64,000 nt of DNA from Synechococcus sp. NB0720_010 (GTDB lineage: Bacteria; Cyanobacteriota; Cyanobacteriia; PCC-6307; Cyanobiaceae), in NCBI RefSeq assembly GCF_023078835.1, contig NZ_CP090898.1:310001-374000 (forward strand). The letters are read 5' to 3'. Below are positions 1 through 64,000 of the stretch, in pieces. Below the pieces are notes generated by a model. That model made no database searches and had not been told where the DNA came from. It was given only the letters and a program-made list of their open reading frames with translations. Made by a program: the position numbers and the translations under genes. Position 1 is the stretch's first letter. The number at the start of each line of letters is the position of its first letter.

Positions 1-1
1 G

Positions 2-1501
2 GACCACGCGATTGCCCTGGCCGGTGTCATGGGCGGTGACGCGTCGGCTGTTCAGGAGAAGACCACATCGATCTGGCTCGAGGCGGCGATGTTTGCTCCC
101 CAGACCGTCCGCAAGAGCGCCCGCAGCTTGGGGCTGCGGACCGACGCCAGCAGTCGCTTTGAAAAGGGCCTGCCGCTCGAAGTCACCCTGTCTGCCGCCG
201 ACCGCGCCGTGGCCTTGCTGCAGGAGATCTGCGGGGCCCAACTGGACGGTCGCTGGCTGCATCAACGTGTCGAGGGAGCCAAGCCGCCACTCGAGCTACG
301 CCGCGACGCATTGCATAACCTCCTCGGTCCTGTGGTCACGGCCGATGGCGAGGAGATCGATCTAGAGGACGCGGAGATCGAGCGGATCCTCGAGGCCCTG
401 GGCTGCAGCCTTCAGGCCGGCGAGGAGGGTTGGTTGGTGCAGGTTCCGCCTGCCCGGGCCATGGACTTGCAACGGGAGGTGGATCTAATTGAGGAGGTTG
501 CCCGCTTGGTGGGCTACGACCGTTTCGCCAGTCACCTGCCGGACCCTATTGCCCCGGGGGGGCTGACCCCGCTGCAGGAGGCCGAGCGCCGGCTGCGCCG
601 ACTCTTGGCTAGCGCTGGTCTCCAGGAGGTCTGCAGCCTGTCCCTCGGCCCTGCCAAGGTCAACCGTCCGGGTGCTGATCCCAGCCGCCGCGTCGCCCTC
701 GCCAATCCGTTGTTGGCCGACTACAGCCACCTGCGCGACAGCCTGGTCGATGACCTGCTTTCGGCGGCGCAGCGCAACCTGAAGGCTGGTCGTAGCGGTT
801 TTTGGGCCTTCGAGATTGGCAATGTGTTCGATGCCAAGGCCCAGGGTTCACCGCAAAGCCAACACCTCGCTGGTGTGATCTGTGGTTCCCGTCAGGCCGA
901 GCTCTGGAGCCAAAGCGGCAAGCCTCAAGCGCCTGATTACTTCAGTGCCCGTGGTGTTCTCCAATCAGCACTCGCCGCCCTGAAGCTGCCCTTGGAGGAC
1001 AGGCGGTTGAGTGATCATCCGCTGCTCCATCCCGGCCGTGCAGCCCAGATCGTGGTTGAAGGGCGGCCACTGGGGTATTTCGGTCAGATCCATCCGGCCC
1101 TTGCGGAGCAGTTCGATCTACCGGCCACCACTTATCTCTTCCAATTGGAGGTTGGCGCGCTGTTGAGTGCGGCGACCCGGCGCAATCGCTGGCAACCCAG
1201 CTTTGCCCCCTTTGCCACGGTGCCCGCCTCCGAGCGCGATCTCGCCCTGGTGGTCCCAACGGACACCGCCAGCGCTCAGCTGTTGAATGCGATCCGCAAG
1301 GCGGGCAAGCCCCTCCTGGAGCAGGCTGAACTGGTGGACCGCTACGACGGGGAGCAGGTCGCGCAAGGCTCCTGCAGCCAGGCGTTCCGCTTGCGCTATC
1401 GGGATCCCAAGCGCACGCTCAAGGACACCGAGGTCGACGAGGCGCACGAGAAAATCCGTGCGGCCCTCGCAAAGCAGTTCGGTGCCCAGCTACGCGGCTG
1501 A
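2..1501 (+). CDS. pheT: Phenylalanine-tRNA ligase beta subunit, 3' part
   Basis: This is the C-terminal part, about 499 residues, of the beta chain of the alpha2-beta2 phenylalanyl-tRNA synthetase. The gene enters from the left edge, so its start is not visible. The first visible residues, DHAIALAGVMGGDAS, match the conserved IAGVMGG segment of the B3/B4 region. A B5-type domain follows (about residues 100-180, ending in LIEEVARLVGYDRF), then the catalytic-like core, then a C-terminal FDX-ACB anticodon-binding domain (FAPFATVPASERDLALVV to the end). The family is about 800 residues long, so roughly 300 are missing upstream. Its last 12 bases overlap the 3' end of the convergent rlmD gene. Nothing suggests damage. 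The identification is secure. Confidence 0.95.
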   Translation, partial: DHAIALAGVMGGDASAVQEKTTSIWLEAAMFAPQTVRKSARSLGLRTDASSRFEKGLPLEVTLSAADRAVALLQEICGAQLDGRWLHQRVEGAKPPLELRRDALHNLLGPVVTADGEEIDLEDAEIERILEALGCSLQAGEEGWLVQVPPARAMDLQREVDLIEEVARLVGYDRFASHLPDPIAPGGLTPLQEAERRLRRLLASAGLQEVCSLSLGPAKVNRPGADPSRRVALANPLLADYSHLRDSLVDDLLSAAQRNLKAGRSGFWAFEIGNVFDAKAQGSPQSQHLAGVICGSRQAELWSQSGKPQAPDYFSARGVLQSALAALKLPLEDRRLSDHPLLHPGRAAQIVVEGRPLGYFGQIHPALAEQFDLPATTYLFQLEVGALLSAATRRNRWQPSFAPFATVPASERDLALVVPTDTASAQLLNAIRKAGKPLLEQAELVDRYDGEQVAQGSCSQAFRLRYRDPKRTLKDTEVDEAHEKIRAALAKQFGAQLRG

Positions 1502-2869
1502 ACCGCTGTGGGTCAGTAGGGCCAGGGTCTCGACATGGCTCGTCTGAGGGAAGAAATCAACTGGTTGAACCGTCTCAAGGCGGTAGCCGCCTTCTTCACC
1601 GCAGAGTTGCTGTAAGTCCCTCGCCAGGGTCGAGGGATTGCAGCTGATGTAGGCCAACCGATCTGGAGTGCCATCAAGGATGGCGCCGAGCGCCTCGGCA
1701 CTCAGTCCCTTGCGGGGCGGATCCACCAGGAGGGATCCGGTCATCTTCAACCGCTCGGCCAGCACCGCGGCCACGTCAGCCTGTTCAAAAAAGGCGGTCG
1801 TGATCCCGTTGCGTTCGGCATTGGCCGTGGCTTGGCTGACCGACAAGGGATGCACCTCAAGGCCCAGAACCTTCAGGCCAGAGCGTGCCAAGGGCAGGCT
1901 GTAGGTCCCGATTCCGCTGTAGGCGTCGATCACCGTTGCGCTCTTCCCTGCAGCAAAGAATTGCCGCAGTGGTTCAACCAGCCGCTGCGCTTGGGCTGTG
2001 TTGACTTGAAAGAAGGTGTCAGCTGCGATGCGCAGCTCAATGCCATCAAAGATTTCAAGTAACCAGGCGCGTCCAGCGATCAGGTCAGTCTCTGGGCCCA
2101 TCACGACGTTGGAGGCCTTCGGCTGAACGTTGAGCCCGACCCCGACGACCTCCGGCCATCGCTCCATCCAGCGTTGGGCCAGGGACTCAAGTCCCTTGAG
2201 TTGCCGGTGGTTGCTCACCAGCGTGATCAGGATTTCCCCCGTTGCTGATCCCACCCGTAGGGCCAAGTGACGAAGCCCACCTTTGGCGCTGAGGTTTACA
2301 TCAACGGGCCAGCCGGTCTTCTCCAAATCCTTCTTGATGGGCTCAATCAAGGCATCGACCCTTGGATCAAGGACCGGGCAGTGATTGAGATTGACGATCT
2401 TGTGGCTGCCGCGTCTGTAGTAGCCCGCCCTCAAGCGGCCGTCCTCCGCGCGCTCCAGTGGGATGAGGGCGCGATTTCGGTATCCAAAGCCCTGCTCACA
2501 GCCCCAAACCGGCTCAACGCTGGTCTCCAATTTGGCCAGCCGGCTGAGGCTCTGCTGCACCAGGTCCCGCTTCAACTCCAGCTGCATCGCACTGGAACAG
2601 TGCTGGAGGCTGCAGCCTCCACAGCGCTCCGCAAGGATGCACGGCGGCTTTTCCCGTTCGGGACTCGCCTGACTGACCTCCAACAGATCAGCCTCCAGAT
2701 GCCGCTTGGCACAACGGCGCACACGGGCTTGAACCGTTTCACCAGGCAGTGCCCCGGGGATAAACACAGCGGTTTCCATCCAGCGGCCCACGCCCTGGCC
2801 CTCATGGCCCAGCCCTGTGACCAGGACCTCGATGGTTGAGCCCAACTGCACCTTGCTTGCTGCCATCAC
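1490..2869 (-). CDS. rlmD: 23S rRNA (uracil-5-)-methyltransferase RlmD/RumA family
   Basis: A 459-residue SAM-dependent RNA m5U methyltransferase of the TrmA/RlmD family, expected to methylate a uridine in 23S rRNA. An N-terminal TRAM domain (about residues 8-65, VTGLGHEGQGVGRW) is followed by the iron-sulfur cysteine cluster (CILAERCGGCSLQH, about 75-90). The C-terminal Rossmann fold shows the SAM motif VIDAYSGIGTYSLPLA, the DPPRKG motif and the catalytic cysteine in ISCNPSTLARDL. Length is normal. The exact uridine (U1939, U747 or both) cannot be told from sequence, and many cyanobacteria carry a single such enzyme. The gene is convergent with pheT and overlaps it by 12 bases. Confidence 0.9.
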   Translation of the reverse strand: MMAASKVQLGSTIEVLVTGLGHEGQGVGRWMETAVFIPGALPGETVQARVRRCAKRHLEADLLEVSQASPEREKPPCILAERCGGCSLQHCSSAMQLELKRDLVQQSLSRLAKLETSVEPVWGCEQGFGYRNRALIPLERAEDGRLRAGYYRRGSHKIVNLNHCPVLDPRVDALIEPIKKDLEKTGWPVDVNLSAKGGLRHLALRVGSATGEILITLVSNHRQLKGLESLAQRWMERWPEVVGVGLNVQPKASNVVMGPETDLIAGRAWLLEIFDGIELRIAADTFFQVNTAQAQRLVEPLRQFFAAGKSATVIDAYSGIGTYSLPLARSGLKVLGLEVHPLSVSQATANAERNGITTAFFEQADVAAVLAERLKMTGSLLVDPPRKGLSAEALGAILDGTPDRLAYISCNPSTLARDLQQLCGEEGGYRLETVQPVDFFPQTSHVETLALLTHSGSAA

Positions 2870-2974
2870 CCGCTTGCCGTCCTTCTTTGACCCTATCGGT
2901 GCGTAAACACCTGCTCAGAGCGGGGCTTTTCAGCGCTTGTCCTGGATACAGTGGCTGGGTCAATGGTGGTTTCG

Positions 2975-3469
2975 ATGAGCGTCGTACGCGATCTGATCCT
3001 TCAGGCAGACGATCAGCTCCGCTATCCCACCGGCGGTGAGCTGCGCTCCATGGTGGAGTTCCTCTCCACCGGCTCTAATCGCCTTTCCGTTGTCCGGATC
3101 CTGACTGACAACGAAAAGAAGATCGTTGACGAAGCCTCGAAGCAGCTCTTCAGCCGTAAGCCCGAATACGTCGCACCTGGCGGCAACGCCTACGGCTCTA
3201 AGCAACGGGCCCAGTGCCTGCGCGACTTCGGCTGGTACCTGCGTCTGGTCACCTACGGCGTCCTGGCTGGGAGCACCGAGCTGATTCAGAAGATTGGCCT
3301 CGAGGGTGCTCGTGAGATGTACAACAGCCTCGGTGTTCCGATGCCCGGCATGGTCGAATCCATGCGTTGCATGAAGGAAGCCGCTCTGGTGCTGCTCAGC
3401 CAAGAGGATGCTGCCGTCGCCGCTCCTTACTTCGATTTCTTGATTCAAGGAATGCAGACCCCCTGCTGA
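2975..3469 (+). CDS. apcD: Allophycocyanin-B alpha subunit ApcD
   Basis: A 164-residue phycobiliprotein of the phycobilisome core, one of the terminal energy emitters. It has the globin-like phycobiliprotein fold and the phycocyanobilin-binding cysteine in [12 protein letters not shown] (Cys81 from the chosen start). The segments [14 protein letters not shown] and [15 protein letters not shown] match ApcD better than ApcA. The reading frame is open from a GTG at 2951, but I chose the ATG at 2975 because it gives [20 protein letters not shown], which aligns with the usual ApcD start, and GGTGG lies just upstream. The gene stands alone, as apcD commonly does apart from the apcEABC operon, and is followed by a strong terminator. 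It implies a phycobilisome-bearing cyanobacterium. Confidence 0.93.
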
Positions 3470-3492
3470 GCTTCATCCCTCTTGAGTCATCG

Positions 3493-3514
3493 GCCGGCAC
3501 ACGCCGGCTTTTTT
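3493..3514 (+). terminator. Rho-independent terminator of apcD
   Basis: A perfect 6-bp GC stem (GCCGGC, loop ACAC, GCCGGC) is followed directly by six T residues. It begins 23 bases after the apcD stop codon, the textbook position and form for an intrinsic terminator. Confidence 0.9.
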
Positions 3515-4142
3515 CATGCTCACTCACAGGATTAGATATGTCGCTCTTATCCCGGATGAGACGCGTGCATAGTCTCAGCGCGCTGGTCTAATGGGTTGCC
3601 TGAGACTCATTCTCTGCGCGACCGAAAGGGTGAGAAACAGCGCGACATTGCTAGTCCCATCATCTCCTCATCACAAGACCTGAACTGCGTCTCAGGCGTG
3701 CCGACTGAAACACTCCTCGAATGCCTCTGGCTGGACTTGCGCAGACTTTTACCGAAGCTCTTCTCGTGGGTCGCAGTGGCCTTCCAGGCCTAGACCCTCA
3801 GTAGGACCAATAGGAGACGATCGAGTTGGTTTTGCCGGAAAACACCGGAAATGAGCCGATACCCAGAAGGAATCAGCCGCGTACCTGTGTCTATAGCAGG
3901 TACGCGTCTTTTGGAAAGCAGGCCTGAACTGATTTCTTGAGCGTTGTCCATAGTGTTGGACAGTGCTGGTGAGATGCGAGGACATCGCCTGAATGCTCGG
4001 TCTTGTGCAGGCTGTCAATCGTTGCCTCGTGCAGCCAAAACAACGACAAATGCCTATCTATAAAGAACTAATCCACACTGCTTTAGCGTCTGAGAATCGT
4101 CGCATTTTGGGACTGGCCACGAGTCTCGTCTGCGACCTGTGA
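3515..4142. other. Long intergenic region with inverted repeats, possible ncRNA
   Basis: This is the only stretch over 300 bases without a credible gene. The short frames in it (for example 3596-3793 plus and 3749-4018 minus) have no family-like features. It holds several inverted repeats: GCCTGAGAC at 3598-3606 pairs perfectly with GTCTCAGGC at 3689-3697 across 82 bases; a 10-bp perfect stem lies at 3878-3906; short stems include TGTCCA/TGGACA near 3945-3962. Base composition looks more even than in neighbouring genes. I checked by eye for tRNA, SRP RNA, RNase P, tmRNA and Yfr1 signatures and found none. It may carry one or more unrecognised small RNAs or the remnant of a lost gene. Confidence 0.5.
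3878..3906 (+). terminator. Perfect 10-bp hairpin, terminator-like
   Basis: CGCGTACCTG pairs perfectly with CAGGTACGCG around a 9-base loop and is followed by TCTTTT. It could end a small transcript from the apcD-downstream region on the plus strand. The T-tract is interrupted, so termination is an inference and the strand is uncertain. Confidence 0.5.
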
Positions 4143-5207
4143 TTAGGCAATGTCGCGATAGCGCTCCTTGAGGAACTGGTAGGCCTCGTTGAGGCGACGC
4201 ATCGCATCAGCTGATCCGCCGGCATCAGGGTGATGGCTGACGGCTTGGGTGCGGTAGGCCTCCCTGATCTCCCGCAGGCTGTAGGGGCGATCGGCGACCG
4301 TGGCGAGCTGGAGCATCTTCAGGGCGCTGTGCACCGTCATGCTGTTGTCGATGGCATCAAAGGAGGTGCTTCGCTTGCTGCGGCTTCGGTGACGCTGAAC
4401 GAAGCGTGTGATCAAGCTCGGAACACGTGCGGCCAGCGTTGATCCACCAAAGGGGTCCTCAAGGATTCCCGCAGCAACGATCACGCGCTCAAGGGTCGGG
4501 GTCCCCTCCTCCCACTCGGGCGCATAGGAGAACATCACCTGTTGAACCAGGTTCCAGCCGAAGGGACGTCCGTCGCTGTCCCCCGATTGCGGCCAGATAT
4601 CCCGGCCCAGCCAGACCATGGCCGCTTCCAGCGCAGCCTCCGTTGGCGCTTGGCCGTAGACCTCGCTCCAGTGCGAGGCGACCTGTTGCATGGCTTGTTC
4701 CAGTTCAAGCCGGTGGATCAGGGCCAACGTGGCGTCAGGCGTTGCCGCGCGGGGAGGCGCGTCGAGGGTTTGCTTGACGCGCTTGGCTTGCTTGCGCACG
4801 AAGCCGGGAAGCTGAATGCCGCCTGTGGCGGCAGGAGGCTCCGGGGACCCCTCCCGCAAAACCTCACTGCTCTCGGATGAGACATGGCTCTGGTCTCGCT
4901 GTGCGACTAAGCCTGAGTGCACGAGAACAATTGAAAGGTCTTCGTCGAGGGGAATGGGTCTCTGCTCTTCTTCGAGCTCGAGTGAGTCCCGTTCCTCCCC
5001 CTCCGGAGTCTTGTGAGGCTGCGATTGCGAGGAGTCGTCCTGGTCTGCGTCCTCGTCCTGGGATCCCCTGACTTCCTGAAGTAGGCGTTCAACCGTGGCG
5101 CCGCGGCTGCGCAAGCCGAGCTGACCTTTCAGCCCGTCGATCCAGTCCAAAAGCTCCTCGCTGAGTTCCAGCGAGATCCGCCGTTTGTCGGTCTCTCGCT
5201 GGCTCAC
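4143..5207 (-). CDS. J-domain protein with ribbon-helix-helix-like N-terminus
   Basis: A 354-residue protein with the J domain at its C-terminal end (about residues 305-354), the reverse of classical DnaJ. The HPD tripeptide that stimulates DnaK ATPase is intact at about residues 326-328 (SHHPDAGGSADAMRRLNEAY). The N-terminal 50 residues (RRISLELSEELLDWIDGL, then GATVERLLQEV) look like a ribbon-helix-helix or CopG-type fold. Residues about 50-150 are acidic, Ser/Gln-rich and probably disordered. The middle (about 165-300) is helical and unrecognised. It is likely a DnaK co-chaperone with a specialised client or location. It sits alone between the structured intergenic region and a DUF3370 gene. 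The J-domain call is firm; the N-terminal fold is a guess from pattern. Confidence 0.8.
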   Translation of the reverse strand: MSQRETDKRRISLELSEELLDWIDGLKGQLGLRSRGATVERLLQEVRGSQDEDADQDDSSQSQPHKTPEGEERDSLELEEEQRPIPLDEDLSIVLVHSGLVAQRDQSHVSSESSEVLREGSPEPPAATGGIQLPGFVRKQAKRVKQTLDAPPRAATPDATLALIHRLELEQAMQQVASHWSEVYGQAPTEAALEAAMVWLGRDIWPQSGDSDGRPFGWNLVQQVMFSYAPEWEEGTPTLERVIVAAGILEDPFGGSTLAARVPSLITRFVQRHRSRSKRSTSFDAIDNSMTVHSALKMLQLATVADRPYSLREIREAYRTQAVSHHPDAGGSADAMRRLNEAYQFLKERYRDIA

Positions 5208-5232
5208 TCAGGTTCGGGAACTGTTGTTGAGG

Positions 5233-6798
5233 TTATCGACCCAACAGGGAGTTCATCATCTTTTGTTGGGCCTCGACAGCCTGCTGATAGCGGAGCATCA
5301 AGCTCTCACTCATGCGTGTCGGGTTGATCACTGCGGCAGAAACGCCCTCCAGATTGGGAAGTGCCGGTGGGGGCTCAACCCATTGCGGGGGAGCGACGAC
5401 CGGTGGCGCGACCGGCCTGATCGTCACAGGCTCAAAGACTGGTGACTTGATCGCCGCTACGGGAACCTTGGGTGGGCTTTGTTTTGTGGCGGCAGCAGCG
5501 ACCGCAGTCATCGTCTCCCGTTGTTTGAGATTGGCCAATTGCTGGTCCGAAACCACGCTCAGCAGGTGCCCAGGGGTTGCATCCGCTGGATAGACCAGGC
5601 TGACCTTGATGGGATTGCTCTGACCCGGCCGTAGATAAAGGTCGGCAATGGGGAGGCTTTCGCCGGACTTCATCCCGACGTGGACCTCTTGGTATCCATC
5701 GGATGTTTCGATGCGGATTGAGCCGCGGAAGGCGGTGAATTTGCCTCGGCCATTGATCGTGGGATGGCTGAGCACCAACTTGTGGGGGCCTGTGCCCGTG
5801 AGATTCATGGTGACGTCAAAGCGCACCCCGTAGGTCCCGACGTTGTTTAACGAGGAATCAACCATTCGGGTGACCAGGGGATTGATCTGAACTTCCCCGG
5901 TGCCGAAATGGTGGCGGTTGGTGCTGGTGAGGGGCACGTGCAGTGCACCTTGCTGGAGGTCATGGGACACGCTTGCGGTGTATTCGTCGCCAACGGCGAC
6001 GCCCGCCACCCGTGAGAAGACCGTGCCGTTTTCAATTTGGCGAATCCGGCTGAGGTAAACCCGACCTGGTGCCAAACGCCGTTGATCCAGGACAGCGATC
6101 AGATCTGCATCGGACTGGGGATCCTCGGCGGCCACCACAGCCATCTGGAACGGTCCATCGCTTCGTCCCTTCAGCAGTCCGTTGGCAATGCCCTTGGCTG
6201 GGAGTTGAGTGCTGAAGAGAACAATCCTGCTGCGGGCGGGGATGGTGATCTCATCGGCCAGTCTCCGGTCCAGCTTGCCGCGCAGCATTTGCACGGCTGT
6301 CGCGTCCCCTGGCCCGGTGTTCCATGGGCGATGGCCGAGAGGCTTCACGCCCATCAGATTGTCGGACTGGTAGGGCGCTTCAAAGCTGTTGCGGACAGCC
6401 CCTTTCTCAAAGCGAATGTGAACGGGCTGACTGCTGGGGTTGATCAGCAGGGTGGCCAGGGTGAGTTCACCGCGGCGTCCACCACCGCTACCCATGCGGC
6501 TCTTGTCATTCGGGTAGTACTTGTGGTGAACGTGAAGGCCGAACTCACCGTTAAAGGTGTAGGTGGCGTTGGCAAGGGGTTGTCCCGTCTCCGCCGCAAT
6601 GGTCTGTCCGGGTGTTGTCGTCACCAGGATGCCTGGTCCATGCACCTCCTCCGGTTGGTTGGAGTGCAGGACCGGAACGGTGTTGAACGCACCCTGCAGC
6701 GGCCGGGCCTGCTGGCCGGCCATCAAGGCCACATCGGCTTGAGCCGGGATAGGGGCGATCAACACGCCGCCAACGAGAGCAATTGCGAGGGGTCTCAT
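5233..6798 (-). CDS. Exported DUF3370 family protein
   Basis: A protein of about 521 residues with a Sec signal peptide (MRPLAIALVGGVLIAPIPAQA, cleavage about residue 21). It matches the cyanobacterial DUF3370 family: the segment HVHHKYYPNDKSRMG, and a beta-rich body of about 400 residues followed by a Pro/Val-rich linker and a short helical C-terminus. Function is unknown; a periplasmic or cell-surface role is inferred from the signal peptide. The frame is open from a TTG at 6825, but the ATG at 6798 gives a clean signal peptide, so I prefer it. It lies 25 bases upstream of the J-domain gene on the same strand, so the two may be cotranscribed. Confidence 0.82.
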   Translation of the reverse strand: MRPLAIALVGGVLIAPIPAQADVALMAGQQARPLQGAFNTVPVLHSNQPEEVHGPGILVTTTPGQTIAAETGQPLANATYTFNGEFGLHVHHKYYPNDKSRMGSGGGRRGELTLATLLINPSSQPVHIRFEKGAVRNSFEAPYQSDNLMGVKPLGHRPWNTGPGDATAVQMLRGKLDRRLADEITIPARSRIVLFSTQLPAKGIANGLLKGRSDGPFQMAVVAAEDPQSDADLIAVLDQRRLAPGRVYLSRIRQIENGTVFSRVAGVAVGDEYTASVSHDLQQGALHVPLTSTNRHHFGTGEVQINPLVTRMVDSSLNNVGTYGVRFDVTMNLTGTGPHKLVLSHPTINGRGKFTAFRGSIRIETSDGYQEVHVGMKSGESLPIADLYLRPGQSNPIKVSLVYPADATPGHLLSVVSDQQLANLKQRETMTAVAAAATKQSPPKVPVAAIKSPVFEPVTIRPVAPPVVAPPQWVEPPPALPNLEGVSAAVINPTRMSESLMLRYQQAVEAQQKMMNSLLGR

Positions 6799-6972
6799 CA
6801 GACCTATGGGACCAACTGCTCTCAACGTGCGAATGATTGGCGGTGGGGTGCGTTGCTGCTCCGAATTCTTTTATCTCCGGCTGATCGAAATCAACACAGA
6901 GGCTGATGCTCCTGCCGCCTGTCGCGGCAAACCACTGCTGCTGGCTAGAACGATTGAACTCAAGCATTCTCC

Positions 6973-7155
6973 ATGATTCCTCCGTTCTTTGCTTGCGCTG
7001 ATGCAGGTTCTCCGGCCCAGATGCGTCGCCGTCACCAAGAGCGCAAGCATCAGATGTTGACCTTCTGGCGCGACGGTCTGGAGCGTCAGCTGGCGGCGAT
7101 CAATGCGGCCCTGAGCACCCTCGAGCGCCAAATGCAGGATTCCAGCGAGTCCTGA
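6973..7155 (+). CDS. Small basic hypothetical protein
   Basis: A 60-residue frame of unknown function. The C-terminal 44 residues, starting at an internal ATG (7021), form a charged helix (MRRRHQERKHQMLTFWRDGL, then QLAAINAALSTLERQM) that looks like a genuine short coiled-coil protein, whereas the first 16 residues do not. The true start may therefore be 7021. Its last 56 bases overlap the 3' end of the convergent sigma-factor gene, which weakens the call. No domain is recognised. Confidence 0.5.
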   Translation: MIPPFFACADAGSPAQMRRRHQERKHQMLTFWRDGLERQLAAINAALSTLERQMQDSSES

Positions 7156-7783
7156 GCTCCTCCAGTCCAGCGTGAAGCCTGCGCCGGACCGTTGCGGAGC
7201 TGATCCCCAGCAGACCAGCGGTCCGGCGCAGGCTGTAGCCCTCCAAGACCACAAGCTCCACAACCTGACTGTGGCGTTGCTGGATCGACGCCAACCAGGA
7301 CTGCGCCATTGCCCGTGGCAGCAACGGGTCGGTCTCGTCGTCCATGGCTGCAATCCCCTCACAGCGCTCAGGGTCAAGCCAATCGAGCCTCTCTAGCTGT
7401 TCGGCCTGCTGCAGGACACGCAAGGCTGTCTCACTCCAGCCCAGTCGGCGGCCCAAGCCCACTGTTGCTTGGTTGCCAGTAGCGGCCTCAATCTTGTTCA
7501 ACTGCGCTAACCGATCCTGAACAGATCGGGGCAAGCGCACCAGCCGGCTGTTGTCTCTGAGGTGCCGAAGGATTGCGCCGCGGACAAAGGGCTTGGCATA
7601 GGCACCAAGGCTGCGGTCAGGTCCTGGCTGAAACCGCGCTGAGGCCCTGAGGAAACCGACCCAGCCAGCCTGGATCAAATCGTCGACGGGTTCCCTGCAG
7701 CGCTGGGCGTAGTGCCGTGCTGTTCCGAGGACAAGACCGCGATGCCGCTTAACTTCTGCGGCCTGCTCCCGCGTGGTGGGCAT
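7100..7783 (-). CDS. RNA polymerase sigma factor, group 3 (SigF-like)
   Basis: A 227-residue sigma-70 family factor. Region 2 is clear (DDLIQAGWVGFLRASARF, then GAYAKPFVRGAILRHLRD), with a region 3 remnant (VRLPRSVQDR) and a C-terminal region 4 helix-turn-helix (SLRRTAGLLGISSATVRRRL). The short length and absence of region 1 place it among alternative group 3 factors; the spacing recalls cyanobacterial SigF-like proteins. The target regulon cannot be read from sequence. An upstream TTG (7810) would add nine residues; I chose the ATG at 7783. It lies 60 bases downstream of the Ap4A phosphorylase-like gene on the same strand. No anti-sigma gene is adjacent. Its 3' end overlaps a small convergent frame. 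Confidence 0.85.
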   Translation of the reverse strand: MPTTREQAAEVKRHRGLVLGTARHYAQRCREPVDDLIQAGWVGFLRASARFQPGPDRSLGAYAKPFVRGAILRHLRDNSRLVRLPRSVQDRLAQLNKIEAATGNQATVGLGRRLGWSETALRVLQQAEQLERLDWLDPERCEGIAAMDDETDPLLPRAMAQSWLASIQQRHSQVVELVVLEGYSLRRTAGLLGISSATVRRRLHAGLEELRTRWNPAFGARGCSGPH

Positions 7784-7843
7784 GGAAACAAGGTGTGCTT
7801 GCTTCAGCAAAACCTTGACCCGTCCCCCGCGTCGTCGGTGAAT

Positions 7844-8695
7844 TCACCGAGGTTGAGCCACCGTTCGCAGCAGCTCCAAAGGACCATGGCGCTCGAGCCA
7901 ATCCCGATCGGAGCCGTTCGTGAGCAGTAGGTAGCCAGCAAAACCAAGGGCATTCACGCTGAACCCCGCCGCGTGCTCCCTGGTGCGGGCCACGGTCATG
8001 AACCAGTCGGGGCTGATCAGCACGTTGTAGGGAGCTCCTGGGTGCTCGGACATCGACGGTTGCCCAAGACCCAAGCTCTCCGTTTGCTCGAGGTAGAGGC
8101 GCTCGAGTTCCGCCGCCGCTTCAGCCCCAGCCGGTGCGGTCCGGTGACTCACGCGATAGCGCCAGGGCCAGGGAGCTTCCAATCCGTCCAGTTGGGCCCG
8201 GATAGCGCTGTCGAGGGGACAACAGACCTCAGACGGCTCCCGCGGCAGCAGCTGCAGGTGGCGATGGGGCTGGCTCGCCCCGGCTTCGGGGCAACTATTG
8301 AAAAACCAAAGACCACTGGTGCAGGCATCCACGGCCGCGAGTTGCCTCCAGTCGGCAGGCTCAAGCCATCCGGCCTGCGGCCTCCACTGTTGGGTGATCA
8401 AGAGCAGGTGGCCCCGTTGGACGGGGAACTTGTTCAACAGCAACAGGTGGCTGCTTCCGAGTCGTTCCACCTCCAGGCGCTGATCCCAGGGAAGAAAGGG
8501 ATTTGGCTTGGGCCCCTCCCGGCGCAGATGTTTCGGTGTGGCCGATTCCAGTCGGCGAATGACGAATGGCTCGCAGCGCGCCAGGCCTTCCAAAGCGGTA
8601 TCCAGGGGGATCAGCGCACCGTTGGCTTCAGCCACGTCGCTGCAGCGCAGCGCTGCTGTGCCGTAGCGCCCCAGAACGCCCATCTCCTTGACCAA
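7844..8695 (-). CDS. ATP adenylyltransferase (Ap4A phosphorylase) family
   Basis: A 283-residue protein of the HIT superfamily branch that includes Ap4A phosphorylase, which splits diadenosine tetraphosphate with phosphate to ATP and ADP. The core shows NPFLPWDQRLEV, HLLLLNKFPVQRGHLLLIT and the signature GASQPHRHLQLLP, whose histidine string holds the catalytic nucleotidyl-accepting residue. Length is normal. It is the fourth gene of a minus-strand run DUF2237-gpsA-phzF-like-this gene, 24 bases after the PhzF-like gene. A role in dinucleoside polyphosphate turnover is inferred from family. Confidence 0.85.
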   Translation of the reverse strand: MVKEMGVLGRYGTAALRCSDVAEANGALIPLDTALEGLARCEPFVIRRLESATPKHLRREGPKPNPFLPWDQRLEVERLGSSHLLLLNKFPVQRGHLLLITQQWRPQAGWLEPADWRQLAAVDACTSGLWFFNSCPEAGASQPHRHLQLLPREPSEVCCPLDSAIRAQLDGLEAPWPWRYRVSHRTAPAGAEAAAELERLYLEQTESLGLGQPSMSEHPGAPYNVLISPDWFMTVARTREHAAGFSVNALGFAGYLLLTNGSDRDWLERHGPLELLRTVAQPR

Positions 8696-8719
8696 GGCCA
8701 GATCTGATTAAAGCGCCAC

Positions 8720-9616
8720 TCAGTCCTGACTGCAGACGCTCCAGTCGCCTGGAACATGCCCTGGAGGGCCGGTTGCGACTGAGCCTGACCAGAGGACATG
8801 GCCCAGACCACTGAGGCGCACGCGGTAACCCTCCTGGAGCTCACAGCGCATCCCGCCGCAGCGGGCCGAGGGCTGCCAGCCGTGCAGGGTGGACTTGCCG
8901 AGCGCATCGGCCCACCAGGGCGCGACGAGGGCATGGGCTGAACCCGTTACCGGATCCTCCTCAATGCCGAGGCCTGGGGCAAAGAAGCGCAGCTGGTAGT
9001 CGCAGGTCTGGCCAAAGAGCTCAGCGGAGCTCCCGGCCTGCATCACCACCAGACCTTGACGATCAGCCCCTTCGAGGCGCTCACTCACCCCCCGGAGCTC
9101 CCGCAGGATCAGCGCGCTGTCCACGAGTACGACGCGATAGCCCAAGTTCGAGCGCCAGTAGCCCAAGACGTCGCTGTCCAGAACCTGCCTCAGATAGCTC
9201 GGTGCCTGCTCATGGATGAGGGGTTCGCTGGGCAGCACCAGGGAGGCAGCTCCCGTCACCTGCGGATCAACGCGAACCGCTAAGCCACCGCTTCGGCTCG
9301 CCAGGCGGAGCTCGTCTCCTACTGGAACCAAGTTCCAGTGCTGCAGGGCCAGGGTTGCGGCCAGCGTTGCATGGCCGCAGAGGGGCACCTCACAGGTTGG
9401 TGTGAACCAGCGAATGCACCACTGCTGCCTGGGGTTCAGCCAAAGAAAGGCCGTCTCAGATTGCTTCAAACTGCCCGCCAGGGCCTGCATCCACTCTGGG
9501 CTGGCCGCCTCCTGCAGTTCCACCACCGCTGCGCCGTTGCCGCACAGGGGACCATCAGCAAACGCCTCGATCAGCAGAGCCCGCCGCGCCGTTGGATCGG
9601 AAGGAAGCTCAGGCAT
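8720..9616 (-). CDS. PhzF family isomerase-like protein
   Basis: A 298-residue member of the PhzF/diaminopimelate-epimerase-fold family. Visible family features are the N-terminal AFADGPLCGNGAAVV, the glutamate context LKQSETAFLWL, TPTCEVPLCGHATLAA and, near the C-terminus, the glycine-rich GIEEDPVTGSAHA. PhzF itself isomerises a phenazine precursor, but most family members have no known substrate and no phenazine genes are nearby, so only the family is claimed. It lies 6 bases after gpsA on the same strand and probably shares its transcript. Confidence 0.85.
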   Translation of the reverse strand: MPELPSDPTARRALLIEAFADGPLCGNGAAVVELQEAASPEWMQALAGSLKQSETAFLWLNPRQQWCIRWFTPTCEVPLCGHATLAATLALQHWNLVPVGDELRLASRSGGLAVRVDPQVTGAASLVLPSEPLIHEQAPSYLRQVLDSDVLGYWRSNLGYRVVLVDSALILRELRGVSERLEGADRQGLVVMQAGSSAELFGQTCDYQLRFFAPGLGIEEDPVTGSAHALVAPWWADALGKSTLHGWQPSARCGGMRCELQEGYRVRLSGLGHVLWSGSVATGPPGHVPGDWSVCSQD

Positions 9617-9622
9617 CCAGCG

Positions 9623-10543
9623 CTAGGCCTGCTCATCACGAAGGGACCGCTGCATTAAGGCATGAACCGCCTCTTGGGGGCTACTTCGGCCGTCTGCCGT
9701 ACGCACCACCTGCTGGCAGATCGGTAGGGACCAGCCGTGGCGCTCGCCCAGTGCCGCAACAGCCTGGGCAGTCTTGAATCCCTCGACAGTGGCGCCAACG
9801 CTGGCTTGGGCTTCGCTGGCACTGGCCCCTCCCGCCAGGGCCAAACCAAAGCGGTAGTTCCGGCTGAGGGGGCTGTTCGCTGTTGCCAAGAGATCACCCA
9901 GACCCGCCAACCCGTAGAGGCTGCCCTGCTCTCCCCCCAGGTTCTGAATCACCAGTCCCATCTCCGCCATCCCCCGGCAGAGCAACGAGGCCTTGGCGTT
10001 GGCTCCGAGCTGCAGGCCATCGCAGATCCCAGCCGCGATCGCCATCACGTTTTTAAGCGCACCCGCGAGTTCCACTCCAAGCGGATCGGCACTGGCATAA
10101 AGCCGCAGCTGATCGGAGCTGAGCTGCCGCTGCAGCTGCTGAACCCGATCGAGGTCCACCCCGGCCAAAACACTCGCCGCCGGGCAGCCCTGGGCCAATT
10201 CAGTCGCAAGGTTGGGACCACTCAGCACCAGAGGGTTGAGCTCGGGATTAGCGGCCTGCCAGATCTGACTTGCGGTGAGCTGGGTCTCGGGGTCGAGCCC
10301 CTTGCTACAGCTCAGCAGCGGCACTCGCAGGTCCCAGCCCCCAGCCAGGTCTGTGGCCAGCTGCTTGCTCCCTGCAAGGGAGACGGCCACCAGCACCAAA
10401 TCAACACCGCGTATCGCCTCGAGAGGGGACCCTCCGCTGCGGCGACTCCAAACCCTGATCTGGTGCCCCTGGCGGCTGAACAGATCAGAGAGGGTCTGCC
10501 CCCAAGCCCCAAGGCCCAGGACACCGATGCTGAGGGGGGTCAC
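9623..10543 (-). CDS. gpsA: Glycerol-3-phosphate dehydrogenase [NAD(P)+]
   Basis: A 306-residue GpsA, which reduces dihydroxyacetone phosphate to sn-glycerol-3-phosphate for phospholipid and glycolipid synthesis. The NAD(P)-binding GxGxxG is at the N-terminus (IGVLGLGAWGQTLSDLF). Other marks are LLSCSKGLDPETQL, VLSGPNLATELAQGCPAA, the catalytic lysine region ELAGALKNVMAIAAGICDGL and GLAGLGDLLATANSPLSRN. Length is slightly below the usual 330 residues but all motifs are present. Its ATG overlaps the end of the DUF2237 gene by 4 bases, so the two are probably translationally coupled. In marine Synechococcus, G3P can also feed glucosylglycerol synthesis (ggpS is at 60.2 kb); that link is only metabolic. 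Confidence 0.93.
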   Translation of the reverse strand: MTPLSIGVLGLGAWGQTLSDLFSRQGHQIRVWSRRSGGSPLEAIRGVDLVLVAVSLAGSKQLATDLAGGWDLRVPLLSCSKGLDPETQLTASQIWQAANPELNPLVLSGPNLATELAQGCPAASVLAGVDLDRVQQLQRQLSSDQLRLYASADPLGVELAGALKNVMAIAAGICDGLQLGANAKASLLCRGMAEMGLVIQNLGGEQGSLYGLAGLGDLLATANSPLSRNYRFGLALAGGASASEAQASVGATVEGFKTAQAVAALGERHGWSLPICQQVVRTADGRSSPQEAVHALMQRSLRDEQA

Positions 10544-10920
10544 TGGTCCGCCGCGTGGGCCTGAAGCAGCTCGAGGGGAATCACGTCCAGGCTGGAGTCC
10601 TCACAAGCTGCGAGGCGGACGGGTGGGGCCATGCCGTCTTGGTAGGCCTCGAGCCAACGGGCTGCACAGACGCACCAATGGTCACCGGGTTTGAGCCCGG
10701 GGAAGCCATAGGCGGGCATCGGGGTCGTCAAATCATTCCCCTGAGCCTTCGAGTAGCTGAGGAATTGTTCATTGACGACGCAACAGACGCTGTGACGCCC
10801 CAAATCCGCTGCGTTGGTGCGGCAGCTGCCGTCGCGAAACCAGCCAGTCATCGGGTCACATCCACACTCCTGCAACGGTTCTCCAAGAACGTTGAGGGAC
10901 GTGGTCTCAGCTGCGTTCAT
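10540..10920 (-). CDS. DUF2237 family protein
   Basis: A 126-residue protein of the DUF2237 family. It carries the family's cysteine pattern: NVLGEPLQECGCDPMTGWFR, RHSVCCVV and PGDHWCVCAARWLEA. The conserved phrase DHSVCVVVT/FLxFSxxxGNDLxTPxP is recognisable here as SYSKAQGNDLTTPMP. Function is unknown; the conserved cysteines suggest metal or redox chemistry. It is the first gene of the run leading into gpsA, overlapping it by 4 bases, and is divergent from the small acidic gene at 11049. Confidence 0.85.
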   Translation of the reverse strand: MNAAETTSLNVLGEPLQECGCDPMTGWFRDGSCRTNAADLGRHSVCCVVNEQFLSYSKAQGNDLTTPMPAYGFPGLKPGDHWCVCAARWLEAYQDGMAPPVRLAACEDSSLDVIPLELLQAHAADQ

Positions 10921-11007
10921 CGTTGGGTTGTGCCCGGTTTCAGCCGGTGAATGACGTCAATTCTGACGAAGGAGTGGAAAAAAACCCCCGGGGAGGTTGA
11001 CGGGATC

Positions 11008-11045
11008 GGGGGGTAAGGCGTTAAAGGTCATTCAGCCAACCCCCC
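11008..11045 (+). promoter_or_regulatory. G6/C6 hairpin abutting a start codon
   Basis: GGGGGGT at 11008-11014 can pair with ACCCCCC at 11039-11045, enclosing 24 bases, and the stem ends three bases before the ATG at 11049. It would hide the ribosome-binding region of the small gene. Just upstream, AACCCCCGGGGAGGTT (about 10983-10998) is an imperfect palindrome. Regulatory function is an inference. Confidence 0.35.
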
Positions 11046-11048
11046 TAC

Positions 11049-11276
11049 ATGAGCTGGGACTTCACCGAAGACGGCGCCTTCCTGGCCCTTTGCGATGCCT
11101 TCAAGGAGAGCGGCGAGAGCTCTGCCATTGAGTTCTTGGCCAACGGCGAGGGCGCATTCCACTTCCAGGAGTTAGCTCAGAACGCGGCTGGAGAGGGTGT
11201 CGATCTATCGGACTCCTCTGACCTCGAGGAGTTCCAACAGGAAGTGATCGACACCATGGAAAATCTCTGCGGCTGA
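11049..11276 (+). CDS. Small acidic hypothetical protein
   Basis: A 75-residue, strongly acidic protein (MSWDFTEDGAFLALCDAF, later DLSDSSDLEEFQQEVIDTM) with no recognised domain. Composition and a clean ATG suggest a real gene. There is no convincing Shine-Dalgarno; instead a C-rich run precedes the ATG as one side of a possible hairpin. It is divergent from DUF2237 and its stop is one base from the stop of the convergent gene at 11278. Function unknown. Confidence 0.65.
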   Translation: MSWDFTEDGAFLALCDAFKESGESSAIEFLANGEGAFHFQELAQNAAGEGVDLSDSSDLEEFQQEVIDTMENLCG

Positions 11277-11277
11277 T

Positions 11278-11550
11278 TCAGCCGTAGAAGAAGGCGACCT
11301 CTTTGTCCTTCAGGCCATCCCAGCCAGCCGCCTTGAGGCGTGCATCGAGGGTCTGTTGGTCAAAGTGCTTCGAGCCGGTTTTAACCACACGGTTCCGCAT
11401 TGATTTTTTGACGCCGCTGCGGGCCCGTTGACACTCCAGATCCATCACCTCGTTGTAGAGGGCCAGCATCTCCTGAGGGATCGGGCTTCCATCGAGATCA
11501 ATGCCTGAGGCGATTGCAGCATCGACGCCGCCAGGTCCGGCAATGGCCAT
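11278..11550 (-). CDS. Small conserved-type hypothetical protein
   Basis: A 90-residue soluble protein without a recognised domain. The central part is basic and helical (NEVMDLECQRARSGVKKSM) and the C-terminus ends DGLKDKEVAFFYG. It starts 25 bases after the metH stop codon on the same strand, so it is probably the last gene of an ilvE-metH transcript. Function unknown. Confidence 0.7.
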   Translation of the reverse strand: MAIAGPGGVDAAIASGIDLDGSPIPQEMLALYNEVMDLECQRARSGVKKSMRNRVVKTGSKHFDQQTLDARLKAAGWDGLKDKEVAFFYG

Positions 11551-11575
11551 CGGTCAAGGGTGAGGGGCCCTGACC

Positions 11576-14500
11576 CTAAGCGGAGAAATAGCGAGCCTGG
11601 CTGTGCAGGGCGACCAGAGCTGTGGTGCTCTGCTCGGGCTCCAGTTGGTCGCTCTCGTCCATGCTCAACCCAATGCGATCCGTACCCAGCCAGGTGAGCT
11701 GTTGACGGGAATCCGGGACGTTGGGGCAGGCGGGATAACCAAAGGAGTAGCGACTGCCGCGATAGCGCTGAGCTAAGACATCGCGCAGGGGCATGTCTGC
11801 GGGGTCCGGATAGCCCAGCTCGCTGCGAATGCGGGCATGGACCCATTCGGCCAAGGCCTCTGCCATTTGAACGCCAAGTCCATGGAAGTACAGGTAGTCG
11901 CTGTACTGATCGCCCTTGAAGAGCTCCTGGGCGAATTCAGTGGCCCGCTCACCCATGGTCACCGCCTGCATCGGCAGCACGTCTGTGGCCCCGGGGGCGA
12001 GGTCGCGATAGAAATCAGCGATGCAGTAGCGGTTGCCTGATCGCTGGCGCGGCAGCTCAAAGCGTCCGAGCTCCTGGTCGTGTTGCTCAGGGTTAAGCAC
12101 CACAAGGGCATTTCCATCGCGGCCACAGGGGTAGTAGCCATAGGCCACCCGAGGGCTCAGCAGGGCCTCATCGATGCAGCGCTGCTTCCAGTGGGCGAGG
12201 ACCGGCTCAGCCTTCTCAGCGAGCATGGCCTCATAGTCCTCGCGGGACTGTCCTTGGGCCTTGCGCAGTTGCCACTGCCCGGCGAAGAGGGCATTGCGAT
12301 CCAGGTAGGCGAAGACAGATTCGATGTCGATCGCGTCTTCCCGCAGGACCTGACTTCCCCAGAACGGAGGGGTGAGGGCTGGCTCTTCAGGGACGGCTTC
12401 GGAGCGTTCCGTTGAGACGGGAGTTAGCGCAGCGGGAGTCGATTCAGCCGCTGCCTTGCCGCCAGAGCCCTCTGGCTGACCGTCAGATTCGCCAGCATTG
12501 TCCAGACCAAGGCCCTCGGGAATCGCACCCAGGAACCCCTTGGCGTTGTCCCACTGCTCATCCGCTTTGGCGGTCACGAGGGCATCCATGAACCGCAGGT
12601 CAGCAAACGCATCGCGGCCGTAAATCACCTGACCGGCATAAACCTCACGGCAGTCCTTATTGACAAAGCGAGGGGTTAACGCAGCACCACCAAGGATCAC
12701 AGGGACATTGATCCCTGCCTCATTGAACGCAGCCAAGTTGTCCTTCATGAAGGCCGTTGACTTAACCAACAACCCACTCATGGCAATGCAATCAGCGTTG
12801 TGCTTCTGCTGCGCCTCAATGATGGCCTCGACGGGCTGCTTAATGCCCAGGTTGATCACCTCGTAGCCGTTATTCGTGAGGATGATGTCAACGAGATTCT
12901 TGCCGATGTCATGGACATCGCCTTTGACAGTGGCAATCAAGAACTTCGCTTTCGCTGAACTCTCACCCTCCACCTTGTCCATTAATGGCTCCAGGAAAGC
13001 CACTGCAGACTTCATCGTCTCGGCACTCTGAAGCACAAAAGGCAACTGCATTTGGCCGGAGCCGAAGAGTTCACCTACCACCTTCATCCCATCAAGCAGG
13101 AAGGTGTTGATGATGTGCAGCGGTTTGTAGGTCTCAAGCGCAAGACGCAGGGCATCCTCAAGGCCAATGCGCTCGCCATCGATGATGTGCTGCTTGAGCC
13201 GCTCCTCAACCGGAAGGTCTGCCAAGGAGGGACCGGAGGCGCGGGCTTCCTTGGTGGACACGCCCTCGAACAGCGTGGTGAGCTCCGTCAGCGGGTCATA
13301 GACGCAGACGCCGTTCTCAAAGCGCCTGCGGTCATTGATCAGATCGCGGCAGACCTGCTGGTGCTCCTCACTGATCTTGATCAGGGGGAGGATTTTCGCA
13401 GGGCTCACGATGGCCGCATCCATGCCCGCCTCACAGCAGTCGTGCAGGAAGACGGAGTTCAGAACGATGCGAGCCGCAGGTGACAGGCCGAAACTGACGT
13501 TGCTGACACCGAGAACCACATGGACGCCCGGGAGGTTTTCGCGAATCATGCGAATCGCCTGGACGGTGGCGAGGCCGTTCTCACGGTCCTCTTCGATGCC
13601 CGTTGAGATGGGCAGCGCTAGAGGGTCGTAGAAGATTTCATGGGCTGGAATGCCGTATTCCAGGGCGTCCCGGTAAGCGCGTTGTGCGATGGCGAATTTG
13701 CGCTCTGCGCTGCGGGCCATCCCCTCCTCATCAATAGTGCCGACCACCACACCAGCGCCATAGTCACGCGCCAGTTCCAGCACTTTGAAAAAGCGCTCGT
13801 CACCGTCTTCGTAGTTGGTGGAGTTGAGGATGCACTTACCACCGGCCACCTTCAGACCGGCTTCCATCTTTTGCCACTCCGTGGAGTCAAGCATCAAGGG
13901 AAGGTTGACGTTGGTGACCAGACGGCTCACCAAGGCGTGCATATCGGCCTCGCCATCACGGCCGACATAGTCGACATTGACATCGAGAACGTGGGCGTTC
14001 TCCTTGACCTGCCCCCGGGCAACGGAAACCAGACCATCCCAATCCTCTTCCGCCAGCAACTCCCGGACCTTCTTGGAGCCACTGGCATTCAGTCGCTCAC
14101 CAATGATCAGGAAGGAGTTGTCCTGCAGATAGGGGGTAACGCCGTAGATCGAACTGGCGGAGGGTTCGTACTGCAGGGCTGGCCGTGGAGCATCGGCATC
14201 CGGCTCAGTGCTTCCACGCACGCTGCGCTCTGCAGGCTGCAGTTCAGAAGCGAGCTCCGCCAGGGCGCCGATGTGGGCGGGAGTTGTGCCGCAGCAGCCA
14301 CCGATCACCTGGACACCAAGGTCCTCGACGAAGTGCATCAGCTGCATCTTCATCTCGGTGGGCGTGAGGCGGTAGTGCGCCACACCGCCAATGTTTTCGG
14401 GCAATCCCGCGTTGGGGATACAGCTGACGACGAAGGGGCTGTGGGCCGAGAGGTAGCGAACGTGCTCCTTCATCTGCTCAGGGCCCGTCGCGCAGTTCAG

Positions 14501-15187
14501 GCCAAGAACATCGATTGGAAAGGGCTCAAGGATCGCCACGACAGCAGCGATATCCGATCCCACCAGCATCGTGCCGGTGGTTTCCATCGTCACGCTGACC
14601 ATCAGTGGACGCCGTTCGCCGGTCTTGGCAAAGGCCTGTTCAATCCCCTGGAGGGCCGCCTTGATCTGCAGGACGTCCTGACAGGTCTCAACGATGAACA
14701 GGTCGACATCGCCTGCGATCAGGCCCTCGGCCTGCTCCGCAAAGGAGTCGCGCATCTCATCGAAGCCGATGTGACCCAGGGTTGGCAGCTTGGTTGTCGG
14801 CCCCATCGAGCCGGCGACAAACCTGGGCTTCTCAGGCGTTGAGTAGGCCGCCGCCATCTCACGGGCCAACTCCGCGGCCCGCTTGTTGAGCTCAAAGGCC
14901 TTGTCCTGGATGTCGTACTCGGCCAACACCGTTGAGGTCGCCCCAAAGGTGTCGGTCTCGATCACATCACAGCCCGCTTCGAGGAACTGACGATGGACCG
15001 CCTGGACCGCATCCGGACGCGTGAACACCAGGTTTTCGTTGCAGCCCTCAAGGGCTAGGCCGCCGAAGTCATCGGCGGTCAGATCCATCTGCTGAAGCGA
15101 TGTTCCCGTTGCGCCGTCAAACACCAGCACTGGCCGTGCGGGGCTGTGCAGGCGCTCTAGAAAACCGATGCGTTGTGTGGTGAGCAT
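11576..15187 (-). CDS. metH: Cobalamin-dependent methionine synthase
   Basis: A 1203-residue MetH that transfers a methyl group from methyltetrahydrofolate through cobalamin to homocysteine. Domains in order: homocysteine-binding barrel with the three zinc cysteines ([11 protein letters not shown] and [13 protein letters not shown], about residues 1-310); pterin-binding barrel ([11 protein letters not shown], about 350-620); cobalamin cap and Rossmann domain with the B12 histidine in [10 protein letters not shown] (about 650-870); C-terminal reactivation domain with [14 protein letters not shown] Ser/Pro/Glu-rich linker of about 50 residues joins the last two. The frame is open to 15244, but that would overlap ilvE; the ATG at 15187 starts 7 bases after the ilvE stop and gives a normal N-terminus. 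The organism must make or import cobalamin; cobN lies nearby. Confidence 0.95.
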
Positions 15188-15194
15188 CAACCGA

Positions 15195-16112
15195 TCAACC
15201 GTCCAGGCGAATGCGGGTGACCCAATGGTCAAAGGCGGGATCACGCCCTTCCGTGATGGCGGTCAGGCGATCGCGAATGGCGGTCATCACCGGACGCTCA
15301 GCACTGAGTTCAGTGGTTTCCACACGACGAATCGGCGTCACCTTAGCGGCCGTACCGCTGAGGAAGACTTCATCGGCAATGAATAACTCGCTCTTGTCGA
15401 CGGGACGCTCCAGGGTGGGGATCCCCATCGCCTTAGCCAGCTCCAGAACACTGGATCGGGTGATGCCCTCAAGAATGTCCTGATCGACACCTGGTGTGAT
15501 CAGCACACCATCGCGAACGAGGAACAGATTCATGCCACTGGCCTCGCTGACCTTGCCGCGGCTGTTGAGCAGCAGAGCCTCATCAAAACCGCTCTTGACG
15601 GCCTCTGTTTTGGCGAGGGAACTGGTGATGTAGGCGCCGCTGATTTTGCCGCGCAGGGGCAGGGAGCGATCTTCTTGGCGGGTCCAGGAGCTAATCCGGC
15701 AGCTCACCCCCTCAGGGGAGAGATAGTCACCGAGCTCGAGTCCGTAGATCAGGAAATCGGTCTCAATGTTGTGCAGTCTCGGGGCAATCCCCAGGTCACT
15801 TGTGTAGACGAAGGGACGCAGATAGACCGGGCAGGTGGGGCGATTGGCGCACAGGAACTGATGGATCGCGCTGTGGATCGTGTCTTCGCTGAGCTCTGTT
15901 AGTAGGAGACGCGCGCTCTGACTTAATCGGCGGGCGTGGCGATCGGCCCGGAACAGAAGAATCTCATTGGCATCGGCAGGATTGGGGATCGCCCGCATTC
16001 CGCCAAACGCACCGGTCCCATAGTGCAGGGCATGGGTCGCCACCGACAGCGTGGCCTCCGCAAAGGGCACACACTTGCCACCGAACCAGGCGAAGGGCAG
16101 GAACTGATGCAT
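15195..16112 (-). CDS. ilvE: Branched-chain amino acid aminotransferase
   Basis: A 305-residue fold-type IV PLP enzyme that performs the last step of leucine, isoleucine and valine synthesis. Marks include [15 protein letters not shown], the PLP-lysine context [35 protein letters not shown] and [13 protein letters not shown]. The frame is open to 16199, but the ATG at 16112 yields the usual start [12 protein letters not shown] and leaves an 86-base divergent promoter space to cobN. metH follows 7 bases downstream, so both are likely in one amino-acid biosynthesis transcript. Confidence 0.92.
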
Positions 16113-16198
16113 GGGGTCGGTGGGGGCGGCCACAGCTGCAGACGATCCTCTCACTGCTGGGTGCCCAAGCGCGAGTGCTGAACCAGCAAGATGGAGCA

Positions 16199-19100
16199 AT
16201 GCACCGTCTTGCGGCTGTCCCTGGTAGCCACAGCCCTGATGACGGGGTGACCTACGTGGAGCAACCCGGGGCGGAGCTGGTGTTCCTCTCCAGCGCCGAC
16301 ACCGACTTGGCTGCCCTGTCGGCCTGCCTGGATCAGCACAGTTGTCCGGCAGGAGCGGCTCGCCAGATCCAAGGACTCAACCTGGCCAGCCTGCAGCACC
16401 CAGCGGTTCTCGATCACTACATCCGCACCAGCCTTGGCGGCACGCAGCTGGTGTTGATCCGACTGCTTGGCGGACGCGGGCACTGGAGTTATGGCCTCGA
16501 GCAGTTCCGGCAGTGGGCCTCTGCAGACTCCAAACGAGCGCTGGTCGTTCTGGCGGGGACCGCCGATGAGGACGAGGCCCTTGCCAGCCTCAGCAGCGTT
16601 CCCGCTGAACTCGCCACAGCCAGCAGCCGCTGCCTCCGGGAAGGGGGTACATCGAATCTTCTGGAGGTCCTGGGCTCCCTTGGCCACTGGCTCGATCACG
16701 GCCAGCTGCAGCTCCCCCAAGTCCACGCCGTTGAGGACCCGAAAGCCCACGACTGGCGTGACGATCTCGGACCGCGTGTCGGTGTCATCCTCTACCGGGC
16801 GCTCCTGCAGTCCGGTGATTTGGCCTTGCCCGAGGCCCTGCTCGACTCCCTCAGAACACAGGGGCTCGCCCCGCGGGCTCTCTGGGTCAGCAGCCTTAGG
16901 GACCCAGGGGTCCAGCGAGGAACCCTGGATCTGCTCCAGCGCGAGCAGGTGGCGGCTGTGGTCTGTACCACCTCCTTCGCCTCCGTGCAGTTCGCTGAAG
17001 CAGGGCTCGGTGCCCCGCTGTGGGACGCGCTCGGTGTTCCTGTCTTCCAGCTGCTCTGCAGCACCCAAACGCAGGAGGCTTGGAGCGCCAGTCCCATTGG
17101 TCTGTCCTCCCTGGATCTGACCCTGCAGGTGGCGATGCCGGAGCTCGACGGTCGCATCAGCACACGCGTTGGAGCCTTTAAGGAGCTGACCAGAGCTGAT
17201 GCGCGCTTGGCCACAGCTCTGCATCGCTATCTACCGGAGCGGGAGCGGCTCGATTGGGTTGCGCAATTGGTGCAGCGCTGGTGCAGCCTGCGCGAGACCC
17301 CGGCGTCCGATCGCCGTCTGGCCTTGGTGCTGGCGAACTATCCAACCCGCAATGCGCGATTAGCCAACGGCGTCGGGCTCGACACCCCAGCCAGCGCTGC
17401 GGCGATGCTGCATTGGCTGAAGCAAGCGGGCTATGGACTACCGGAGCAGCTGCCAAGCGACGGAGACGGCCTGATTCAGGCGTTGCTCGCCGGACGGACG
17501 AATGACCCTGAAAGCACTCACCTGAAGGCCCTAGATCACCTTCCCCTTGCCGACTACCTGGCTTGGTTTGACGGAATCCCCGCAGCAGCTCGCAGCCGCC
17601 TGGAAGCCCAATGGGGTTCACCAAAACAGGATCCGTCGCTGGAGAAGGAGGGCTACCCCATCCATGGCCTGCAATACGGCCATGTGGTGGTGATGATCCA
17701 GCCGTCCCGGGGTTACGAGAGGGACCCAAGCCTCAGCTACCACTCCCCGGATCTGGTGCCGACCCACCAGTACCTGGCCCACTACCTCTGGCTGAACCAT
17801 TCCGCAGCGGTCCAGCTGGTCTGCCATGTGGGGAAGCACGGCAACCTCGAGTGGCTTCCTGGAAAGGGACTTGGACTCTCGCCAGGCTGCTTCCCGGAAC
17901 TGGCCTTAGGCCCGGTCCCCCACCTCTATCCGTTCATCGTCAATGACCCGGGTGAGGGCTCCCAGGCCAAGCGCCGTGCCCAGGCGGTCATCCTCGATCA
18001 CCTCACCCCACCTCTTGGTCGTGCAGGACTCCATGGCGACTTGCGGGAACTCGAGGCTCTGATTGATGAGTACTGGGAATCCGTACAGCTAGGCAGTGCT
18101 CGGAGCGAGACGCTCCGCAGCGCGATCCTGACGCAACTGAGCCGCAGCGAACTCAGCGACGTCTTGGCCGCGGGCGACGCTGCGGATCCCCTCGATGCCG
18201 CCGACGGCTACCTCTGTGAACTCAAGGAAGCCCAGATCCGAACCGGTCTGCATCGCTTCGGCTTCCTTCCTGAGACGGAGGCCCTCGCTGAACTGCTGGC
18301 CTGTCTGGCCCGTCCCCCCCAGGAGGGTGGTCTCGGTCTAACCCAGGCCCTTGCCCTCGATGCGGCCTTGCAGCTGGACCCCTGGAGTGACCCAGAAGAA
18401 TCCCCCCTCGAGCCCGTCGATCAGCAGCGGCTACTCGCCCTCGGCGTCAGACACCCCAGGGTCTGCGGGGATGCCATCGCCTGGCTTGAAGATCAGGCGC
18501 TTGATCTCTGCCGCTCACTTCTGGGCGAAGTGCACAGCCACGAGGCCGTCGGGCAACACACCGAGCACGTGCTGGAGCGTCTTGGCCAACGGCTCGTGCC
18601 GAATCTGCTTGGCTGCGGTGAGGCCGAGCGCACGGCCTTTCTGCGTGGTGTAGCAGGTGATCGGATCGCGGCAGGGCCCTCCGGTGCCCCCACCCGTGGA
18701 CGGCCGGATCTCTTACCGACGGGCCGCAATTTCTACAGCGTTGATTTGCGCGGGCTGCCGACGGAAGCAGCCTGGGACCTGGGTCGACGTAGCGCAGAAC
18801 TCCTGCTCGATCAGCATTTGATGGAGGAGGGGGAGCCCCTTCGCCATCTCGCCCTGTCGGTCTGGGGCACCAGCACGATGCGCAATGGCGGGGAGGACAT
18901 TGGCCAGGCCCTGGCCTTGCTGGGCGTCCGCCCGGTCTGGGATGGACCCAGTCGCCGGCTGGTGGACCTGGAGTTGATTCCCCTCTCGGCCTTAGGTCGG
19001 CCCCGGGTGGATGTGACCCTGCGGATCTCAGGACTCTTCCGAGACGCCTTTCCCCAGCTGGTGGCGTGGGTCAACCGCGCCACGGCTCTGGTGGCTGCAG

Positions 19101-19888
19101 CCGATGAATCGGCTGAGGAGAACCCGCTCGCGCAAGCCGCGCAAAGGGATGGTCATGCCTGGCGGGTCTATGGCTCAGCCCCTGGGGCCTATGGAGCGGG
19201 CCTTCAAGGTCTGATCGACAGTGGTGACTGGGAGGGGCGTGGTGATCTGGCCGAGGCCTACCTGAATTGGGGCAGCTGGCGCTACGAGGGTGATGGCACT
19301 GGTGCCCTGCGCATTGCCTCCGACCGGGATGGTTTTCAGCAGCGCCTCTCGTCAGTCCAGGTCGTGCTGCAAAACCAGGACAACCGTGAGCATGACCTTC
19401 TGGATTCCGATGACTATTACCAGTTCCAGGGCGGGCTGAGTGCTGCGGTCGAGTCCGTTCGTGGTGTCGCACCAGCGGTTTGGTTCGGGGACCATTCACG
19501 CCATCAGCGGCCCCGCATCCACCGCCTGGAGAAGGAGTTCGACAAGGTGCTCCGCTCCCGCGTTCTCAATCCGCGCTGGATTGAAGGCATGCAACAGCAC
19601 GGCTACAAGGGTGGCTTCGAGATGGCCGCCAGCCTCGATTACCTCTTCGCCTACGACGCGAGCACCGGTCGGGTTCCCGACTGGAGCTACGGCTCAATCT
19701 GCCAGCAGTGGCTTGAATCTCCCGAGGTTTTGGAGTTCCTGAAAACCCACAACCCTTGGGCCCTACGGGACATGGGCGAACGCCTGCTTGAGGCCCATCA
19801 CCGCGGGCTCTGGAGCGGGGCACAAAAAAACCAGCTCGCGCATCTGCGTGAGCTGGTCTTGAATGCGGAGGCGCTGATCGAGGGTTAG
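16199..19888 (+). CDS. cobN: Cobaltochelatase subunit CobN
   Basis: A protein of about 1229 residues of the CobN/ChlH family, the large subunit of the aerobic ATP-dependent cobaltochelatase that inserts cobalt into hydrogenobyrinate diamide. The CobN signature is clear ([20 protein letters not shown]), with [20 protein letters not shown] and [20 protein letters not shown]. These fit CobN rather than ChlH, which is longer. In cyanobacteria CobN is thought to borrow ChlI/ChlD-like ATPases; none is in this window. An in-frame GTG at 16175 is an alternative start; the ATG at 16199 has GGAG 4 bases upstream. Its stop overlaps the convergent gene at 19885 by 4 bases. No B12 riboswitch is visible upstream. 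Confidence 0.9.
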   Translation: [1229 protein letters not shown]

Positions 19889-20418
19889 AGGTCCTTGACC
19901 CAGCCCTTGAAGGCACCAATGTCCCCGGGCTTCGCCGTGCTCGTCGGGCTGGTGGGCTGTGCTTCGGCCTGCTGAGCTTTCTCTTGCTGCTTCTGGGCGT
20001 TGATGGCGGCAGGGCCACCGGGGACGTTCACGCCGACGGAGGAACCACGCTTGCGCTCGTCCAGCTCGGCCTGGCTCATCGGCTCGCAGAACGTCTTCTT
20101 GACTTCCTTCGGGATGCCACCCGTCAGATCGGTCTGCACCTCAGGTTTTTTCGGGTCACCAAGCCCATCAGATTTGATGACACGACGGGCCGTCATCGAG
20201 GCGACCTCGTCAACGATTTCCTTGCTCCCAGGGCTGGCAGCGGTGCCGGGGAAGGTGCGACGGATCGTGTTCGACTGACGCATGAAGTCGACATTCCCCA
20301 TGCTGCTGGAGGAATCGGCGTCGAGGAAGAACGCTTCCTCCTTCTTCTTCGCTGGCTCCCGCTTGGTCAGGGGAGACTGCGACTGGTTATTGCCGAGCAG
20401 GCGATCAAACAGGCCCAT
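19885..20418 (-). CDS. Hypothetical protein with low-complexity C-terminus
   Basis: A 177-residue soluble, charged protein of unknown function. It begins MGLFDRLLGN, a short amphipathic helix that could touch a membrane, followed by a Lys/Ser-rich stretch. The middle (about 40-125, TIRRTFPGTAASPGSKEIVDE) looks conserved in style, and the C-terminus is Gln/Ala/Pro-rich, ending in GAFKGWVKDL. No domain is recognised. It is the last gene of the minus-strand run from the flavin reductase, 27 bases after the PHP gene, and its stop codon shares bases with the cobN stop. Confidence 0.75.
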   Translation of the reverse strand: MGLFDRLLGNNQSQSPLTKREPAKKKEEAFFLDADSSSSMGNVDFMRQSNTIRRTFPGTAASPGSKEIVDEVASMTARRVIKSDGLGDPKKPEVQTDLTGGIPKEVKKTFCEPMSQAELDERKRGSSVGVNVPGGPAAINAQKQQEKAQQAEAQPTSPTSTAKPGDIGAFKGWVKDL

Positions 20419-20445
20419 CGCAAGGGTTCAGGATCTCCGGAAACC

Positions 20446-21093
20446 CTAGCGGCCACAAAGCTCGAACCCATGGGTATCGGTACCGCAACTTCGCAGAAGT
20501 GCGTGTTTGGTCAGAAGTTCTGAGACCGAGTCGCACACCAACGGCGTCGGACGCCATTGCGGCTGCATGTCGTAGTCGTAGTAGGCCTCGGCCCCATCGA
20601 ACCCCAGATCTGCGGCAGCGGGGATCAATCGCTGAAACGGCAGTCGATAGCGGCCGGGGTGGGCCAGCAACGCCAATCCCCCAGCGGAATGGAGCCGGCG
20701 CCTGACCTCGCTGGCCTTCAGCGCTTCCCCGATCGGAGCTTGGCCCTGGCGATAGGGCTCCAGCGCAGGGTGTTCGGGATCAAAACCAAGACCGAGGACA
20801 TGAACAAGGCAGCCCTCCAGCAGGCAGCTGATCTCGATGCCACTCCAGAGTTGGGGCGGGCTCATCCCGCTCTCCAGCTGCTGCTCAAACCAGCGCTGGA
20901 TTGGCAAAAAAGCAGCAGTGCTGTGGTGATCGGTGACCGCCAAGTGCTCCAGGCCGATGGAGAGGGCCTGCTGGGCCAAGGCCTCAGGCGCGAGGCTGCC
21001 ATCGCTGTTTGTGGTGTGGCAGTGGAAATTCAGCCGCGTTGGGCAGCATTCAGCCGTGACGGATTGCAGGACCGGAATCAGGGGATGGCGCAC
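20446..21093 (-). CDS. PHP-domain phosphoesterase
   Basis: A 215-residue PHP-superfamily protein. The metal-binding motifs are present in order: NFHCHTTNSDGSL, AVTDHHSTAAF, GIEIS, LLAHPGRYRL and the C-terminal CGTDTHGF. Such stand-alone PHP proteins include 3',5'-nucleoside bisphosphate phosphatases and other phosphoesterases; the substrate is not determined here. It starts with GTG, whose first base is the last base of the hemJ stop (TAGTG), implying coupled translation. Confidence 0.88.
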   Translation of the reverse strand: MRHPLIPVLQSVTAECCPTRLNFHCHTTNSDGSLAPEALAQQALSIGLEHLAVTDHHSTAAFLPIQRWFEQQLESGMSPPQLWSGIEISCLLEGCLVHVLGLGFDPEHPALEPYRQGQAPIGEALKASEVRRRLHSAGGLALLAHPGRYRLPFQRLIPAAADLGFDGAEAYYDYDMQPQWRPTPLVCDSVSELLTKHALLRSCGTDTHGFELCGR

Positions 21094-21683
21094 TAGCTAG
21101 CTGCGGCGGCTTCCTTCTCGGCCCGGAGGCGGCGCCAGCGGGCATAGAACTGAATCGAGGCGGCCATGAAGACCACCAGGGCCACGATGAACCAGGTGGC
21201 GGCTCCGGTTGGGAACTGGTTCTTGAAGACCACCAGCATCACAACGATCACCAACAGCAAGGTCGGCAGCTCATTGAGGGCCCGCAGTTGTTTGGGACTC
21301 CAGCCGCAGCTCCCCTGTTGCAGCTGCCCCATCAGGCGATAACAAAAGAAGTGATAGGCCAGCAGGGCCGCGACAAAGGCCAACTTGGCGTGCATCCATC
21401 CCTGCTGAAGCCAGGCAGGGTTGGCCACCAACAGGCCAATCGCCATCGAGACAGCCACCACCATTCCCGGTGTGGTGATGATGTTGGCCAGACGCTTTTC
21501 CATCAGCCCGTACTGGGCCTGGAACGCATCCTTGAGGGCAGGCTCGAGCTCCTCGGCCTCCCGGTGATAGATGAACAGCCTGACGAGATAAAAGAGTCCG
21601 GCGAACCAGACCACCACGCCGACGATGTGGAGGGTCTTGAACCAGAGGTAAGCCTCAGGAGGAAGGGCCGCCAGGGTGATCAC
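21093..21683 (-). CDS. hemJ: Protoporphyrinogen oxidase HemJ
   Basis: A 196-residue integral membrane protein of the HemJ family (formerly UPF0093), which oxidises protoporphyrinogen IX to protoporphyrin IX for heme and chlorophyll. Typical marks are an N-terminal helix with the conserved histidine (FKTLHIVGVVVWFAGLFYLV), then FIYHREAEE, the conserved MEKRLANIITTPGMV and WMHAKLAFVAALLAYH. About five membrane helices are visible. It lies 26 bases after the photolyase gene and is coupled to the PHP gene, so a tetrapyrrole gene is embedded in a DNA-repair transcript. Confidence 0.92.
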   Translation of the reverse strand: MITLAALPPEAYLWFKTLHIVGVVVWFAGLFYLVRLFIYHREAEELEPALKDAFQAQYGLMEKRLANIITTPGMVVAVSMAIGLLVANPAWLQQGWMHAKLAFVAALLAYHFFCYRLMGQLQQGSCGWSPKQLRALNELPTLLLVIVVMLVVFKNQFPTGAATWFIVALVVFMAASIQFYARWRRLRAEKEAAAAS

Positions 21684-21709
21684 AGGCCGGAGCCGAACTG
21701 GGCAACAAG

Positions 21710-23233
21710 TTAGGCGCCACCACTGGCCGCCAGGGCGCGATGGTTGGCCGCGGTGCTGCGGATCGCAGCCAGCTCCTCCTCCGGAAGCTTGCTGAGCTGC
21801 TTCATCACCAATCCCATCCTGTGGTTACGCCTGAGTTCAGGTTCATGGCGTGCCAAAAAATCCCAATAGAGGCTATTGAAGGGGCAGGCCTTGGGACCAG
21901 TGCGCTGTTTGACGTCGTAGGAGCAGCCTTTGCAGTAGTTGCTCATGCGCTTGATGTAGTTGCCGCTGGCCGCATAGGGCTTGCTGGCCAGGCGACCGCC
22001 ATCGGCAAAGACCCCCATGCCGAGCACGTTGGTGAGCATCACCCAATCGAACCCGTCGATGAACATCCGGTGGAACCAGGCCGTTAAGGCTTGGGGATCC
22101 AAGCCGGCCAGCAGGCCGTAATTCGCCAGGAGCATCAGGCGTTGGATGTGGTGGGCGTATCCACTGCTCTCGATTTCCGCAAAGACCGTGTCGAGACAAC
22201 GCATCCCGCTCCCCCCAAGCTGCTCAAACCACTGCGGCAGGGGCTCTGAAGCCCCGAAATGGTTGACCTCTGCGTACTGCTCGCCGAACCATTGATAGAG
22301 GCCGTGGGTGTACTCCCGCCAGCCCAGGATCTGACGAATCACTCCCTCGAGTCCCGCCAGGGGCACCTGCCGCTCAAGGCCCTCCCGCTCCAGCCGCTGA
22401 ATGACCTCCAGGGGATGGAGCAGTCCCAGATTCAGGTAAGGGGAGAGCAGTGCATGCCACAGGGTGGGCTCACCGCTGACCATGGCGTCCTGAAAAGGAC
22501 CAAAGCCTGAGAGGCGGGTCTGAGTGAAGTGATCCAGGACCTGCAGGGCCTGGTCACGATTGACCGCCCAGCGAAAGGGTTGGGTCTCCCCTGGCAAGCC
22601 ATGGCGCTGCTGCAGCCCCTCAACCTTCTCGATGACGGCCCTGGTCACGGCATCAGGCTCGAACCAGAGTGGGGCTGGACCGCTCAGACCTTTCGTTGGG
22701 GGCTTGCGGTTCTCCTGGTCGTAATTCCACTGGCCGCCAAGGGGTGAATCGGCGGTCTCCATCAGAACGCCAAAACGCTTGCGCCCTTCGCGGTAGAAGA
22801 GCTCCATACGCAGTTGCTTGTAGCGCCCTGCCCAAGCCGCAAAGTCTTCCCGGCTCCAGAGGAAGGCATTGCTTTGCATCCAGTGGATGGGAATGGGCAA
22901 TGACAACCGCTCAATGGAGCGGCGAAAACCGCGATCCACCGGCTCCATCAGCCGCAGTTCCTGGATCCCCTGCTCTTGGATCCAGGCCAAGAGTGCGCTG
23001 CTGAACGTCTCCGTCTGGATGTAGTCCACAGTCCAGCCCTGGTCGCGGAGGTCGGCGGCGAAGTGGCGCATGGCACTCCACACCAGAACCATTTTTTGAG
23101 CGTGATACGCCCGTTGCTCCAGGACCGAACTGCTCTCCAGCAGCAACACCCGGCAGTCCTCAGGCCTGGCACTGGCCAGAGCTGACTGATCAGGGTTGAG
23201 CTGATCACCCAACACCCAGATGCCGATGCTCAT
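21710..23233 (-). CDS. Iron-sulfur photolyase/cryptochrome (FeS-BCP, PhrB type)
   Basis: A 507-residue protein of the prokaryotic (6-4) photolyase/FeS bacterial cryptochrome group. It begins IGIWVLGDQLNPDQSAL and shows the FAD-binding helical half, including GWREYTHGLYQW and ANYGLLAGLDP. Four cysteines fall at residues 346, 434, 437 and 450 (in GMRCLDTVF, YCKGCSYD and KACPF). The spacings 88, 3 and 13 equal those I recall for the [4Fe-4S] ligands of Agrobacterium PhrB, so an iron-sulfur cluster is very likely. It should repair (6-4) photoproducts in light or sense blue light. Its start overlaps the 98-residue exported gene by 4 bases, in a run that begins with flavin reductase and uvrC. Confidence 0.9.
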   Translation of the reverse strand: MSIGIWVLGDQLNPDQSALASARPEDCRVLLLESSSVLEQRAYHAQKMVLVWSAMRHFAADLRDQGWTVDYIQTETFSSALLAWIQEQGIQELRLMEPVDRGFRRSIERLSLPIPIHWMQSNAFLWSREDFAAWAGRYKQLRMELFYREGRKRFGVLMETADSPLGGQWNYDQENRKPPTKGLSGPAPLWFEPDAVTRAVIEKVEGLQQRHGLPGETQPFRWAVNRDQALQVLDHFTQTRLSGFGPFQDAMVSGEPTLWHALLSPYLNLGLLHPLEVIQRLEREGLERQVPLAGLEGVIRQILGWREYTHGLYQWFGEQYAEVNHFGASEPLPQWFEQLGGSGMRCLDTVFAEIESSGYAHHIQRLMLLANYGLLAGLDPQALTAWFHRMFIDGFDWVMLTNVLGMGVFADGGRLASKPYAASGNYIKRMSNYCKGCSYDVKQRTGPKACPFNSLYWDFLARHEPELRRNHRMGLVMKQLSKLPEEELAAIRSTAANHRALAASGGA

Positions 23234-23526
23234 GCAGGCTCCCCAGCCAAGCGGCAGGCCTTGGTGGCCACGGCCTGGGCATAGCCGCGTTCGACCAGTC
23301 CCGCCGCCGGCGAAAGCTGACCGTTGCGGCAGTCGATCACGATCCGCTCACGGTGGCCCCGCTGATCGCTGATGCGCATCCTCAGCTGGAAGTGATGTTT
23401 GGCGCTGCGGCTTATCTCGTCGGCGCAGATGGGGCCAATGCACAACCCGGGCGCAGCCCAGGCCGCTGCGGGAGCCAGCAACAGCATGGCAATGATCGAA
23501 GCCAGGATCCAACGCAAGGGCTTCAC
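23230..23526 (-). CDS. Small exported protein with four cysteines
   Basis: A 98-residue protein with a clear signal peptide ([20 protein letters not shown], cleavage near AWA-A). The mature part of about 74 residues has four cysteines (LCIGPIC, IDCRNG, KACRLAG), consistent with two disulfides in the periplasm or thylakoid lumen. No domain is recognised. It overlaps uvrC upstream and the photolyase downstream by 4 bases each, so it is firmly inside the repair transcript even though an exported protein cannot act on DNA. Function unknown. Confidence 0.8.
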
Positions 23527-25571
23527 CCAGCCAGCTCCAACGGTCGATCATTCTCGAGGTCAACCGCGTCCTCCTGGGGCTGGCCCGCGCCAACCTCATC
23601 GCCGCCAGGGTGGAAGTGGTCCCAGATCACCTTGGCGAGTCCAGCCCCCATTCCTGGAGCTGCCGCCAGGGCCTCGGGGCTGGCGAGCTGAATCGCGTCG
23701 ATGGAGCGGAAATGGGCCAGCAACTCCTTGATCCGCTTGGGTCCAAGGCCAGGGATGTCTGAGAGACGGGAGCGCTTCATCCGCTCACCCCGCTGCTGAC
23801 GGTGGAAGCTGACGGCGAAACGGTGGGCTTCGTCGCGAAGCCGCCGTAGGAGCTGAACGCCGAGCTGCTCCGGTTCGCTCTCCAACGGCTCCTTTACACC
23901 GGGAATGAAGACCTCTTCGCGTTGTTTGGCCAGGGAACAGACAACGAGATCCTCATCGAGGTTGAGCTCCCGTAGGGCCTCCATCACCGCAGAGAGTTGA
24001 CCCTTGCCGCCGTCGATCATCACCACGTCCGGCCAGTCATTGAGCCCGCCCGTGTGAAGCGCTGAGCCTGCCGATCGCCGCAGTTCCTTGAGATCGGCAC
24101 CGGCAGCCTTGGCCTGGGCCCAGCGGCGGAAGCGACGCCGCATGATCTCGGCCATGGCCATGAAGTCATCGGAATGACCGGAGCGGATCGAGCTGCTCTG
24201 GATCTTGTATTTGCGGTAGTGCTGCTTGGCCGGCAAGCCATCGATAAACACCACCTGCGATGCCACCGCATCGCTGCCCTGGATATGGCTGATGTCATAC
24301 CCCTCGATCCGGCGGGGAGGGGTGTTCAGCTCCAGCAGCTGCGCCAGATCCTCGGTGGCGAGGAGGTTTTGTTCGCTGGCGCGGCGGGCCCGTTCCAGTT
24401 CGTAGTTGGCGTTGCGTTCGACCAACTCGATCAGGTCGGCCTTTTGGGCCCGTTGGGGCACGGACAGACGCACCTTGCGGCCACGAAGCTCTGAGAGCCA
24501 GTCCTCAAGCAACTGCTGTTGGGGCAAGGGGGCCTGGAGCAGGAGTTCGGGTGGAATCTCAACCCCTTCGACCTGGCTGTAGTGCTCCTCGATCACGGTC
24601 TGCAGGATCCGCCCCATGGCAGCGCGACGCGATTCCGAAGGGGGCAGGTCGCCTCCCGCCCCCTCCTCCGCTGAAGGCATGCCAAGGGCATCGGCGGTGA
24701 AGCCAAGCCGGCCGACGAGCTTTCCGGCCCGCATTTGAAACAGCTGCACTGCCGCCACCCGCTCGTCGGCAGCCATGGCCAAGACATCGCGTGAGATCGA
24801 GCTATCGCCAAGGCTCATCTTCTGATCCGCCGTCAGCGTGTCGATGCCCTGGAGCTGATCGCGCACCCGGGCAGCACTCTCAAAATCCAGGCGCTCGGCG
24901 TAGCGCTCCATTTGCTCATGGAGCAGGTCCAGCAGCTCTTCATTGCGTCCCTGGAAGACCATCGCCACCTGCCTCAAGGTGCGGTGGTAGTCCTCGGAGC
25001 TGATCTTTTGTTGGCAGACCCCAGGGCAGCGGCCGATGTCGTAATTCAGACAGGTCCGATCCCGATGGAGAGGCTGGGGGCGCTGACGCAGGGGAAAGAC
25101 CCGTTTGACCAAGCCCAGGGTGCGCCGCAACAGGCCAACATCCACATAGGGCCCATAAAAACGATCCAGGGGTGAGCGGAAGCGCCGCCTGCGGGTGATG
25201 AAGATGCGCGGGTAGGCCTCGCTCCAGGTGATGCAGAGGTAGGGATATTTCTTGTCGTCCTTCAGCAGCACGTTGAAGTGCGGCTGGTGGTTCTTGATCA
25301 GGTTCGCCTCAAGGGCGAGGGCCTCTGCCTCGCTGTCGGTGACGATGAACTCGATCTCACAGACCTGCCTCACCATCAGGGCGATGCGCGGGGAGTGGCC
25401 ATGGCCACTCCCGCTTTGGAAGTAACTGCGGACCCGGTTGCGCAGCACCTTGGCTTTTCCGATGTAAAGGATTCGGTCCTCCGCATCCCGCATCAAATAA
25501 CAACCAGGCTCAGTCGGTACCTCCTTGAGGCGAGCCTTGAGCCGAGCTGGGTCCTGCAGCAGAGACTTCAA
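23523..25571 (-). CDS. uvrC: Excinuclease ABC subunit C
   Basis: A 682-residue UvrC, which makes the 3' and 5' incisions in nucleotide excision repair. Domains in order: GIY-YIG nuclease ([20 protein letters not shown], about residues 18-95), a cysteine region ([20 protein letters not shown]), the UVR motif (about 205-240), the RNase H-like second nuclease ([18 protein letters not shown] and [13 protein letters not shown]) and tandem helix-hairpin-helix motifs ([18 protein letters not shown]). Length is slightly over the usual. The start overlaps the flavin reductase gene by 4 bases and the end overlaps the small exported gene by 4. Confidence 0.95.
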
Positions 25572-26050
25572 CCGCCGTACTGCCAGCCGGTGCTGCTGAG
25601 TTCGAGGGCCGCGCCATCGCGGTGAAGAACGGCACTCTTGACCTCACCGACAAACACGGTGTGATCGCCATGGGCGACCTGGCCGATGAGCTCACACTCG
25701 ACTCCACCGAGGGCGTCGTTGAGGATCGGCAGGCCCAGTTCGCCGAGGCTGAAGGGAGCCGCGTCAAAACGGCCACCGACGCCCTTCTGGGGTTTGAAGA
25801 AGACGGCAGCTAAATCCTTCTGGTCGGCCGCGAGGACGTTCAACGAGAAGCGCTTGGTGCGCTGAATCATCCCGTTACTGGTGCTGTCGGAGCGGACGGC
25901 CATGACCACCAGCGGCGGCTCGAACGAGCCCTGGGTCACCCAGCTGGCGGTGAAGCCGTTGACCTCTTCCCCTTCAGCCACACCACAGATGAAGACCCCG
26001 TGGGGAATCTTGCGAAGCAAGGTCTTCTTGGCGTCGGCGTTCAGTGCCAT
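25568..26050 (-). CDS. Flavin reductase family protein (FMN-binding split barrel)
   Basis: A 160-residue flavin reductase-like protein. Family marks are [58 protein letters not shown] and the C-terminal [11 protein letters not shown]. In cyanobacteria related modules form the C-terminal part of flavodiiron proteins; this one stands alone. It probably binds FMN and passes electrons to flavin. It is the first gene of a run continuing into uvrC (4-base overlap), then the FAD photolyase. Confidence 0.88.
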
Positions 26051-26133
26051 GGATCAGGCCCTCAGAGCCCAAACTCTAGGAACAGCAGGGCCTTTGCGGG
26101 TCTGAGCGAGCCTTCTCTTTCTAGGATCGACGG

Positions 26134-26610
26134 ATGAAAGTCCTGTACCCCGGCAGCTTCGACCCCCTGACCCTTGGGCATCTGGATGTGATCGAACGGG
26201 GTTCCCATCTGTTCGATGGCCTGGTGGTTGCCGTGCTGCGCAACCCGGGTAAAAACCCTTGCTTCAGCGTTGAGCAGCGGATCGAGCAGATCCGTGGAGC
26301 GACGGGTCATCTCCAGCGGATCGAAGTGGCGGCATTCGATGGGCTCACGGTTGAATTCGCCGAGCGCTGTGGTGCTGGCGTGATTCTGCGGGGTCTGAGG
26401 GCGTTGAGCGACTTCGAATACGAACTGCAGATCGCGCATACCAATAAAAGTCTGGCTCCGAAGCTGGAGACGCTGTTTCTCGCAACGGCAACGGCCCACA
26501 GCTTTCTCAGCAGCTCGGTCGTCAAGGAGGTGGCCCGTTTCGGCGGACCGGTTGGTCACATGGTCCCCACAGGAGTGGCAGAAGATCTGGCGAGGCTTTT
26601 TAATCAGTAG
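26134..26610 (+). CDS. coaD: Phosphopantetheine adenylyltransferase
   Basis: A 158-residue CoaD, catalysing the penultimate step of coenzyme A synthesis. The nucleotidyltransferase motif is at the start ([20 protein letters not shown]), followed by [38 protein letters not shown] and [12 protein letters not shown]. Length is standard. TAGGAT at about 26121-26126 could be part of a -10 box in the 83-base divergent region shared with the flavin reductase gene. The coiled-coil gene follows 20 bases downstream. Confidence 0.95.
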
Positions 26611-26630
26611 TCCCTCCACGCACCCCGCTG

Positions 26631-27569
26631 ATGTCTGAGACGCAGCTGACCTCCGTGCTCGACCAGCTGGATCAACTGGAGGAAGTCGTTCTCGACGGCA
26701 CCCGGGTTCCCTTCAGTGGCGGGCGTTTGGTCAACGAGCAGGACGCCATCGAATTGATGGATGCCGTGCGGGATGCTCTGCCCGGTCAGTTGGTCAAAGC
26801 CGACGAACTGGTGGCCAAAAAGGATGAGTTCATCCAGCAGGCCCGCCAAAAGGCGGACGACATCGTCGCCCAGGCCAAGCAGCAGCGGGATCAGCTGATT
26901 AATAGCCAGTCGATCCGCAGTGAAGCCGAGCGGCAGGTGGCGGAATTGCGCGACCAAGCCCGCCAGCAGTGCGAGCAGATGATCGCCCAGGCCCGGCAAC
27001 AGGTCGCCAAGACAGAACAGGAGCATCAAGCCAGGCTGGCTCAGCTGGAGCAACAGTTCAGCCAGCGCCGTCAGCAACTCGAACAGGAAGGGCTGCAACG
27101 CCGCCAGCAGCTTGATCAAGAAGCGATCGAGCTCAAGCGACAGCTCAGCGAGCAACACGAGGCAGCACGGAAGCAGAGCCTCACGGAACTTGAGAAGGTT
27201 CGTGTTGAGGCCCTTCGTCTGCAGCAGAGCAGCCAGGCTGAAGCCGAGCGGGTGCAGGGCGATGCTCTGCAGTTCCGCCAGCAAACCCAGCAGCAGTGTG
27301 AGGCCCTCATCGCCCGCAGCCGCCAAGAAGCCAGCACGATCCAAGAAGGGGCGAACCGCTATGCGGAACAAGTCCTCGGTGAACTCGAGGATCGTCTGCG
27401 GGAGATGGGGCAGGTGGTTGTGGCTGGCAAGCGTGAGCTGGTGAAGCTCCAGGGTGTCAATCCAGCCTCACTGGTGCCGAACCCCGTTGCTGGTCAACAG
27501 CAGGCCGTGCCGATCAACCGCGCCCGCCGCGCCGCGGATCGCATTCGCAAGGCAGCCGGAAACCGCTAG
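26631..27569 (+). CDS. Coiled-coil protein, SepIVA/DivIVA-like
   Basis: A 312-residue protein, mostly one long coiled coil (about residues 60-265) rich in Gln, Glu, Arg and Ala. The first 60 residues form a conserved-looking domain (VLDQLDQLEEVVLDGTRV, then AIELMDAVRDALPGQLVKAD) that resembles, from memory, the N-terminus of mycobacterial SepIVA, a DivIVA-type septum protein. The C-terminus is basic (INRARRAADRIRKAAGNR). The earlier label 'ATP synthase B-like' for such proteins probably only reflects the coiled coil. SepIVA genes also sit next to coaD in actinobacteria, which supports the match. A role in division or envelope synthesis is an inference. Its TAG stop overlaps the dacB stop by 4 bases. 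Confidence 0.75.
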   Translation: MSETQLTSVLDQLDQLEEVVLDGTRVPFSGGRLVNEQDAIELMDAVRDALPGQLVKADELVAKKDEFIQQARQKADDIVAQAKQQRDQLINSQSIRSEAERQVAELRDQARQQCEQMIAQARQQVAKTEQEHQARLAQLEQQFSQRRQQLEQEGLQRRQQLDQEAIELKRQLSEQHEAARKQSLTELEKVRVEALRLQQSSQAEAERVQGDALQFRQQTQQQCEALIARSRQEASTIQEGANRYAEQVLGELEDRLREMGQVVVAGKRELVKLQGVNPASLVPNPVAGQQQAVPINRARRAADRIRKAAGNR

Positions 27570-28834
27570 GGGCAGAGCGCACCGTTGCGGGTCTGACGCA
27601 GCAGTTGTCCAATGACCGTATTGGGGGCGCTGGACCCGTTTGAAATCATGCTGATGTAGCGAGGCCCAGCGGGGGTGTTCAGCAATCCGCTGACGGAGCG
27701 CACTCCTCGAATCGTTCCGGTTTTGCCGAAAAACTGACCCTGCAACTCGGTGTCGTACCAGTAGTTGCGGAGGGTTCCACGCTCACCGGCAATGGCCATT
27801 GAGGCGAAGTAATGGTCGGCCATTGGGTGCTGCGCCATGCGCAACATCAATGCCACCAGCAGGCGGCTGGTGAGGCGGTTGCCGCGGTCGAGACCACTGC
27901 CGTCAACCACCTTGATCCCTGCCATCGGTAGACCTTGGGCGGCCAGCCATTGGCTTGTACGCCACTGGCTTGTGACTTGGTCCCAACTTCCAGCGGCCTG
28001 GCGCAGCAGGACCTCAGCAGTGAAGTTGTGGCTCTCGGTGTTCGCCAGGCTCAACAGGCCATGCATGCCGATCGAGCGTTCCTCATGGAGCAACACCGCA
28101 CTGGAGGGGGGACTCCCATTGGGGGTCGGTGCCACGGTGCTGATGCTGGCCTGTCCTCCCTGACGTTTGATCTCTGCCGCCAACAGTTGTTGAAGGCGAC
28201 TCGGTGGGTCGCTCACGGCCATCGCCTTGGCATTGCTGGTGACAGCCAGACGCGTAATCGGTGCGCCATAGGCCTCGACACGGTCCTCACCAGGCCAACC
28301 TGCCGGCCACCAGCGCTGGGGGGGCTCCTCCTGAAGTTGGATACGGACCGCAGAGGGAGTGGGTGAGCTGCTGCCGCCTTGTCCCAGCGCCAACTTGGCG
28401 AAGCGCTGGAGCTGGGGGGTGTTGAAGTCTGGATCCCCCTCACCGGTCAACAGGAGGCTTCCATCGGCCCTACGCCAGAGCCGGGTCGTGAGGCTGTAGT
28501 CGGGACCGAGACGGTCCAAGGCCATGGCCGTCGTGACCATCTTTTGGTTGGAGGCTGGGATACGGGGCGTTAAACCGTTCAGATCCGCCAGGAGCCGACC
28601 GGAGCCATCGCCAACGCTCACGCTCCAGACGCTGGCTTCGGCACCAAGCACCTGCCGCAGGCGTGTCTGCAACGCTGGACAGCTGACCTGGGTCTGCAGT
28701 TGCGGAAATCCCAGTGGAGGCGGTGGAGCAGGCAGGGAGATCGCCCGACTGTCAGGGGCGGCCGCCTGGAGGCCAAGCGAGGGGAACAGCGCTAGGCCAA
28801 GGCCAGTCAGAACCCCTGCTCGCCGCCCCGCCAT
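27566..28834 (-). CDS. dacB: D-alanyl-D-alanine carboxypeptidase/endopeptidase (PBP4, S13)
   Basis: A 422-residue S13-family penicillin-binding protein that trims or opens peptidoglycan peptides in the periplasm. It has a signal peptide (about residues 1-25) and the three active-site motifs: SxxK in ASNQKMVTTAMAL, SxN in SLANTESHNFTAEVLL and KTG in FFGKTGTIRGVRSVSG. GEGDPDF is also typical. Length fits DacB/PBP4. It is the last gene of a minus-strand group with DUF4330 (2-base gap), DUF1995, cysteine desulfurase and dapF, and meets the SepIVA-like gene tail to tail. Confidence 0.92.
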   Translation of the reverse strand: MAGRRAGVLTGLGLALFPSLGLQAAAPDSRAISLPAPPPPLGFPQLQTQVSCPALQTRLRQVLGAEASVWSVSVGDGSGRLLADLNGLTPRIPASNQKMVTTAMALDRLGPDYSLTTRLWRRADGSLLLTGEGDPDFNTPQLQRFAKLALGQGGSSSPTPSAVRIQLQEEPPQRWWPAGWPGEDRVEAYGAPITRLAVTSNAKAMAVSDPPSRLQQLLAAEIKRQGGQASISTVAPTPNGSPPSSAVLLHEERSIGMHGLLSLANTESHNFTAEVLLRQAAGSWDQVTSQWRTSQWLAAQGLPMAGIKVVDGSGLDRGNRLTSRLLVALMLRMAQHPMADHYFASMAIAGERGTLRNYWYDTELQGQFFGKTGTIRGVRSVSGLLNTPAGPRYISMISNGSSAPNTVIGQLLRQTRNGALCP

Positions 28835-28836
28835 GG

Positions 28837-29352
28837 TCAGGAGGCCCCGAGTTGGAGCCCAGAGACGGAGCCATTGAGCCTGAATTGCCGTCCCTCCAAC
28901 TCAATGGGAGCACCAATTTTGAGCGTCTGGTTTCCGAACACCACTCCACCGGCTCCCTTGCGGCCCTCCCCTTTGAGCACAAAGCGGGCATCCAGGTTGC
29001 CCAATTGCTGTTGGTTGGGATCGGGAGCGGTGACGACCTTCCCATCGGCCAGAACGGCGGCCAGTTGACGCTGCAGAGGAATGACGTCATCCACCGCCAC
29101 CGAGCCGTGGGGCTGGTTGCGGATCACGATCGAGACCTTGCCTTGCTCCTTTGCAGCGGCGATGAGCGCAGGCGGATTGGCCACAGGGACGTTACGGACA
29201 TCGACGAACACCGTCACTGGCTGCAAACCGCCGGTGGCTCGGGCGACGGCGCCACTGAGCTTGGGGCTCCACACCACACCGCCAATGGCCAAAACCACAG
29301 CCGCCGCAGCCCCCGCATCCACCAGCGAGAAACGACGCGACAACGAAGGCAT
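28837..29352 (-). CDS. DUF4330 family membrane-anchored protein
   Basis: A 171-residue protein of the DUF4330 family, common in cyanobacteria. One N-terminal membrane segment is seen (VDAGAAAAVVLAIGGVVW, about residues 10-28), followed by a beta-rich extracytoplasmic part. The opening RFSLVDAGA and the phrase FVDVRNVPVANP fit the family. Function unknown. It ends 2 bases before dacB starts. Confidence 0.8.
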   Translation of the reverse strand: MPSLSRRFSLVDAGAAAAVVLAIGGVVWSPKLSGAVARATGGLQPVTVFVDVRNVPVANPPALIAAAKEQGKVSIVIRNQPHGSVAVDDVIPLQRQLAAVLADGKVVTAPDPNQQQLGNLDARFVLKGEGRKGAGGVVFGNQTLKIGAPIELEGRQFRLNGSVSGLQLGAS

Positions 29353-29414
29353 GGCGGGGAGGCAGAGTTCGAACTGTACGGAGACTGGGCCGCCGAAACA
29401 AGCATTCGTGGGAG

Positions 29415-30113
29415 CTAGTTCTGGAGCCCCTCGATCAGGCGATCAACGGCCTTGAGTCCTCGAGCGACCCCGCCGCCTTCACCCTCAAGGGCGTCGGCCA
29501 TCTGCTCAGCATCTGGCTTGAGCTCGAAGTCCTTGACGAAGCGATAGCCGTCGGGGTCTCGCCGGTAGAGCTGCCAGTCCTGGGGATAGGCACGTCTGAG
29601 TGCGCCCTCCCCGGTGGGGATGAGGGCATAGGCGGACTGCCAGATGGCGAGGAAGCCCTTGCGACGCTCGCGCGCCACAGTCCCAATCCCTACCGCGGCA
29701 TCCTCCAATTTTCCGTTCAGCAGAACAACACTGCCGCGGTGCTGAGCGCAGACGGCTTCAACGTCCTCGTAGTCCGCCGGGGTCGGGGCTACCAGGACCA
29801 GAAGCCCATCGCTACCGCCGTCGGCCTGCTGGAGTCGCTTGATTCCGCTGAGTTCGGTGATGCTGCCCGCCTGCTCCGCTGCGTCCCGCTTGGCCAGGGC
29901 CGCTGCACCGGCGTCAGGGAAGACCAAACGGGCCTCAGCATGGGCAGGCAAAAGCGCTGCCAACAGGCGCAGCGAGACCGGCAGGATGCGCAGTCCTTCA
30001 AACCGAAATTCTGCGGTCCAGAAGCCTTTGGCTTGGCTGGCAAGGGCAGCGGCAATCGCTTCAACAGCTTCAGCTTCAGCGCGTCGCAGATCAGCGGGGA
30101 GCATCCGGGCCAT
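29415..30113 (-). CDS. DUF1995 family protein
   Basis: A 232-residue soluble protein of the DUF1995 family. The family occurs in cyanobacteria and plastids and includes the plant protein LPA3, linked to photosystem II assembly. Visible marks are MLPADLRRAEAEAVEAIAAA, VLVAPTPADYEDVEAVC and the C-terminal WQLYRRDPDGYRFVKDF. The cyanobacterial function is not established; a photosynthesis-assembly role is inference from the family. It starts 15 bases after the cysteine desulfurase gene. Confidence 0.82.
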   Translation of the reverse strand: MARMLPADLRRAEAEAVEAIAAALASQAKGFWTAEFRFEGLRILPVSLRLLAALLPAHAEARLVFPDAGAAALAKRDAAEQAGSITELSGIKRLQQADGGSDGLLVLVAPTPADYEDVEAVCAQHRGSVVLLNGKLEDAAVGIGTVARERRKGFLAIWQSAYALIPTGEGALRRAYPQDWQLYRRDPDGYRFVKDFELKPDAEQMADALEGEGGGVARGLKAVDRLIEGLQN

Positions 30114-30128
30114 ATCGTTCGGTCGACC

Positions 30129-31316
30129 CTAATCAGCCATCACTGCGGCGATGGCCTCCCGCAAAGCGATCGGGACAGGCGCAAGGTCAGCGTCGCGATG
30201 CCAGGACCCCAAACTGAGGCGCAGGCCGCTGGAGCTGCGCTCTGGTGCGATTCCCATGGCTTCGAGGATCGGACTGCCGGCCGCCTTGGAGCTGCTGCAG
30301 GCCGAGCCGCTGCTGATCCCGTAGCCCAGACGTGACATGGCCCGAACGACGGAGCGTCCGGAGAGGGGCACGCCCTGCGGCGACGCGACCAACAAGCTGA
30401 TGTGATTCGACAGGCGCTGTTCAGGATCCTGAAGGGGATCAGGACCGGTCAGCTCCACTCCGGGCAGCTGGAGCAAACCCGTCAGCAGTGCGTCACGCCT
30501 TTCAATCAGCGGATCTTTCGTCCCTTGAAAGCGCTGGATGTTGAGCAACTCCAGAGCCTTGGCAAAGCCCGCAATCAAGGGCACCGGTTCGGTCCCAGCA
30601 CGGATCCCCTGCTCCTGGCCGCCACCGGACTGGATTGGGCGGACTGGCACCTGATCCCGAATCAAGAGGGCGCCAACACCCCGGGGTCCACTGAGCTTGT
30701 GACTGGCGACGCTGAGTAAATCAATGGGCAGCGCATCGAAATCAATCGGCCGTTGCGCAGCCACCTGCACAGCATCCACATGCAGCAGCACCCCTGCTTG
30801 ACGGCAGAGCCGACCGACCAGGTCCATGGGCTGGAGGGTGCCGACCTCGCTCTGACCCCAGATCAACGACACCAAACGGGTCGGTGGCGCGAGCTGCGAC
30901 TCCAGGACCGCAAGATCAATGAAGCCCTGGCGATCCACCGGGATGCGCTCGAGCTGCCAACCCTTCCGTTGCAGCTGCAGCGCCGCCGCTTCGGTGGCGG
31001 GGTGCTCAACCGCAGAGAGCAAGAGCCGAGGTGCTGACCCTTGCCCGTCCCAGAGCTCAGCAGCGGCACCGAGTAGGGCGAGATGAATTGATTCGGAACC
31101 GCCGGAGGTAAAGATCAGGTCCCCACCGCAGCCCAGCTGAGCAGCGATCTGTTGGCGGCTGCGCTCGAGCTGTTCGGCGGCGGCCAGGCCGAAGGCATGC
31201 AGGCTGGATGGATTCGCCCAGGCCTCGCGATCCACCCGTTGGATCTCCGCCTGAACCTCTGGCGCCAACGGGGTGGTCGCGGCGCAATCGAGGTATTGGC
31301 GAAGATCCGAAGTCAT
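30129..31316 (-). CDS. Cysteine desulfurase, NifS/IscS-like
   Basis: A 395-residue class V PLP enzyme of the NifS/IscS branch, which mobilises sulfur from cysteine for iron-sulfur clusters. The start LDCAATTPLAPEV, the PLP lysine in LLSVASHKLSGPRGVGALLI, IQSGGGQEQGIRAGTEPVP and the persulfide cysteine loop (SSGSACSSSKAAG) are all present. It is distinct from SufS. Whether it serves FeS clusters or tRNA thiolation cannot be told. It overlaps the end of dapF by 4 bases. Confidence 0.9.
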   Translation of the reverse strand: MTSDLRQYLDCAATTPLAPEVQAEIQRVDREAWANPSSLHAFGLAAAEQLERSRQQIAAQLGCGGDLIFTSGGSESIHLALLGAAAELWDGQGSAPRLLLSAVEHPATEAAALQLQRKGWQLERIPVDRQGFIDLAVLESQLAPPTRLVSLIWGQSEVGTLQPMDLVGRLCRQAGVLLHVDAVQVAAQRPIDFDALPIDLLSVASHKLSGPRGVGALLIRDQVPVRPIQSGGGQEQGIRAGTEPVPLIAGFAKALELLNIQRFQGTKDPLIERRDALLTGLLQLPGVELTGPDPLQDPEQRLSNHISLLVASPQGVPLSGRSVVRAMSRLGYGISSGSACSSSKAAGSPILEAMGIAPERSSSGLRLSLGSWHRDADLAPVPIALREAIAAVMAD

Positions 31317-32437
31317 GGTTCGCGCTCGAAGCGAGCGCGGGTCCGAGACTCCAGGGAATTGGTGGCCAGGGTCACCAGATCATCCAGGGAGGTGCTGTTG
31401 AGCAGTGCCGCGACCTTGGCTCGGGCGGCTTCGCTGGGGCAATTGTCCGGGCGGATACAGCCGTTAGCGCAGACCGTCGCGCAGTCGATCTGATCGCCTG
31501 AATCGGCGGGGGGTTGGGACTGCTCCACGGCAGGGGGCACCATCTCCGTCTCTGCGGCCTGCCCACGCGCCGCGGCTACGGACTCTGCATCCGGGATGGA
31601 ACCGTCGAACACATGCTCCGCCGGGCCGTCCATAAAGACCTTGCCGTTCATGGCGTCCCAGTGAATCTGCAGGGGGCCGCCCGGGAGGTCGATACGGGCT
31701 GTGCGCTCGGAGAGCCCCAGGCGATGGCAGGCCACCAGGGTGGCGCAGGCTCCGGTGCCGCAAGCGAGGGTTGGGCCTGCCCCGCGTTCCCAGACCCGCA
31801 TCACCAGATGGGAGGGCGAGAGCACCTCGACGAAATGGACATTGGTTTTCGCCGGGAACGCGGGGTGGATCTCTAGCTGACTGCCAAAACGCTCCAAGTC
31901 GATTTCATCGACGGAATCCACAGGCACCACCACGTGGGGGTTGCCCATTCCGGCAGCGGCCACGGCAAACCGCTCGCCATCAATCTCCAGTTCGCCGCTG
32001 GGAAGCCCCGCCTCGCCGACCTCCAGGGTCGTTGGGATCTCGCTTGGCGTCAGGAAGGGCGCGCCCATGTCGACGCGAATCGTGCCGTCGGGGAGAAGCT
32101 CCGGAACGATCCGGCCCGCCAGGGTGTCGACCTGCCAGGTGCGGCCGGGGCCGTCCCCATCGCAATCGGCCAGGAATCGGGCCAGGCAGCGGATGCCGTT
32201 GCCGCACATCTCGGGTTCGGTGCCATCGGCGTTGAAGATGCGCATCCGCAATTCCCCTCCGCCGTTGGGTGGCAGGGCCAGGATCACGCCGTCGCCTCCC
32301 ACCCCAAAGCGGCGATCGCAGAGCTGAACCACCAGCTCCGGAGTCAAACCAAAGAGGAAGTCCGTATCGCCCGATTGACGCCCATCGAGCATCAAAAAGT
32401 CGTTACCGAGACCTTGGTACTTGCTGAATTGGAACAC
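31313..32437 (-). CDS. dapF: Diaminopimelate epimerase with Cys-rich C-terminal extension
   Basis: A 374-residue protein. Residues 1-281 are a complete DapF, which interconverts LL- and meso-diaminopimelate for lysine and peptidoglycan. Both catalytic cysteines are there: Cys78 in EPEMCGNGIRC and Cys226 in LACGTGACATLVACH. Residues 282-374 are extra: a Pro/Glu/Gln-rich linker, then four close cysteines (CATVCANGCIRPDNC, residues 319-333) and a charged helical end (TSLDDLVTLATNSLESRTRA). Normal DapF has about 275-285 residues. The tail could be a fused small protein or a metal-binding module. The gene is divergent from the Hfq-like gene (44 bases) and heads a minus-strand group. Confidence 0.93.
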   Translation of the reverse strand: MFQFSKYQGLGNDFLMLDGRQSGDTDFLFGLTPELVVQLCDRRFGVGGDGVILALPPNGGGELRMRIFNADGTEPEMCGNGIRCLARFLADCDGDGPGRTWQVDTLAGRIVPELLPDGTIRVDMGAPFLTPSEIPTTLEVGEAGLPSGELEIDGERFAVAAAGMGNPHVVVPVDSVDEIDLERFGSQLEIHPAFPAKTNVHFVEVLSPSHLVMRVWERGAGPTLACGTGACATLVACHRLGLSERTARIDLPGGPLQIHWDAMNGKVFMDGPAEHVFDGSIPDAESVAAARGQAAETEMVPPAVEQSQPPADSGDQIDCATVCANGCIRPDNCPSEAARAKVAALLNSTSLDDLVTLATNSLESRTRARFEREP

Positions 32438-32481
32438 GCGCGACAGCCTGTGAATGGAGGCCCACCAGTGCGCTCGATCCT

Positions 32482-32721
32482 ATGGGGAGCAGTCGGGAAT
32501 GGCGGCCAGGAGACCTCGACACCTCCCAGCCAGGAGTACGCCAAATCCAGGCCTGGATCCGCGAGCAGCTGCCCCTGTCGGTCCAGCTCCTCAACGGCAG
32601 CAGCGTCACTGGCAGACCGCTCTGGGTTGACGCTTGTTTTCTCGCACTGGAATCGGAGCCCGGCACCCACAGCTTGCTGATCAATCGCGATGCCATCGCG
32701 ATGCTGCGGCCCCTCGCCTAA
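32482..32721 (+). CDS. hfq: Hfq-like RNA chaperone (divergent cyanobacterial type)
   Basis: A 79-residue protein resembling the short, divergent Hfq of cyanobacteria. An N-terminal helix (GVRQIQAWIREQLPLSVQLL) is followed by an Sm-like beta pattern (NGSSVTGRPLWVDACFLALE, then HSLLINRDAIAMLRPLA). The Sm2 signature YKHA of enterobacterial Hfq is absent, as expected in this group, and there is no C-terminal tail. In cyanobacteria hfq is, as I recall, often a neighbour of dapF, which agrees with the 44-base divergent arrangement. leuS follows 42 bases downstream. Function in RNA binding or in motility-related protein contacts is inferred. Confidence 0.72.
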   Translation: MGSSREWRPGDLDTSQPGVRQIQAWIREQLPLSVQLLNGSSVTGRPLWVDACFLALESEPGTHSLLINRDAIAMLRPLA

Positions 32722-32763
32722 CAGCAGCTATGGGAGCATCACTGCTCCACTCCCGATCCGCCC

Positions 32764-35412
<2,649 letters not shown>

Positions 35413-35416
35413 GGAC

Positions 35417-37018
35417 CTAGTCGTGAATGAACACGAGGGACTCGGGCTGCCCCCAGTCCCCTTTGGCTGAGATGTGGCGACGGTTGGCGCAGAGGTGCCG
35501 CAGGATCCAATAGAGGGGCTCGGCAGTCTCCAGTGCCAACTTGCCTTGGAGTTCGGCCAGGGTGTGTTCCCGCTGGTCAGCCATCACCATCTCCAACCTG
35601 GACTGCAGATCCAGAAGTGCTGCCGCCGCTTTCTTGCCGGCCTCAACGCCAGGTTGGTGGTAGGCGTTGACGTTGACCAACTCGCCGTAGAAGCCCACGG
35701 CGCGCTCGAACAGTGCAATCAGGGCACCCAGGCTGTGGGCGTTCAGTCGCTGCATCGTGATGCTGAGGTTGAAGCGTCCTTCTTCAGTCAAAGCTGAACG
35801 GGTGCCCTGGAGGAAGCCGTCCAAGAAGTCGCCAGGATTCTCGCCCTCCAGCGGCGGAATATCGCCTGGGTCCTCCAGCACCTCGACAAAGGTCACGAAG
35901 AAGTTGTCGACACCGTCGCGAAGTTGCTGCACGTAGGCGTGTTGGTCGGTCGAGCCTTTGTTGCCGTAGACCGCAATGCCCTGGTGGACGACCTGACCGT
36001 TGCGGTCCAACTTCTTACCCAGGCTCTCCATCACCAGTTGCTGGAGGTAGCGGCTGAAGACCTCCAGACGGTCGCGGTACGGAAGCACAACCATGTCTCG
36101 CTGGCCCTTGCCGCCACAGGCGGAATACCAGGCAGCGGCCAACAGTGCAGCCGGGTTCTGATCAAAATCGGCCACCCGAGTGACCGCATCCATCTCAGCC
36201 GCACCCGCCAGGAACTCCCGGATGTCGGAGCCAATCAGAACGCCTGGGAGCAAACCCACAGCACTGGTAATGCTGGTTCGGCCGCCGACCCAATCGAACA
36301 TGTCGAAGCGCGCCAACCAACCCGAGTCCTTCGCTTCACGATCGAGCTTGCTGTCGACCATCGTGACGGCGACGGCCTGTTGGGACCAACTTCCGCCGGC
36401 TGCCTCAACCGCACGACGCGCTTGAAGCATGCCGATATGGGGCTCGGGGGTTCCCCCGGACTTGCTGACCACAATCACCAGGGTGGTCTTCAGCCGCTCA
36501 CCAATGGACGCCAAGGTCCGGCGCATTCCATCGGGATCGACATTGTCGAAGAAATGGAAGGGAAGGCCAGCTCCTGGATCCTGAAGCGCCCGAATCATCA
36601 AGAGGGGGCCAAGGCCAGAGCCGCCGATGCCGATCCAAAGCACGTCGGTAAAGCGCTGCCCAGAGCCATTGCCGATGGCTCCAGAGAGAACGTCGCGACC
36701 GAAGGACTCAATGCGATCGACTTCAGCCTGGATGTGAGCTCCACTGGCTGGATCGGGGGCGAGCTGAGGGTTGCGTAGCCAGTAGTGACCAACCTGGCGT
36801 TGCTCATCGGCGTTGGCGATGGAGCCGGACTCCAGGGCCGCCATGGCCTGGAAGGCCTGATCAAAACGAGGCTTTAAGGCAGAGAGGGTGGCCGAATCCA
36901 GGCCCATGCGGCTGACATCGAGCCAGAAGCCGAGCTTTTCGTTGTGCCAGAGCTGACTGCAGAACCTCTGCCACTGGCTCGCGGGGTCCAGAGCGGGTGC
37001 AGAGGGGCGGGAAGACAT
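35417..37018 (-). CDS. pgi: Glucose-6-phosphate isomerase
   Basis: A 533-residue phosphoglucose isomerase interconverting glucose-6-phosphate and fructose-6-phosphate. Marks include DVLWIGIGGSGLGPLL, VIVVSKSGGTPEPHIG, FDWVGGRTSITSAVGLLPG and the catalytic glutamate/histidine region GNKGSTDQHAYVQQL. The C-terminal NVNAYHQPGVEAGKKAAA is typical. Length matches the cyanobacterial form. The 178 bases upstream to the next gene contain nothing I recognise. Confidence 0.95.
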   Translation of the reverse strand: MSSRPSAPALDPASQWQRFCSQLWHNEKLGFWLDVSRMGLDSATLSALKPRFDQAFQAMAALESGSIANADEQRQVGHYWLRNPQLAPDPASGAHIQAEVDRIESFGRDVLSGAIGNGSGQRFTDVLWIGIGGSGLGPLLMIRALQDPGAGLPFHFFDNVDPDGMRRTLASIGERLKTTLVIVVSKSGGTPEPHIGMLQARRAVEAAGGSWSQQAVAVTMVDSKLDREAKDSGWLARFDMFDWVGGRTSITSAVGLLPGVLIGSDIREFLAGAAEMDAVTRVADFDQNPAALLAAAWYSACGGKGQRDMVVLPYRDRLEVFSRYLQQLVMESLGKKLDRNGQVVHQGIAVYGNKGSTDQHAYVQQLRDGVDNFFVTFVEVLEDPGDIPPLEGENPGDFLDGFLQGTRSALTEEGRFNLSITMQRLNAHSLGALIALFERAVGFYGELVNVNAYHQPGVEAGKKAAAALLDLQSRLEMVMADQREHTLAELQGKLALETAEPLYWILRHLCANRRHISAKGDWGQPESLVFIHD

Positions 37019-37196
37019 CAGGCCAGATCAAGCGGTCCGCCCTTTGAACCTATCGGTGAAATCCAATCAGGGATACCCTTTTTGGCGTTTCCTGAGGATT
37101 GAGCCGGGACCAGGTTGCGACTGTGTGGACCTGCGCATGAGTGCGGCCTCAGGCGAAAGGTCGACCTAGGCTCAAGAAAAGCCTTTTGATTGGGGT

Positions 37197-38021
37197 CTGA
37201 CTCTCAATCTGCGCTACGGAAAGCGGCTTCGGCCCCATCGCACCAGGCGCAATCTCTGGGCCTGGCTTGGGGCGGCCACAACGGCGCTAGCCAGCCTGGC
37301 GACCTACCCGCTTGTCCAGACCGCTCTGCGCCCCAGCAACGGCGTCAGTGTCGATCGCATCGATAGCAGCAGCCATTCAGACCCAACCAAGTTCAGCGCA
37401 GAAGAGCTGAAGGAGTTGCAGCGCCGCTTTGGCGTGCATGGACCCCAACCTCGGCTCGCGCGTCTATTCACCCAAGGGGTGGACCAGTTCACCCCCCTTC
37501 GGGACCACACGGTGAATCGGTTGCAATCGCTTCAGCCGGTGATCCAACAGCAAAGCCGCCGCACGGGCCTGAACCCGATGCTGTTGGCCGCGATTCTGTT
37601 TGACGAGATGCAGCACGCCAAGCCCGGTGAGGATCACCCCTTGGCAGCCCATTCCGGGCTATTCAGCACCCATGGCCCAGCCCAGCTGGGCCTCAGTGAG
37701 ATGGAGAAACAGGGATTGCTGAGCCCCAATGCCAGCCCCGAGGAGATTCAAGCCGCCCGCAATCAACTGCTCGACCCGGAGCGCAACGTCGAACTTCTGG
37801 CGGGAAAAATGATGCGTCTGCTGAAGCTCCTCGACCGGCAGGCCAGTGAGACCAGCAACGTCAGTCGCTCCCACCGTCATGCCAAGACTGTGGCAACCCT
37901 CGCCTATCTCCACAACGGCAAACTCGACTACCCAGCGAGGATCCTGCGCTACATGCAGGACCCCGAACTGCACGGCTTGGTCTATGGGCGCCAGCGGCAA
38001 CCCCTGTCACCGCTGATCTGA
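37197..38021 (+). CDS. Membrane-anchored lytic transglycosylase-like protein
   Basis: The safe part is residues from a TTG at 37416 (201 residues): VIQQQSRRTGLNPMLLAAIL, FDEMQHAKPGEDHP and THGPAQLGLSEM resemble a lysozyme-like/soluble lytic transglycosylase fold, with the likely catalytic glutamate in FDEMQ. The same frame is open back to a stop at 37167 and encodes a convincing N-terminal anchor (LRYGKRLRPHRTRRNLWAWL followed by a hydrophobic segment). No ATG, GTG or TTG exists in that part; a CTG at 37197 or 37209 is the only plausible start there. I give the longer version. It is convergent with the amidase gene, 7 bases between stops. Confidence 0.6.
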   Translation: MTLNLRYGKRLRPHRTRRNLWAWLGAATTALASLATYPLVQTALRPSNGVSVDRIDSSSHSDPTKFSAEELKELQRRFGVHGPQPRLARLFTQGVDQFTPLRDHTVNRLQSLQPVIQQQSRRTGLNPMLLAAILFDEMQHAKPGEDHPLAAHSGLFSTHGPAQLGLSEMEKQGLLSPNASPEEIQAARNQLLDPERNVELLAGKMMRLLKLLDRQASETSNVSRSHRHAKTVATLAYLHNGKLDYPARILRYMQDPELHGLVYGRQRQPLSPLI

Positions 38022-38028
38022 AGGGTCT

Positions 38029-38871
38029 TCAGCAGAGCACCCCAAGGGCCGCCAATCGCTGCTGCAGCGCCTCCCAGTTGAAGCTCCTGGGATCAGCACG
38101 CGCTGCACCAAGATCCACATGGCGGTGGGTCGTAATCCGCTCCTTCGGGATCTTGTAGCGGTTCATCCAATCCGCAAGGACAACGGCCATGGCGTCGTAC
38201 TGGGCGGAGCTATAGCCACTGTGGGTTTCCGCATCGTTCTCACCATCCAGCGGTGTCTCGAGGCTGAGGTGCAGAGCGAAGTTGTTGATAGAGCCAGGAA
38301 GCTCTGGATTCAATACCGCCCATTCGCCATCGAAAGCGGAGTAACCCGCTCCATAGGCACGAAATCGGGGGTGTAGGGCTTCAACCGACTCTCCGTTTTC
38401 ACCGATCAGCAGGTGGTAGCTGACCTGGTCCTCATCCCTTGGGTTGTGCTTGATGAAGGTGTTCAGCGCCGATTGCAGCCCGAAGACCGTCTCATGCAGA
38501 ACGACAAGCGATGGGGTCGTCTGCAACGAATTTCCAAACGCGTCATAGGGCACGCGCTGGTCGTAGTTGGAGGGGTCGATCTTGACCCGCTTGAGGGTGG
38601 AGGGGTAGTTCTGCTGATGCGTCTTTAACCGTGCCACGAGGGCGCGGTCATTCACGCTGCATTGGCGCTGCAGGGGGCTGGTCCATGCCGCTTGAGCGGG
38701 AGGGAGAGGAGCGGGCCGTGCATTGGCAAGGGGAGCTGGCAGCCGCGCGGGAGCCTGACTCGAACGCTGCCAGAGCGGAATGAGGCTGAGGCCAGCCAAA
38801 GCGACTAGGGCCAGCCCCAGTGCACGGCGGTGCGGAATGCGAGTCGGTTGCTCGGGAACGAGCCGGACCAT
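38029..38871 (-). CDS. N-acetylmuramoyl-L-alanine amidase (Amidase_2 type)
   Basis: A 280-residue protein with an N-terminal membrane anchor (ALGLALVALAGLSLIPLW, about residues 14-32), a Pro/Ala linker and an Amidase_2/AmpD-type domain (about 115-280). Zinc-ligand regions are SLVVLHETVFG, the conserved NFALHLSLETP and TTHRHVDLGAARADPRSF. It should cut the amide between N-acetylmuramate and the stem peptide in the periplasm. It follows the M61 peptidase gene by 2 bases and faces the transglycosylase-like gene, so three envelope-active genes are adjacent. Confidence 0.88.
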   Translation of the reverse strand: MVRLVPEQPTRIPHRRALGLALVALAGLSLIPLWQRSSQAPARLPAPLANARPAPLPPAQAAWTSPLQRQCSVNDRALVARLKTHQQNYPSTLKRVKIDPSNYDQRVPYDAFGNSLQTTPSLVVLHETVFGLQSALNTFIKHNPRDEDQVSYHLLIGENGESVEALHPRFRAYGAGYSAFDGEWAVLNPELPGSINNFALHLSLETPLDGENDAETHSGYSSAQYDAMAVVLADWMNRYKIPKERITTHRHVDLGAARADPRSFNWEALQQRLAALGVLC

Positions 38872-38873
38872 GG

Positions 38874-40604
38874 CTAGCCCACCCGTTGTTGTAACCAGGC
38901 CTCTTGGGCTGCCTGCTGGGCGGTTGTGGGGTTGGCTACAGGCTCGAGTTTGTAGCGCTTGGGCTGCGGTGGATCACTGCAGAGTTGAAGCTCCCGCAGA
39001 CTGGAACGACGGGCCATGAGCAGCGGCTGAGCCACGCCAGCACGCAGATGCGTTGGAACGTCCTCGGGCTTGGCCAGCCGCTGGCCGGCCAAGCCGATCA
39101 GTTCATCGCCCACCATCAGCCCAGCCCGCTCAGCCGGGCTATGGCGCAAAACGCGTTGAACCACCAGCCGGCCGTCCTTCAGACCCGTGGTCATTCCCGT
39201 CCAAGGATCGCTGGACATCTCCGGCTCCAGAGCCAGGCCTACATCCAACAGGTAGCCAGAACAATCAGGATCGTCGACGTCCGTCAACCATTGCTCTAGA
39301 CGCCCAGCCAAACCGGTGACTTGCCCTTCAAAGGCCTCCAGCAGATCGGACTCCCCATAGCCGCGACCATGGCGACCGTGGCTTCTCCAAAGCTGCTGAA
39401 CAACTGCGGAGAGTGAGCTCTGGTGACGCCGGAGCTCCAGGTCCAAACAGAGGGCGACGACCGCCCCCTTGAGGTAATAGCTGACTTGGCTACTCGCGGA
39501 GTAGGCATCGGCCTTGTAGAGCTTGACCCAAGCCTCCTCACTGCTCTCTCTGAGGGTCTGGACCTGACGCCCAGGCGTGAGCAGGTAACGGCTGAGGTCC
39601 TCCCCAAGATCACTGAAGTAGTCCTGCGGCGTACTCAAGCCCGCGGTCAGCGGCAGCAGCTGATCGAAGTAGCTGGTGACCCCTTCTGCAAACCAGAGCG
39701 TCGGGATCACACTGGCGCGGTTGTAGTCCACCGGCCGAAGTTCCCTTGGGGTCAGACGCCGGACGTTCCACTGGTGGAAATACTCGTGGGCAACGAGCTG
39801 CAGAAACTTGCGGTATCCGCTGCTGGTCTCGAGGTTGCGGCGCCCATAGACAAGGACTGTGCTGTCGTCGTGCTCCAGGCCCCCATACCCCTCATCCAAG
39901 AGGTGCAGCACAAAGAGGTAGTCCGAACTGGCGGGTCTGGGTTCGCCCATCAGCCGGCAACAGGCCAAACAGACCTGCTGTACGTCCTCGAAGAACGTCG
40001 GATAACGATCGGCGAACCACACCGCGCAGGCGGGATCTGAAAACCAGGTCACCCAGCGATGGGGAACACCCAGGACCTCGAACGGATGCGACTGGTGTGG
40101 ACCGGCCTCGATGGGGCTGTCGATCAGCTGATCAAACGTTGTCGCGAGCCAGGATCCCGTGGCATCCGTGGGCAGGGGAACAAAGGCATTCCAGCCATTG
40201 GGCACCACGAAGGTCAGGCGGTGGGGACTCCAGCGCTGACCCGCCACCTCGAGAACCACCGCCGCCAAGGCGAAAAAGCCGTGGTCCTGATCCAGATGAC
40301 AGGTGCGAACCGTCAGCTCCGTGGCCATGACGGCATAAGTCAGCACCAGCGGTCCCGCGTCTGGATTGCAATCGATCTGCCAGGTACTCGGATCGGTGCG
40401 GCGCACGGACCGCCCAAGACCCTGCTGAACAGCCTTGAAGCCCTCCAGCTGTTTGACGTAGTCGCGGATCAGGTAGGAGCCGGGTGTCCAGCCGGGTAGT
40501 GAGACCTGTTGCTGCGCTTGGGGAGAGGATATCTCCAGCCGCACATGCACCAGGTGGCTCTGAGGGTTGCTCAGATCAAGCTGGACCTGAACCAATCCCG
40601 TCAT
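38874..40604 (-). CDS. M61 family glycyl aminopeptidase with PDZ domain
   Basis: A 576-residue metallopeptidase of family M61. The zinc motif HExxH is in VAHEYFHQWNVRRLTPRELRP, with the downstream glutamate provided by WFAEGVTSYFDQ. The N-terminal beta domain (about 1-180) has GWTPGSYLIRDYVKQLEGF, typical of the family, and a C-terminal PDZ domain covers about 480-555 (VQRVLRHSPAERAGLMVGDE). No signal peptide is seen, so it is probably cytoplasmic. It lies 10 bases after ycf35 and 2 bases before the amidase gene. Substrate unknown. Confidence 0.9.
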   Translation of the reverse strand: MTGLVQVQLDLSNPQSHLVHVRLEISSPQAQQQVSLPGWTPGSYLIRDYVKQLEGFKAVQQGLGRSVRRTDPSTWQIDCNPDAGPLVLTYAVMATELTVRTCHLDQDHGFFALAAVVLEVAGQRWSPHRLTFVVPNGWNAFVPLPTDATGSWLATTFDQLIDSPIEAGPHQSHPFEVLGVPHRWVTWFSDPACAVWFADRYPTFFEDVQQVCLACCRLMGEPRPASSDYLFVLHLLDEGYGGLEHDDSTVLVYGRRNLETSSGYRKFLQLVAHEYFHQWNVRRLTPRELRPVDYNRASVIPTLWFAEGVTSYFDQLLPLTAGLSTPQDYFSDLGEDLSRYLLTPGRQVQTLRESSEEAWVKLYKADAYSASSQVSYYLKGAVVALCLDLELRRHQSSLSAVVQQLWRSHGRHGRGYGESDLLEAFEGQVTGLAGRLEQWLTDVDDPDCSGYLLDVGLALEPEMSSDPWTGMTTGLKDGRLVVQRVLRHSPAERAGLMVGDELIGLAGQRLAKPEDVPTHLRAGVAQPLLMARRSSLRELQLCSDPPQPKRYKLEPVANPTTAQQAAQEAWLQQRVG

Positions 40605-40614
40605 CGTTCAACCG

Positions 40615-40959
40615 TCAGCTGATCAATTCAACTGAAGCGTTCGACAGCTCCGCGGCAGCGGTCTGAAGGGCCTGGAGTGCGGCGTAGCTGCGGGTGATCT
40701 GTCCGACGAGCTGCTGAACGGAGTGGGATCGTCCGAGCCGCTGCAGATCGCCCACCAAAGCCAAACGTCCATTGGACTGACGGGACCAACCCAGTTGCTG
40801 CTCGGGGTTCACCTGCACCCAGAGGGTGACCGCCTCCTGCTGGTCGGCAAAACCCTGGAGCTGGCCGCCCCAGTGGACCGCGTAGCCGAGCTCCTGGAGA
40901 GCCTGGGCCAGAAGGCGCTCATCCGTAAGGACCGTTGGCAGGATGGAGAGATGGGACAT
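40615..40959 (-). CDS. ycf35: DUF1257/Ycf35 family protein
   Basis: A 114-residue protein of the DUF1257 family, known as Ycf35 where it remains on plastid genomes. It begins MSHLSILPTVLTDERLLAQA, as the family does, and contains ELGYAVHWGGQ and the later RSYAALQALQTAA. Function unknown. The frame is open much further upstream, but that part is a shadow of purN on the other strand; the ATG at 40959 gives the family start. It is divergent from purN and may overlap it by a few bases. Confidence 0.85.
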   Translation of the reverse strand: MSHLSILPTVLTDERLLAQALQELGYAVHWGGQLQGFADQQEAVTLWVQVNPEQQLGWSRQSNGRLALVGDLQRLGRSHSVQQLVGQITRSYAALQALQTAAAELSNASVELIS

Positions 40960-41637
40960 GGCCAGGACTCCACTTTTCCAGACCCTAGCGGGAGTGGATT
41001 GGCCGTCCAGTGGCCTTTGCCACCGGAGCATCCGATCGTCACCAAACCGCCCCTGCGCTTGGGGGTCATGGCCTCCGGCTCGGGCAGCAACTTCGAGGCC
41101 CTGGTACAGGCCTGCCGCTCCGGGCAACTCTCTGCAGAAGTGAGCCTGCTGATCGTCAACAAACCTGATGCAGGTGCCTTTACGCGGGCCGAGGTCCTGG
41201 ATGTCCCCGCACAGGTATTGGACCACCGGAACTACCCATCGCGGGAGGCGCTCGACCGCGCGCTCGTCACCTCCTTTCGTGCCGCGCAGGTGGACCTGGT
41301 GGTGATGGCCGGTTGGATGCGAATCGTGACGCAGGAACTGATCGAGGCCTACCCAGAACGGCTGATCAATATCCATCCGTCGCTGCTGCCGAGCTTCCGG
41401 GGGGCGAAAGCGATCCGACAGGCCCTCGAGGCCGGCGTCACCCTGACGGGCTGCACGGCCCATCTCGTGGAATTAGAGGTGGACACAGGGCCGATTTTGG
41501 TGCAAGCCGCCCTTCCTGTTTTGGAAGGAGACTGTGAGGCCAGCCTTTCCGAGCGAATCCATCAGCAGGAACATCGGATCCTGCCCCTGGCCGTCAGCCT
41601 GGCTGCCCAGCGCCTTGGGCTTTGCGCTCAGGGATAG
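40951..41637 (+). CDS. purN: Phosphoribosylglycinamide formyltransferase
   Basis: A PurN of about 228 residues, adding the formyl group from 10-formyltetrahydrofolate to GAR in purine synthesis. Core marks are LGVMASGSGSNFEALVQA, the catalytic region RLINIHPSLLPSFRGAKA and GCTAHLVELEVDTGPILVQA, giving the Asn-His-Asp set. The N-terminus carries about 35 extra residues before the core, as often in picocyanobacteria, so the start is unsure: ATG 40951 (overlaps ycf35 by 9 bases) or TTG 40999. Frames further upstream are shadows of ycf35. Its 3' end overlaps argC by 10 bases, convergent. Confidence 0.9.
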   Translation: MGHGQDSTFPDPSGSGLAVQWPLPPEHPIVTKPPLRLGVMASGSGSNFEALVQACRSGQLSAEVSLLIVNKPDAGAFTRAEVLDVPAQVLDHRNYPSREALDRALVTSFRAAQVDLVVMAGWMRIVTQELIEAYPERLINIHPSLLPSFRGAKAIRQALEAGVTLTGCTAHLVELEVDTGPILVQAALPVLEGDCEASLSERIHQQEHRILPLAVSLAAQRLGLCAQG

Positions 41638-42701
41638 AAGGGCAGCAGCGGGAGTCCCGTTTCAGCGGGCAGGCCCGCCATCAGGTTCAAGCACTGCACC
41701 CCTTGACCGGCTTGGCCTTTGACCATGTTGTCGATGGCGCTCATCACGATCAGCTGACCGGTGCGCTGGTCCACTTGGACCGACAGCAACGCCCTGTTGG
41801 TCTGGCGTACCCATTTGGTCGAGGGATAGGTGCCGACCGGTAGAACCTGCACGCAGGGGGCGTGGCGATAGGCCGCCTCGAGCAGCGTTGTGCAGTCCTC
41901 CGCGGTCAGTCCTGGATCGCGCATTCGGCCATAGACCGTGGCGAGTAGGCCGCGCACCATCGGCGTGAGGTGTGGAGTGAACTGCAACTGAATGCTCGTA
42001 CCCGCGGCTCGGCTGCAGAGCTGCTCGATCTCACTGGTGTGGCGGTGCCCCACGACGCCGTAGGGGGAGATGCCTTCCGAGGCCTCCGCCAGGAGGAGAT
42101 GCTCCTTCGCGGCCCGGCCGCCGCCGCTGGTGCCTGTCTTGGCGTCGATGACGATGCCGCTGGTCTCAATCAGACCCTGCTTCAAGAACGGGGTCAAAGC
42201 CAACAGGCTGGCGGTGGGGAAACACCCAGGAGCCGCCACCAGGCGTGCCGCAGCAATGCGCTGCTGATCCCACTCCACCAGGCCGTAGACGGCTTCCTGG
42301 CAAAGGTCCGCGTCAGTTCTAGGGAAGCTGCTGGCCTCGGAGGCATAGACCTCCTTCCACTGATCCAGGGAGCTGTAGCGATAGTCAGCGGAGAGGTCGA
42401 CCACCTTGACCCCACGCTCGAGCAGCGCAGGGGCGAGGCGGGAGGCCAGGCCATTGGGAAGGCTGAGGACCGCGAAGTCAGCGGCCTCGGCAATCGCATC
42501 CACCTCCGGGTTCTGCACCACCGGATCGCCTGGCAGTGGCAAAAACGGAGTGAGCTGACTCCAACGCTTGCCGCTGCTTCGCTCGCCCCCCAGGAAGCTA
42601 ACGGTCAATTCCGGATGGCCCTGGAGCAGCCGGAGGGTCTGCAAACCGCCGTAGCCCGAGGCCCCAATCACGGCGACGCGCTGACTTGCCATGGCTTGCA
42701 C
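41628..42701 (-). CDS. argC: N-acetyl-gamma-glutamyl-phosphate reductase
   Basis: A 357-residue ArgC, the third enzyme of arginine synthesis, reducing N-acetylglutamyl phosphate to the semialdehyde. The NADP-binding start VAVIGASGYGGLQTLRLL, the catalytic cysteine in VAAPGCFPTASLLAL, the catalytic histidine region HRHTSEIEQL and FTPHLTPMVRGLLATVY are all present. Length is standard. A second ATG three codons in (42692) is an alternative start. It is divergent from ribBA and convergent with purN. Confidence 0.94.
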   Translation of the reverse strand: MQAMASQRVAVIGASGYGGLQTLRLLQGHPELTVSFLGGERSSGKRWSQLTPFLPLPGDPVVQNPEVDAIAEAADFAVLSLPNGLASRLAPALLERGVKVVDLSADYRYSSLDQWKEVYASEASSFPRTDADLCQEAVYGLVEWDQQRIAAARLVAAPGCFPTASLLALTPFLKQGLIETSGIVIDAKTGTSGGGRAAKEHLLLAEASEGISPYGVVGHRHTSEIEQLCSRAAGTSIQLQFTPHLTPMVRGLLATVYGRMRDPGLTAEDCTTLLEAAYRHAPCVQVLPVGTYPSTKWVRQTNRALLSVQVDQRTGQLIVMSAIDNMVKGQAGQGVQCLNLMAGLPAETGLPLLPFYP

Positions 42702-42727
42702 TGGGGAAGGCCGATCGTACCGGGCTC

Positions 42728-42733
42728 TATAAA
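42728..42733 (+). promoter_or_regulatory. Possible -10 element upstream of ribBA
   Basis: TATAAA lies in the 79-base gap between argC and the inferred ribBA start and would place transcription start near 42740, leaving a leader of about 40 bases. No matching -35 box is obvious and no FMN riboswitch is visible. Weak evidence. Confidence 0.3.
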
Positions 42734-42780
42734 AGTGTCAGTGCACCTGGCCGTCGGGCCCGCCTTCCCTGAACCAGCCC

Positions 42781-44400
42781 CTGACTCAGGACTCGTTTGT
42801 CTTCGATTCCATCGCCGACGGTCTGGCCGCGATCCGCAATGGCGAAATGGTCGTGGTGGTGGACGACGAAAACCGGGAGAATGAAGGGGATCTGATCTGC
42901 GCTGCCCAGTTCGCTACACCGGAGCAGATCAACTTCATGGCCACCGAGGCGCGGGGCCTGATCTGTCTGGCGATGGAGGGTGAGCGTCTCGACGCGCTCG
43001 ACCTGCCACTGATGGTCGATCGCAACACCGACAGCAATCAAACGGCCTTCACCGTCAGCGTGGATGCAGGCCCCGAGAACGGCGTCTCCACAGGCATCTC
43101 AGCGGAAGACCGGGCCCGCACGATCCAAGTCGCCATCCACCCGGGGACCCGTCCGAACGACCTGCGCAGGCCGGGCCACATCTTCCCCCTGAGGGCGAAG
43201 CAAGGGGGCGTGTTGAAGCGTGCCGGGCACACCGAAGCTGCCGTCGACTTGGCACGGATGTCGGGTCTCTATCCAGCAGGCGTGATCTGTGAGATCCAAA
43301 ACGCCGATGGCTCCATGGCCCGGCTGCCGCAATTGGCGGAGTACGCGAAGCGCCATGGCTTGCGCTTCATCAACATTGCGGACCTGATTCGCTACCGGCT
43401 CGATACGGAGCGCTTTGTTCGGCGCCAGGCCGAAGCCATGCTCCCGAGTGCCTTCGGTCAGTTTCGGGCGATTGGCTATCGCAACGAGCTCGATGGTTCG
43501 GACCATGTGGCCATCGTTAAAGGCAACCCAGAACACTCGGCAGGTCCCATCTTGGTTCGGGTGCACAGCGAGTGCCTCACCGGCGATGCCTTCGGCTCCC
43601 TGCGCTGTGATTGCCGCCCGCAACTGGAATCCGCCCTGCGGATCATCGAGGAGGCCGGCGAGGGCGTCGTGGTCTATCTCAGACAGGAGGGCCGGGGCAT
43701 CGGCCTGATCAACAAACTCAAGGCCTATTCCCTGCAGGACGGCGGCTTGGACACCGTCGAGGCCAACGAACGACTGGGCTTTCCGGCGGACCTGCGCAAC
43801 TACGGCGTCGGAGCGCAAATCCTCAGTGATCTAGGGATTCACCGTCTCAAGCTGATCACCAACAATCCGCGCAAGATTGCAGGCCTCGGTGGCTACGGCC
43901 TTGAGGTGGTGGACCGGGTGCCCCTGGTGATGGATCCCGGCCAGCACAACGTCAATTACCTGCAAACCAAACAGGCGAAATTGGGGCACTTGATGGACAC
44001 CGCCGCCGTCCAAGGACCAGCGGCAGTCCTGGCCTGGAAGCCGAGTTCAGGCCAGGACGAGGCCAACAGTGCGAGCTTGTTTCAGCAGCTCTCCGACTGG
44101 GCCGAGCAGCAAGGATTGGAGTTGGAGCGGGAAGAACACTCCCGGGTGTTGGCCCTGATGGATCAGCCGGAATTGGCCGTTCTCGTGAACGGCGGAAATT
44201 CTGAAGGCCTGCGACAGATCCTGAGAACCATGGCGGACTGGCCGGAGACCCAAAGCGTGAGCCTGTTGTTGGCGCCCGATGCGCAGCGCAGCTCACATCC
44301 GAGCAACACTCTGGAAGCGCAGCGCAGACCGCTCCAGGAATTGCGCTCGGGTCAGGCGGGGGTCCCGTTTGAAAGCGGAGCCCTGCTGCGCTGGTGTTGA
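42781..44400 (+). CDS. ribBA: Bifunctional DHBP synthase / GTP cyclohydrolase II
   Basis: A riboflavin-pathway enzyme of about 539 residues. The N-terminal RibB half (to about residue 220) has [20 protein letters not shown] and [20 protein letters not shown]; the RibA half (to about 420) has the zinc cysteines ([20 protein letters not shown]) and [21 protein letters not shown] further 120 residues at the C-terminus are unrecognised. The first canonical start, ATG 42847, would delete the helix [14 protein letters not shown] that the family needs. That helix is encoded upstream in frame, where only CTG (42781, or 42769) could start; hence the start given. It is convergent with the cyclophilin gene. 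Confidence 0.9.
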
Positions 44401-44406
44401 GGGAGT

Positions 44407-44425
44407 GGGGCTGCTGGGCAGCCCC
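44407..44425. terminator. GC hairpin between convergent ribBA and cyclophilin genes
   Basis: GGGGCTGC and GCAGCCCC form a perfect 8-bp stem with a 3-base loop, starting 7 bases after the ribBA stop. There is no T-tract on either side, so it is at most a non-classical bidirectional terminator or a transcript-end stabiliser. Confidence 0.45.
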
Positions 44426-44434
44426 GACCGGCGA

Positions 44435-44875
44435 TCAGCCTTGGATCGTGACCTTGTTGATCCGGCTGCCGTTCTTCAGCGCCAGGACCACGTCCATGTT
44501 TCCGGTGTGACCGAAGACGGTGTGGACGCCATCGAGGTGAGGCTGGGCCTCATGGCAGATGTAGAACTGTGAGCCACCGGTGTTCTTGCCGGCGTGGGCC
44601 ATGGCCAGGGTGCCGGCCTGGTGCTTCTGAGCGTTGATCTCGCAGTCGATCTGATAGCCAGGACCACCGGTCCCGGCCATGCCGCGGGCACCCTCACGGC
44701 TGTTCGGGCAGCCCCCCTGGGCCATAAATCCGGGAATGACACGGTGGAAGGCCAGGCCGTCATAGAAGCCGTCCTTGGCCAGTTTCACGAAGTTGGCCAC
44801 GGTGTTGGGCGCGTCGGCTTCGAACAGTTCCAGTTCGATCGTGCCGGCGTCGGTCTCCATCACGGCTTTGGTCAC
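44435..44875 (-). CDS. Cyclophilin-type peptidyl-prolyl isomerase
   Basis: A 146-residue cytoplasmic cyclophilin, speeding prolyl bond isomerisation in protein folding. It shows [16 protein letters not shown], with the catalytic arginine, then [19 protein letters not shown] and [13 protein letters not shown]. There is no signal peptide. Length is typical of the PpiB-like bacterial forms. It is monocistronic, facing ribBA. Confidence 0.92.
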
Positions 44876-44944
44876 GGTGAGATCGTCAGCAAACCGCCTC
44901 AGTATGGGCGCTCCGGTAGAAGTGATGGGATCTGATCAGTGGTG

Positions 44945-45856
44945 ATGTCCGTCCCCCATTCCGTCGATCTCAGCCAGGCCCGTCTTGGGGTCCTGGGCGG
45001 CAGTGGGCTCTACGCGATGGAGGGGTTGGAGGACGTCCAGGAGCTGACCATCGAGACCCCCTTTGGTCCTCCCTCGGATCAACTGCGTCTGGGCCGATTG
45101 GGGGGCATGGAGGTGGTTTTCCTGGCGCGCCATGGCCGCCATCACACCTTCCTGCCCACTGAAGTTCCCTACAGGGCCAACATCTGGGCCATGCGCTCCC
45201 TTGGGGTGCGCTGGATTCTGTCCCCATCGGCCGTGGGCTCACTCCAGCAGGAGATCCCCCCGTTGGACATGGTGGTGCCCGATCAATTCATTGATCGCAC
45301 CCGGGAGCGGCCAAACAGCTTTTTTGGCGATGGCGCCGTGGCCCATGTGGCCCTGGCGGATCCCTTCTGCCCCAGCCTCAGCCGCCTGCTGGCGGATGTC
45401 GCCGACAGCTTGATGCCGGAGGGCAGGACCCTGCACCGCGGCGGAACCTATCTCTGCATGGAAGGTCCCGCCTTCTCCACCCGGGCCGAGTCCAACCTCT
45501 ATCGAAGCTGGGGCTGTTCGGTGATCGGGATGACGAACCACACCGAGGCCAGACTCGCCCGAGAAGCAGAAATCGCCTACGCCACCCTGGCGATGGCCAC
45601 CGACTACGACTGTTGGTACGCGGACCACGACAGCGTGACCGTCGAGATGGTGATCGGCAATCTCAAGGCCAATGCGGCCCTCGCGACCCAGATCGTCAGG
45701 ACCACGGCGGAGCGGATCGCAGCCCTAAGGCCCGCCAGTGCGGCGCACCACGCCCTGCAGGATGCACTGATGACCCCAGCCGATCAGGTTCCTGCGGCGA
45801 CTCGAGTGAAGCTCAATCTCTTCACTGAGCCCTATTGGGGGCCGTTTAAGGGTTAA
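44945..45856 (+). CDS. mtnP: S-methyl-5'-thioadenosine phosphorylase
   Basis: A 303-residue MTA phosphorylase, splitting methylthioadenosine to adenine and methylthioribose-1-phosphate in sulfur salvage. It begins [16 protein letters not shown] and has [20 protein letters not shown], the substrate segment [16 protein letters not shown] and [19 protein letters not shown], the last typical of MTA over inosine phosphorylases. Two GTG codons (44939, 44942) precede the ATG at 44945, which I prefer. Its TAA shares four bases with the murQ stop. Confidence 0.9.
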
Positions 45857-46770
45857 GTCGTTAAGGCCTGCCGGAGGTTGCCGCCACTGCGCTGGAGGAC
45901 CTCGGCTGCCTGCGCGGCATCCAGCGAGCGGCGGGCCATCACCAGAGCCAACTTCACCGAGCCAGCACTGGCTTCAAGCAGATCTCGTCCCTGCTCGCGG
46001 CTCACGTTGGCGAGATCCGAGAGGATGCGCAGCGCCCGATCCTCCAACTTGCTATTGGTCACGGCAACATCAACCATCCGGTTGCCGTAGACCTTCCCCA
46101 GGCGAACCATCACGCCGGTACTGAGGATGTTCAAGGCCATCTTCGTCGCGGTCCCGGCCTTCAGACGGGTGGACCCGGTCAGGACCTCGGGGCCGGTGAG
46201 CAAGCGAATATCGATGTCACAGGGCATCGGCACCTGCTCCGCAGGAACACAGGCCATCGCAATGGCGAGGGCACCAACGGAACGGGCATGGGCCAGCCCA
46301 CCATGGACATAGGGGGTCGTGCCCCCTGCTGCAATGCCGACCAGGGCATCGCCCGAGCCAAAGCCCCGCGCTTCGAGGTCAGATCGTCCGGCGTCGAACA
46401 GGTCCTCCAGACCCTCAGAACTGCGCAAAAGGGCCGGAGCGCCACCGGCCAGAACCCCCTGCACTAACTCCGGGGCACTGCAGAAGGTCGGGGGACATTC
46501 CGCTGCATCGAGGACTCCGAGCCGACCCGAGGTACCAGCACCGAGGTAGAAGAGGCGCCCGCCCGCCTGAAGCCGCTGGGCGATTGCATCGATCGCTTGT
46601 GCAAGGGCAGCAGCGGCTCCAGCCACAGCCTCTTGGGGCTTGCGGTCCTCAGCAACAAAGACGCCAACAAGGTCTTCAGTACTCAGCGCGTCCAGTTCGC
46701 TGCTGGCTGGATTGACCTGCTCAGTCAGCAGGTGCCCCCGCTGCACATCCTCAAAGGCGCCTGGGCTCAC
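45853..46770 (-). CDS. murQ: N-acetylmuramic acid 6-phosphate etherase
   Basis: A 305-residue MurQ, cleaving the lactyl ether of MurNAc-6-phosphate during peptidoglycan recycling. It has a SIS fold: [59 protein letters not shown] and the C-terminal helical part. No PTS transporter or MurNAc kinase is in the window, so the source of its substrate here is open. It overlaps the DUF3110 gene by 4 bases upstream. Confidence 0.92.
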
Positions 46771-47207
46771 AGCAGACCCTCAAGGCGCCGGCGAAAGGCT
46801 TCCAATTCGCTGTCGCCGGTACTGATGGGCTCTTCCGTCGGGACCAAGGGAGCCTCCGCGGTTTGCGTGGTCTCCTGACCTGGCTCGGGTTGATCCCGCC
46901 AGGTTGTGGTGTCCATATTTTTCTCTGGAGGAGCAATCAGCAAGCGCTCCTCGGCGGTCTGCGGCAAGAAGCCACTCGGGACGAAGCGCGCTTCGTAACC
47001 GGCGCTGGAGCAGAACTCCTCCATCTCCCGCCGCTCGATCGCTTCAACGCTTGGGGTGGGGAAATCCTGAGCCTCCAGCAAACCGGCATAGCGCTCGGCG
47101 TCGTCGCGGTCCTCAAACAGCAGGACAACGGTGGAACCATTGAGTTCCAGGGAGTGAATGCCCTCGTTCTCGCTGCCAGCGTCAAAGAGCAGAACGTGAA
47201 CCGACAT
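46767..47207 (-). CDS. DUF3110 family protein
   Basis: A 146-residue protein with an N-terminal DUF3110 domain (about residues 1-85; MSVHVLLFDAGSENEGIHSL, then VVLLFEDRDDAERYAGLLEA) and an acidic, probably disordered C-terminus ending [12 protein letters not shown]. The family is almost confined to cyanobacteria and plastids and has no known function. The frame is open to 47225; I chose the ATG at 47207. It sits between dnaJ and murQ in one minus-strand run. Confidence 0.85.
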   Translation of the reverse strand: MSVHVLLFDAGSENEGIHSLELNGSTVVLLFEDRDDAERYAGLLEAQDFPTPSVEAIERREMEEFCSSAGYEARFVPSGFLPQTAEERLLIAPPEKNMDTTTWRDQPEPGQETTQTAEAPLVPTEEPISTGDSELEAFRRRLEGLL

Positions 47208-47236
47208 CCAGCGCGCACGGGTCAATCACCAGTGTC

Positions 47237-48193
47237 TCACTGATTCACCGAGCGTTCGCGCTCACCGTCAATTTCCTCTGCGAGCTGTTGCAGCCGGCGG
47301 TACAGCGCTTCCTCCGCCTCAGTCAGCCCCTGAGGAACGACCAGGCGGATTTCAACAAGTTGGTCTCCCCGCTGCTCCATCCGCGTCAAGCCGCGGGATC
47401 GCAAACGCAGCAAACGACCACTGGAGGAGCCGGGAGGGATGCGCAGCTGCACGGGGCCGTCAAGGGTCGGGACCACAGCGGTGCAGCCCAAGGCACCCTC
47501 CGCCGGGGAGAGCTCCAATTGGTAGTGAACCCTTAGACCATCAATGCGCAGGCCCTCGTCGGTGCGCACCCGTAGCTGCAGAAAATGATCTCTGCCCCCC
47601 GGGGCGACCCCGGCGAGGCGTAGTCGCCAACCGTCCCCGGCCATCGGCGGAGTCCACACCTCGATCGCCGTTCCATCGGGAAGGTCCAGCTCCACCCGCA
47701 CGCCCTCGAGGGCCTGCTCAGGGGTGAGATTCACCACCGACTCGAGCTCCTCGCTGGCCACCACCGGAGGGGGCGGCGGTGGCACTGGTGGCGTGACCTC
47801 GCCAGTGCCGTACTCCCGAAAGGGCTCCGGTTCCGGAGCGGAAAAGTCCTCATCAGCGTCCTGGTGACGTGGACGTCTGCGCTCTCGATGAAAGAGAACA
47901 TCGAGATAGTCCTCGAAGTCAGGAAAGCCCGTCGCAAAGGGATCCAGTCCGGCCGAGGCGGCCGTCGCTTCGTCGAGACCGGCTTCCCACTGTTGACGCC
48001 GTTGCGGGTCACTCAAGACCGCATAGGCCTCGTTCACCGCCTTGAACTGCTCTTCGGCATGGGGATCATCCCCGTTCAAATCGGGGTGCCAGCGGCGTGC
48101 CTGTTGACGAAACGCTCGCTTGAGCGAAGAGGCGTCAGACCCTGGGTCCAGTCCCAGAACGGCCCAATGATTAATGCTGCCCGGTTCGGACAT
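47237..48193 (-). CDS. dnaJ: DnaJ-type co-chaperone without zinc finger (CbpA-like)
   Basis: A 318-residue J protein. The J domain is N-terminal (about 4-70) with HPD intact in RRWHPDLNGDDPHAEEQF and DPQRRQQWEAGLD. A Pro/Glu-rich linker follows (about 85-145, with seven consecutive prolines broken once), then the substrate-binding beta domains (about 150-300). The CxxCxGxG zinc repeats of DnaJ type A are absent, so it is of the CbpA/type B kind. It lies 17 bases after dnaK and clearly belongs with it. The ATG at 48193 is preferred over a start at 48205. Confidence 0.9.
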   Translation of the reverse strand: MSEPGSINHWAVLGLDPGSDASSLKRAFRQQARRWHPDLNGDDPHAEEQFKAVNEAYAVLSDPQRRQQWEAGLDEATAASAGLDPFATGFPDFEDYLDVLFHRERRRPRHQDADEDFSAPEPEPFREYGTGEVTPPVPPPPPPVVASEELESVVNLTPEQALEGVRVELDLPDGTAIEVWTPPMAGDGWRLRLAGVAPGGRDHFLQLRVRTDEGLRIDGLRVHYQLELSPAEGALGCTAVVPTLDGPVQLRIPPGSSSGRLLRLRSRGLTRMEQRGDQLVEIRLVVPQGLTEAEEALYRRLQQLAEEIDGERERSVNQ

Positions 48194-48210
48194 CACAGGA
48201 CTCACCTCCG

Positions 48211-50460
48211 TCAGTCCTCAGCCCAGGGATCTCCCTCGTAGGAGCCGTGATTCGGTGTCGTCGGGGTGGTGGTGGGCCTGCGGTCAGCAAAGCGCTCCTC
48301 ACGGGGCTGCTGGAGAGGCTCGTCATAGGCATCCTCGTAGGGATCAGCGGGTTGATAACGCTCCTCGAAGTAGCCATTGGACTGGTCATAACGCCGGGCC
48401 GGTTGCAGCTCCCTCTCCCGGGGGCTTGGAGGCTCTTCCCAGCGCGGGCGAGGGGGATCAAACCGATCGAGGCTTGGACGATCCCAACGGTCTTCCTGCC
48501 AACCGCCGCCGTAGCGGGGTTCGCTCCAGGGGTCGCGGGAGCGTCCTGGGCGGTCCCAGTCATCCCAGTCGTCTTCAGCGAAGAGCTCGTCCTTCAGGGA
48601 GCCCAAGGTGTTCTTAATGCCCTGGATTGGATTGGCGTCCTGTTTGCGTTCGCTCGCGAGTCGGCGGTTCAGTCCATAGATGGCCTCCTGAAGCTGACTC
48701 ACGCTGATGTCGAGTTCGCTGAGGTCTCCATCAGCCAACATCTCCTGGACGTCGCGCATGGCGACCTCAACCGCTCGCTGCTGGCGTTCGGCGCCATAGG
48801 GACCGAGCTCGAGAGCAGCGTCTCTGAGCCTGCGCTCGGCTTGTCCCACCAAGGTCTGAGCGCGATTGCGCCGATCGATCTCGGCCCGTTTGCGGCGGTC
48901 TTCACTGGCCTTCTCCTCGGCCTCAGCAATCAGGGTTTTGATCTCGTCTTCACTGAGATTGGAGCCGCCCTGGATGCTGACGCTCTGCTGACGGCCGGTG
49001 GTCCGATCCGTCGCCGAGACCTGGAGTAATCCGTTGGCATCGATGTCGAACGAGACCTGCACTTGAGGCACGCCCCGCGGTGCTGGGGGAATCCCGGACA
49101 GCTTGAAACGACCAAGACTCTTGTTTCCATCGGCCATCTGACGCTCGCCCTGGAGCACATGGATCTCGACGGAACTTTGGTTGGCTTCCGAGGTGCTGAA
49201 GAGATCGCTCTTGCGAACAGGAATAGACGTGTTGCGCGGAATCAGCACCTTCATCACTCCACCGATGGTTTCCAAACCAAGGGAAAGGGGAGTGACGTCA
49301 TTGAGCATCAGATCCCGGAGTTCGCCGGTCAGGATTCCGGCCTGTACAGCGGCACCAATCGAGACGACTTCATCGGGGTTCACCGACTGGCAGGGCTCCA
49401 GCGGTACGAGGGTTCGCACCATCTGCTGCACCATTGGCATCCGCGTTGATCCACCAACAAGGACCACATCGTCGATGTCCTCCGCGGCAAAACCGGAATC
49501 GCGAAGCGCCCTCTGAACCGGTCGAAGCAGGCGATCCAGCAGATCGGGGCAGAGGCCCTCAAAGGTGCTGCGCTCGAGGGTGGTCTCGATATGAAGAGGG
49601 CCGTCCTGACCGGTGGCAATAAACGGAAGAGAGATCGGTGTGCTTTGAACACCACTGAGTTCGATCTTGGCCTTCTCAGCCGCCTCAGTCAGGCGTTGGA
49701 GTGCCTGGCGGTCCCGGCGCAAATCGATCTCATGCTCCTTTTGGAAGGCATCGGCCAACCAATCAACAATGCGGCGATCCCAGTCGTTCCCGCCGAGTTG
49801 CGTGTCTCCACTTGTGGCCTTGACGTCAAAGACCCCCTGGGCAACACGCAGGATTGAGACGTCAAAGGTGCCACCGCCGAGGTCAAAGACCAGCACGCGC
49901 TTGACGGTGCTTCGGTCAAAGCCATAGGCCAGTGCCGCTGCAGTGGGCTCATTCAGGATCCGCTCGACCGAAATGCCGGCCAAGCGACCAGCGTCACGGG
50001 TGGCCTGGCGCTGGGCGTCATTGAAATAGGCCGGGACCGTAATCACCGCGGCCTCAACCGGTTCACCCAGATAGGTGCTGGCGTCATCCACCAACTTGCG
50101 CAGCACGCTGGCAACCAGCTCTTCAGGGGCGTACTCCCGTTCCGTGGCGGGGCAGACCACCCGGACATTGCCCTGATCGTTGGCTCGAACCGTATAGGGA
50201 ACACTCAGGCTGCCGTCATCCAGCTCATCCCACTGGCGGCCAACGAAACGCTTGAGGTTGGCGAAGGTGTTTCTTGGGTTGAGAACCAGCTGACGCCGGG
50301 CCAACTGACCCACCAGCAGCTCCTGGTCCTTGCTGAAGCCAACAACGGAAGGGGTGGTACGGCCCCCCTCGGCACTGGCGATCACCTGCGGACGCCCACC
50401 TTCAAGCACCGCAACCACGGAGTTGGTGGTTCCCAGGTCGATTCCAACGATCCGTGCCAA
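48211..50460 (-). CDS. dnaK: Chaperone DnaK with long charged C-terminal tail
   Basis: A 749-residue Hsp70. The ATPase domain has IVGIDLGTTNSVVAVLEGG, VITVPAYFNDAQRQATRDAG and VFDLGGGTFDVSILRV; the substrate domain has NDVTPLSLGLETIGGVM. After the helical lid (to about residue 610) comes a tail of about 135 residues rich in Asp, Trp, Arg, Pro and Tyr, unlike the EEVD-type end of other Hsp70s. This resembles DnaK1 of cyanobacteria. The long upstream frame to 50778 is not protein-like; TTG at 50460 gives the exact family start and has AGGA 6 bases upstream. dnaJ follows. No CIRCE element is seen. Confidence 0.92.
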   Translation of the reverse strand: MARIVGIDLGTTNSVVAVLEGGRPQVIASAEGGRTTPSVVGFSKDQELLVGQLARRQLVLNPRNTFANLKRFVGRQWDELDDGSLSVPYTVRANDQGNVRVVCPATEREYAPEELVASVLRKLVDDASTYLGEPVEAAVITVPAYFNDAQRQATRDAGRLAGISVERILNEPTAAALAYGFDRSTVKRVLVFDLGGGTFDVSILRVAQGVFDVKATSGDTQLGGNDWDRRIVDWLADAFQKEHEIDLRRDRQALQRLTEAAEKAKIELSGVQSTPISLPFIATGQDGPLHIETTLERSTFEGLCPDLLDRLLRPVQRALRDSGFAAEDIDDVVLVGGSTRMPMVQQMVRTLVPLEPCQSVNPDEVVSIGAAVQAGILTGELRDLMLNDVTPLSLGLETIGGVMKVLIPRNTSIPVRKSDLFSTSEANQSSVEIHVLQGERQMADGNKSLGRFKLSGIPPAPRGVPQVQVSFDIDANGLLQVSATDRTTGRQQSVSIQGGSNLSEDEIKTLIAEAEEKASEDRRKRAEIDRRNRAQTLVGQAERRLRDAALELGPYGAERQQRAVEVAMRDVQEMLADGDLSELDISVSQLQEAIYGLNRRLASERKQDANPIQGIKNTLGSLKDELFAEDDWDDWDRPGRSRDPWSEPRYGGGWQEDRWDRPSLDRFDPPRPRWEEPPSPRERELQPARRYDQSNGYFEERYQPADPYEDAYDEPLQQPREERFADRRPTTTPTTPNHGSYEGDPWAED

Positions 50461-50536
50461 CTGCGTTCCTGCGCCCTGGGGCCATCCACGTTGTGCCCCA
50501 AAGCTAACGGCAGTGGGGGCTGAGGGATAGATTCCT

Positions 50537-50542
50537 AGGAGG
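50537..50542 (+). promoter_or_regulatory. Ribosome-binding site of pstC
   Basis: AGGAGG is a full Shine-Dalgarno match, one of the few in the window, but sits 11 bases from the ATG, longer than ideal. It supports ATG 50554 as the pstC start. Confidence 0.6.
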
Positions 50543-50553
50543 TTAAGAACCCC

Positions 50554-51507
50554 ATGGCCAGGAGTCCGCGCCTTGAGCTCTTCGCCTTGCGGCGCCGGTC
50601 TGCCGCTGAACGGGCGACCGATCGGGGATTCCAGCAACTCGCCGTTGCCCTGGCTGGGGCGGTGGGTCTGTTGGTCTTCGCGATTCTTCTGACGGTCTTC
50701 ACGGGGGCCTGGGAGGCCATCCAGACCTTTGGGCTGTCCTTCATCACGACCTCGGACTGGGATCCGATCAGTGAGCACTACGGCGCCTTCACCGCCATCT
50801 ACGGAACGCTGGTCAGTTCAAGCGTGGCGCTGCTGATCGCCGTGCCCCTTGGGGTGGGCACTGCCATTTTTTTGACTGAAAACATCATTCCCAAGGCCAT
50901 CCGCGAGGTCCTGGGGGTGATGGTCGAACTGCTGGCGGCCATTCCCTCAGTGGTCTTGGGGCTTTGGGCGATCGTCGTAATGGAGCCCTTCCTTCGCCCT
51001 TTCCTGACGGATCTCCACCGCTACCTAGGCTGGATACCGCTGTTTTCGACAGAACCCCAGGGTCCCGGCATGGCGCCAGCGTCCCTGATCTTGGTGGTGA
51101 TGATCCTGCCGATCATTACGGCCATCTCCCGGGACGCCCTACGGCAGGTTCCCGATGGCCTGCGCCAGGCGGCCTACGGCATCGGCACCACCCGTTGGGG
51201 AGCAATTTTCCAGGTCATGCTGCCGGCTGCCATTTCTGGCATCACCGGAGGAGTGATGTTGGCGTTGGGGCGGGCCATGGGCGAGACCATGGCGGTCACG
51301 ATGATCATCGGCAACTCCAACAACTTCAGCTTCAGCCTGCTTGCGCCAGCCAACACGATTTCTTCAATGCTGGCCAACCAATTTGGTGAGGCCGATGGCA
51401 TTCAGGTGTCGGCCCTGATGTATGCGGCCCTTGTTTTGATGCTGATGACCTTGCTGGTGAACCTATTGGCCCAGCAAGTGGTGAAGCGACTGAGCCTGAA
51501 GTACTGA
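50554..51507 (+). CDS. pstC: Phosphate ABC transporter permease PstC
   Basis: A 317-residue inner-membrane permease of the high-affinity phosphate transporter. Six or so membrane helices are visible, with FGLSFITTSDWDP, LAAIPSVVLGLWAIVVMEP and the EAA-like loop RQAAYGIGTTRWGAIFQVML that docks the ATPase. Length is normal. pstA follows 3 bases later. pstS is not adjacent, so the binding protein is encoded elsewhere. It is divergent from dnaK with 93 bases between the starts. Confidence 0.94.
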   Translation: MARSPRLELFALRRRSAAERATDRGFQQLAVALAGAVGLLVFAILLTVFTGAWEAIQTFGLSFITTSDWDPISEHYGAFTAIYGTLVSSSVALLIAVPLGVGTAIFLTENIIPKAIREVLGVMVELLAAIPSVVLGLWAIVVMEPFLRPFLTDLHRYLGWIPLFSTEPQGPGMAPASLILVVMILPIITAISRDALRQVPDGLRQAAYGIGTTRWGAIFQVMLPAAISGITGGVMLALGRAMGETMAVTMIIGNSNNFSFSLLAPANTISSMLANQFGEADGIQVSALMYAALVLMLMTLLVNLLAQQVVKRLSLKY

Positions 51508-51510
51508 GCC

Positions 51511-52392
51511 ATGACCCTTTCTCAATACGGAAGCCTTCGTTACCGCAACGGCCTGGCCCGCAATCTTTGGAATCGGATCTTCACCACGGTTGCAGCGCTC
51601 TTCACCGGACTGGCGGTCCTTCCGCTCGTGCTGGTGCTGGTTTATGTGCTGCTCAAGGGCGGCTCGCTGATCAATTGGCAGCTCCTCACTGAATTGCCAC
51701 CCCCTCCGGGGCTCGATGGCGGCGGCATTGGTAACGCGATCGTTGGCACCCTGTTGATTACGGCCTTGGCCAGCTTGATCGCCATTCCCGTGGGCGTTGG
51801 CGGCGGCATTTACCTGGCGGAGTATTCACGCTCTGGCGGCTTCGCCCAGTTCGTGCGTTTTGGCACGAATGTGCTTTCTGGCGTGCCGTCGATCATCTGC
51901 GGCGTCTTTATCTATGGACTCATCGTCAGCACCCGGGTCATTGCTGGCCAGAGCTACAGCGCCGTTGCGGGGGGGATGGCACTGGCTGTGCTGATGATTC
52001 CCACGGTGATCAAGACCACCGATGAAGGACTGAAGCTGGTGCCCCAGGAACTCCGCTGGGGTGCCATGGGCGTTGGGGCTTCGAAGGTCGTGACGATTAC
52101 GCGGGTCACGCTTCCTGCGGCCTTCGCACCGATCGCGACGGGTGTTGTCCTGGGGATCGCCCGGGCAGCGGGCGAGACAGCACCGCTGATCTTCACAGCT
52201 CTTTTCTCACCGTTCTGGGCCGATGGGGTACTCAACCCAATCGCCTCGATGTCGGTGCTGATCTACAACTACGCGATCATGCCCTACGAGGCCCAAATCT
52301 CCTTGGCTTGGGCGGCCTCCTTCGTCTTGGTGATGATGATCCTGTTGGCCAATCTGCTGGCCCGCTGGATCGGGCGCCTCTCCAGCACCTGA
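51511..52392 (+). CDS. pstA: Phosphate ABC transporter permease PstA
   Basis: A 293-residue partner permease of PstC. It shows the conserved [33 protein letters not shown], the loop [20 protein letters not shown] and [17 protein letters not shown]. About six membrane helices. It lies between pstC and pstB in the same transcript. Confidence 0.94.
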
Positions 52393-52439
52393 TCTGGGCC
52401 CTTCCCTCTGCTTTCTCAACACGTCTGAGCACCACGATC

Positions 52440-53258
52440 GTGATCTCCTCCCCCCCGGCCAGCCCCAACGTCAGCAGCAACGGGGTTTGCCTATCCCTGC
52501 AGGATGTCTCGATCAGCTACGGCAGCAAGGAAGCCGTTCGGGGGGTCTATATGGAGATCCCGCGCGGCCAGGTCACGGCCTTTATTGGCCCCTCCGGCTG
52601 TGGCAAGAGCACGGTGCTTCGGGCCCTGAACCGTATGAACGACTTGATCGACGGCTGTTCGATCAAGGGTCGCGTCGTCTTCGATCAACAGGACATCTAT
52701 GCCCGGCACGTTGATCCGGTCGAAGTTCGCCGGCGGATTGGCATGGTCTTCCAGAAACCTAATCCGTTTCCGAAAAGCATCTACGAGAACATCGCCTTTG
52801 GTGCCCGCGTGAATGGTTACCAGGGCGATATGGACGAACTCGTAGAGCGCTCCCTCCGCAAAGCGGCTCTCTGGGATGAGACCAAGGACAAACTCAGAGA
52901 AAGTGGCTATGCCCTCTCAGGCGGCCAGCAGCAGCGCCTCTGCATCGCAAGGACCATTGCCATTGAGCCCGAGGTCATCTTGATGGATGAACCTTGCTCA
53001 GCTCTGGATCCGATCTCCACGTTGAAGATCGAAGAAATGATGCATGAGCTCAAGAAGAACTACACGATTGTGATCGTGACGCACAACATGCAGCAGGCCG
53101 TTCGCGTCAGCGATTACACCGGTTTCTTTAATGTCAGCCAGCGCAGTGACCGCGAGAGCAAGGTTGGAGCGCTCGTTGAATTTGCAGAGACGGAGCAAAT
53201 CTTTAATGCTCCTAAAGAACAGGCCACCCAGGACTACGTCACCGGCCGTTTTGGCTGA
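52440..53258 (+). CDS. pstB: Phosphate ABC transporter ATPase PstB
   Basis: A 272-residue ABC ATPase. Walker A is GPSGCGKST, the PstB-type Q-loop is [19 protein letters not shown], the signature is [19 protein letters not shown], Walker B is [13 protein letters not shown], and the H-loop is [16 protein letters not shown]. The frame is open to 52308 inside pstA, but those residues are not PstB-like; GTG 52440 gives the usual length. There is no good Shine-Dalgarno. It follows pstA by 47 bases. Confidence 0.94.
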
Positions 53259-53281
53259 GTTCGTTCAAGAATTGGCATGAA

Positions 53282-53304
53282 AAAGCCGCTCAGAGAGCGG
53301 CTTT
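53282..53304 (-). terminator. Terminator after tRNA-Ser, between it and pstB
   Basis: AAAGCCGCT and AGCGGCTTT form a perfect 9-bp stem with a 5-base loop. Read on the minus strand the stem is followed by a T-run, so it ends the tRNA transcript. On the plus strand, after pstB, the T-run is short; it may act weakly in both directions. Confidence 0.8.
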
Positions 53305-53309
53305 CCAAA

Positions 53310-53396
53310 CGGAGAGGGAGGGATTCGAACCCTCGATAGAGTTGCCCCTATACAGCATTTCCAGTGCTGCGCCTTCGACCACTCGGCCACCTCTCC
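53310..53396 (-). tRNA. tRNA-Ser (anticodon GGA)
   Basis: An 87-base class II tRNA on the minus strand. The 7-bp acceptor stem pairs GGAGAGG (53396-53390) with CCTCTCC (53317-53311), with discriminator G. The D-loop GGCCGAGTGGTCGAAGGC, the anticodon stem-loop GCACTGGAAATGC with anticodon GGA, a long variable arm and the TPsiC arm GGGTTCGAATCCC are all seen. CCA is not encoded. It reads UCC and UCU codons. Confidence 0.96.
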
Positions 53397-53514
53397 GTGA
53401 GGGGCTTTTCGCAGCTCCATCTCTGGATCCAAAGACCACAGAAGACGTCGCGGCTGCGCGGGGGCAACGACGAGAATGTAGCAGTCACTGCTCCCCCCGT
53501 TGGATTGCTGCTCC

Positions 53515-53880
53515 ATGCACAGTCACCCGATCACGGTTCATTGGCGCCAGGAGAACCGCACGATCCAGCTGAACGTGCCTGAAGGGGAGTACATCCTCAA
53601 AAGCTTTGAACAGCAGGGAGAACCCCTGCCCTTCAGTTGCCGCAACGGGTGCTGCACTGCCTGCGCCGTGCGGGTGCTCGAGGGCCAGATCGACCAGCGT
53701 GAAGCCCTGGGCCTCTCGAAGGAGATCCGAAGCCGTGGCTACGGCCTGCTCTGCGTAGCAAGGGCCACGGGCCCCCTTGAAGTGGAGACCCAGGATGAGG
53801 ACGAGGTCTACGAACTGCAGTTCGGACGCCACTTCGGCCGCGGCAAGGTGCGGGCAGGACTGCCCCTGGATGAGGAATGA
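53515..53880 (+). CDS. [2Fe-2S] ferredoxin, FdC2-like, with C-terminal extension
   Basis: A 121-residue plant-type ferredoxin. Cluster ligands are Cys42, Cys47, Cys50 and Cys80 (SCRNGCCTACAVRV and GLLCVARATG), with an extra Cys46 inside the loop. After the ferredoxin fold, an extension of about 25 residues (VYELQFGRHFGRGKVRAG to the end) recalls the C-terminal tail of plant FdC2. Such ferredoxins accept electrons poorly in place of PetF and have specialised, partly unknown roles. A TTG at 53500 would add five residues; ATG 53515 is preferred. It overlaps the next gene by 4 bases (ATGA). Confidence 0.88.
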   Translation: MHSHPITVHWRQENRTIQLNVPEGEYILKSFEQQGEPLPFSCRNGCCTACAVRVLEGQIDQREALGLSKEIRSRGYGLLCVARATGPLEVETQDEDEVYELQFGRHFGRGKVRAGLPLDEE

Positions 53881-54779
53881 CGCCAGCGATGACGACACGA
53901 CTGACCGATCAAGCGGCCCAAGGGTCGGGTCTGAGTTCAGCTGAGCTGGAACGCCTCAGTGCCGTGGCCAGGCAGGCGGCTGCGGCAGGAGCAGCCGAGC
54001 TGAAGTCCCTGTTTGGACGACTGGAGCGGATCCGCGAAAAGGGCCGTGCCGGTGATCTCGTGACCGAAGCCGATGTGGCTGCCGAGCAGGCGGTGCTGAG
54101 GGTTCTTTCAGAGCAGACCCCCGACCTGGGGGTCCTGGCTGAGGAGAGCGGAAGGAAGGAAGGGAAAGACAGCGCCCTGCAGTGGTGCGTCGATCCCCTC
54201 GACGGCACCACGAACTACGCCCATGGCTATCCCTTTTTTGGCACCTCCATTGGTCTGACCTGGCGCGGCCAGCCCCTGCTGGGTGCCCTCGCGGTGCCAG
54301 CCCTCGAGCGGCTCTATTGGGCCGCCCCTGGCCTTGGCGCCTGGTGCAACGACGAGGCCATACAGGTCAGCAGCTGCAGCAGCCTTGGAGAGTCCTTGTT
54401 GGTCACGGGCTTTGCCTATGACCGCCACACCCGCTTGGACAACAACTACGCGGAATTCGCTTACTTCACCCACCGAACCCGCGGTGTCCGCAGGGGTGGT
54501 GCAGCGGCTGTTGATCTGGCGTTTGTGGCCCAGGGTCTGCTGGATGGCTATTGGGAGCGCGGTCTCTCTCCATGGGACCTCGCCGCAGGCATGGCCCTGG
54601 TGGAGCAGGCCGGTGGCGTGGTCTGTGCCTACGACGGATCCCCCGCTGAATTGGCCAGTGGAAAGCTGATTGCCTGCACGCCTGAGCTGCAACAGGACCT
54701 CGTGGATGGGCTTGCTCAATGCAAACCATTGGCGGGCAGCAGCTTTGGTGCGCCCGAGCTGGATCAGCCCACTCCATAG
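53877..54779 (+). CDS. Inositol monophosphatase family protein
   Basis: A 300-residue Mg-dependent, Li-sensitive-type phosphatase of the inositol monophosphatase family. Metal motifs are present: GDLVTEADVAAEQAVL, LAEESG, WCVDPLDGTTNYAHGYPFF and, at the C-terminus, LSPWDLAAGMALVEQAGG. Members act on inositol-1-phosphate, histidinol phosphate, PAP or sugar phosphates. Because hisZ follows 28 bases later, histidinol-phosphate phosphatase is a possible role, but the sequence alone does not decide it. Confidence 0.88.
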   Translation: MTPAMTTRLTDQAAQGSGLSSAELERLSAVARQAAAAGAAELKSLFGRLERIREKGRAGDLVTEADVAAEQAVLRVLSEQTPDLGVLAEESGRKEGKDSALQWCVDPLDGTTNYAHGYPFFGTSIGLTWRGQPLLGALAVPALERLYWAAPGLGAWCNDEAIQVSSCSSLGESLLVTGFAYDRHTRLDNNYAEFAYFTHRTRGVRRGGAAAVDLAFVAQGLLDGYWERGLSPWDLAAGMALVEQAGGVVCAYDGSPAELASGKLIACTPELQQDLVDGLAQCKPLAGSSFGAPELDQPTP

Positions 54780-54807
54780 GATCGGGCGACTTCGACCTGG
54801 CCTTGCG

Positions 54808-55974
54808 ATGGCACTTCAACCGGCTGCCGGAACCAGGGATCTCAATCCCCGTGAGGTGGACGGCAACCGTTGGCTGTCCGAGCAACTGGGCCAGGTCTAT
54901 CGCCTCTGGGGATACGTCGAAGTCAGTCCCCCGAGCGTCGAGCGGCTGCAGACCTTGGAGGCCGGTGGTCGCATCAATGACCGGGAAGTGGTTCGTCTTG
55001 CCAGCGATGACCCCTTAGGTCTCCGTCCCGAGATGACCGCCTCGATTGCCAGGGCCGCCTGCACACGCATGGCGGAGCTCCCCAGGCCGCTGCGTCTCTG
55101 GAGTTGTGGCACCGTCTTTCGCAGCGTTCAAAGCGACACCGGCCAACAGCGCCTTGAAGAGCAACTTCAGAGCGGCGTTGAACTATTAGGCGGTCACGCC
55201 AGCGTCGCCGATGCTGAGTTGCTGCGCCTCCTGCTCGCCTGCATCGCCAAGGTCGGCATCGGGGCAGAGCATCGGCCAAAGCTGCTGCTGGGCCACCACG
55301 GTGTTCTCTCCGCCCTGCTCAATCAGGTTCCGCCGGAGCAACGCAACGCCGTCAGAAAGGCCCTGATCAGTTTTGATCCGCTTGCTCTGGCCGGCCTGCA
55401 GCTGCCAAGCGAGCAACGCCAGAGCCTTGAGCAATTGATGCGTCTACGTGGCGCTCCGGATCAGGTCCTAAGGCAGCTGGAATCGATGCTCGGCCCCTCC
55501 AGTGACCTGGAGCACCTCAGCGCCAGCCTCCAGTTGGTGGCCTCCGCTGCAACCGAGGCCCATGTTGAGCTGCAGCTCGACCCCACCTTCCAACCCCACT
55601 TCGACCTCTATGACGGTCTGGTGCTGAAGGTCGTCTGCCAGGGCGTCGATGCTCCAGTCGAGATCGCCAGTGGTGGTCGTTACGACGCCCTGGTGGAGCG
55701 CTTTGGTGGTGCGGCCTCAGGCCTCGGGTTCAGCTTCGACCTCGAGGCAATCCAGGGACTGCTTGGAACAGAGAACACTGCACCGCAGCAACGGGCCGTC
55801 ACGCTGCTCAGCGTTCGAGACCTCAGTCAGCTTCCCGCGGCCTTTGCCGCCCAGGCTGAACAGCATGCCAAGGGTCAAGCCTGCATGCTCCTGGATCGCC
55901 CCTGTGGCTCAGAGGCTGAGGCACAAGCCGAAGCCGCAGCACGCGGTTGCCAAGCCGTGATCTGGATGGGCTGA
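54808..55974 (+). CDS. hisZ: ATP phosphoribosyltransferase regulatory subunit
   Basis: A 388-residue HisZ, a histidyl-tRNA-synthetase-like protein without aminoacylation that regulates short-form HisG at the first step of histidine synthesis. Class II motif regions are seen (AAGTRDLNPREVDGNRWLSE, GLRPEMTASIARAACTRM and IASGGRYDALVERFGGAASG). It lacks the anticodon-binding domain of true HisS. The frame runs back to 54670 within the phosphatase gene, but ATG 54808 gives the family start MALQPAAGTRDL. The presence of HisZ implies a short HisG elsewhere. Confidence 0.9.
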   Translation: MALQPAAGTRDLNPREVDGNRWLSEQLGQVYRLWGYVEVSPPSVERLQTLEAGGRINDREVVRLASDDPLGLRPEMTASIARAACTRMAELPRPLRLWSCGTVFRSVQSDTGQQRLEEQLQSGVELLGGHASVADAELLRLLLACIAKVGIGAEHRPKLLLGHHGVLSALLNQVPPEQRNAVRKALISFDPLALAGLQLPSEQRQSLEQLMRLRGAPDQVLRQLESMLGPSSDLEHLSASLQLVASAATEAHVELQLDPTFQPHFDLYDGLVLKVVCQGVDAPVEIASGGRYDALVERFGGAASGLGFSFDLEAIQGLLGTENTAPQQRAVTLLSVRDLSQLPAAFAAQAEQHAKGQACMLLDRPCGSEAEAQAEAAARGCQAVIWMG

Positions 55975-56028
55975 GACAGCACCCCCAGCCCAACTCCTTA
56001 AGATCCAGCCCACCCCAGCAACCTGCCG

Positions 56029-56253
56029 ATGGCTCACACGATCGTCACCGACGTCTGCGAAGGCGTGGCCGATTGCGTTGATGCCTGCCCTGTGGCCTGC
56101 ATCAACCCAGGAACGGGAGCCAACGCGAAGGGAACCGAGTTCTACTGGATCGACTTCGACACCTGCATCGACTGCGGCATCTGCCTTCAGGTCTGCCCCG
56201 TTGCGGGTGCCATCGTCCCCGAGGAGAAGCCAGAGCTCCAGCGCGCCGCCTAA
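56029..56253 (+). CDS. Bacterial-type 4Fe-4S ferredoxin
   Basis: A 74-residue low-potential ferredoxin with two cluster-binding motifs: DVCEGVADCVDACPVACI near the N-terminus and CIDCGICLQVCPVAGAI near the C-terminus. Cysteine spacing resembles small FdxA-like (7Fe or 8Fe) ferredoxins. The electron partner is unknown. It follows hisZ by 54 bases. Confidence 0.93.
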   Translation: MAHTIVTDVCEGVADCVDACPVACINPGTGANAKGTEFYWIDFDTCIDCGICLQVCPVAGAIVPEEKPELQRAA

Positions 56254-56280
56254 CCCTTAGGTCAGGGCTTAAGCATTTCT

Positions 56281-56517
56281 TTGGTTTTTGGCCAGGTGCC
56301 GCGCTTGAGTGGATCCATCTGCGGTGGTTTTGCCGTGTCCCTTGAGCCAGGCGCGCTGGTCAAATTGAGCGCGAAACCGGATTGCATCTTGCAGCTGGTC
56401 AATCTTGATGAGGTCAGCGGTTCTGCCTGGGTCAGACCCTGGCCCCTGCTTCCCAGCCATTCCGCCACCTTCACGGTCTGCCTGAGCGATCTGGATCAAG
56501 CCCAGCCGGTTGGTTAA
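56281..56517 (+). CDS. Small hypothetical protein
   Basis: A frame of up to 78 residues. The part from a GTG at 56335 (VSLEPGALVKLSAKPDCILQ, then DEVSGSAWVRPWPLLPSHSA) alternates like a small beta-barrel and looks protein-like; the first 18 residues do not. A minus-strand frame covers the same place but has less natural composition. No domain is recognised. Moderate to low confidence that it is real. Confidence 0.45.
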   Translation: MVFGQVPRLSGSICGGFAVSLEPGALVKLSAKPDCILQLVNLDEVSGSAWVRPWPLLPSHSATFTVCLSDLDQAQPVG

Positions 56518-56586
56518 AAGAGTGTGAGGAGATACGCCACTGCTTGAGGTTCTCCTCAAAGTGGAATTTCCTCCGGGAAGAGAAAT

Positions 56587-56853
56587 ATGAATTGGCGAAT
56601 CCTGAACGAACCTCAACGACTGCAGCAAAGGATTTACCGCCTGATCGACGGGCTCTGCGAGCCGCACCGCCAACTTGACGCCCTGTACCCCAGCCTCGAG
56701 GCCGCAATCGAGGATGCCATCGGCTGGCTGCAGCAGAGCAGCATTAATCCCCTCGAGCATCCGGTAGGAGTCGAGGTCGCCACGGGCACCGGGGATTGGC
56801 GCACGCTGCGCTCCCCAGAACCCTTGCTGTGCCGCTCGGCTGTGCATCAGTAG
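56587..56853 (+). CDS. Small hypothetical protein
   Basis: An 88-residue soluble protein with helical segments (PQRLQQRIYRLIDGLCEPHR, then LEAAIEDAIGWLQQSSINP) and a C-terminal GDWRTLRSPEPLL. It has a clean ATG with GGGAAGAG just upstream. No domain is recognised. It lies in line with the ferredoxin genes and 20 bases before the zinc-ribbon gene. Confidence 0.65.
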   Translation: MNWRILNEPQRLQQRIYRLIDGLCEPHRQLDALYPSLEAAIEDAIGWLQQSSINPLEHPVGVEVATGTGDWRTLRSPEPLLCRSAVHQ

Positions 56854-56873
56854 GGGCAGCCCCAAGGCGGCGG

Positions 56874-57191
56874 ATGAGCAGAGATCCCTACAGCGGACGC
56901 GTGAAGCCCGGGGACTACCACTGTCCCTACTGCGCCCCTCGGCCAACGCGAGCTGTCCAGGGGCCCAACGGACAGCCCCATTGCGCCTATTGCGGTGATC
57001 CTCTCCACAGGGAACCCCATGGCCGGGGTCGGCAGCTCGCTGCCGTTCTGGTGATCAGTGGCTTCCTGGCCCCTCTACTCAGCCTCCTCTGGCTGGCTCT
57101 ACAACCAACGCAACCGCCCCGACGTCCTCAGCCCGCAGAACGCGTTGCCCTGATCTGGGTGGCTGAGAGCCAGGCACCGGACGCGTCGTAG
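56874..57191 (+). CDS. Zinc-ribbon plus single-membrane-helix protein
   Basis: A 105-residue protein with two CxxC pairs (YHCPYCAPRP and PHCAYCGDPL), a probable zinc ribbon, followed by one membrane helix (LAAVLVISGFLAPLLSLLWL) and a short tail. The frame extends upstream to 56796 over the previous gene, but ATG 56874 gives the natural start MSRDPYSGRVKPGDY. Function unknown. Its last 64 bases overlap the convergent DUF3598 gene. Confidence 0.72.
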   Translation: MSRDPYSGRVKPGDYHCPYCAPRPTRAVQGPNGQPHCAYCGDPLHREPHGRGRQLAAVLVISGFLAPLLSLLWLALQPTQPPRRPQPAERVALIWVAESQAPDAS

Positions 57192-57964
57192 CGACGGATC
57201 AAGCGCTGCATGCTGTTGGGCGTTGGCATCCAACCAGCCTCAAGCTGAAAGGCAGCGCGATGGCTGACCTGGACGGGACGCAGGTTGAAGCCGGCATCCG
57301 GGAGCAACTGCAGCTGCAGCTCCTGCTCGCCGCCAGCGGTTCCGAGGCAGGGACCCTGCAGGACACCGCTGATCTCGTGTTCCTGGGGACCGATCTGGGT
57401 GCGGAGCGAAAACCCCTGGGCACCCTCTTGGCTGATCTGGAAGGAGGTCTGATCAAGGCTGGGTTCCGGCCAGTCGGCACTGATGGTGGAAGCCTGACCG
57501 CTCCATTGGCCGGCCAGGCGATCGAGGCTCGCGGAGGGTTGCTCTTCTCCGTGGCCGCCCGAGCGGAATTCGCGGATCAGAACCAACTTGCTAAAGCGAC
57601 CGTCATTGCCGTGCAGTTGCACCAAACGGTGGCGCCGGTCGCCATCCACAAAGCCGAACTCCCCACCAAATTCGGCACCTGGGGACACCTGCAACGTGCC
57701 CTTGCAGAACGTCCCGTTCTCGAAAAACACGACCTGTTTGCCGAGGTTTCGGTAGTCCTGCGCTATCTCATGGATAGGGACACCGTCGTAACCCTCCGGG
57801 CCAAAGCGGCGCAGGCTGAAGCGCACTAAACGCTCCTCCTCTCCTTCCTCCAACCGCAAAATCGATGGGGTCGTGTCGGCGATCGATCCATCGGCGGCTA
57901 AGCCGCAAAACGTCCCTCGCCACTCGCCCAGGTTGCGTAGGAAGTTGTCCCACTGACTGGACAT
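57128..57964 (-). CDS. DUF3598 family protein
   Basis: A 278-residue protein of the cyanobacterial DUF3598 family, probably two related calycin-like beta-barrel domains. It begins QWDNFLRNLGEWRGTFCGLA, and the second half shows the echo SLDRLAGQWSGQASTISADW. The phrase VFFENGTFCKGTLQVSPGAEFG is family-like. Members are unassigned; the fold recalls bilin lyases of the CpcS/CpcT kind, but that is only a resemblance. It overlaps the zinc-ribbon gene by 64 bases at its 3' end. Confidence 0.82.
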   Translation of the reverse strand: MSSQWDNFLRNLGEWRGTFCGLAADGSIADTTPSILRLEEGEEERLVRFSLRRFGPEGYDGVPIHEIAQDYRNLGKQVVFFENGTFCKGTLQVSPGAEFGGEFGFVDGDRRHRLVQLHGNDGRFSKLVLIREFRSGGHGEEQPSASLDRLAGQWSGQASTISADWPEPSLDQTSFQISQEGAQGFSLRTQIGPQEHEISGVLQGPCLGTAGGEQELQLQLLPDAGFNLRPVQVSHRAAFQLEAGWMPTPNSMQRLIRRYDASGAWLSATQIRATRSAG

Positions 57965-58114
57965 GAGCTCAGGCGTAACGCGAGTCGGAAGCTAGAGGCT
58001 GAGCATCGAGGTCGTGAGCAGCAGATCCAGGGGGGTCGGTTTCCTGCCCACCGCTGCCCCTTGGCGTCAGCCCCTCGCTAGGGAGATTCTGGTGATCACG
58101 TTGTGATCAGAGCC

Positions 58115-60019
58115 GTGGTGCTTCAGGCGGAACAGGGTCAAATCCAGATCCATACCGAGAACATCTTTCCGATCATCAAAAAGGCCGTCTACAGCGGCCA
58201 CGAGGTGTTCCTGCGGGAACTGGTCAGCAATGGCGTCGATGCCATCAGCAAGCGCCGCATGGCGTCCATGGCTGGCGACTGCAGCGAGGGAGCGGAGGGG
58301 AAGATCAGCATCCGCATCGACCGCGAAGCCAAGACCCTCACCATTTCCGACAACGGCATCGGCATGACCGCCGATGAGGTCAAGCGCTACATCAACCAGG
58401 TGGCCTTCTCGAGCGCCGAGGACTTTCTCGAGAAGTACAAGCAAGAGTCCGACGCGATCATTGGCCACTTCGGACTGGGCTTCTACAGCAGCTTCATGGT
58501 CGCCAAGCAGGTGGAGCTGGTGACCCGCTCCGCCCGGGGAGAGTCCGAGGCCGTTCGCTGGAGCTGTGATGGCTCCCCGAACTTCAGCCTTGAAGCAGCC
58601 GAGCGCTCCGAGCCCGGCACGGACGTGATCCTCCATCTGATGGAGGAAGAGGAGGAATACATCGAGCCGGCTCGGATCCGGACGCTGATCACCACCTACT
58701 GCGACTTCATGCCAGTGGAGGTGCAGCTTGAAGGCGAGACCGTCAACAAACGCGAAGCCCCCTGGCGCAAGAGCCCTCGCGAGCTCAGCGATGAGGACTA
58801 CATCGAGCTCTATCGCTATCTCTACCCCTTCCAGGGGGACCCCCTGCTCTGGGTGCACCTCAACACCGACTACCCCTACAACCTGCAGGGGATTCTTTAT
58901 TTCCCCAAATCCACCGGCCGTGCGGACTGGGAAAAGGGCGAGATCAAGCTCTACTGCAACCAGGTCTTCGTCAGCGATTCGATCAAGGAGGTCGTCCCCC
59001 GCTACCTCCTGCCCCTGCGAGGTGTCATCGACTCACCGGACATTCCGCTGAACGTCAGCCGATCGGCTCTGCAAACCGACCGGCGGGTGCGCTCCATCGG
59101 CAACTTCGTCGCCAAGAAGGTCGGTGACCGCCTGAAGGAACTCCACCGGGACGAACCCAAGCGTTACGCCGAGATCTGGGAATCGCTGGCCCCCTTCATC
59201 AAGATCGGTGCCATGGAAGACGAGAAGTTCGCCGATCAGGTGGCCGAGCTCGTTCTCTTTGGCACCACCGCCGCTGCGGCCGAGGGAGACAACGCTGATC
59301 CGATCGCAGCTGAGGGGGGTAAGGCCTTCACGACCCTGGGGGGCTACCGCTCACGCCTTGGCAGCGACAACGACAAGCGCATCCTCTATTGCACCGATGA
59401 GGCCGGTCAGGCCGGCGCCCTCGCCCTCTGGAAGAGCCAGGGAGCTGAGGTGCTGTTGGCCGACACCTTCATCGACACCCAATTCATTCCCTGGCTGGAA
59501 TACCGCCATGAGGAACTGAAGTTCCAGCGGGTCGACAGCGAACTGGATGACTCGCTTCAGGAGAAGGACAACGAGATCAGCGACGCCGAGGGCAAGGACA
59601 GCTCAGAGAAGTTGAGGGACCTCTTCAAGGCAGCGCTCTCCAACGACAAGGTCACGGTCCAGGTCCAGGCCCTCAAGGGTGAGAACGCCCCTGCGGCCCT
59701 GATTCTTCTGCCTGAGCAGATGCGCCGGATGAATGACATGGGCGCCTTGATGGAGCAGCGCCTCCCCGGTCTGCCAGACCATCACGTGCTGCTGGTCAAC
59801 CGCAAGCACCGTCTGGTCGAGGGATTGATCAAGCTCTCGGCCGGTTCGGTCATCACCGGAGCGGGCTCCAGTCCTAGCCAGGCTTTGGCCGACAACCTCA
59901 GCCGCCATCTCTATGAAATGGCGCGACTGGCCGTCGGCGGACTCGAGCCCAATGAACTCGCCGGGTTCCAGCAACGCAGCTGCGATCTGATGGGGCAGCT
60001 GATGGAGCGCGGTCTCTAG
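58115..60019 (+). CDS. htpG: Chaperone HtpG (Hsp90)
   Basis: A 634-residue Hsp90. The GHKL ATPase domain shows ELVSNGVDAISKRRM, SDNGIGMTADEVKRYINQVA and GHFGLGFYSSFMVAK; the middle domain has GVIDSPDIPLNVSRSALQTD; the dimerisation domain is at the C-terminus. As in other cyanobacteria, the conserved 'NA(S/A)DA' is NGVDA. Starts are GTG: 58103, 58115 or 58118; 58115 fits the family N-terminus best. The 150 bases upstream show no CIRCE element. Confidence 0.94.
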   Translation: MVLQAEQGQIQIHTENIFPIIKKAVYSGHEVFLRELVSNGVDAISKRRMASMAGDCSEGAEGKISIRIDREAKTLTISDNGIGMTADEVKRYINQVAFSSAEDFLEKYKQESDAIIGHFGLGFYSSFMVAKQVELVTRSARGESEAVRWSCDGSPNFSLEAAERSEPGTDVILHLMEEEEEYIEPARIRTLITTYCDFMPVEVQLEGETVNKREAPWRKSPRELSDEDYIELYRYLYPFQGDPLLWVHLNTDYPYNLQGILYFPKSTGRADWEKGEIKLYCNQVFVSDSIKEVVPRYLLPLRGVIDSPDIPLNVSRSALQTDRRVRSIGNFVAKKVGDRLKELHRDEPKRYAEIWESLAPFIKIGAMEDEKFADQVAELVLFGTTAAAAEGDNADPIAAEGGKAFTTLGGYRSRLGSDNDKRILYCTDEAGQAGALALWKSQGAEVLLADTFIDTQFIPWLEYRHEELKFQRVDSELDDSLQEKDNEISDAEGKDSSEKLRDLFKAALSNDKVTVQVQALKGENAPAALILLPEQMRRMNDMGALMEQRLPGLPDHHVLLVNRKHRLVEGLIKLSAGSVITGAGSSPSQALADNLSRHLYEMARLAVGGLEPNELAGFQQRSCDLMGQLMERGL

Positions 60020-60091
60020 GACGCCTGCCCTCTTGAGAGGCCCTTGGGTTTGACATCCCTTGGGCTCTAGGGGATGGTGGAGATTGCCTGT

Positions 60092-60119
60092 CTGGGCTGG
60101 CTAACCCTTCGCAGCCCAG
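60092..60119 (+). promoter_or_regulatory. Perfect 8-bp hairpin between htpG and ggpS
   Basis: CTGGGCTG pairs with CAGCCCAG around a 12-base loop, 56 bases before the ggpS start. There is no T-tract. It may lie in the ggpS leader or stabilise the htpG transcript end. Two copies of CCCTTGGG also lie in this gap (about 60040 and 60056). Function is unproven. Confidence 0.35.
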
Positions 60120-60174
60120 GGCCGACCCTGCAAATGGCACGGCCTGATGGACAGGTGATCCCTGCTGCTTCCGC

Positions 60175-61638
60175 ATGCCGAGCTCCTTCGTCCTCGTCTA
60201 TCACCGTTCCCCTTTTGACGAGGTGATCGAAGCGGACGGAACCAGGCAGTGGCGAGACCAGAAGAGCCCCAACGGCATCATCCCAACCCTCCGCAATCTG
60301 TTCCGCTCCCATCCTTCAGGCACCTGGATTGCCTGGCGAGAGAACGAGGATCCAGCGGCCGAAGATGAAACGCTGACGATCGAGGAGCCGATTGCCATTC
60401 GGCTCAGGCGGATTCCGCTGCGTCAGGAGCAGATCGGCAGTTTTTATCACGTCACATCCAAGGAATCGATCTGGCCGATCCTGCACAGCTTTCCCAGCTT
60501 TTTTGAGGTCAATAACGCGGACTGGCAGACCTTCAGGGAGGTCAATCAACGCTTTGCGGAGGCGGCCTGCAATGAAGCGGCCCCTGGGGCTTCCATTTGG
60601 ATTCACGACTACAACCTCTGGCTAGCGCCAGGGTTCATCCGGGCCCTGCGCCCCGACGTCAAGATCAGCTTTTTCCATCACACGCCCTTCCCCAGCAGTG
60701 ATGTCTTCAGCATCCTGCCTTGGAGGGAGGAGATCGTCGAAAGCCTGCTCTGCTGCGACGCTGTGGGCTTCCATATCCCGCGCTACGCCGAAAATTTCGC
60801 ACGGGCGGCGTCCAGCTTGCTGCCGGTCAAGAAGGGACCGAAAGCGTTGATTGCCGACCATTTCATGCCCTGCGGCAGCGCCCTGGCCCAACCCGATGCA
60901 ACCCCCTGGCTGGAGCACAACGGCCACCGCGTCAAGCTCGTGGCAACACCGGTCGGCACCAGTCCGGATGTGATTCGCTCCATCCGAGACTCCAAGCCAG
61001 TTCAAGATCTGATCAAGGAGATCGAAAGCAATACCAAACGCGGCCGCACGCTGATCCTTTCAGCGAGTCGCGTCGACTACACCAAGGGCAACGAAGAGCT
61101 CCTGCGGACATTTGAACGGCTCCTGGAGCGCAACGAGGCCATCCATGGCCAAGTGGTTTTGGTCTTGGCCTGTGTGGCAGCCAACACCGGCATGAAGGTC
61201 TATGAGGACACCCAACGGGGCATTGAAGAAACGGTCGGTCGCATCAACGGTCGTTTCAGCAAGATCGATTGGGTGCCCATCCGGTTGACCACCCAACGCA
61301 TTCCCTATGAGGAAATGGTGGCCTGGTTTGCCGCATCGGACATCTGCTGGATCACGCCGCTTCGCGATGGTCTGAACCTGGTGGCCAAGGAATATGCGGC
61401 GGCACGCAAGGGCCAGGGCGGAAGCCTGGTCCTCTCTGAGTTCACCGGCGCATCGGTGGTGATGAAGGGTGCGGTACTCACCAACCCCTACTCCCATCGA
61501 CGCATGGATGAGGCCATCGACCTGGCGCTCAGCCTCTCGGGCGAGGAGCAACGGGAGCGGATGGCGTCCATGGCCGCCTCGGTGGACCAGCTCAGCGTCG
61601 ACCACTGGGCCAAGGAACAACTCGAGGCCATTCAGTAG
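60175..61638 (+). CDS. ggpS: Glucosylglycerol-phosphate synthase
   Basis: A 487-residue GT20-family enzyme related to trehalose-6-phosphate synthase. It joins ADP-glucose and glycerol-3-phosphate to make glucosylglycerol phosphate, the precursor of the marine osmolyte glucosylglycerol. Marks are WIHDYNLWLAPGFIRA, ISFFHHTPFPSSDVFSILPW, SASRVDYTKGNEELLRTFE and ITPLRDGLNLVAKEYAAAR. The downstream GgtBCD-type transporter genes support GgpS over trehalose synthase. The GGP phosphatase (stpA/ggpP) is not in this window. Start is ATG 60175. Confidence 0.88.
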   Translation: MPSSFVLVYHRSPFDEVIEADGTRQWRDQKSPNGIIPTLRNLFRSHPSGTWIAWRENEDPAAEDETLTIEEPIAIRLRRIPLRQEQIGSFYHVTSKESIWPILHSFPSFFEVNNADWQTFREVNQRFAEAACNEAAPGASIWIHDYNLWLAPGFIRALRPDVKISFFHHTPFPSSDVFSILPWREEIVESLLCCDAVGFHIPRYAENFARAASSLLPVKKGPKALIADHFMPCGSALAQPDATPWLEHNGHRVKLVATPVGTSPDVIRSIRDSKPVQDLIKEIESNTKRGRTLILSASRVDYTKGNEELLRTFERLLERNEAIHGQVVLVLACVAANTGMKVYEDTQRGIEETVGRINGRFSKIDWVPIRLTTQRIPYEEMVAWFAASDICWITPLRDGLNLVAKEYAAARKGQGGSLVLSEFTGASVVMKGAVLTNPYSHRRMDEAIDLALSLSGEEQRERMASMAASVDQLSVDHWAKEQLEAIQ

Positions 61639-61643
61639 CAGCC

Positions 61644-62900
61644 ATGGGACGGAGAGGTTGGCTGGTGGGACTGAGCTGTCTCTTGGGCAGCCTGCTCATC
61701 AGCCTTGTGCTCTTGGCCCAACCCCGCAAAGAGCCGGTTTCGATCCTGATGCCGGCTCCCTTCGCGGATGCCACGGTTGAACTTGTCGAGGCCTTCAACC
61801 GCGAGCACCCCAACATTGACTTGACGGTGACCCGGGGACCCCTGGAAACAGAGGCCGTCTCAGACCTGGCCATCAGCAGCCTCTTGCTTGGCAACAGTCC
61901 CTACGACGTCCTCCTCATGGACGTCACCTGGACGCCGAAATACGCCAAGGCCGGCTGGCTCGAACCCCTCGATGGCTGGCTCGGAGACGATGCCCTGAGC
62001 GATCTCGCCCCAGGAGCTGAGCTTGGCAATGCCTTTGATGGCCACCTCTGGCGCTTCCCCCTGGTGGCTGACATGGGTCTGCTGTTCTGGCGCACCGACC
62101 TCATGGACGCACCTCCCAGAACACCCGCCGAGCTGGAAGCCATTAGCGCCTCACTGCAACAAGAAGGTCGGGTGCGCTGGGGCTATGTCTGGCAAGGCCG
62201 CCAATACGAGGGACTGAGCTGCACCTATCTGGAGGTTCTCCGTGGTTTTGGCGGGCGCTGGCTCCGTGACGGCTCACCTGCACTCGACAGCCCGGAGGCG
62301 ATTGCAGCCAGCCAATGGCTCCGCAGCCTCGTCAATCGCGGGGTCACACCTCCCTCGGTGGCCAACATGGCCGAACCAGAAGCACTTCAGGCCTTTGAAA
62401 GTGGCGACGCCGCCTTCATGCGCAACTGGCCCTATGCCTGGGCCGAACTGAACAAGCCGGGCTCAATGCTGGCCGGAAAGGTCGGGATCACCACCATGGT
62501 GAGCCTGCCCGGTGAACCCCACGTGGCGACCCAGGGCAGCTGGGGGCTGGCCGTGCTCTCGGGTTCGAACCACAAGCAAGCGGCCGTTGAAGCCCTGCAG
62601 TTTTTGACCAGCACAGCAGCCCAAAAAGAGCTCAACCTGAATTGGGGGTATACGCCGACGCGCCTGAGTGTCTTTGAAGACCCTGAGCTAATCAGCGCCA
62701 ATCCAGTCCTGCCGGAGTTGCAAGCGGCCCTGGCTGCTGCGGTGCTCAGGCCGGTGACCCCGATCTACGCCCAGCTCAGTGACCTGCTCTACCGCGAGGT
62801 CAACACGGTGATCGCTGGGGAGATTGCTGCCGCACCAGCCATGGAGACCCTGCAGCGCAACAGCGTTCAACTGGAGCGCTCCACGGGAGGAGTGCAGTAA
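61644..62900 (+). CDS. ggtB: ABC transporter solute-binding protein, GgtB-like
   Basis: A 418-residue family 1 (sugar-type) extracellular solute-binding protein. An N-terminal hydrophobic segment (WLVGLSCLLGSLLISLVLLA, about residues 5-24) exports it; the single cysteine is not in a good lipobox, so it may stay anchored by an uncleaved helix. The body shows NREHPNIDLTVTRGPLETEA, YDVLLMDVTWTPKYAKAGWL and LEPLDGW, as in maltose-type binders. It begins 5 bases after ggpS and precedes two permease genes, so it should bind glucosylglycerol or a similar osmolyte for uptake. Confidence 0.82.
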   Translation: MGRRGWLVGLSCLLGSLLISLVLLAQPRKEPVSILMPAPFADATVELVEAFNREHPNIDLTVTRGPLETEAVSDLAISSLLLGNSPYDVLLMDVTWTPKYAKAGWLEPLDGWLGDDALSDLAPGAELGNAFDGHLWRFPLVADMGLLFWRTDLMDAPPRTPAELEAISASLQQEGRVRWGYVWQGRQYEGLSCTYLEVLRGFGGRWLRDGSPALDSPEAIAASQWLRSLVNRGVTPPSVANMAEPEALQAFESGDAAFMRNWPYAWAELNKPGSMLAGKVGITTMVSLPGEPHVATQGSWGLAVLSGSNHKQAAVEALQFLTSTAAQKELNLNWGYTPTRLSVFEDPELISANPVLPELQAALAAAVLRPVTPIYAQLSDLLYREVNTVIAGEIAAAPAMETLQRNSVQLERSTGGVQ

Positions 62901-63791
62901 ATGTTCCGCTCACGCCAACAGCTGTGGCTGATGCTTCCGGCCCTGGCCGCGCTAACGCTGATCTTCGTCCTGCCCATCGCTCACTACCTCTGGTTGAGCG
63001 TTCACACCCAGACGGTGTTGACCGAGTTGAAGCCCATCCCGGCAGGGGCTGCCCAATGGATCCGGCTCTGGAACGACAGTCGCTTTTGGCAGGACGCCTG
63101 GCAGACCCTTCGCTTTGCGGGGTTCTCCGTGACGACGGAAATGGTCCTGGGGCTCGCCATCGCCCTGCTGCTGAACCAGCCCCTACGCGGCAAGAGCAGC
63201 TTGCGGCTGATCAGCCTCCTGCCCTGGGCGCTGCCGACAACTGTTATGGCCCTGGGCTGGCGCTGGATCTTTAACGATCCCTATGGCCCGATCAACCAAG
63301 CCCTGCATTGGATCGGAGTGGCTCCCGTCGCCTTTCTGGCCAACCCCTCCATCACCTGGATGGCGACGGTCTGGGCTGACACCTGGAAGACCACTCCGTT
63401 CGTGGCGTTACTTCTATTGGCCGGTCTGCAGAACATTCCGCGTGATCTCTATGAGGCGGCGCAATTAGAGGGGGCGTCGGCCTGGCAGTCCCTCTGGCGG
63501 ATCACCATTCCGCTGTTGACCCCCTATCTACTCATCGCCCTGGTCTTCCGCTTGGCCCAGGCGCTGGGGGTCTTTGATCTGGTGCAAGTACTGACCGGTG
63601 GTGGCCCCGCAGGCAGTACGGAAAGCCTCGCCCTCTACGCCTATCTCAATGCGATGCGCTTCCTGGACTTTGGCTACAGCGCCACCGTGATGCTGGGTGC
63701 CTTTGCGGGACTGATTGTGCTCTGCTCTGGCCTGGCGGGTCTCTGGTGGTTCACAAGCAGCCGCCTATCGATCAAGGGAGGGGAGCCCTAA
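62901..63791 (+). CDS. ggtC: ABC transporter permease, GgtC-like (MalF type)
   Basis: A 296-residue inner-membrane permease with about six helices (LMLPALAALTLIFVLPIAHY first) and the EAA loop YEAAQLEGASAWQSLWRITI that contacts the ATPase. It belongs to the sugar-permease MalF/UgpA group. It begins immediately after the GgtB stop codon and overlaps ggtD by 1 base (TAATG), so all are one transcript. Confidence 0.85.
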   Translation: MFRSRQQLWLMLPALAALTLIFVLPIAHYLWLSVHTQTVLTELKPIPAGAAQWIRLWNDSRFWQDAWQTLRFAGFSVTTEMVLGLAIALLLNQPLRGKSSLRLISLLPWALPTTVMALGWRWIFNDPYGPINQALHWIGVAPVAFLANPSITWMATVWADTWKTTPFVALLLLAGLQNIPRDLYEAAQLEGASAWQSLWRITIPLLTPYLLIALVFRLAQALGVFDLVQVLTGGGPAGSTESLALYAYLNAMRFLDFGYSATVMLGAFAGLIVLCSGLAGLWWFTSSRLSIKGGEP

Positions 63792-64000
63792 TGGCACGCC
63801 TGGTCCTCCTGGTCTGGAGCCTCGGGCCGATGCTCTGGCAGCTCTACACCTCCTTCAGGCCAAGCGCAGCCCTAACCGGGGCTGGCGGTGGCGGCTGGAC
63901 CCTCGCGCACTACCAGCAGCTCCTCAACGGAAATCCACCGTTTCTGACCTATCTGCTCAACAGCGCGATCGTCGGCTTCAGCAGCACGTTGTTGACCCTG
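63791..64000 (+). CDS. ggtD: ABC transporter permease, GgtD-like, 5' part
   Basis: The first 70 codons of a second permease, cut by the window end. It starts at the ATG overlapping the ggtC stop and reads MARLVLLVWSLGPMLWQLYT, then WTLAHYQQLL and TYLLNSAIVGFSSTLL, typical of the MalG-type partner. The cytoplasmic ATPase (GgtA) is not seen and may lie further on or elsewhere. Confidence 0.85.
   Translation, partial: MARLVLLVWSLGPMLWQLYTSFRPSAALTGAGGGGWTLAHYQQLLNGNPPFLTYLLNSAIVGFSSTLLTL

What the first reader, a model, noticed from the sequence alone, without database searches (positions are those of the whole stretch)
31313..31594. DapF carries an unexplained 93-residue Cys-rich C-terminal module
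The enzyme core is complete by about residue 281, yet the frame continues for 93 residues with a flexible linker, four cysteines within 15 residues (319, 323, 327, 333) and a charged helical end. It looks like a separate small domain, perhaps metal binding or a redox sensor, attached to a cell-wall precursor enzyme whose own catalysis depends on two cysteines. The next gene, overlapping by 4 bases, is a cysteine desulfurase, which adds a possible sulfur/iron-sulfur context.
Basis: partly seen in the sequence, partly recalled or inferred. Interest (0 to 1): 0.6.

Follow-up and report, generated by a model that had tools for sequence, protein, structure and literature searches.

The report
Orphan cyanobacterial Cys4 protein fused to DapF
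The unexplained tail on this cell-wall and lysine enzyme is a real, conserved domain that exists as its own small unstudied protein in many cyanobacteria, so the fusion gives a first clue to what that protein works with.

Summary
DapF (31313-32437, minus strand) has a complete core at residues 3-281 plus 93 further residues with Cys 319, 323, 327 and 333. The tail is no frameshift: it is fused to DapF in 24 of 25 genomes of the genus. Its last ~57 residues evolve almost as slowly as the catalytic core, while the 35-residue linker evolves fast.

The same module occurs as a free protein of roughly 65-85 aa across cyanobacteria. A profile matches 305 of 388 genomes of the class, 265 of them outside the two families where it is fused; Pfam, NCBIfam and PDB gave no credible match. 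A second family (f10) is fused too. Some relatives lose the Cys4 part but keep the helical hairpin; others lose the whole module.

Most likely it is a Cys4 (metal or thiol) knuckle on a helical docking hairpin that once acted beside DapF and now acts in cis. Fusion and family are shown; Cys4 chemistry and docking are inferred. The desulfurase neighbour is weak evidence for an iron-sulfur role.

The parts
31313..32437 (-). dapF, diaminopimelate epimerase with fused C-terminal module, 374 aa
   Evidence: the ORF listing; TIGR00652 and PF01678 matches
31595..32437 (-). DapF catalytic core, residues 1-281, with the catalytic-type cysteines Cys78 (32204-32206) and Cys226 (31760-31762)
   Evidence: TIGR00652 residues 3-281; both Cys invariant in alignment A3; AF2 model matches cyanobacterial DapF 9mro over 286 alignment columns, 51% identity
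31490..31594 (-). linker, residues 282-316, variable in length and sequence
   Evidence: dN 0.19-0.57 in 9 pairs; pLDDT below 50 at residues 304-314
31316..31489 (-). Cys4 plus helical hairpin module, residues 317-374
   Evidence: fused in 24 of 25 genus genomes; helices 319-325, 334-348, 351-371 in the AF2 model; profile A1 matches 305 of 388 class genomes, free or fused
31439..31483 (-). the four cysteine codons: C319 (31481-31483), C323 (31469-31471), C327 (31457-31459), C333 (31439-31441), spacing C-x3-C-x3-C-x5-C
   Evidence: sequence; in the census, 62 of 78 tails counted as module-bearing have the full motif, 16 have one Cys or none, none has two or three
30129..31316 (-). NifS/IscS-type cysteine desulfurase, 395 aa, starts inside the dapF stop (4-base overlap)
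   Evidence: PF00266; NCBIfam scores below cutoffs
29415..30113 (-). DUF1995 protein downstream, third gene of the row
   Evidence: PF09353 E 3.6e-40; also beside nifS in 4 of 4 f1, 2 of 2 f11, 1 of 4 f10 and 4 of 20 other genomes (f12 twice, f35, f40)

Best explanation
The tail is a translocated and fused copy of an apparently cyanobacteria-specific free protein of about 65-85 aa: a C-x3-C-x3-C-x5-C knuckle followed by a two-helix hairpin. SHOWN: (1) the free form is widespread in the window's class; (2) in family f11 the free gene lies between dapF and nifS, in frame with dapF and separated by one stop codon; (3) in the window's family (f1) and in family f10 it is joined to the DapF C-terminus by a linker; (4) the module is under strong purifying selection and the linker is not; (5) the four cysteines are present as a set or all but lost, and some lineages keep the hairpin without them. 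INFERRED: the four cysteines form one site (a structural or regulatory metal, most likely Zn, or a thiol/Fe-S site), and the hairpin is a docking surface. Before fusion the small protein acted together with DapF, or with a partner of DapF; fusion makes this permanent. The most likely job is recruiting or regulating the epimerase, not catalysis. The redox and Fe-S rivals below are narrower versions of the same picture, so the odds overlap.
For: Free form: profile A1 matches 305 of 388 class genomes at E 0.01, of which by my count of the rows 36 are f1, 4 are f10 and 265 others; outside f1 and f10 every match among the listed rows lies in a frame of 67-177 aa, but the list of matches was cut. 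All 16 free proteins read from whole genomes carry the motif. Juxtaposed form: in G320 and G339 (both f11 genomes held) dapF is 285 aa, then a stop, then the module gene in the same frame, then nifS. Fused form: 24 of 25 genus genomes and 4 of 6 genomes of f10's order, the two misses being 62% and 68% complete. One copy: the window's genome has no second hit better than E 0.05. Selection. Cysteines as a set. Hairpin kept without the set, e.g. L048-L055 and L058-L062. Structure: three helices in the free protein, block-mean pLDDT 84-97 across the hairpin; in the fusion a separate module after a low-confidence linker.
Against: Outside f1, f10 and f11 the free gene is not next to dapF: dapF lay in 1 of 96 stretches, about 5 kb away, and no other neighbour is broadly conserved. 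So the link to DapF rests on the f1/f10/f11 arrangement, which may be a single event. Juxtaposition plus loss of one stop codon could be an accident later kept. The tails that lost the cysteine set show that the site is not needed in every lineage, and five small-genome DapFs of the same family lack the module altogether. No structure relative was found, so metal binding and docking have no homology support. The models came without coordinates or pair errors, so cysteine geometry and packing on the core could not be judged; pTM of the module model is only 0.47.
Confidence: 0.6

Rival explanations
1. Redox switch: the Cys4 module senses or transfers thiol/disulfide state and protects or re-reduces the two catalytic cysteines of DapF (Cys78/Cys226), in the manner of a small CP12-like redox protein acting in cis.
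For: C. glutamicum DapF is reversibly inactivated by a disulfide between its two catalytic cysteines (PMC5296763, abstract and passages seen). Four cysteines present as a set next to such an enzyme.
Against: Lineages with none or one of the module cysteines keep the hairpin, so redox cannot be the only function. One full-text search for the enzyme with thioredoxin and cyanobacteria listed 11 papers, none with a title or abstract start on cyanobacterial DapF as a thioredoxin target (listing only).
Confidence: 0.22
2. Iron-sulfur or sulfur-handling module tied to the adjacent cysteine desulfurase: the module receives sulfur or holds an Fe-S cluster.
For: Four Cys; dapF-module-nifS order in f1, f11 and part of f10.
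Against: No cysteine desulfurase found beside the free gene in 96 loci. dapF-nifS adjacency persists in small-genome relatives that have no module. No match to an Fe-S family in Pfam for six free proteins.
Confidence: 0.1
3. Neutral passenger: the fusion is a by-product of gene juxtaposition; the module does its own unrelated job while physically attached to DapF.
For: In f11 a single stop codon separates the two genes; free genes elsewhere are not linked to dapF.
Against: In the 137 of 299 genomes of the order that match, each genome's best match lies in a long frame (269-961 aa), as expected of a kept fusion (only part of these were read as DapF), and a second family is fused too.
Confidence: 0.25
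4. Frameshift or sequencing artefact that extends the frame.
For: None found.
Against: Fused in 24 of 25 genus genomes, with low dN and a conserved motif.
Confidence: 0.01

Closest known systems
Diaminopimelate epimerase, DapF (TIGR00652, PF01678)
   Same: Complete core with both catalytic-type cysteines; best structure match is the cyanobacterial (Anabaena) enzyme 9mro, 51% identity.
   Different: The Anabaena enzyme ends at about residue 280 (PMC12039745, passages seen); here a 93-residue linker plus module follows.
Free Cys4 small protein of cyanobacteria (no curated family found)
   Same: Same C-x3-C-x3-C-x5-C spacing and hairpin; 30-44% identity by blastp to 16 free proteins (alignment).
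   Different: Most free proteins read add a C-terminal PPKWVFPE-like stretch that f1 fusions lack and f10 fusions keep.
Small Cys-pair proteins of cyanobacteria such as CP12 and NsiR6
   Same: Small, cyanobacterial, two pairs of conserved cysteines, redox or metal role shown or proposed (PMC5126843, passages seen).
   Different: The passages give a CPVC pair (C-x2-C) for NsiR6; no sequence relation was tested here. Analogy only.
C. glutamicum DapF redox switch
   Same: Enzyme whose catalytic cysteines form an inactivating disulfide (PMC5296763, abstract and passages seen).
   Different: The switch there lies inside the core; no extra module is described in the passages seen.

Membership tests
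DapF (TIGR00652) | score above the NCBIfam equivalog cutoff and full-length core | tested here: met
   269.5 bits against cutoff 114.65, residues 3-281
DapF (TIGR00652) | two catalytic cysteines in CGNG and CGTG contexts | tested here: met
   C78 and C226 invariant in 62 aligned fusions; Anabaena equivalents Cys75 and Cys224 (PMC12039745 passages)
DapF (TIGR00652) | epimerase activity | not testable with these tools
   none
Free cyanobacterial Cys4 hairpin protein | C-x3-C-x3-C-x5-C followed by the S/T-x-L-D hairpin | tested here: met
   alignments A2 and A4 (A4 rows were picked with Cys patterns) and blastp of the window protein to 16 free proteins, E 3e-11 to 8e-8
Free cyanobacterial Cys4 hairpin protein | C-terminal PKW-[VI]-x-P-like segment (usual, not universal: 2 of the 16 free proteins, L102 and L104, lack it) | tested here: not met
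   absent from the window and the f1 tails printed, present in the other free proteins and in the 4 f10 fusions
Any curated Pfam, NCBIfam or PHROG family for the module | match under the curated cutoff or E 0.001 | tested here: not met
Zinc or iron-sulfur protein | bound metal | not testable with these tools
   four cysteines that behave as a set only
NifS/IscS cysteine desulfurase (neighbour) | equivalog cutoff | tested here: not met
   TIGR03402 278 bits against 530.75; clear PF00266 match

The most novel reading that the evidence does not exclude
The free small protein is a previously undescribed, cyanobacteria-specific regulator of diaminopimelate epimerase. Through a Cys4 redox or metal site it ties supply of the peptidoglycan and lysine precursor to cell redox or metal state, and it was fused to its target at least once (perhaps twice).
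Probability: 0.22. Interest if true: 0.75.

Novelty: new variant of a known kind. Interest (0 to 1): 0.5.

Why it matters
A small protein carried by most of the cyanobacterial genomes sampled has no family entry or known function that I could find. The fusion, and the adjacent in-frame arrangement in the S. elongatus-like family, name a testable partner: DapF, which makes the meso-diaminopimelate used for cell wall and lysine. If the small protein controls DapF, it would be a new regulatory point in that pathway in phototrophs.

Tried and rejected
Frameshift or sequencing error: rejected by 24 of 25 genus genomes and by dN. Iron-sulfur context from the desulfurase: 0 of 96 free-module loci had that gene in the stretch held. 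Gene neighbours of the free gene as a clue to function: no broad conservation; MnmE and QueG genes recur only in some loci. Weak extra hits to the tail in L027-L030: shadows antisense to other genes; similar weak second hits in G087, G117, G119 and G172 were not read. Structure relatives: Foldseek gave one match at E 4 and the VIA second look none; PDB sequence profiles gave only ribosomal proteins at E 0.05 or worse. Mobile carriage: no match in plasmids (query: one free protein), phages (query: the window module) or viral contigs (query: profile A2). PADLOC was not searched. Ssr2998 as the free protein in Synechocystis: tried from memory; the titles listed and recall point to PetP of cytochrome b6f, so dropped (listing only). 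Literature: the searches (20 of 229 papers listed) listed no title or abstract start about a fused cyanobacterial DapF or this small protein; only passages of three papers were opened, and the library lacks most subscription papers.

One or two fusions: the LeuS tree puts f1 with f11 (support 98.7) and rejects f1+f10+f11 as one clade (p-AU 3.4e-5) and f1+f10 (4e-57) (one partial row, G385, was dropped). The NifS tree does not reject f1+f10+f11 (0.31). On the DapF core the trees held to f1+f10 or f1+f10+f11 even scored better than the free short search (p-AU 0.857 and 0.853); six long-branched rows were dropped there (G325, G025, G032, G026, G056, G027) and the f1+f11 test did not finish. The full 66-row DapF tree drew f10 apart from f1, with unsettled support. 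Left open.

Full report
Observation. The dapF gene (31313-32437, minus strand) encodes 374 residues. TIGR00652 covers residues 3-281 (E 3e-80), and neither Pfam nor NCBIfam matches residues 282-374. Cysteines 319, 323, 327 and 333 are confirmed. The cysteine desulfurase gene (30129-31316) begins inside the dapF stop with a 4-base overlap, and a DUF1995 gene follows.

The tail is real. Searching the 93 residues in the genus gave a hit in 25 of 25 genomes at E 0.01. In 24 the hit is the end of a DapF frame (L015 and L017 are partial frames); in the 25th (G023) it is antisense to another gene. Twenty-three of the 24 tails have all four cysteines; L026 has one. In the order, 137 of 299 genomes, in 18 of 35 genera, match at E 0.001. 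In nine pairwise comparisons among nine sequences, the module has dN 0.034-0.116, the linker 0.188-0.565 and the core 0.006-0.091; in eight pairs module/core lies between 0.65 and 2.6, in the closest pair (L006/L008) it is about 8. So the module is constrained nearly as strongly as the enzyme, and the linker is a spacer.

The module also exists alone. A profile of the last 57 residues matched 305 of 388 genomes of the class at E 0.01. By my count of the rows, 36 of these are in family f1 (the window's), 4 in f10 and 265 elsewhere. Outside f1 and f10 every match among the listed rows lies in a short frame (67-177 aa); the list of matches was cut before the end. Sixteen free proteins read from whole genomes all share C-x3-C-x3-C-x5-C and the hairpin, and 14 of the 16 end in a PPKWVFPE-like stretch. 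Together with 80 named loci (Microcoleus, Planktothrix, Arthrospira, Picosynechococcus and others; the best 80 of 252 hits) they are 65-75 aa after trimming; the named loci were found with a pattern that already demands two of the cysteines. In a phylum sample 104 of 291 genomes matched profile A2; all but one weak hit (G807) belong to the same class. The window's genome has no second copy better than E 0.05.

How it got there. In both genomes of family f11 (G320, G339), dapF encodes 285 residues, then a stop, then the free module gene in the same frame (its ATG comes four codons after the stop codon), then nifS. The G339 contig is 2,696,255 bases, which I recall as the chromosome length of Synechococcus elongatus PCC 6301. 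Losing one stop codon would fuse the two genes; gaining one would split them. In f10, four of six genomes carry a DapF fusion that still has the free protein's C-terminal PKWVIP segment; the two without are 62% and 68% complete. Of 58 dapF loci read, a nifS-like gene lay within about 1.5 kb in 8 of 8 f1, 2 of 4 f10, 1 of 1 f11 and 0 of 45 others. Of the other two f10 genomes, G319 has it about 1.5 kb away and G365 on another contig. nifS next to DUF1995 is older: it is also seen in 4 of 20 genomes outside these families, from f12, f35 and f40. Whether f1 and f10 fused once or twice is open: LeuS separates f10 from f1+f11 (p-AU 3.4e-5), while NifS (0.31) and DapF (0.85-0.86) do not reject one group.

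How it decays. In a census of 95 distinct DapF ends from loci on hand (low scorers were fetched on purpose and not every locus passed the script's pattern, so these are not frequencies), 62 carried the four-cysteine motif, 16 were counted as carrying the hairpin with one cysteine or none, 17 had no module, and none carried two or three cysteines. Fifteen of the 16 keep a recognisable hairpin; the sixteenth, L212 (G029), has only a degenerate trace. L213 (G051) has a stub. Five small-genome members of the family (G025, G026, G027, G032, G056; 1.7-1.9 Mb, Prochlorococcus-like by my inference) end at the core. The cysteines therefore come and go as a set, and the hairpin has a value of its own.

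Structure. AF2 on 115 aligned modules gives three helices; block-mean pLDDT is 84-97 across the hairpin and 64-84 across the Cys region, and pTM is 0.47. On the fused protein it gives a good core, a stretch under pLDDT 50 at 304-314, and a three-helix module with block means of 52-89. Foldseek finds DapF structures for the core (best 9mro) and nothing for the module. I had no coordinates, so cysteine geometry and packing on the core were not judged.

Mechanism. I favour a docking or regulatory module: a Cys4 site stabilising or switching a helical hairpin that binds DapF or a DapF partner, first in trans and then in cis. The redox variant is attractive because DapF of C. glutamicum is shut off by a disulfide between its catalytic cysteines (PMC5296763, abstract and passages), but hairpins without the cysteine set show that redox cannot be the whole function. 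The iron-sulfur reading rests only on the nifS neighbour, which was not found in any of the 96 free-module loci examined.

Known or new. No credible match to a curated family, solved structure, phage, plasmid or viral contig was found for the module, and the paper searches (listings) showed nothing on it. The enzyme is ordinary DapF. The accessory domain and its free relative are an undescribed family as far as these searches reach.

Noticed in passing
L216, L269 and L270 (f11), dapF to nifS: dapF and the module gene are in one frame separated by a single stop codon in both f11 genomes; stop readthrough would make the fusion protein.
   Followed up: partly
window 29415-31316: A nifS-like gene beside a DUF1995 gene is an older pair, also seen in families f12, f35, f40 and one f10 genome.
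   Followed up: partly
L212 (G029): DapF tail with a degenerate trace of the hairpin and no cysteine motif; looks like a module in decay.
   Followed up: no
L176 (JAAUTE010000022.1): A free module on a contig labelled as a Chloroflexaceae MAG; perhaps a misbinned cyanobacterial contig.
   Followed up: no
G365 (family f10): A second, weaker match to profile A1 in a genome with a fused copy; not seen at E 0.001 with profile A2.
   Followed up: no
G320 and G339 (f11), leuS: leuS lies a few kb from dapF in both f11 genomes, as it does next to dapF in the window: wider shared gene order.
   Followed up: no
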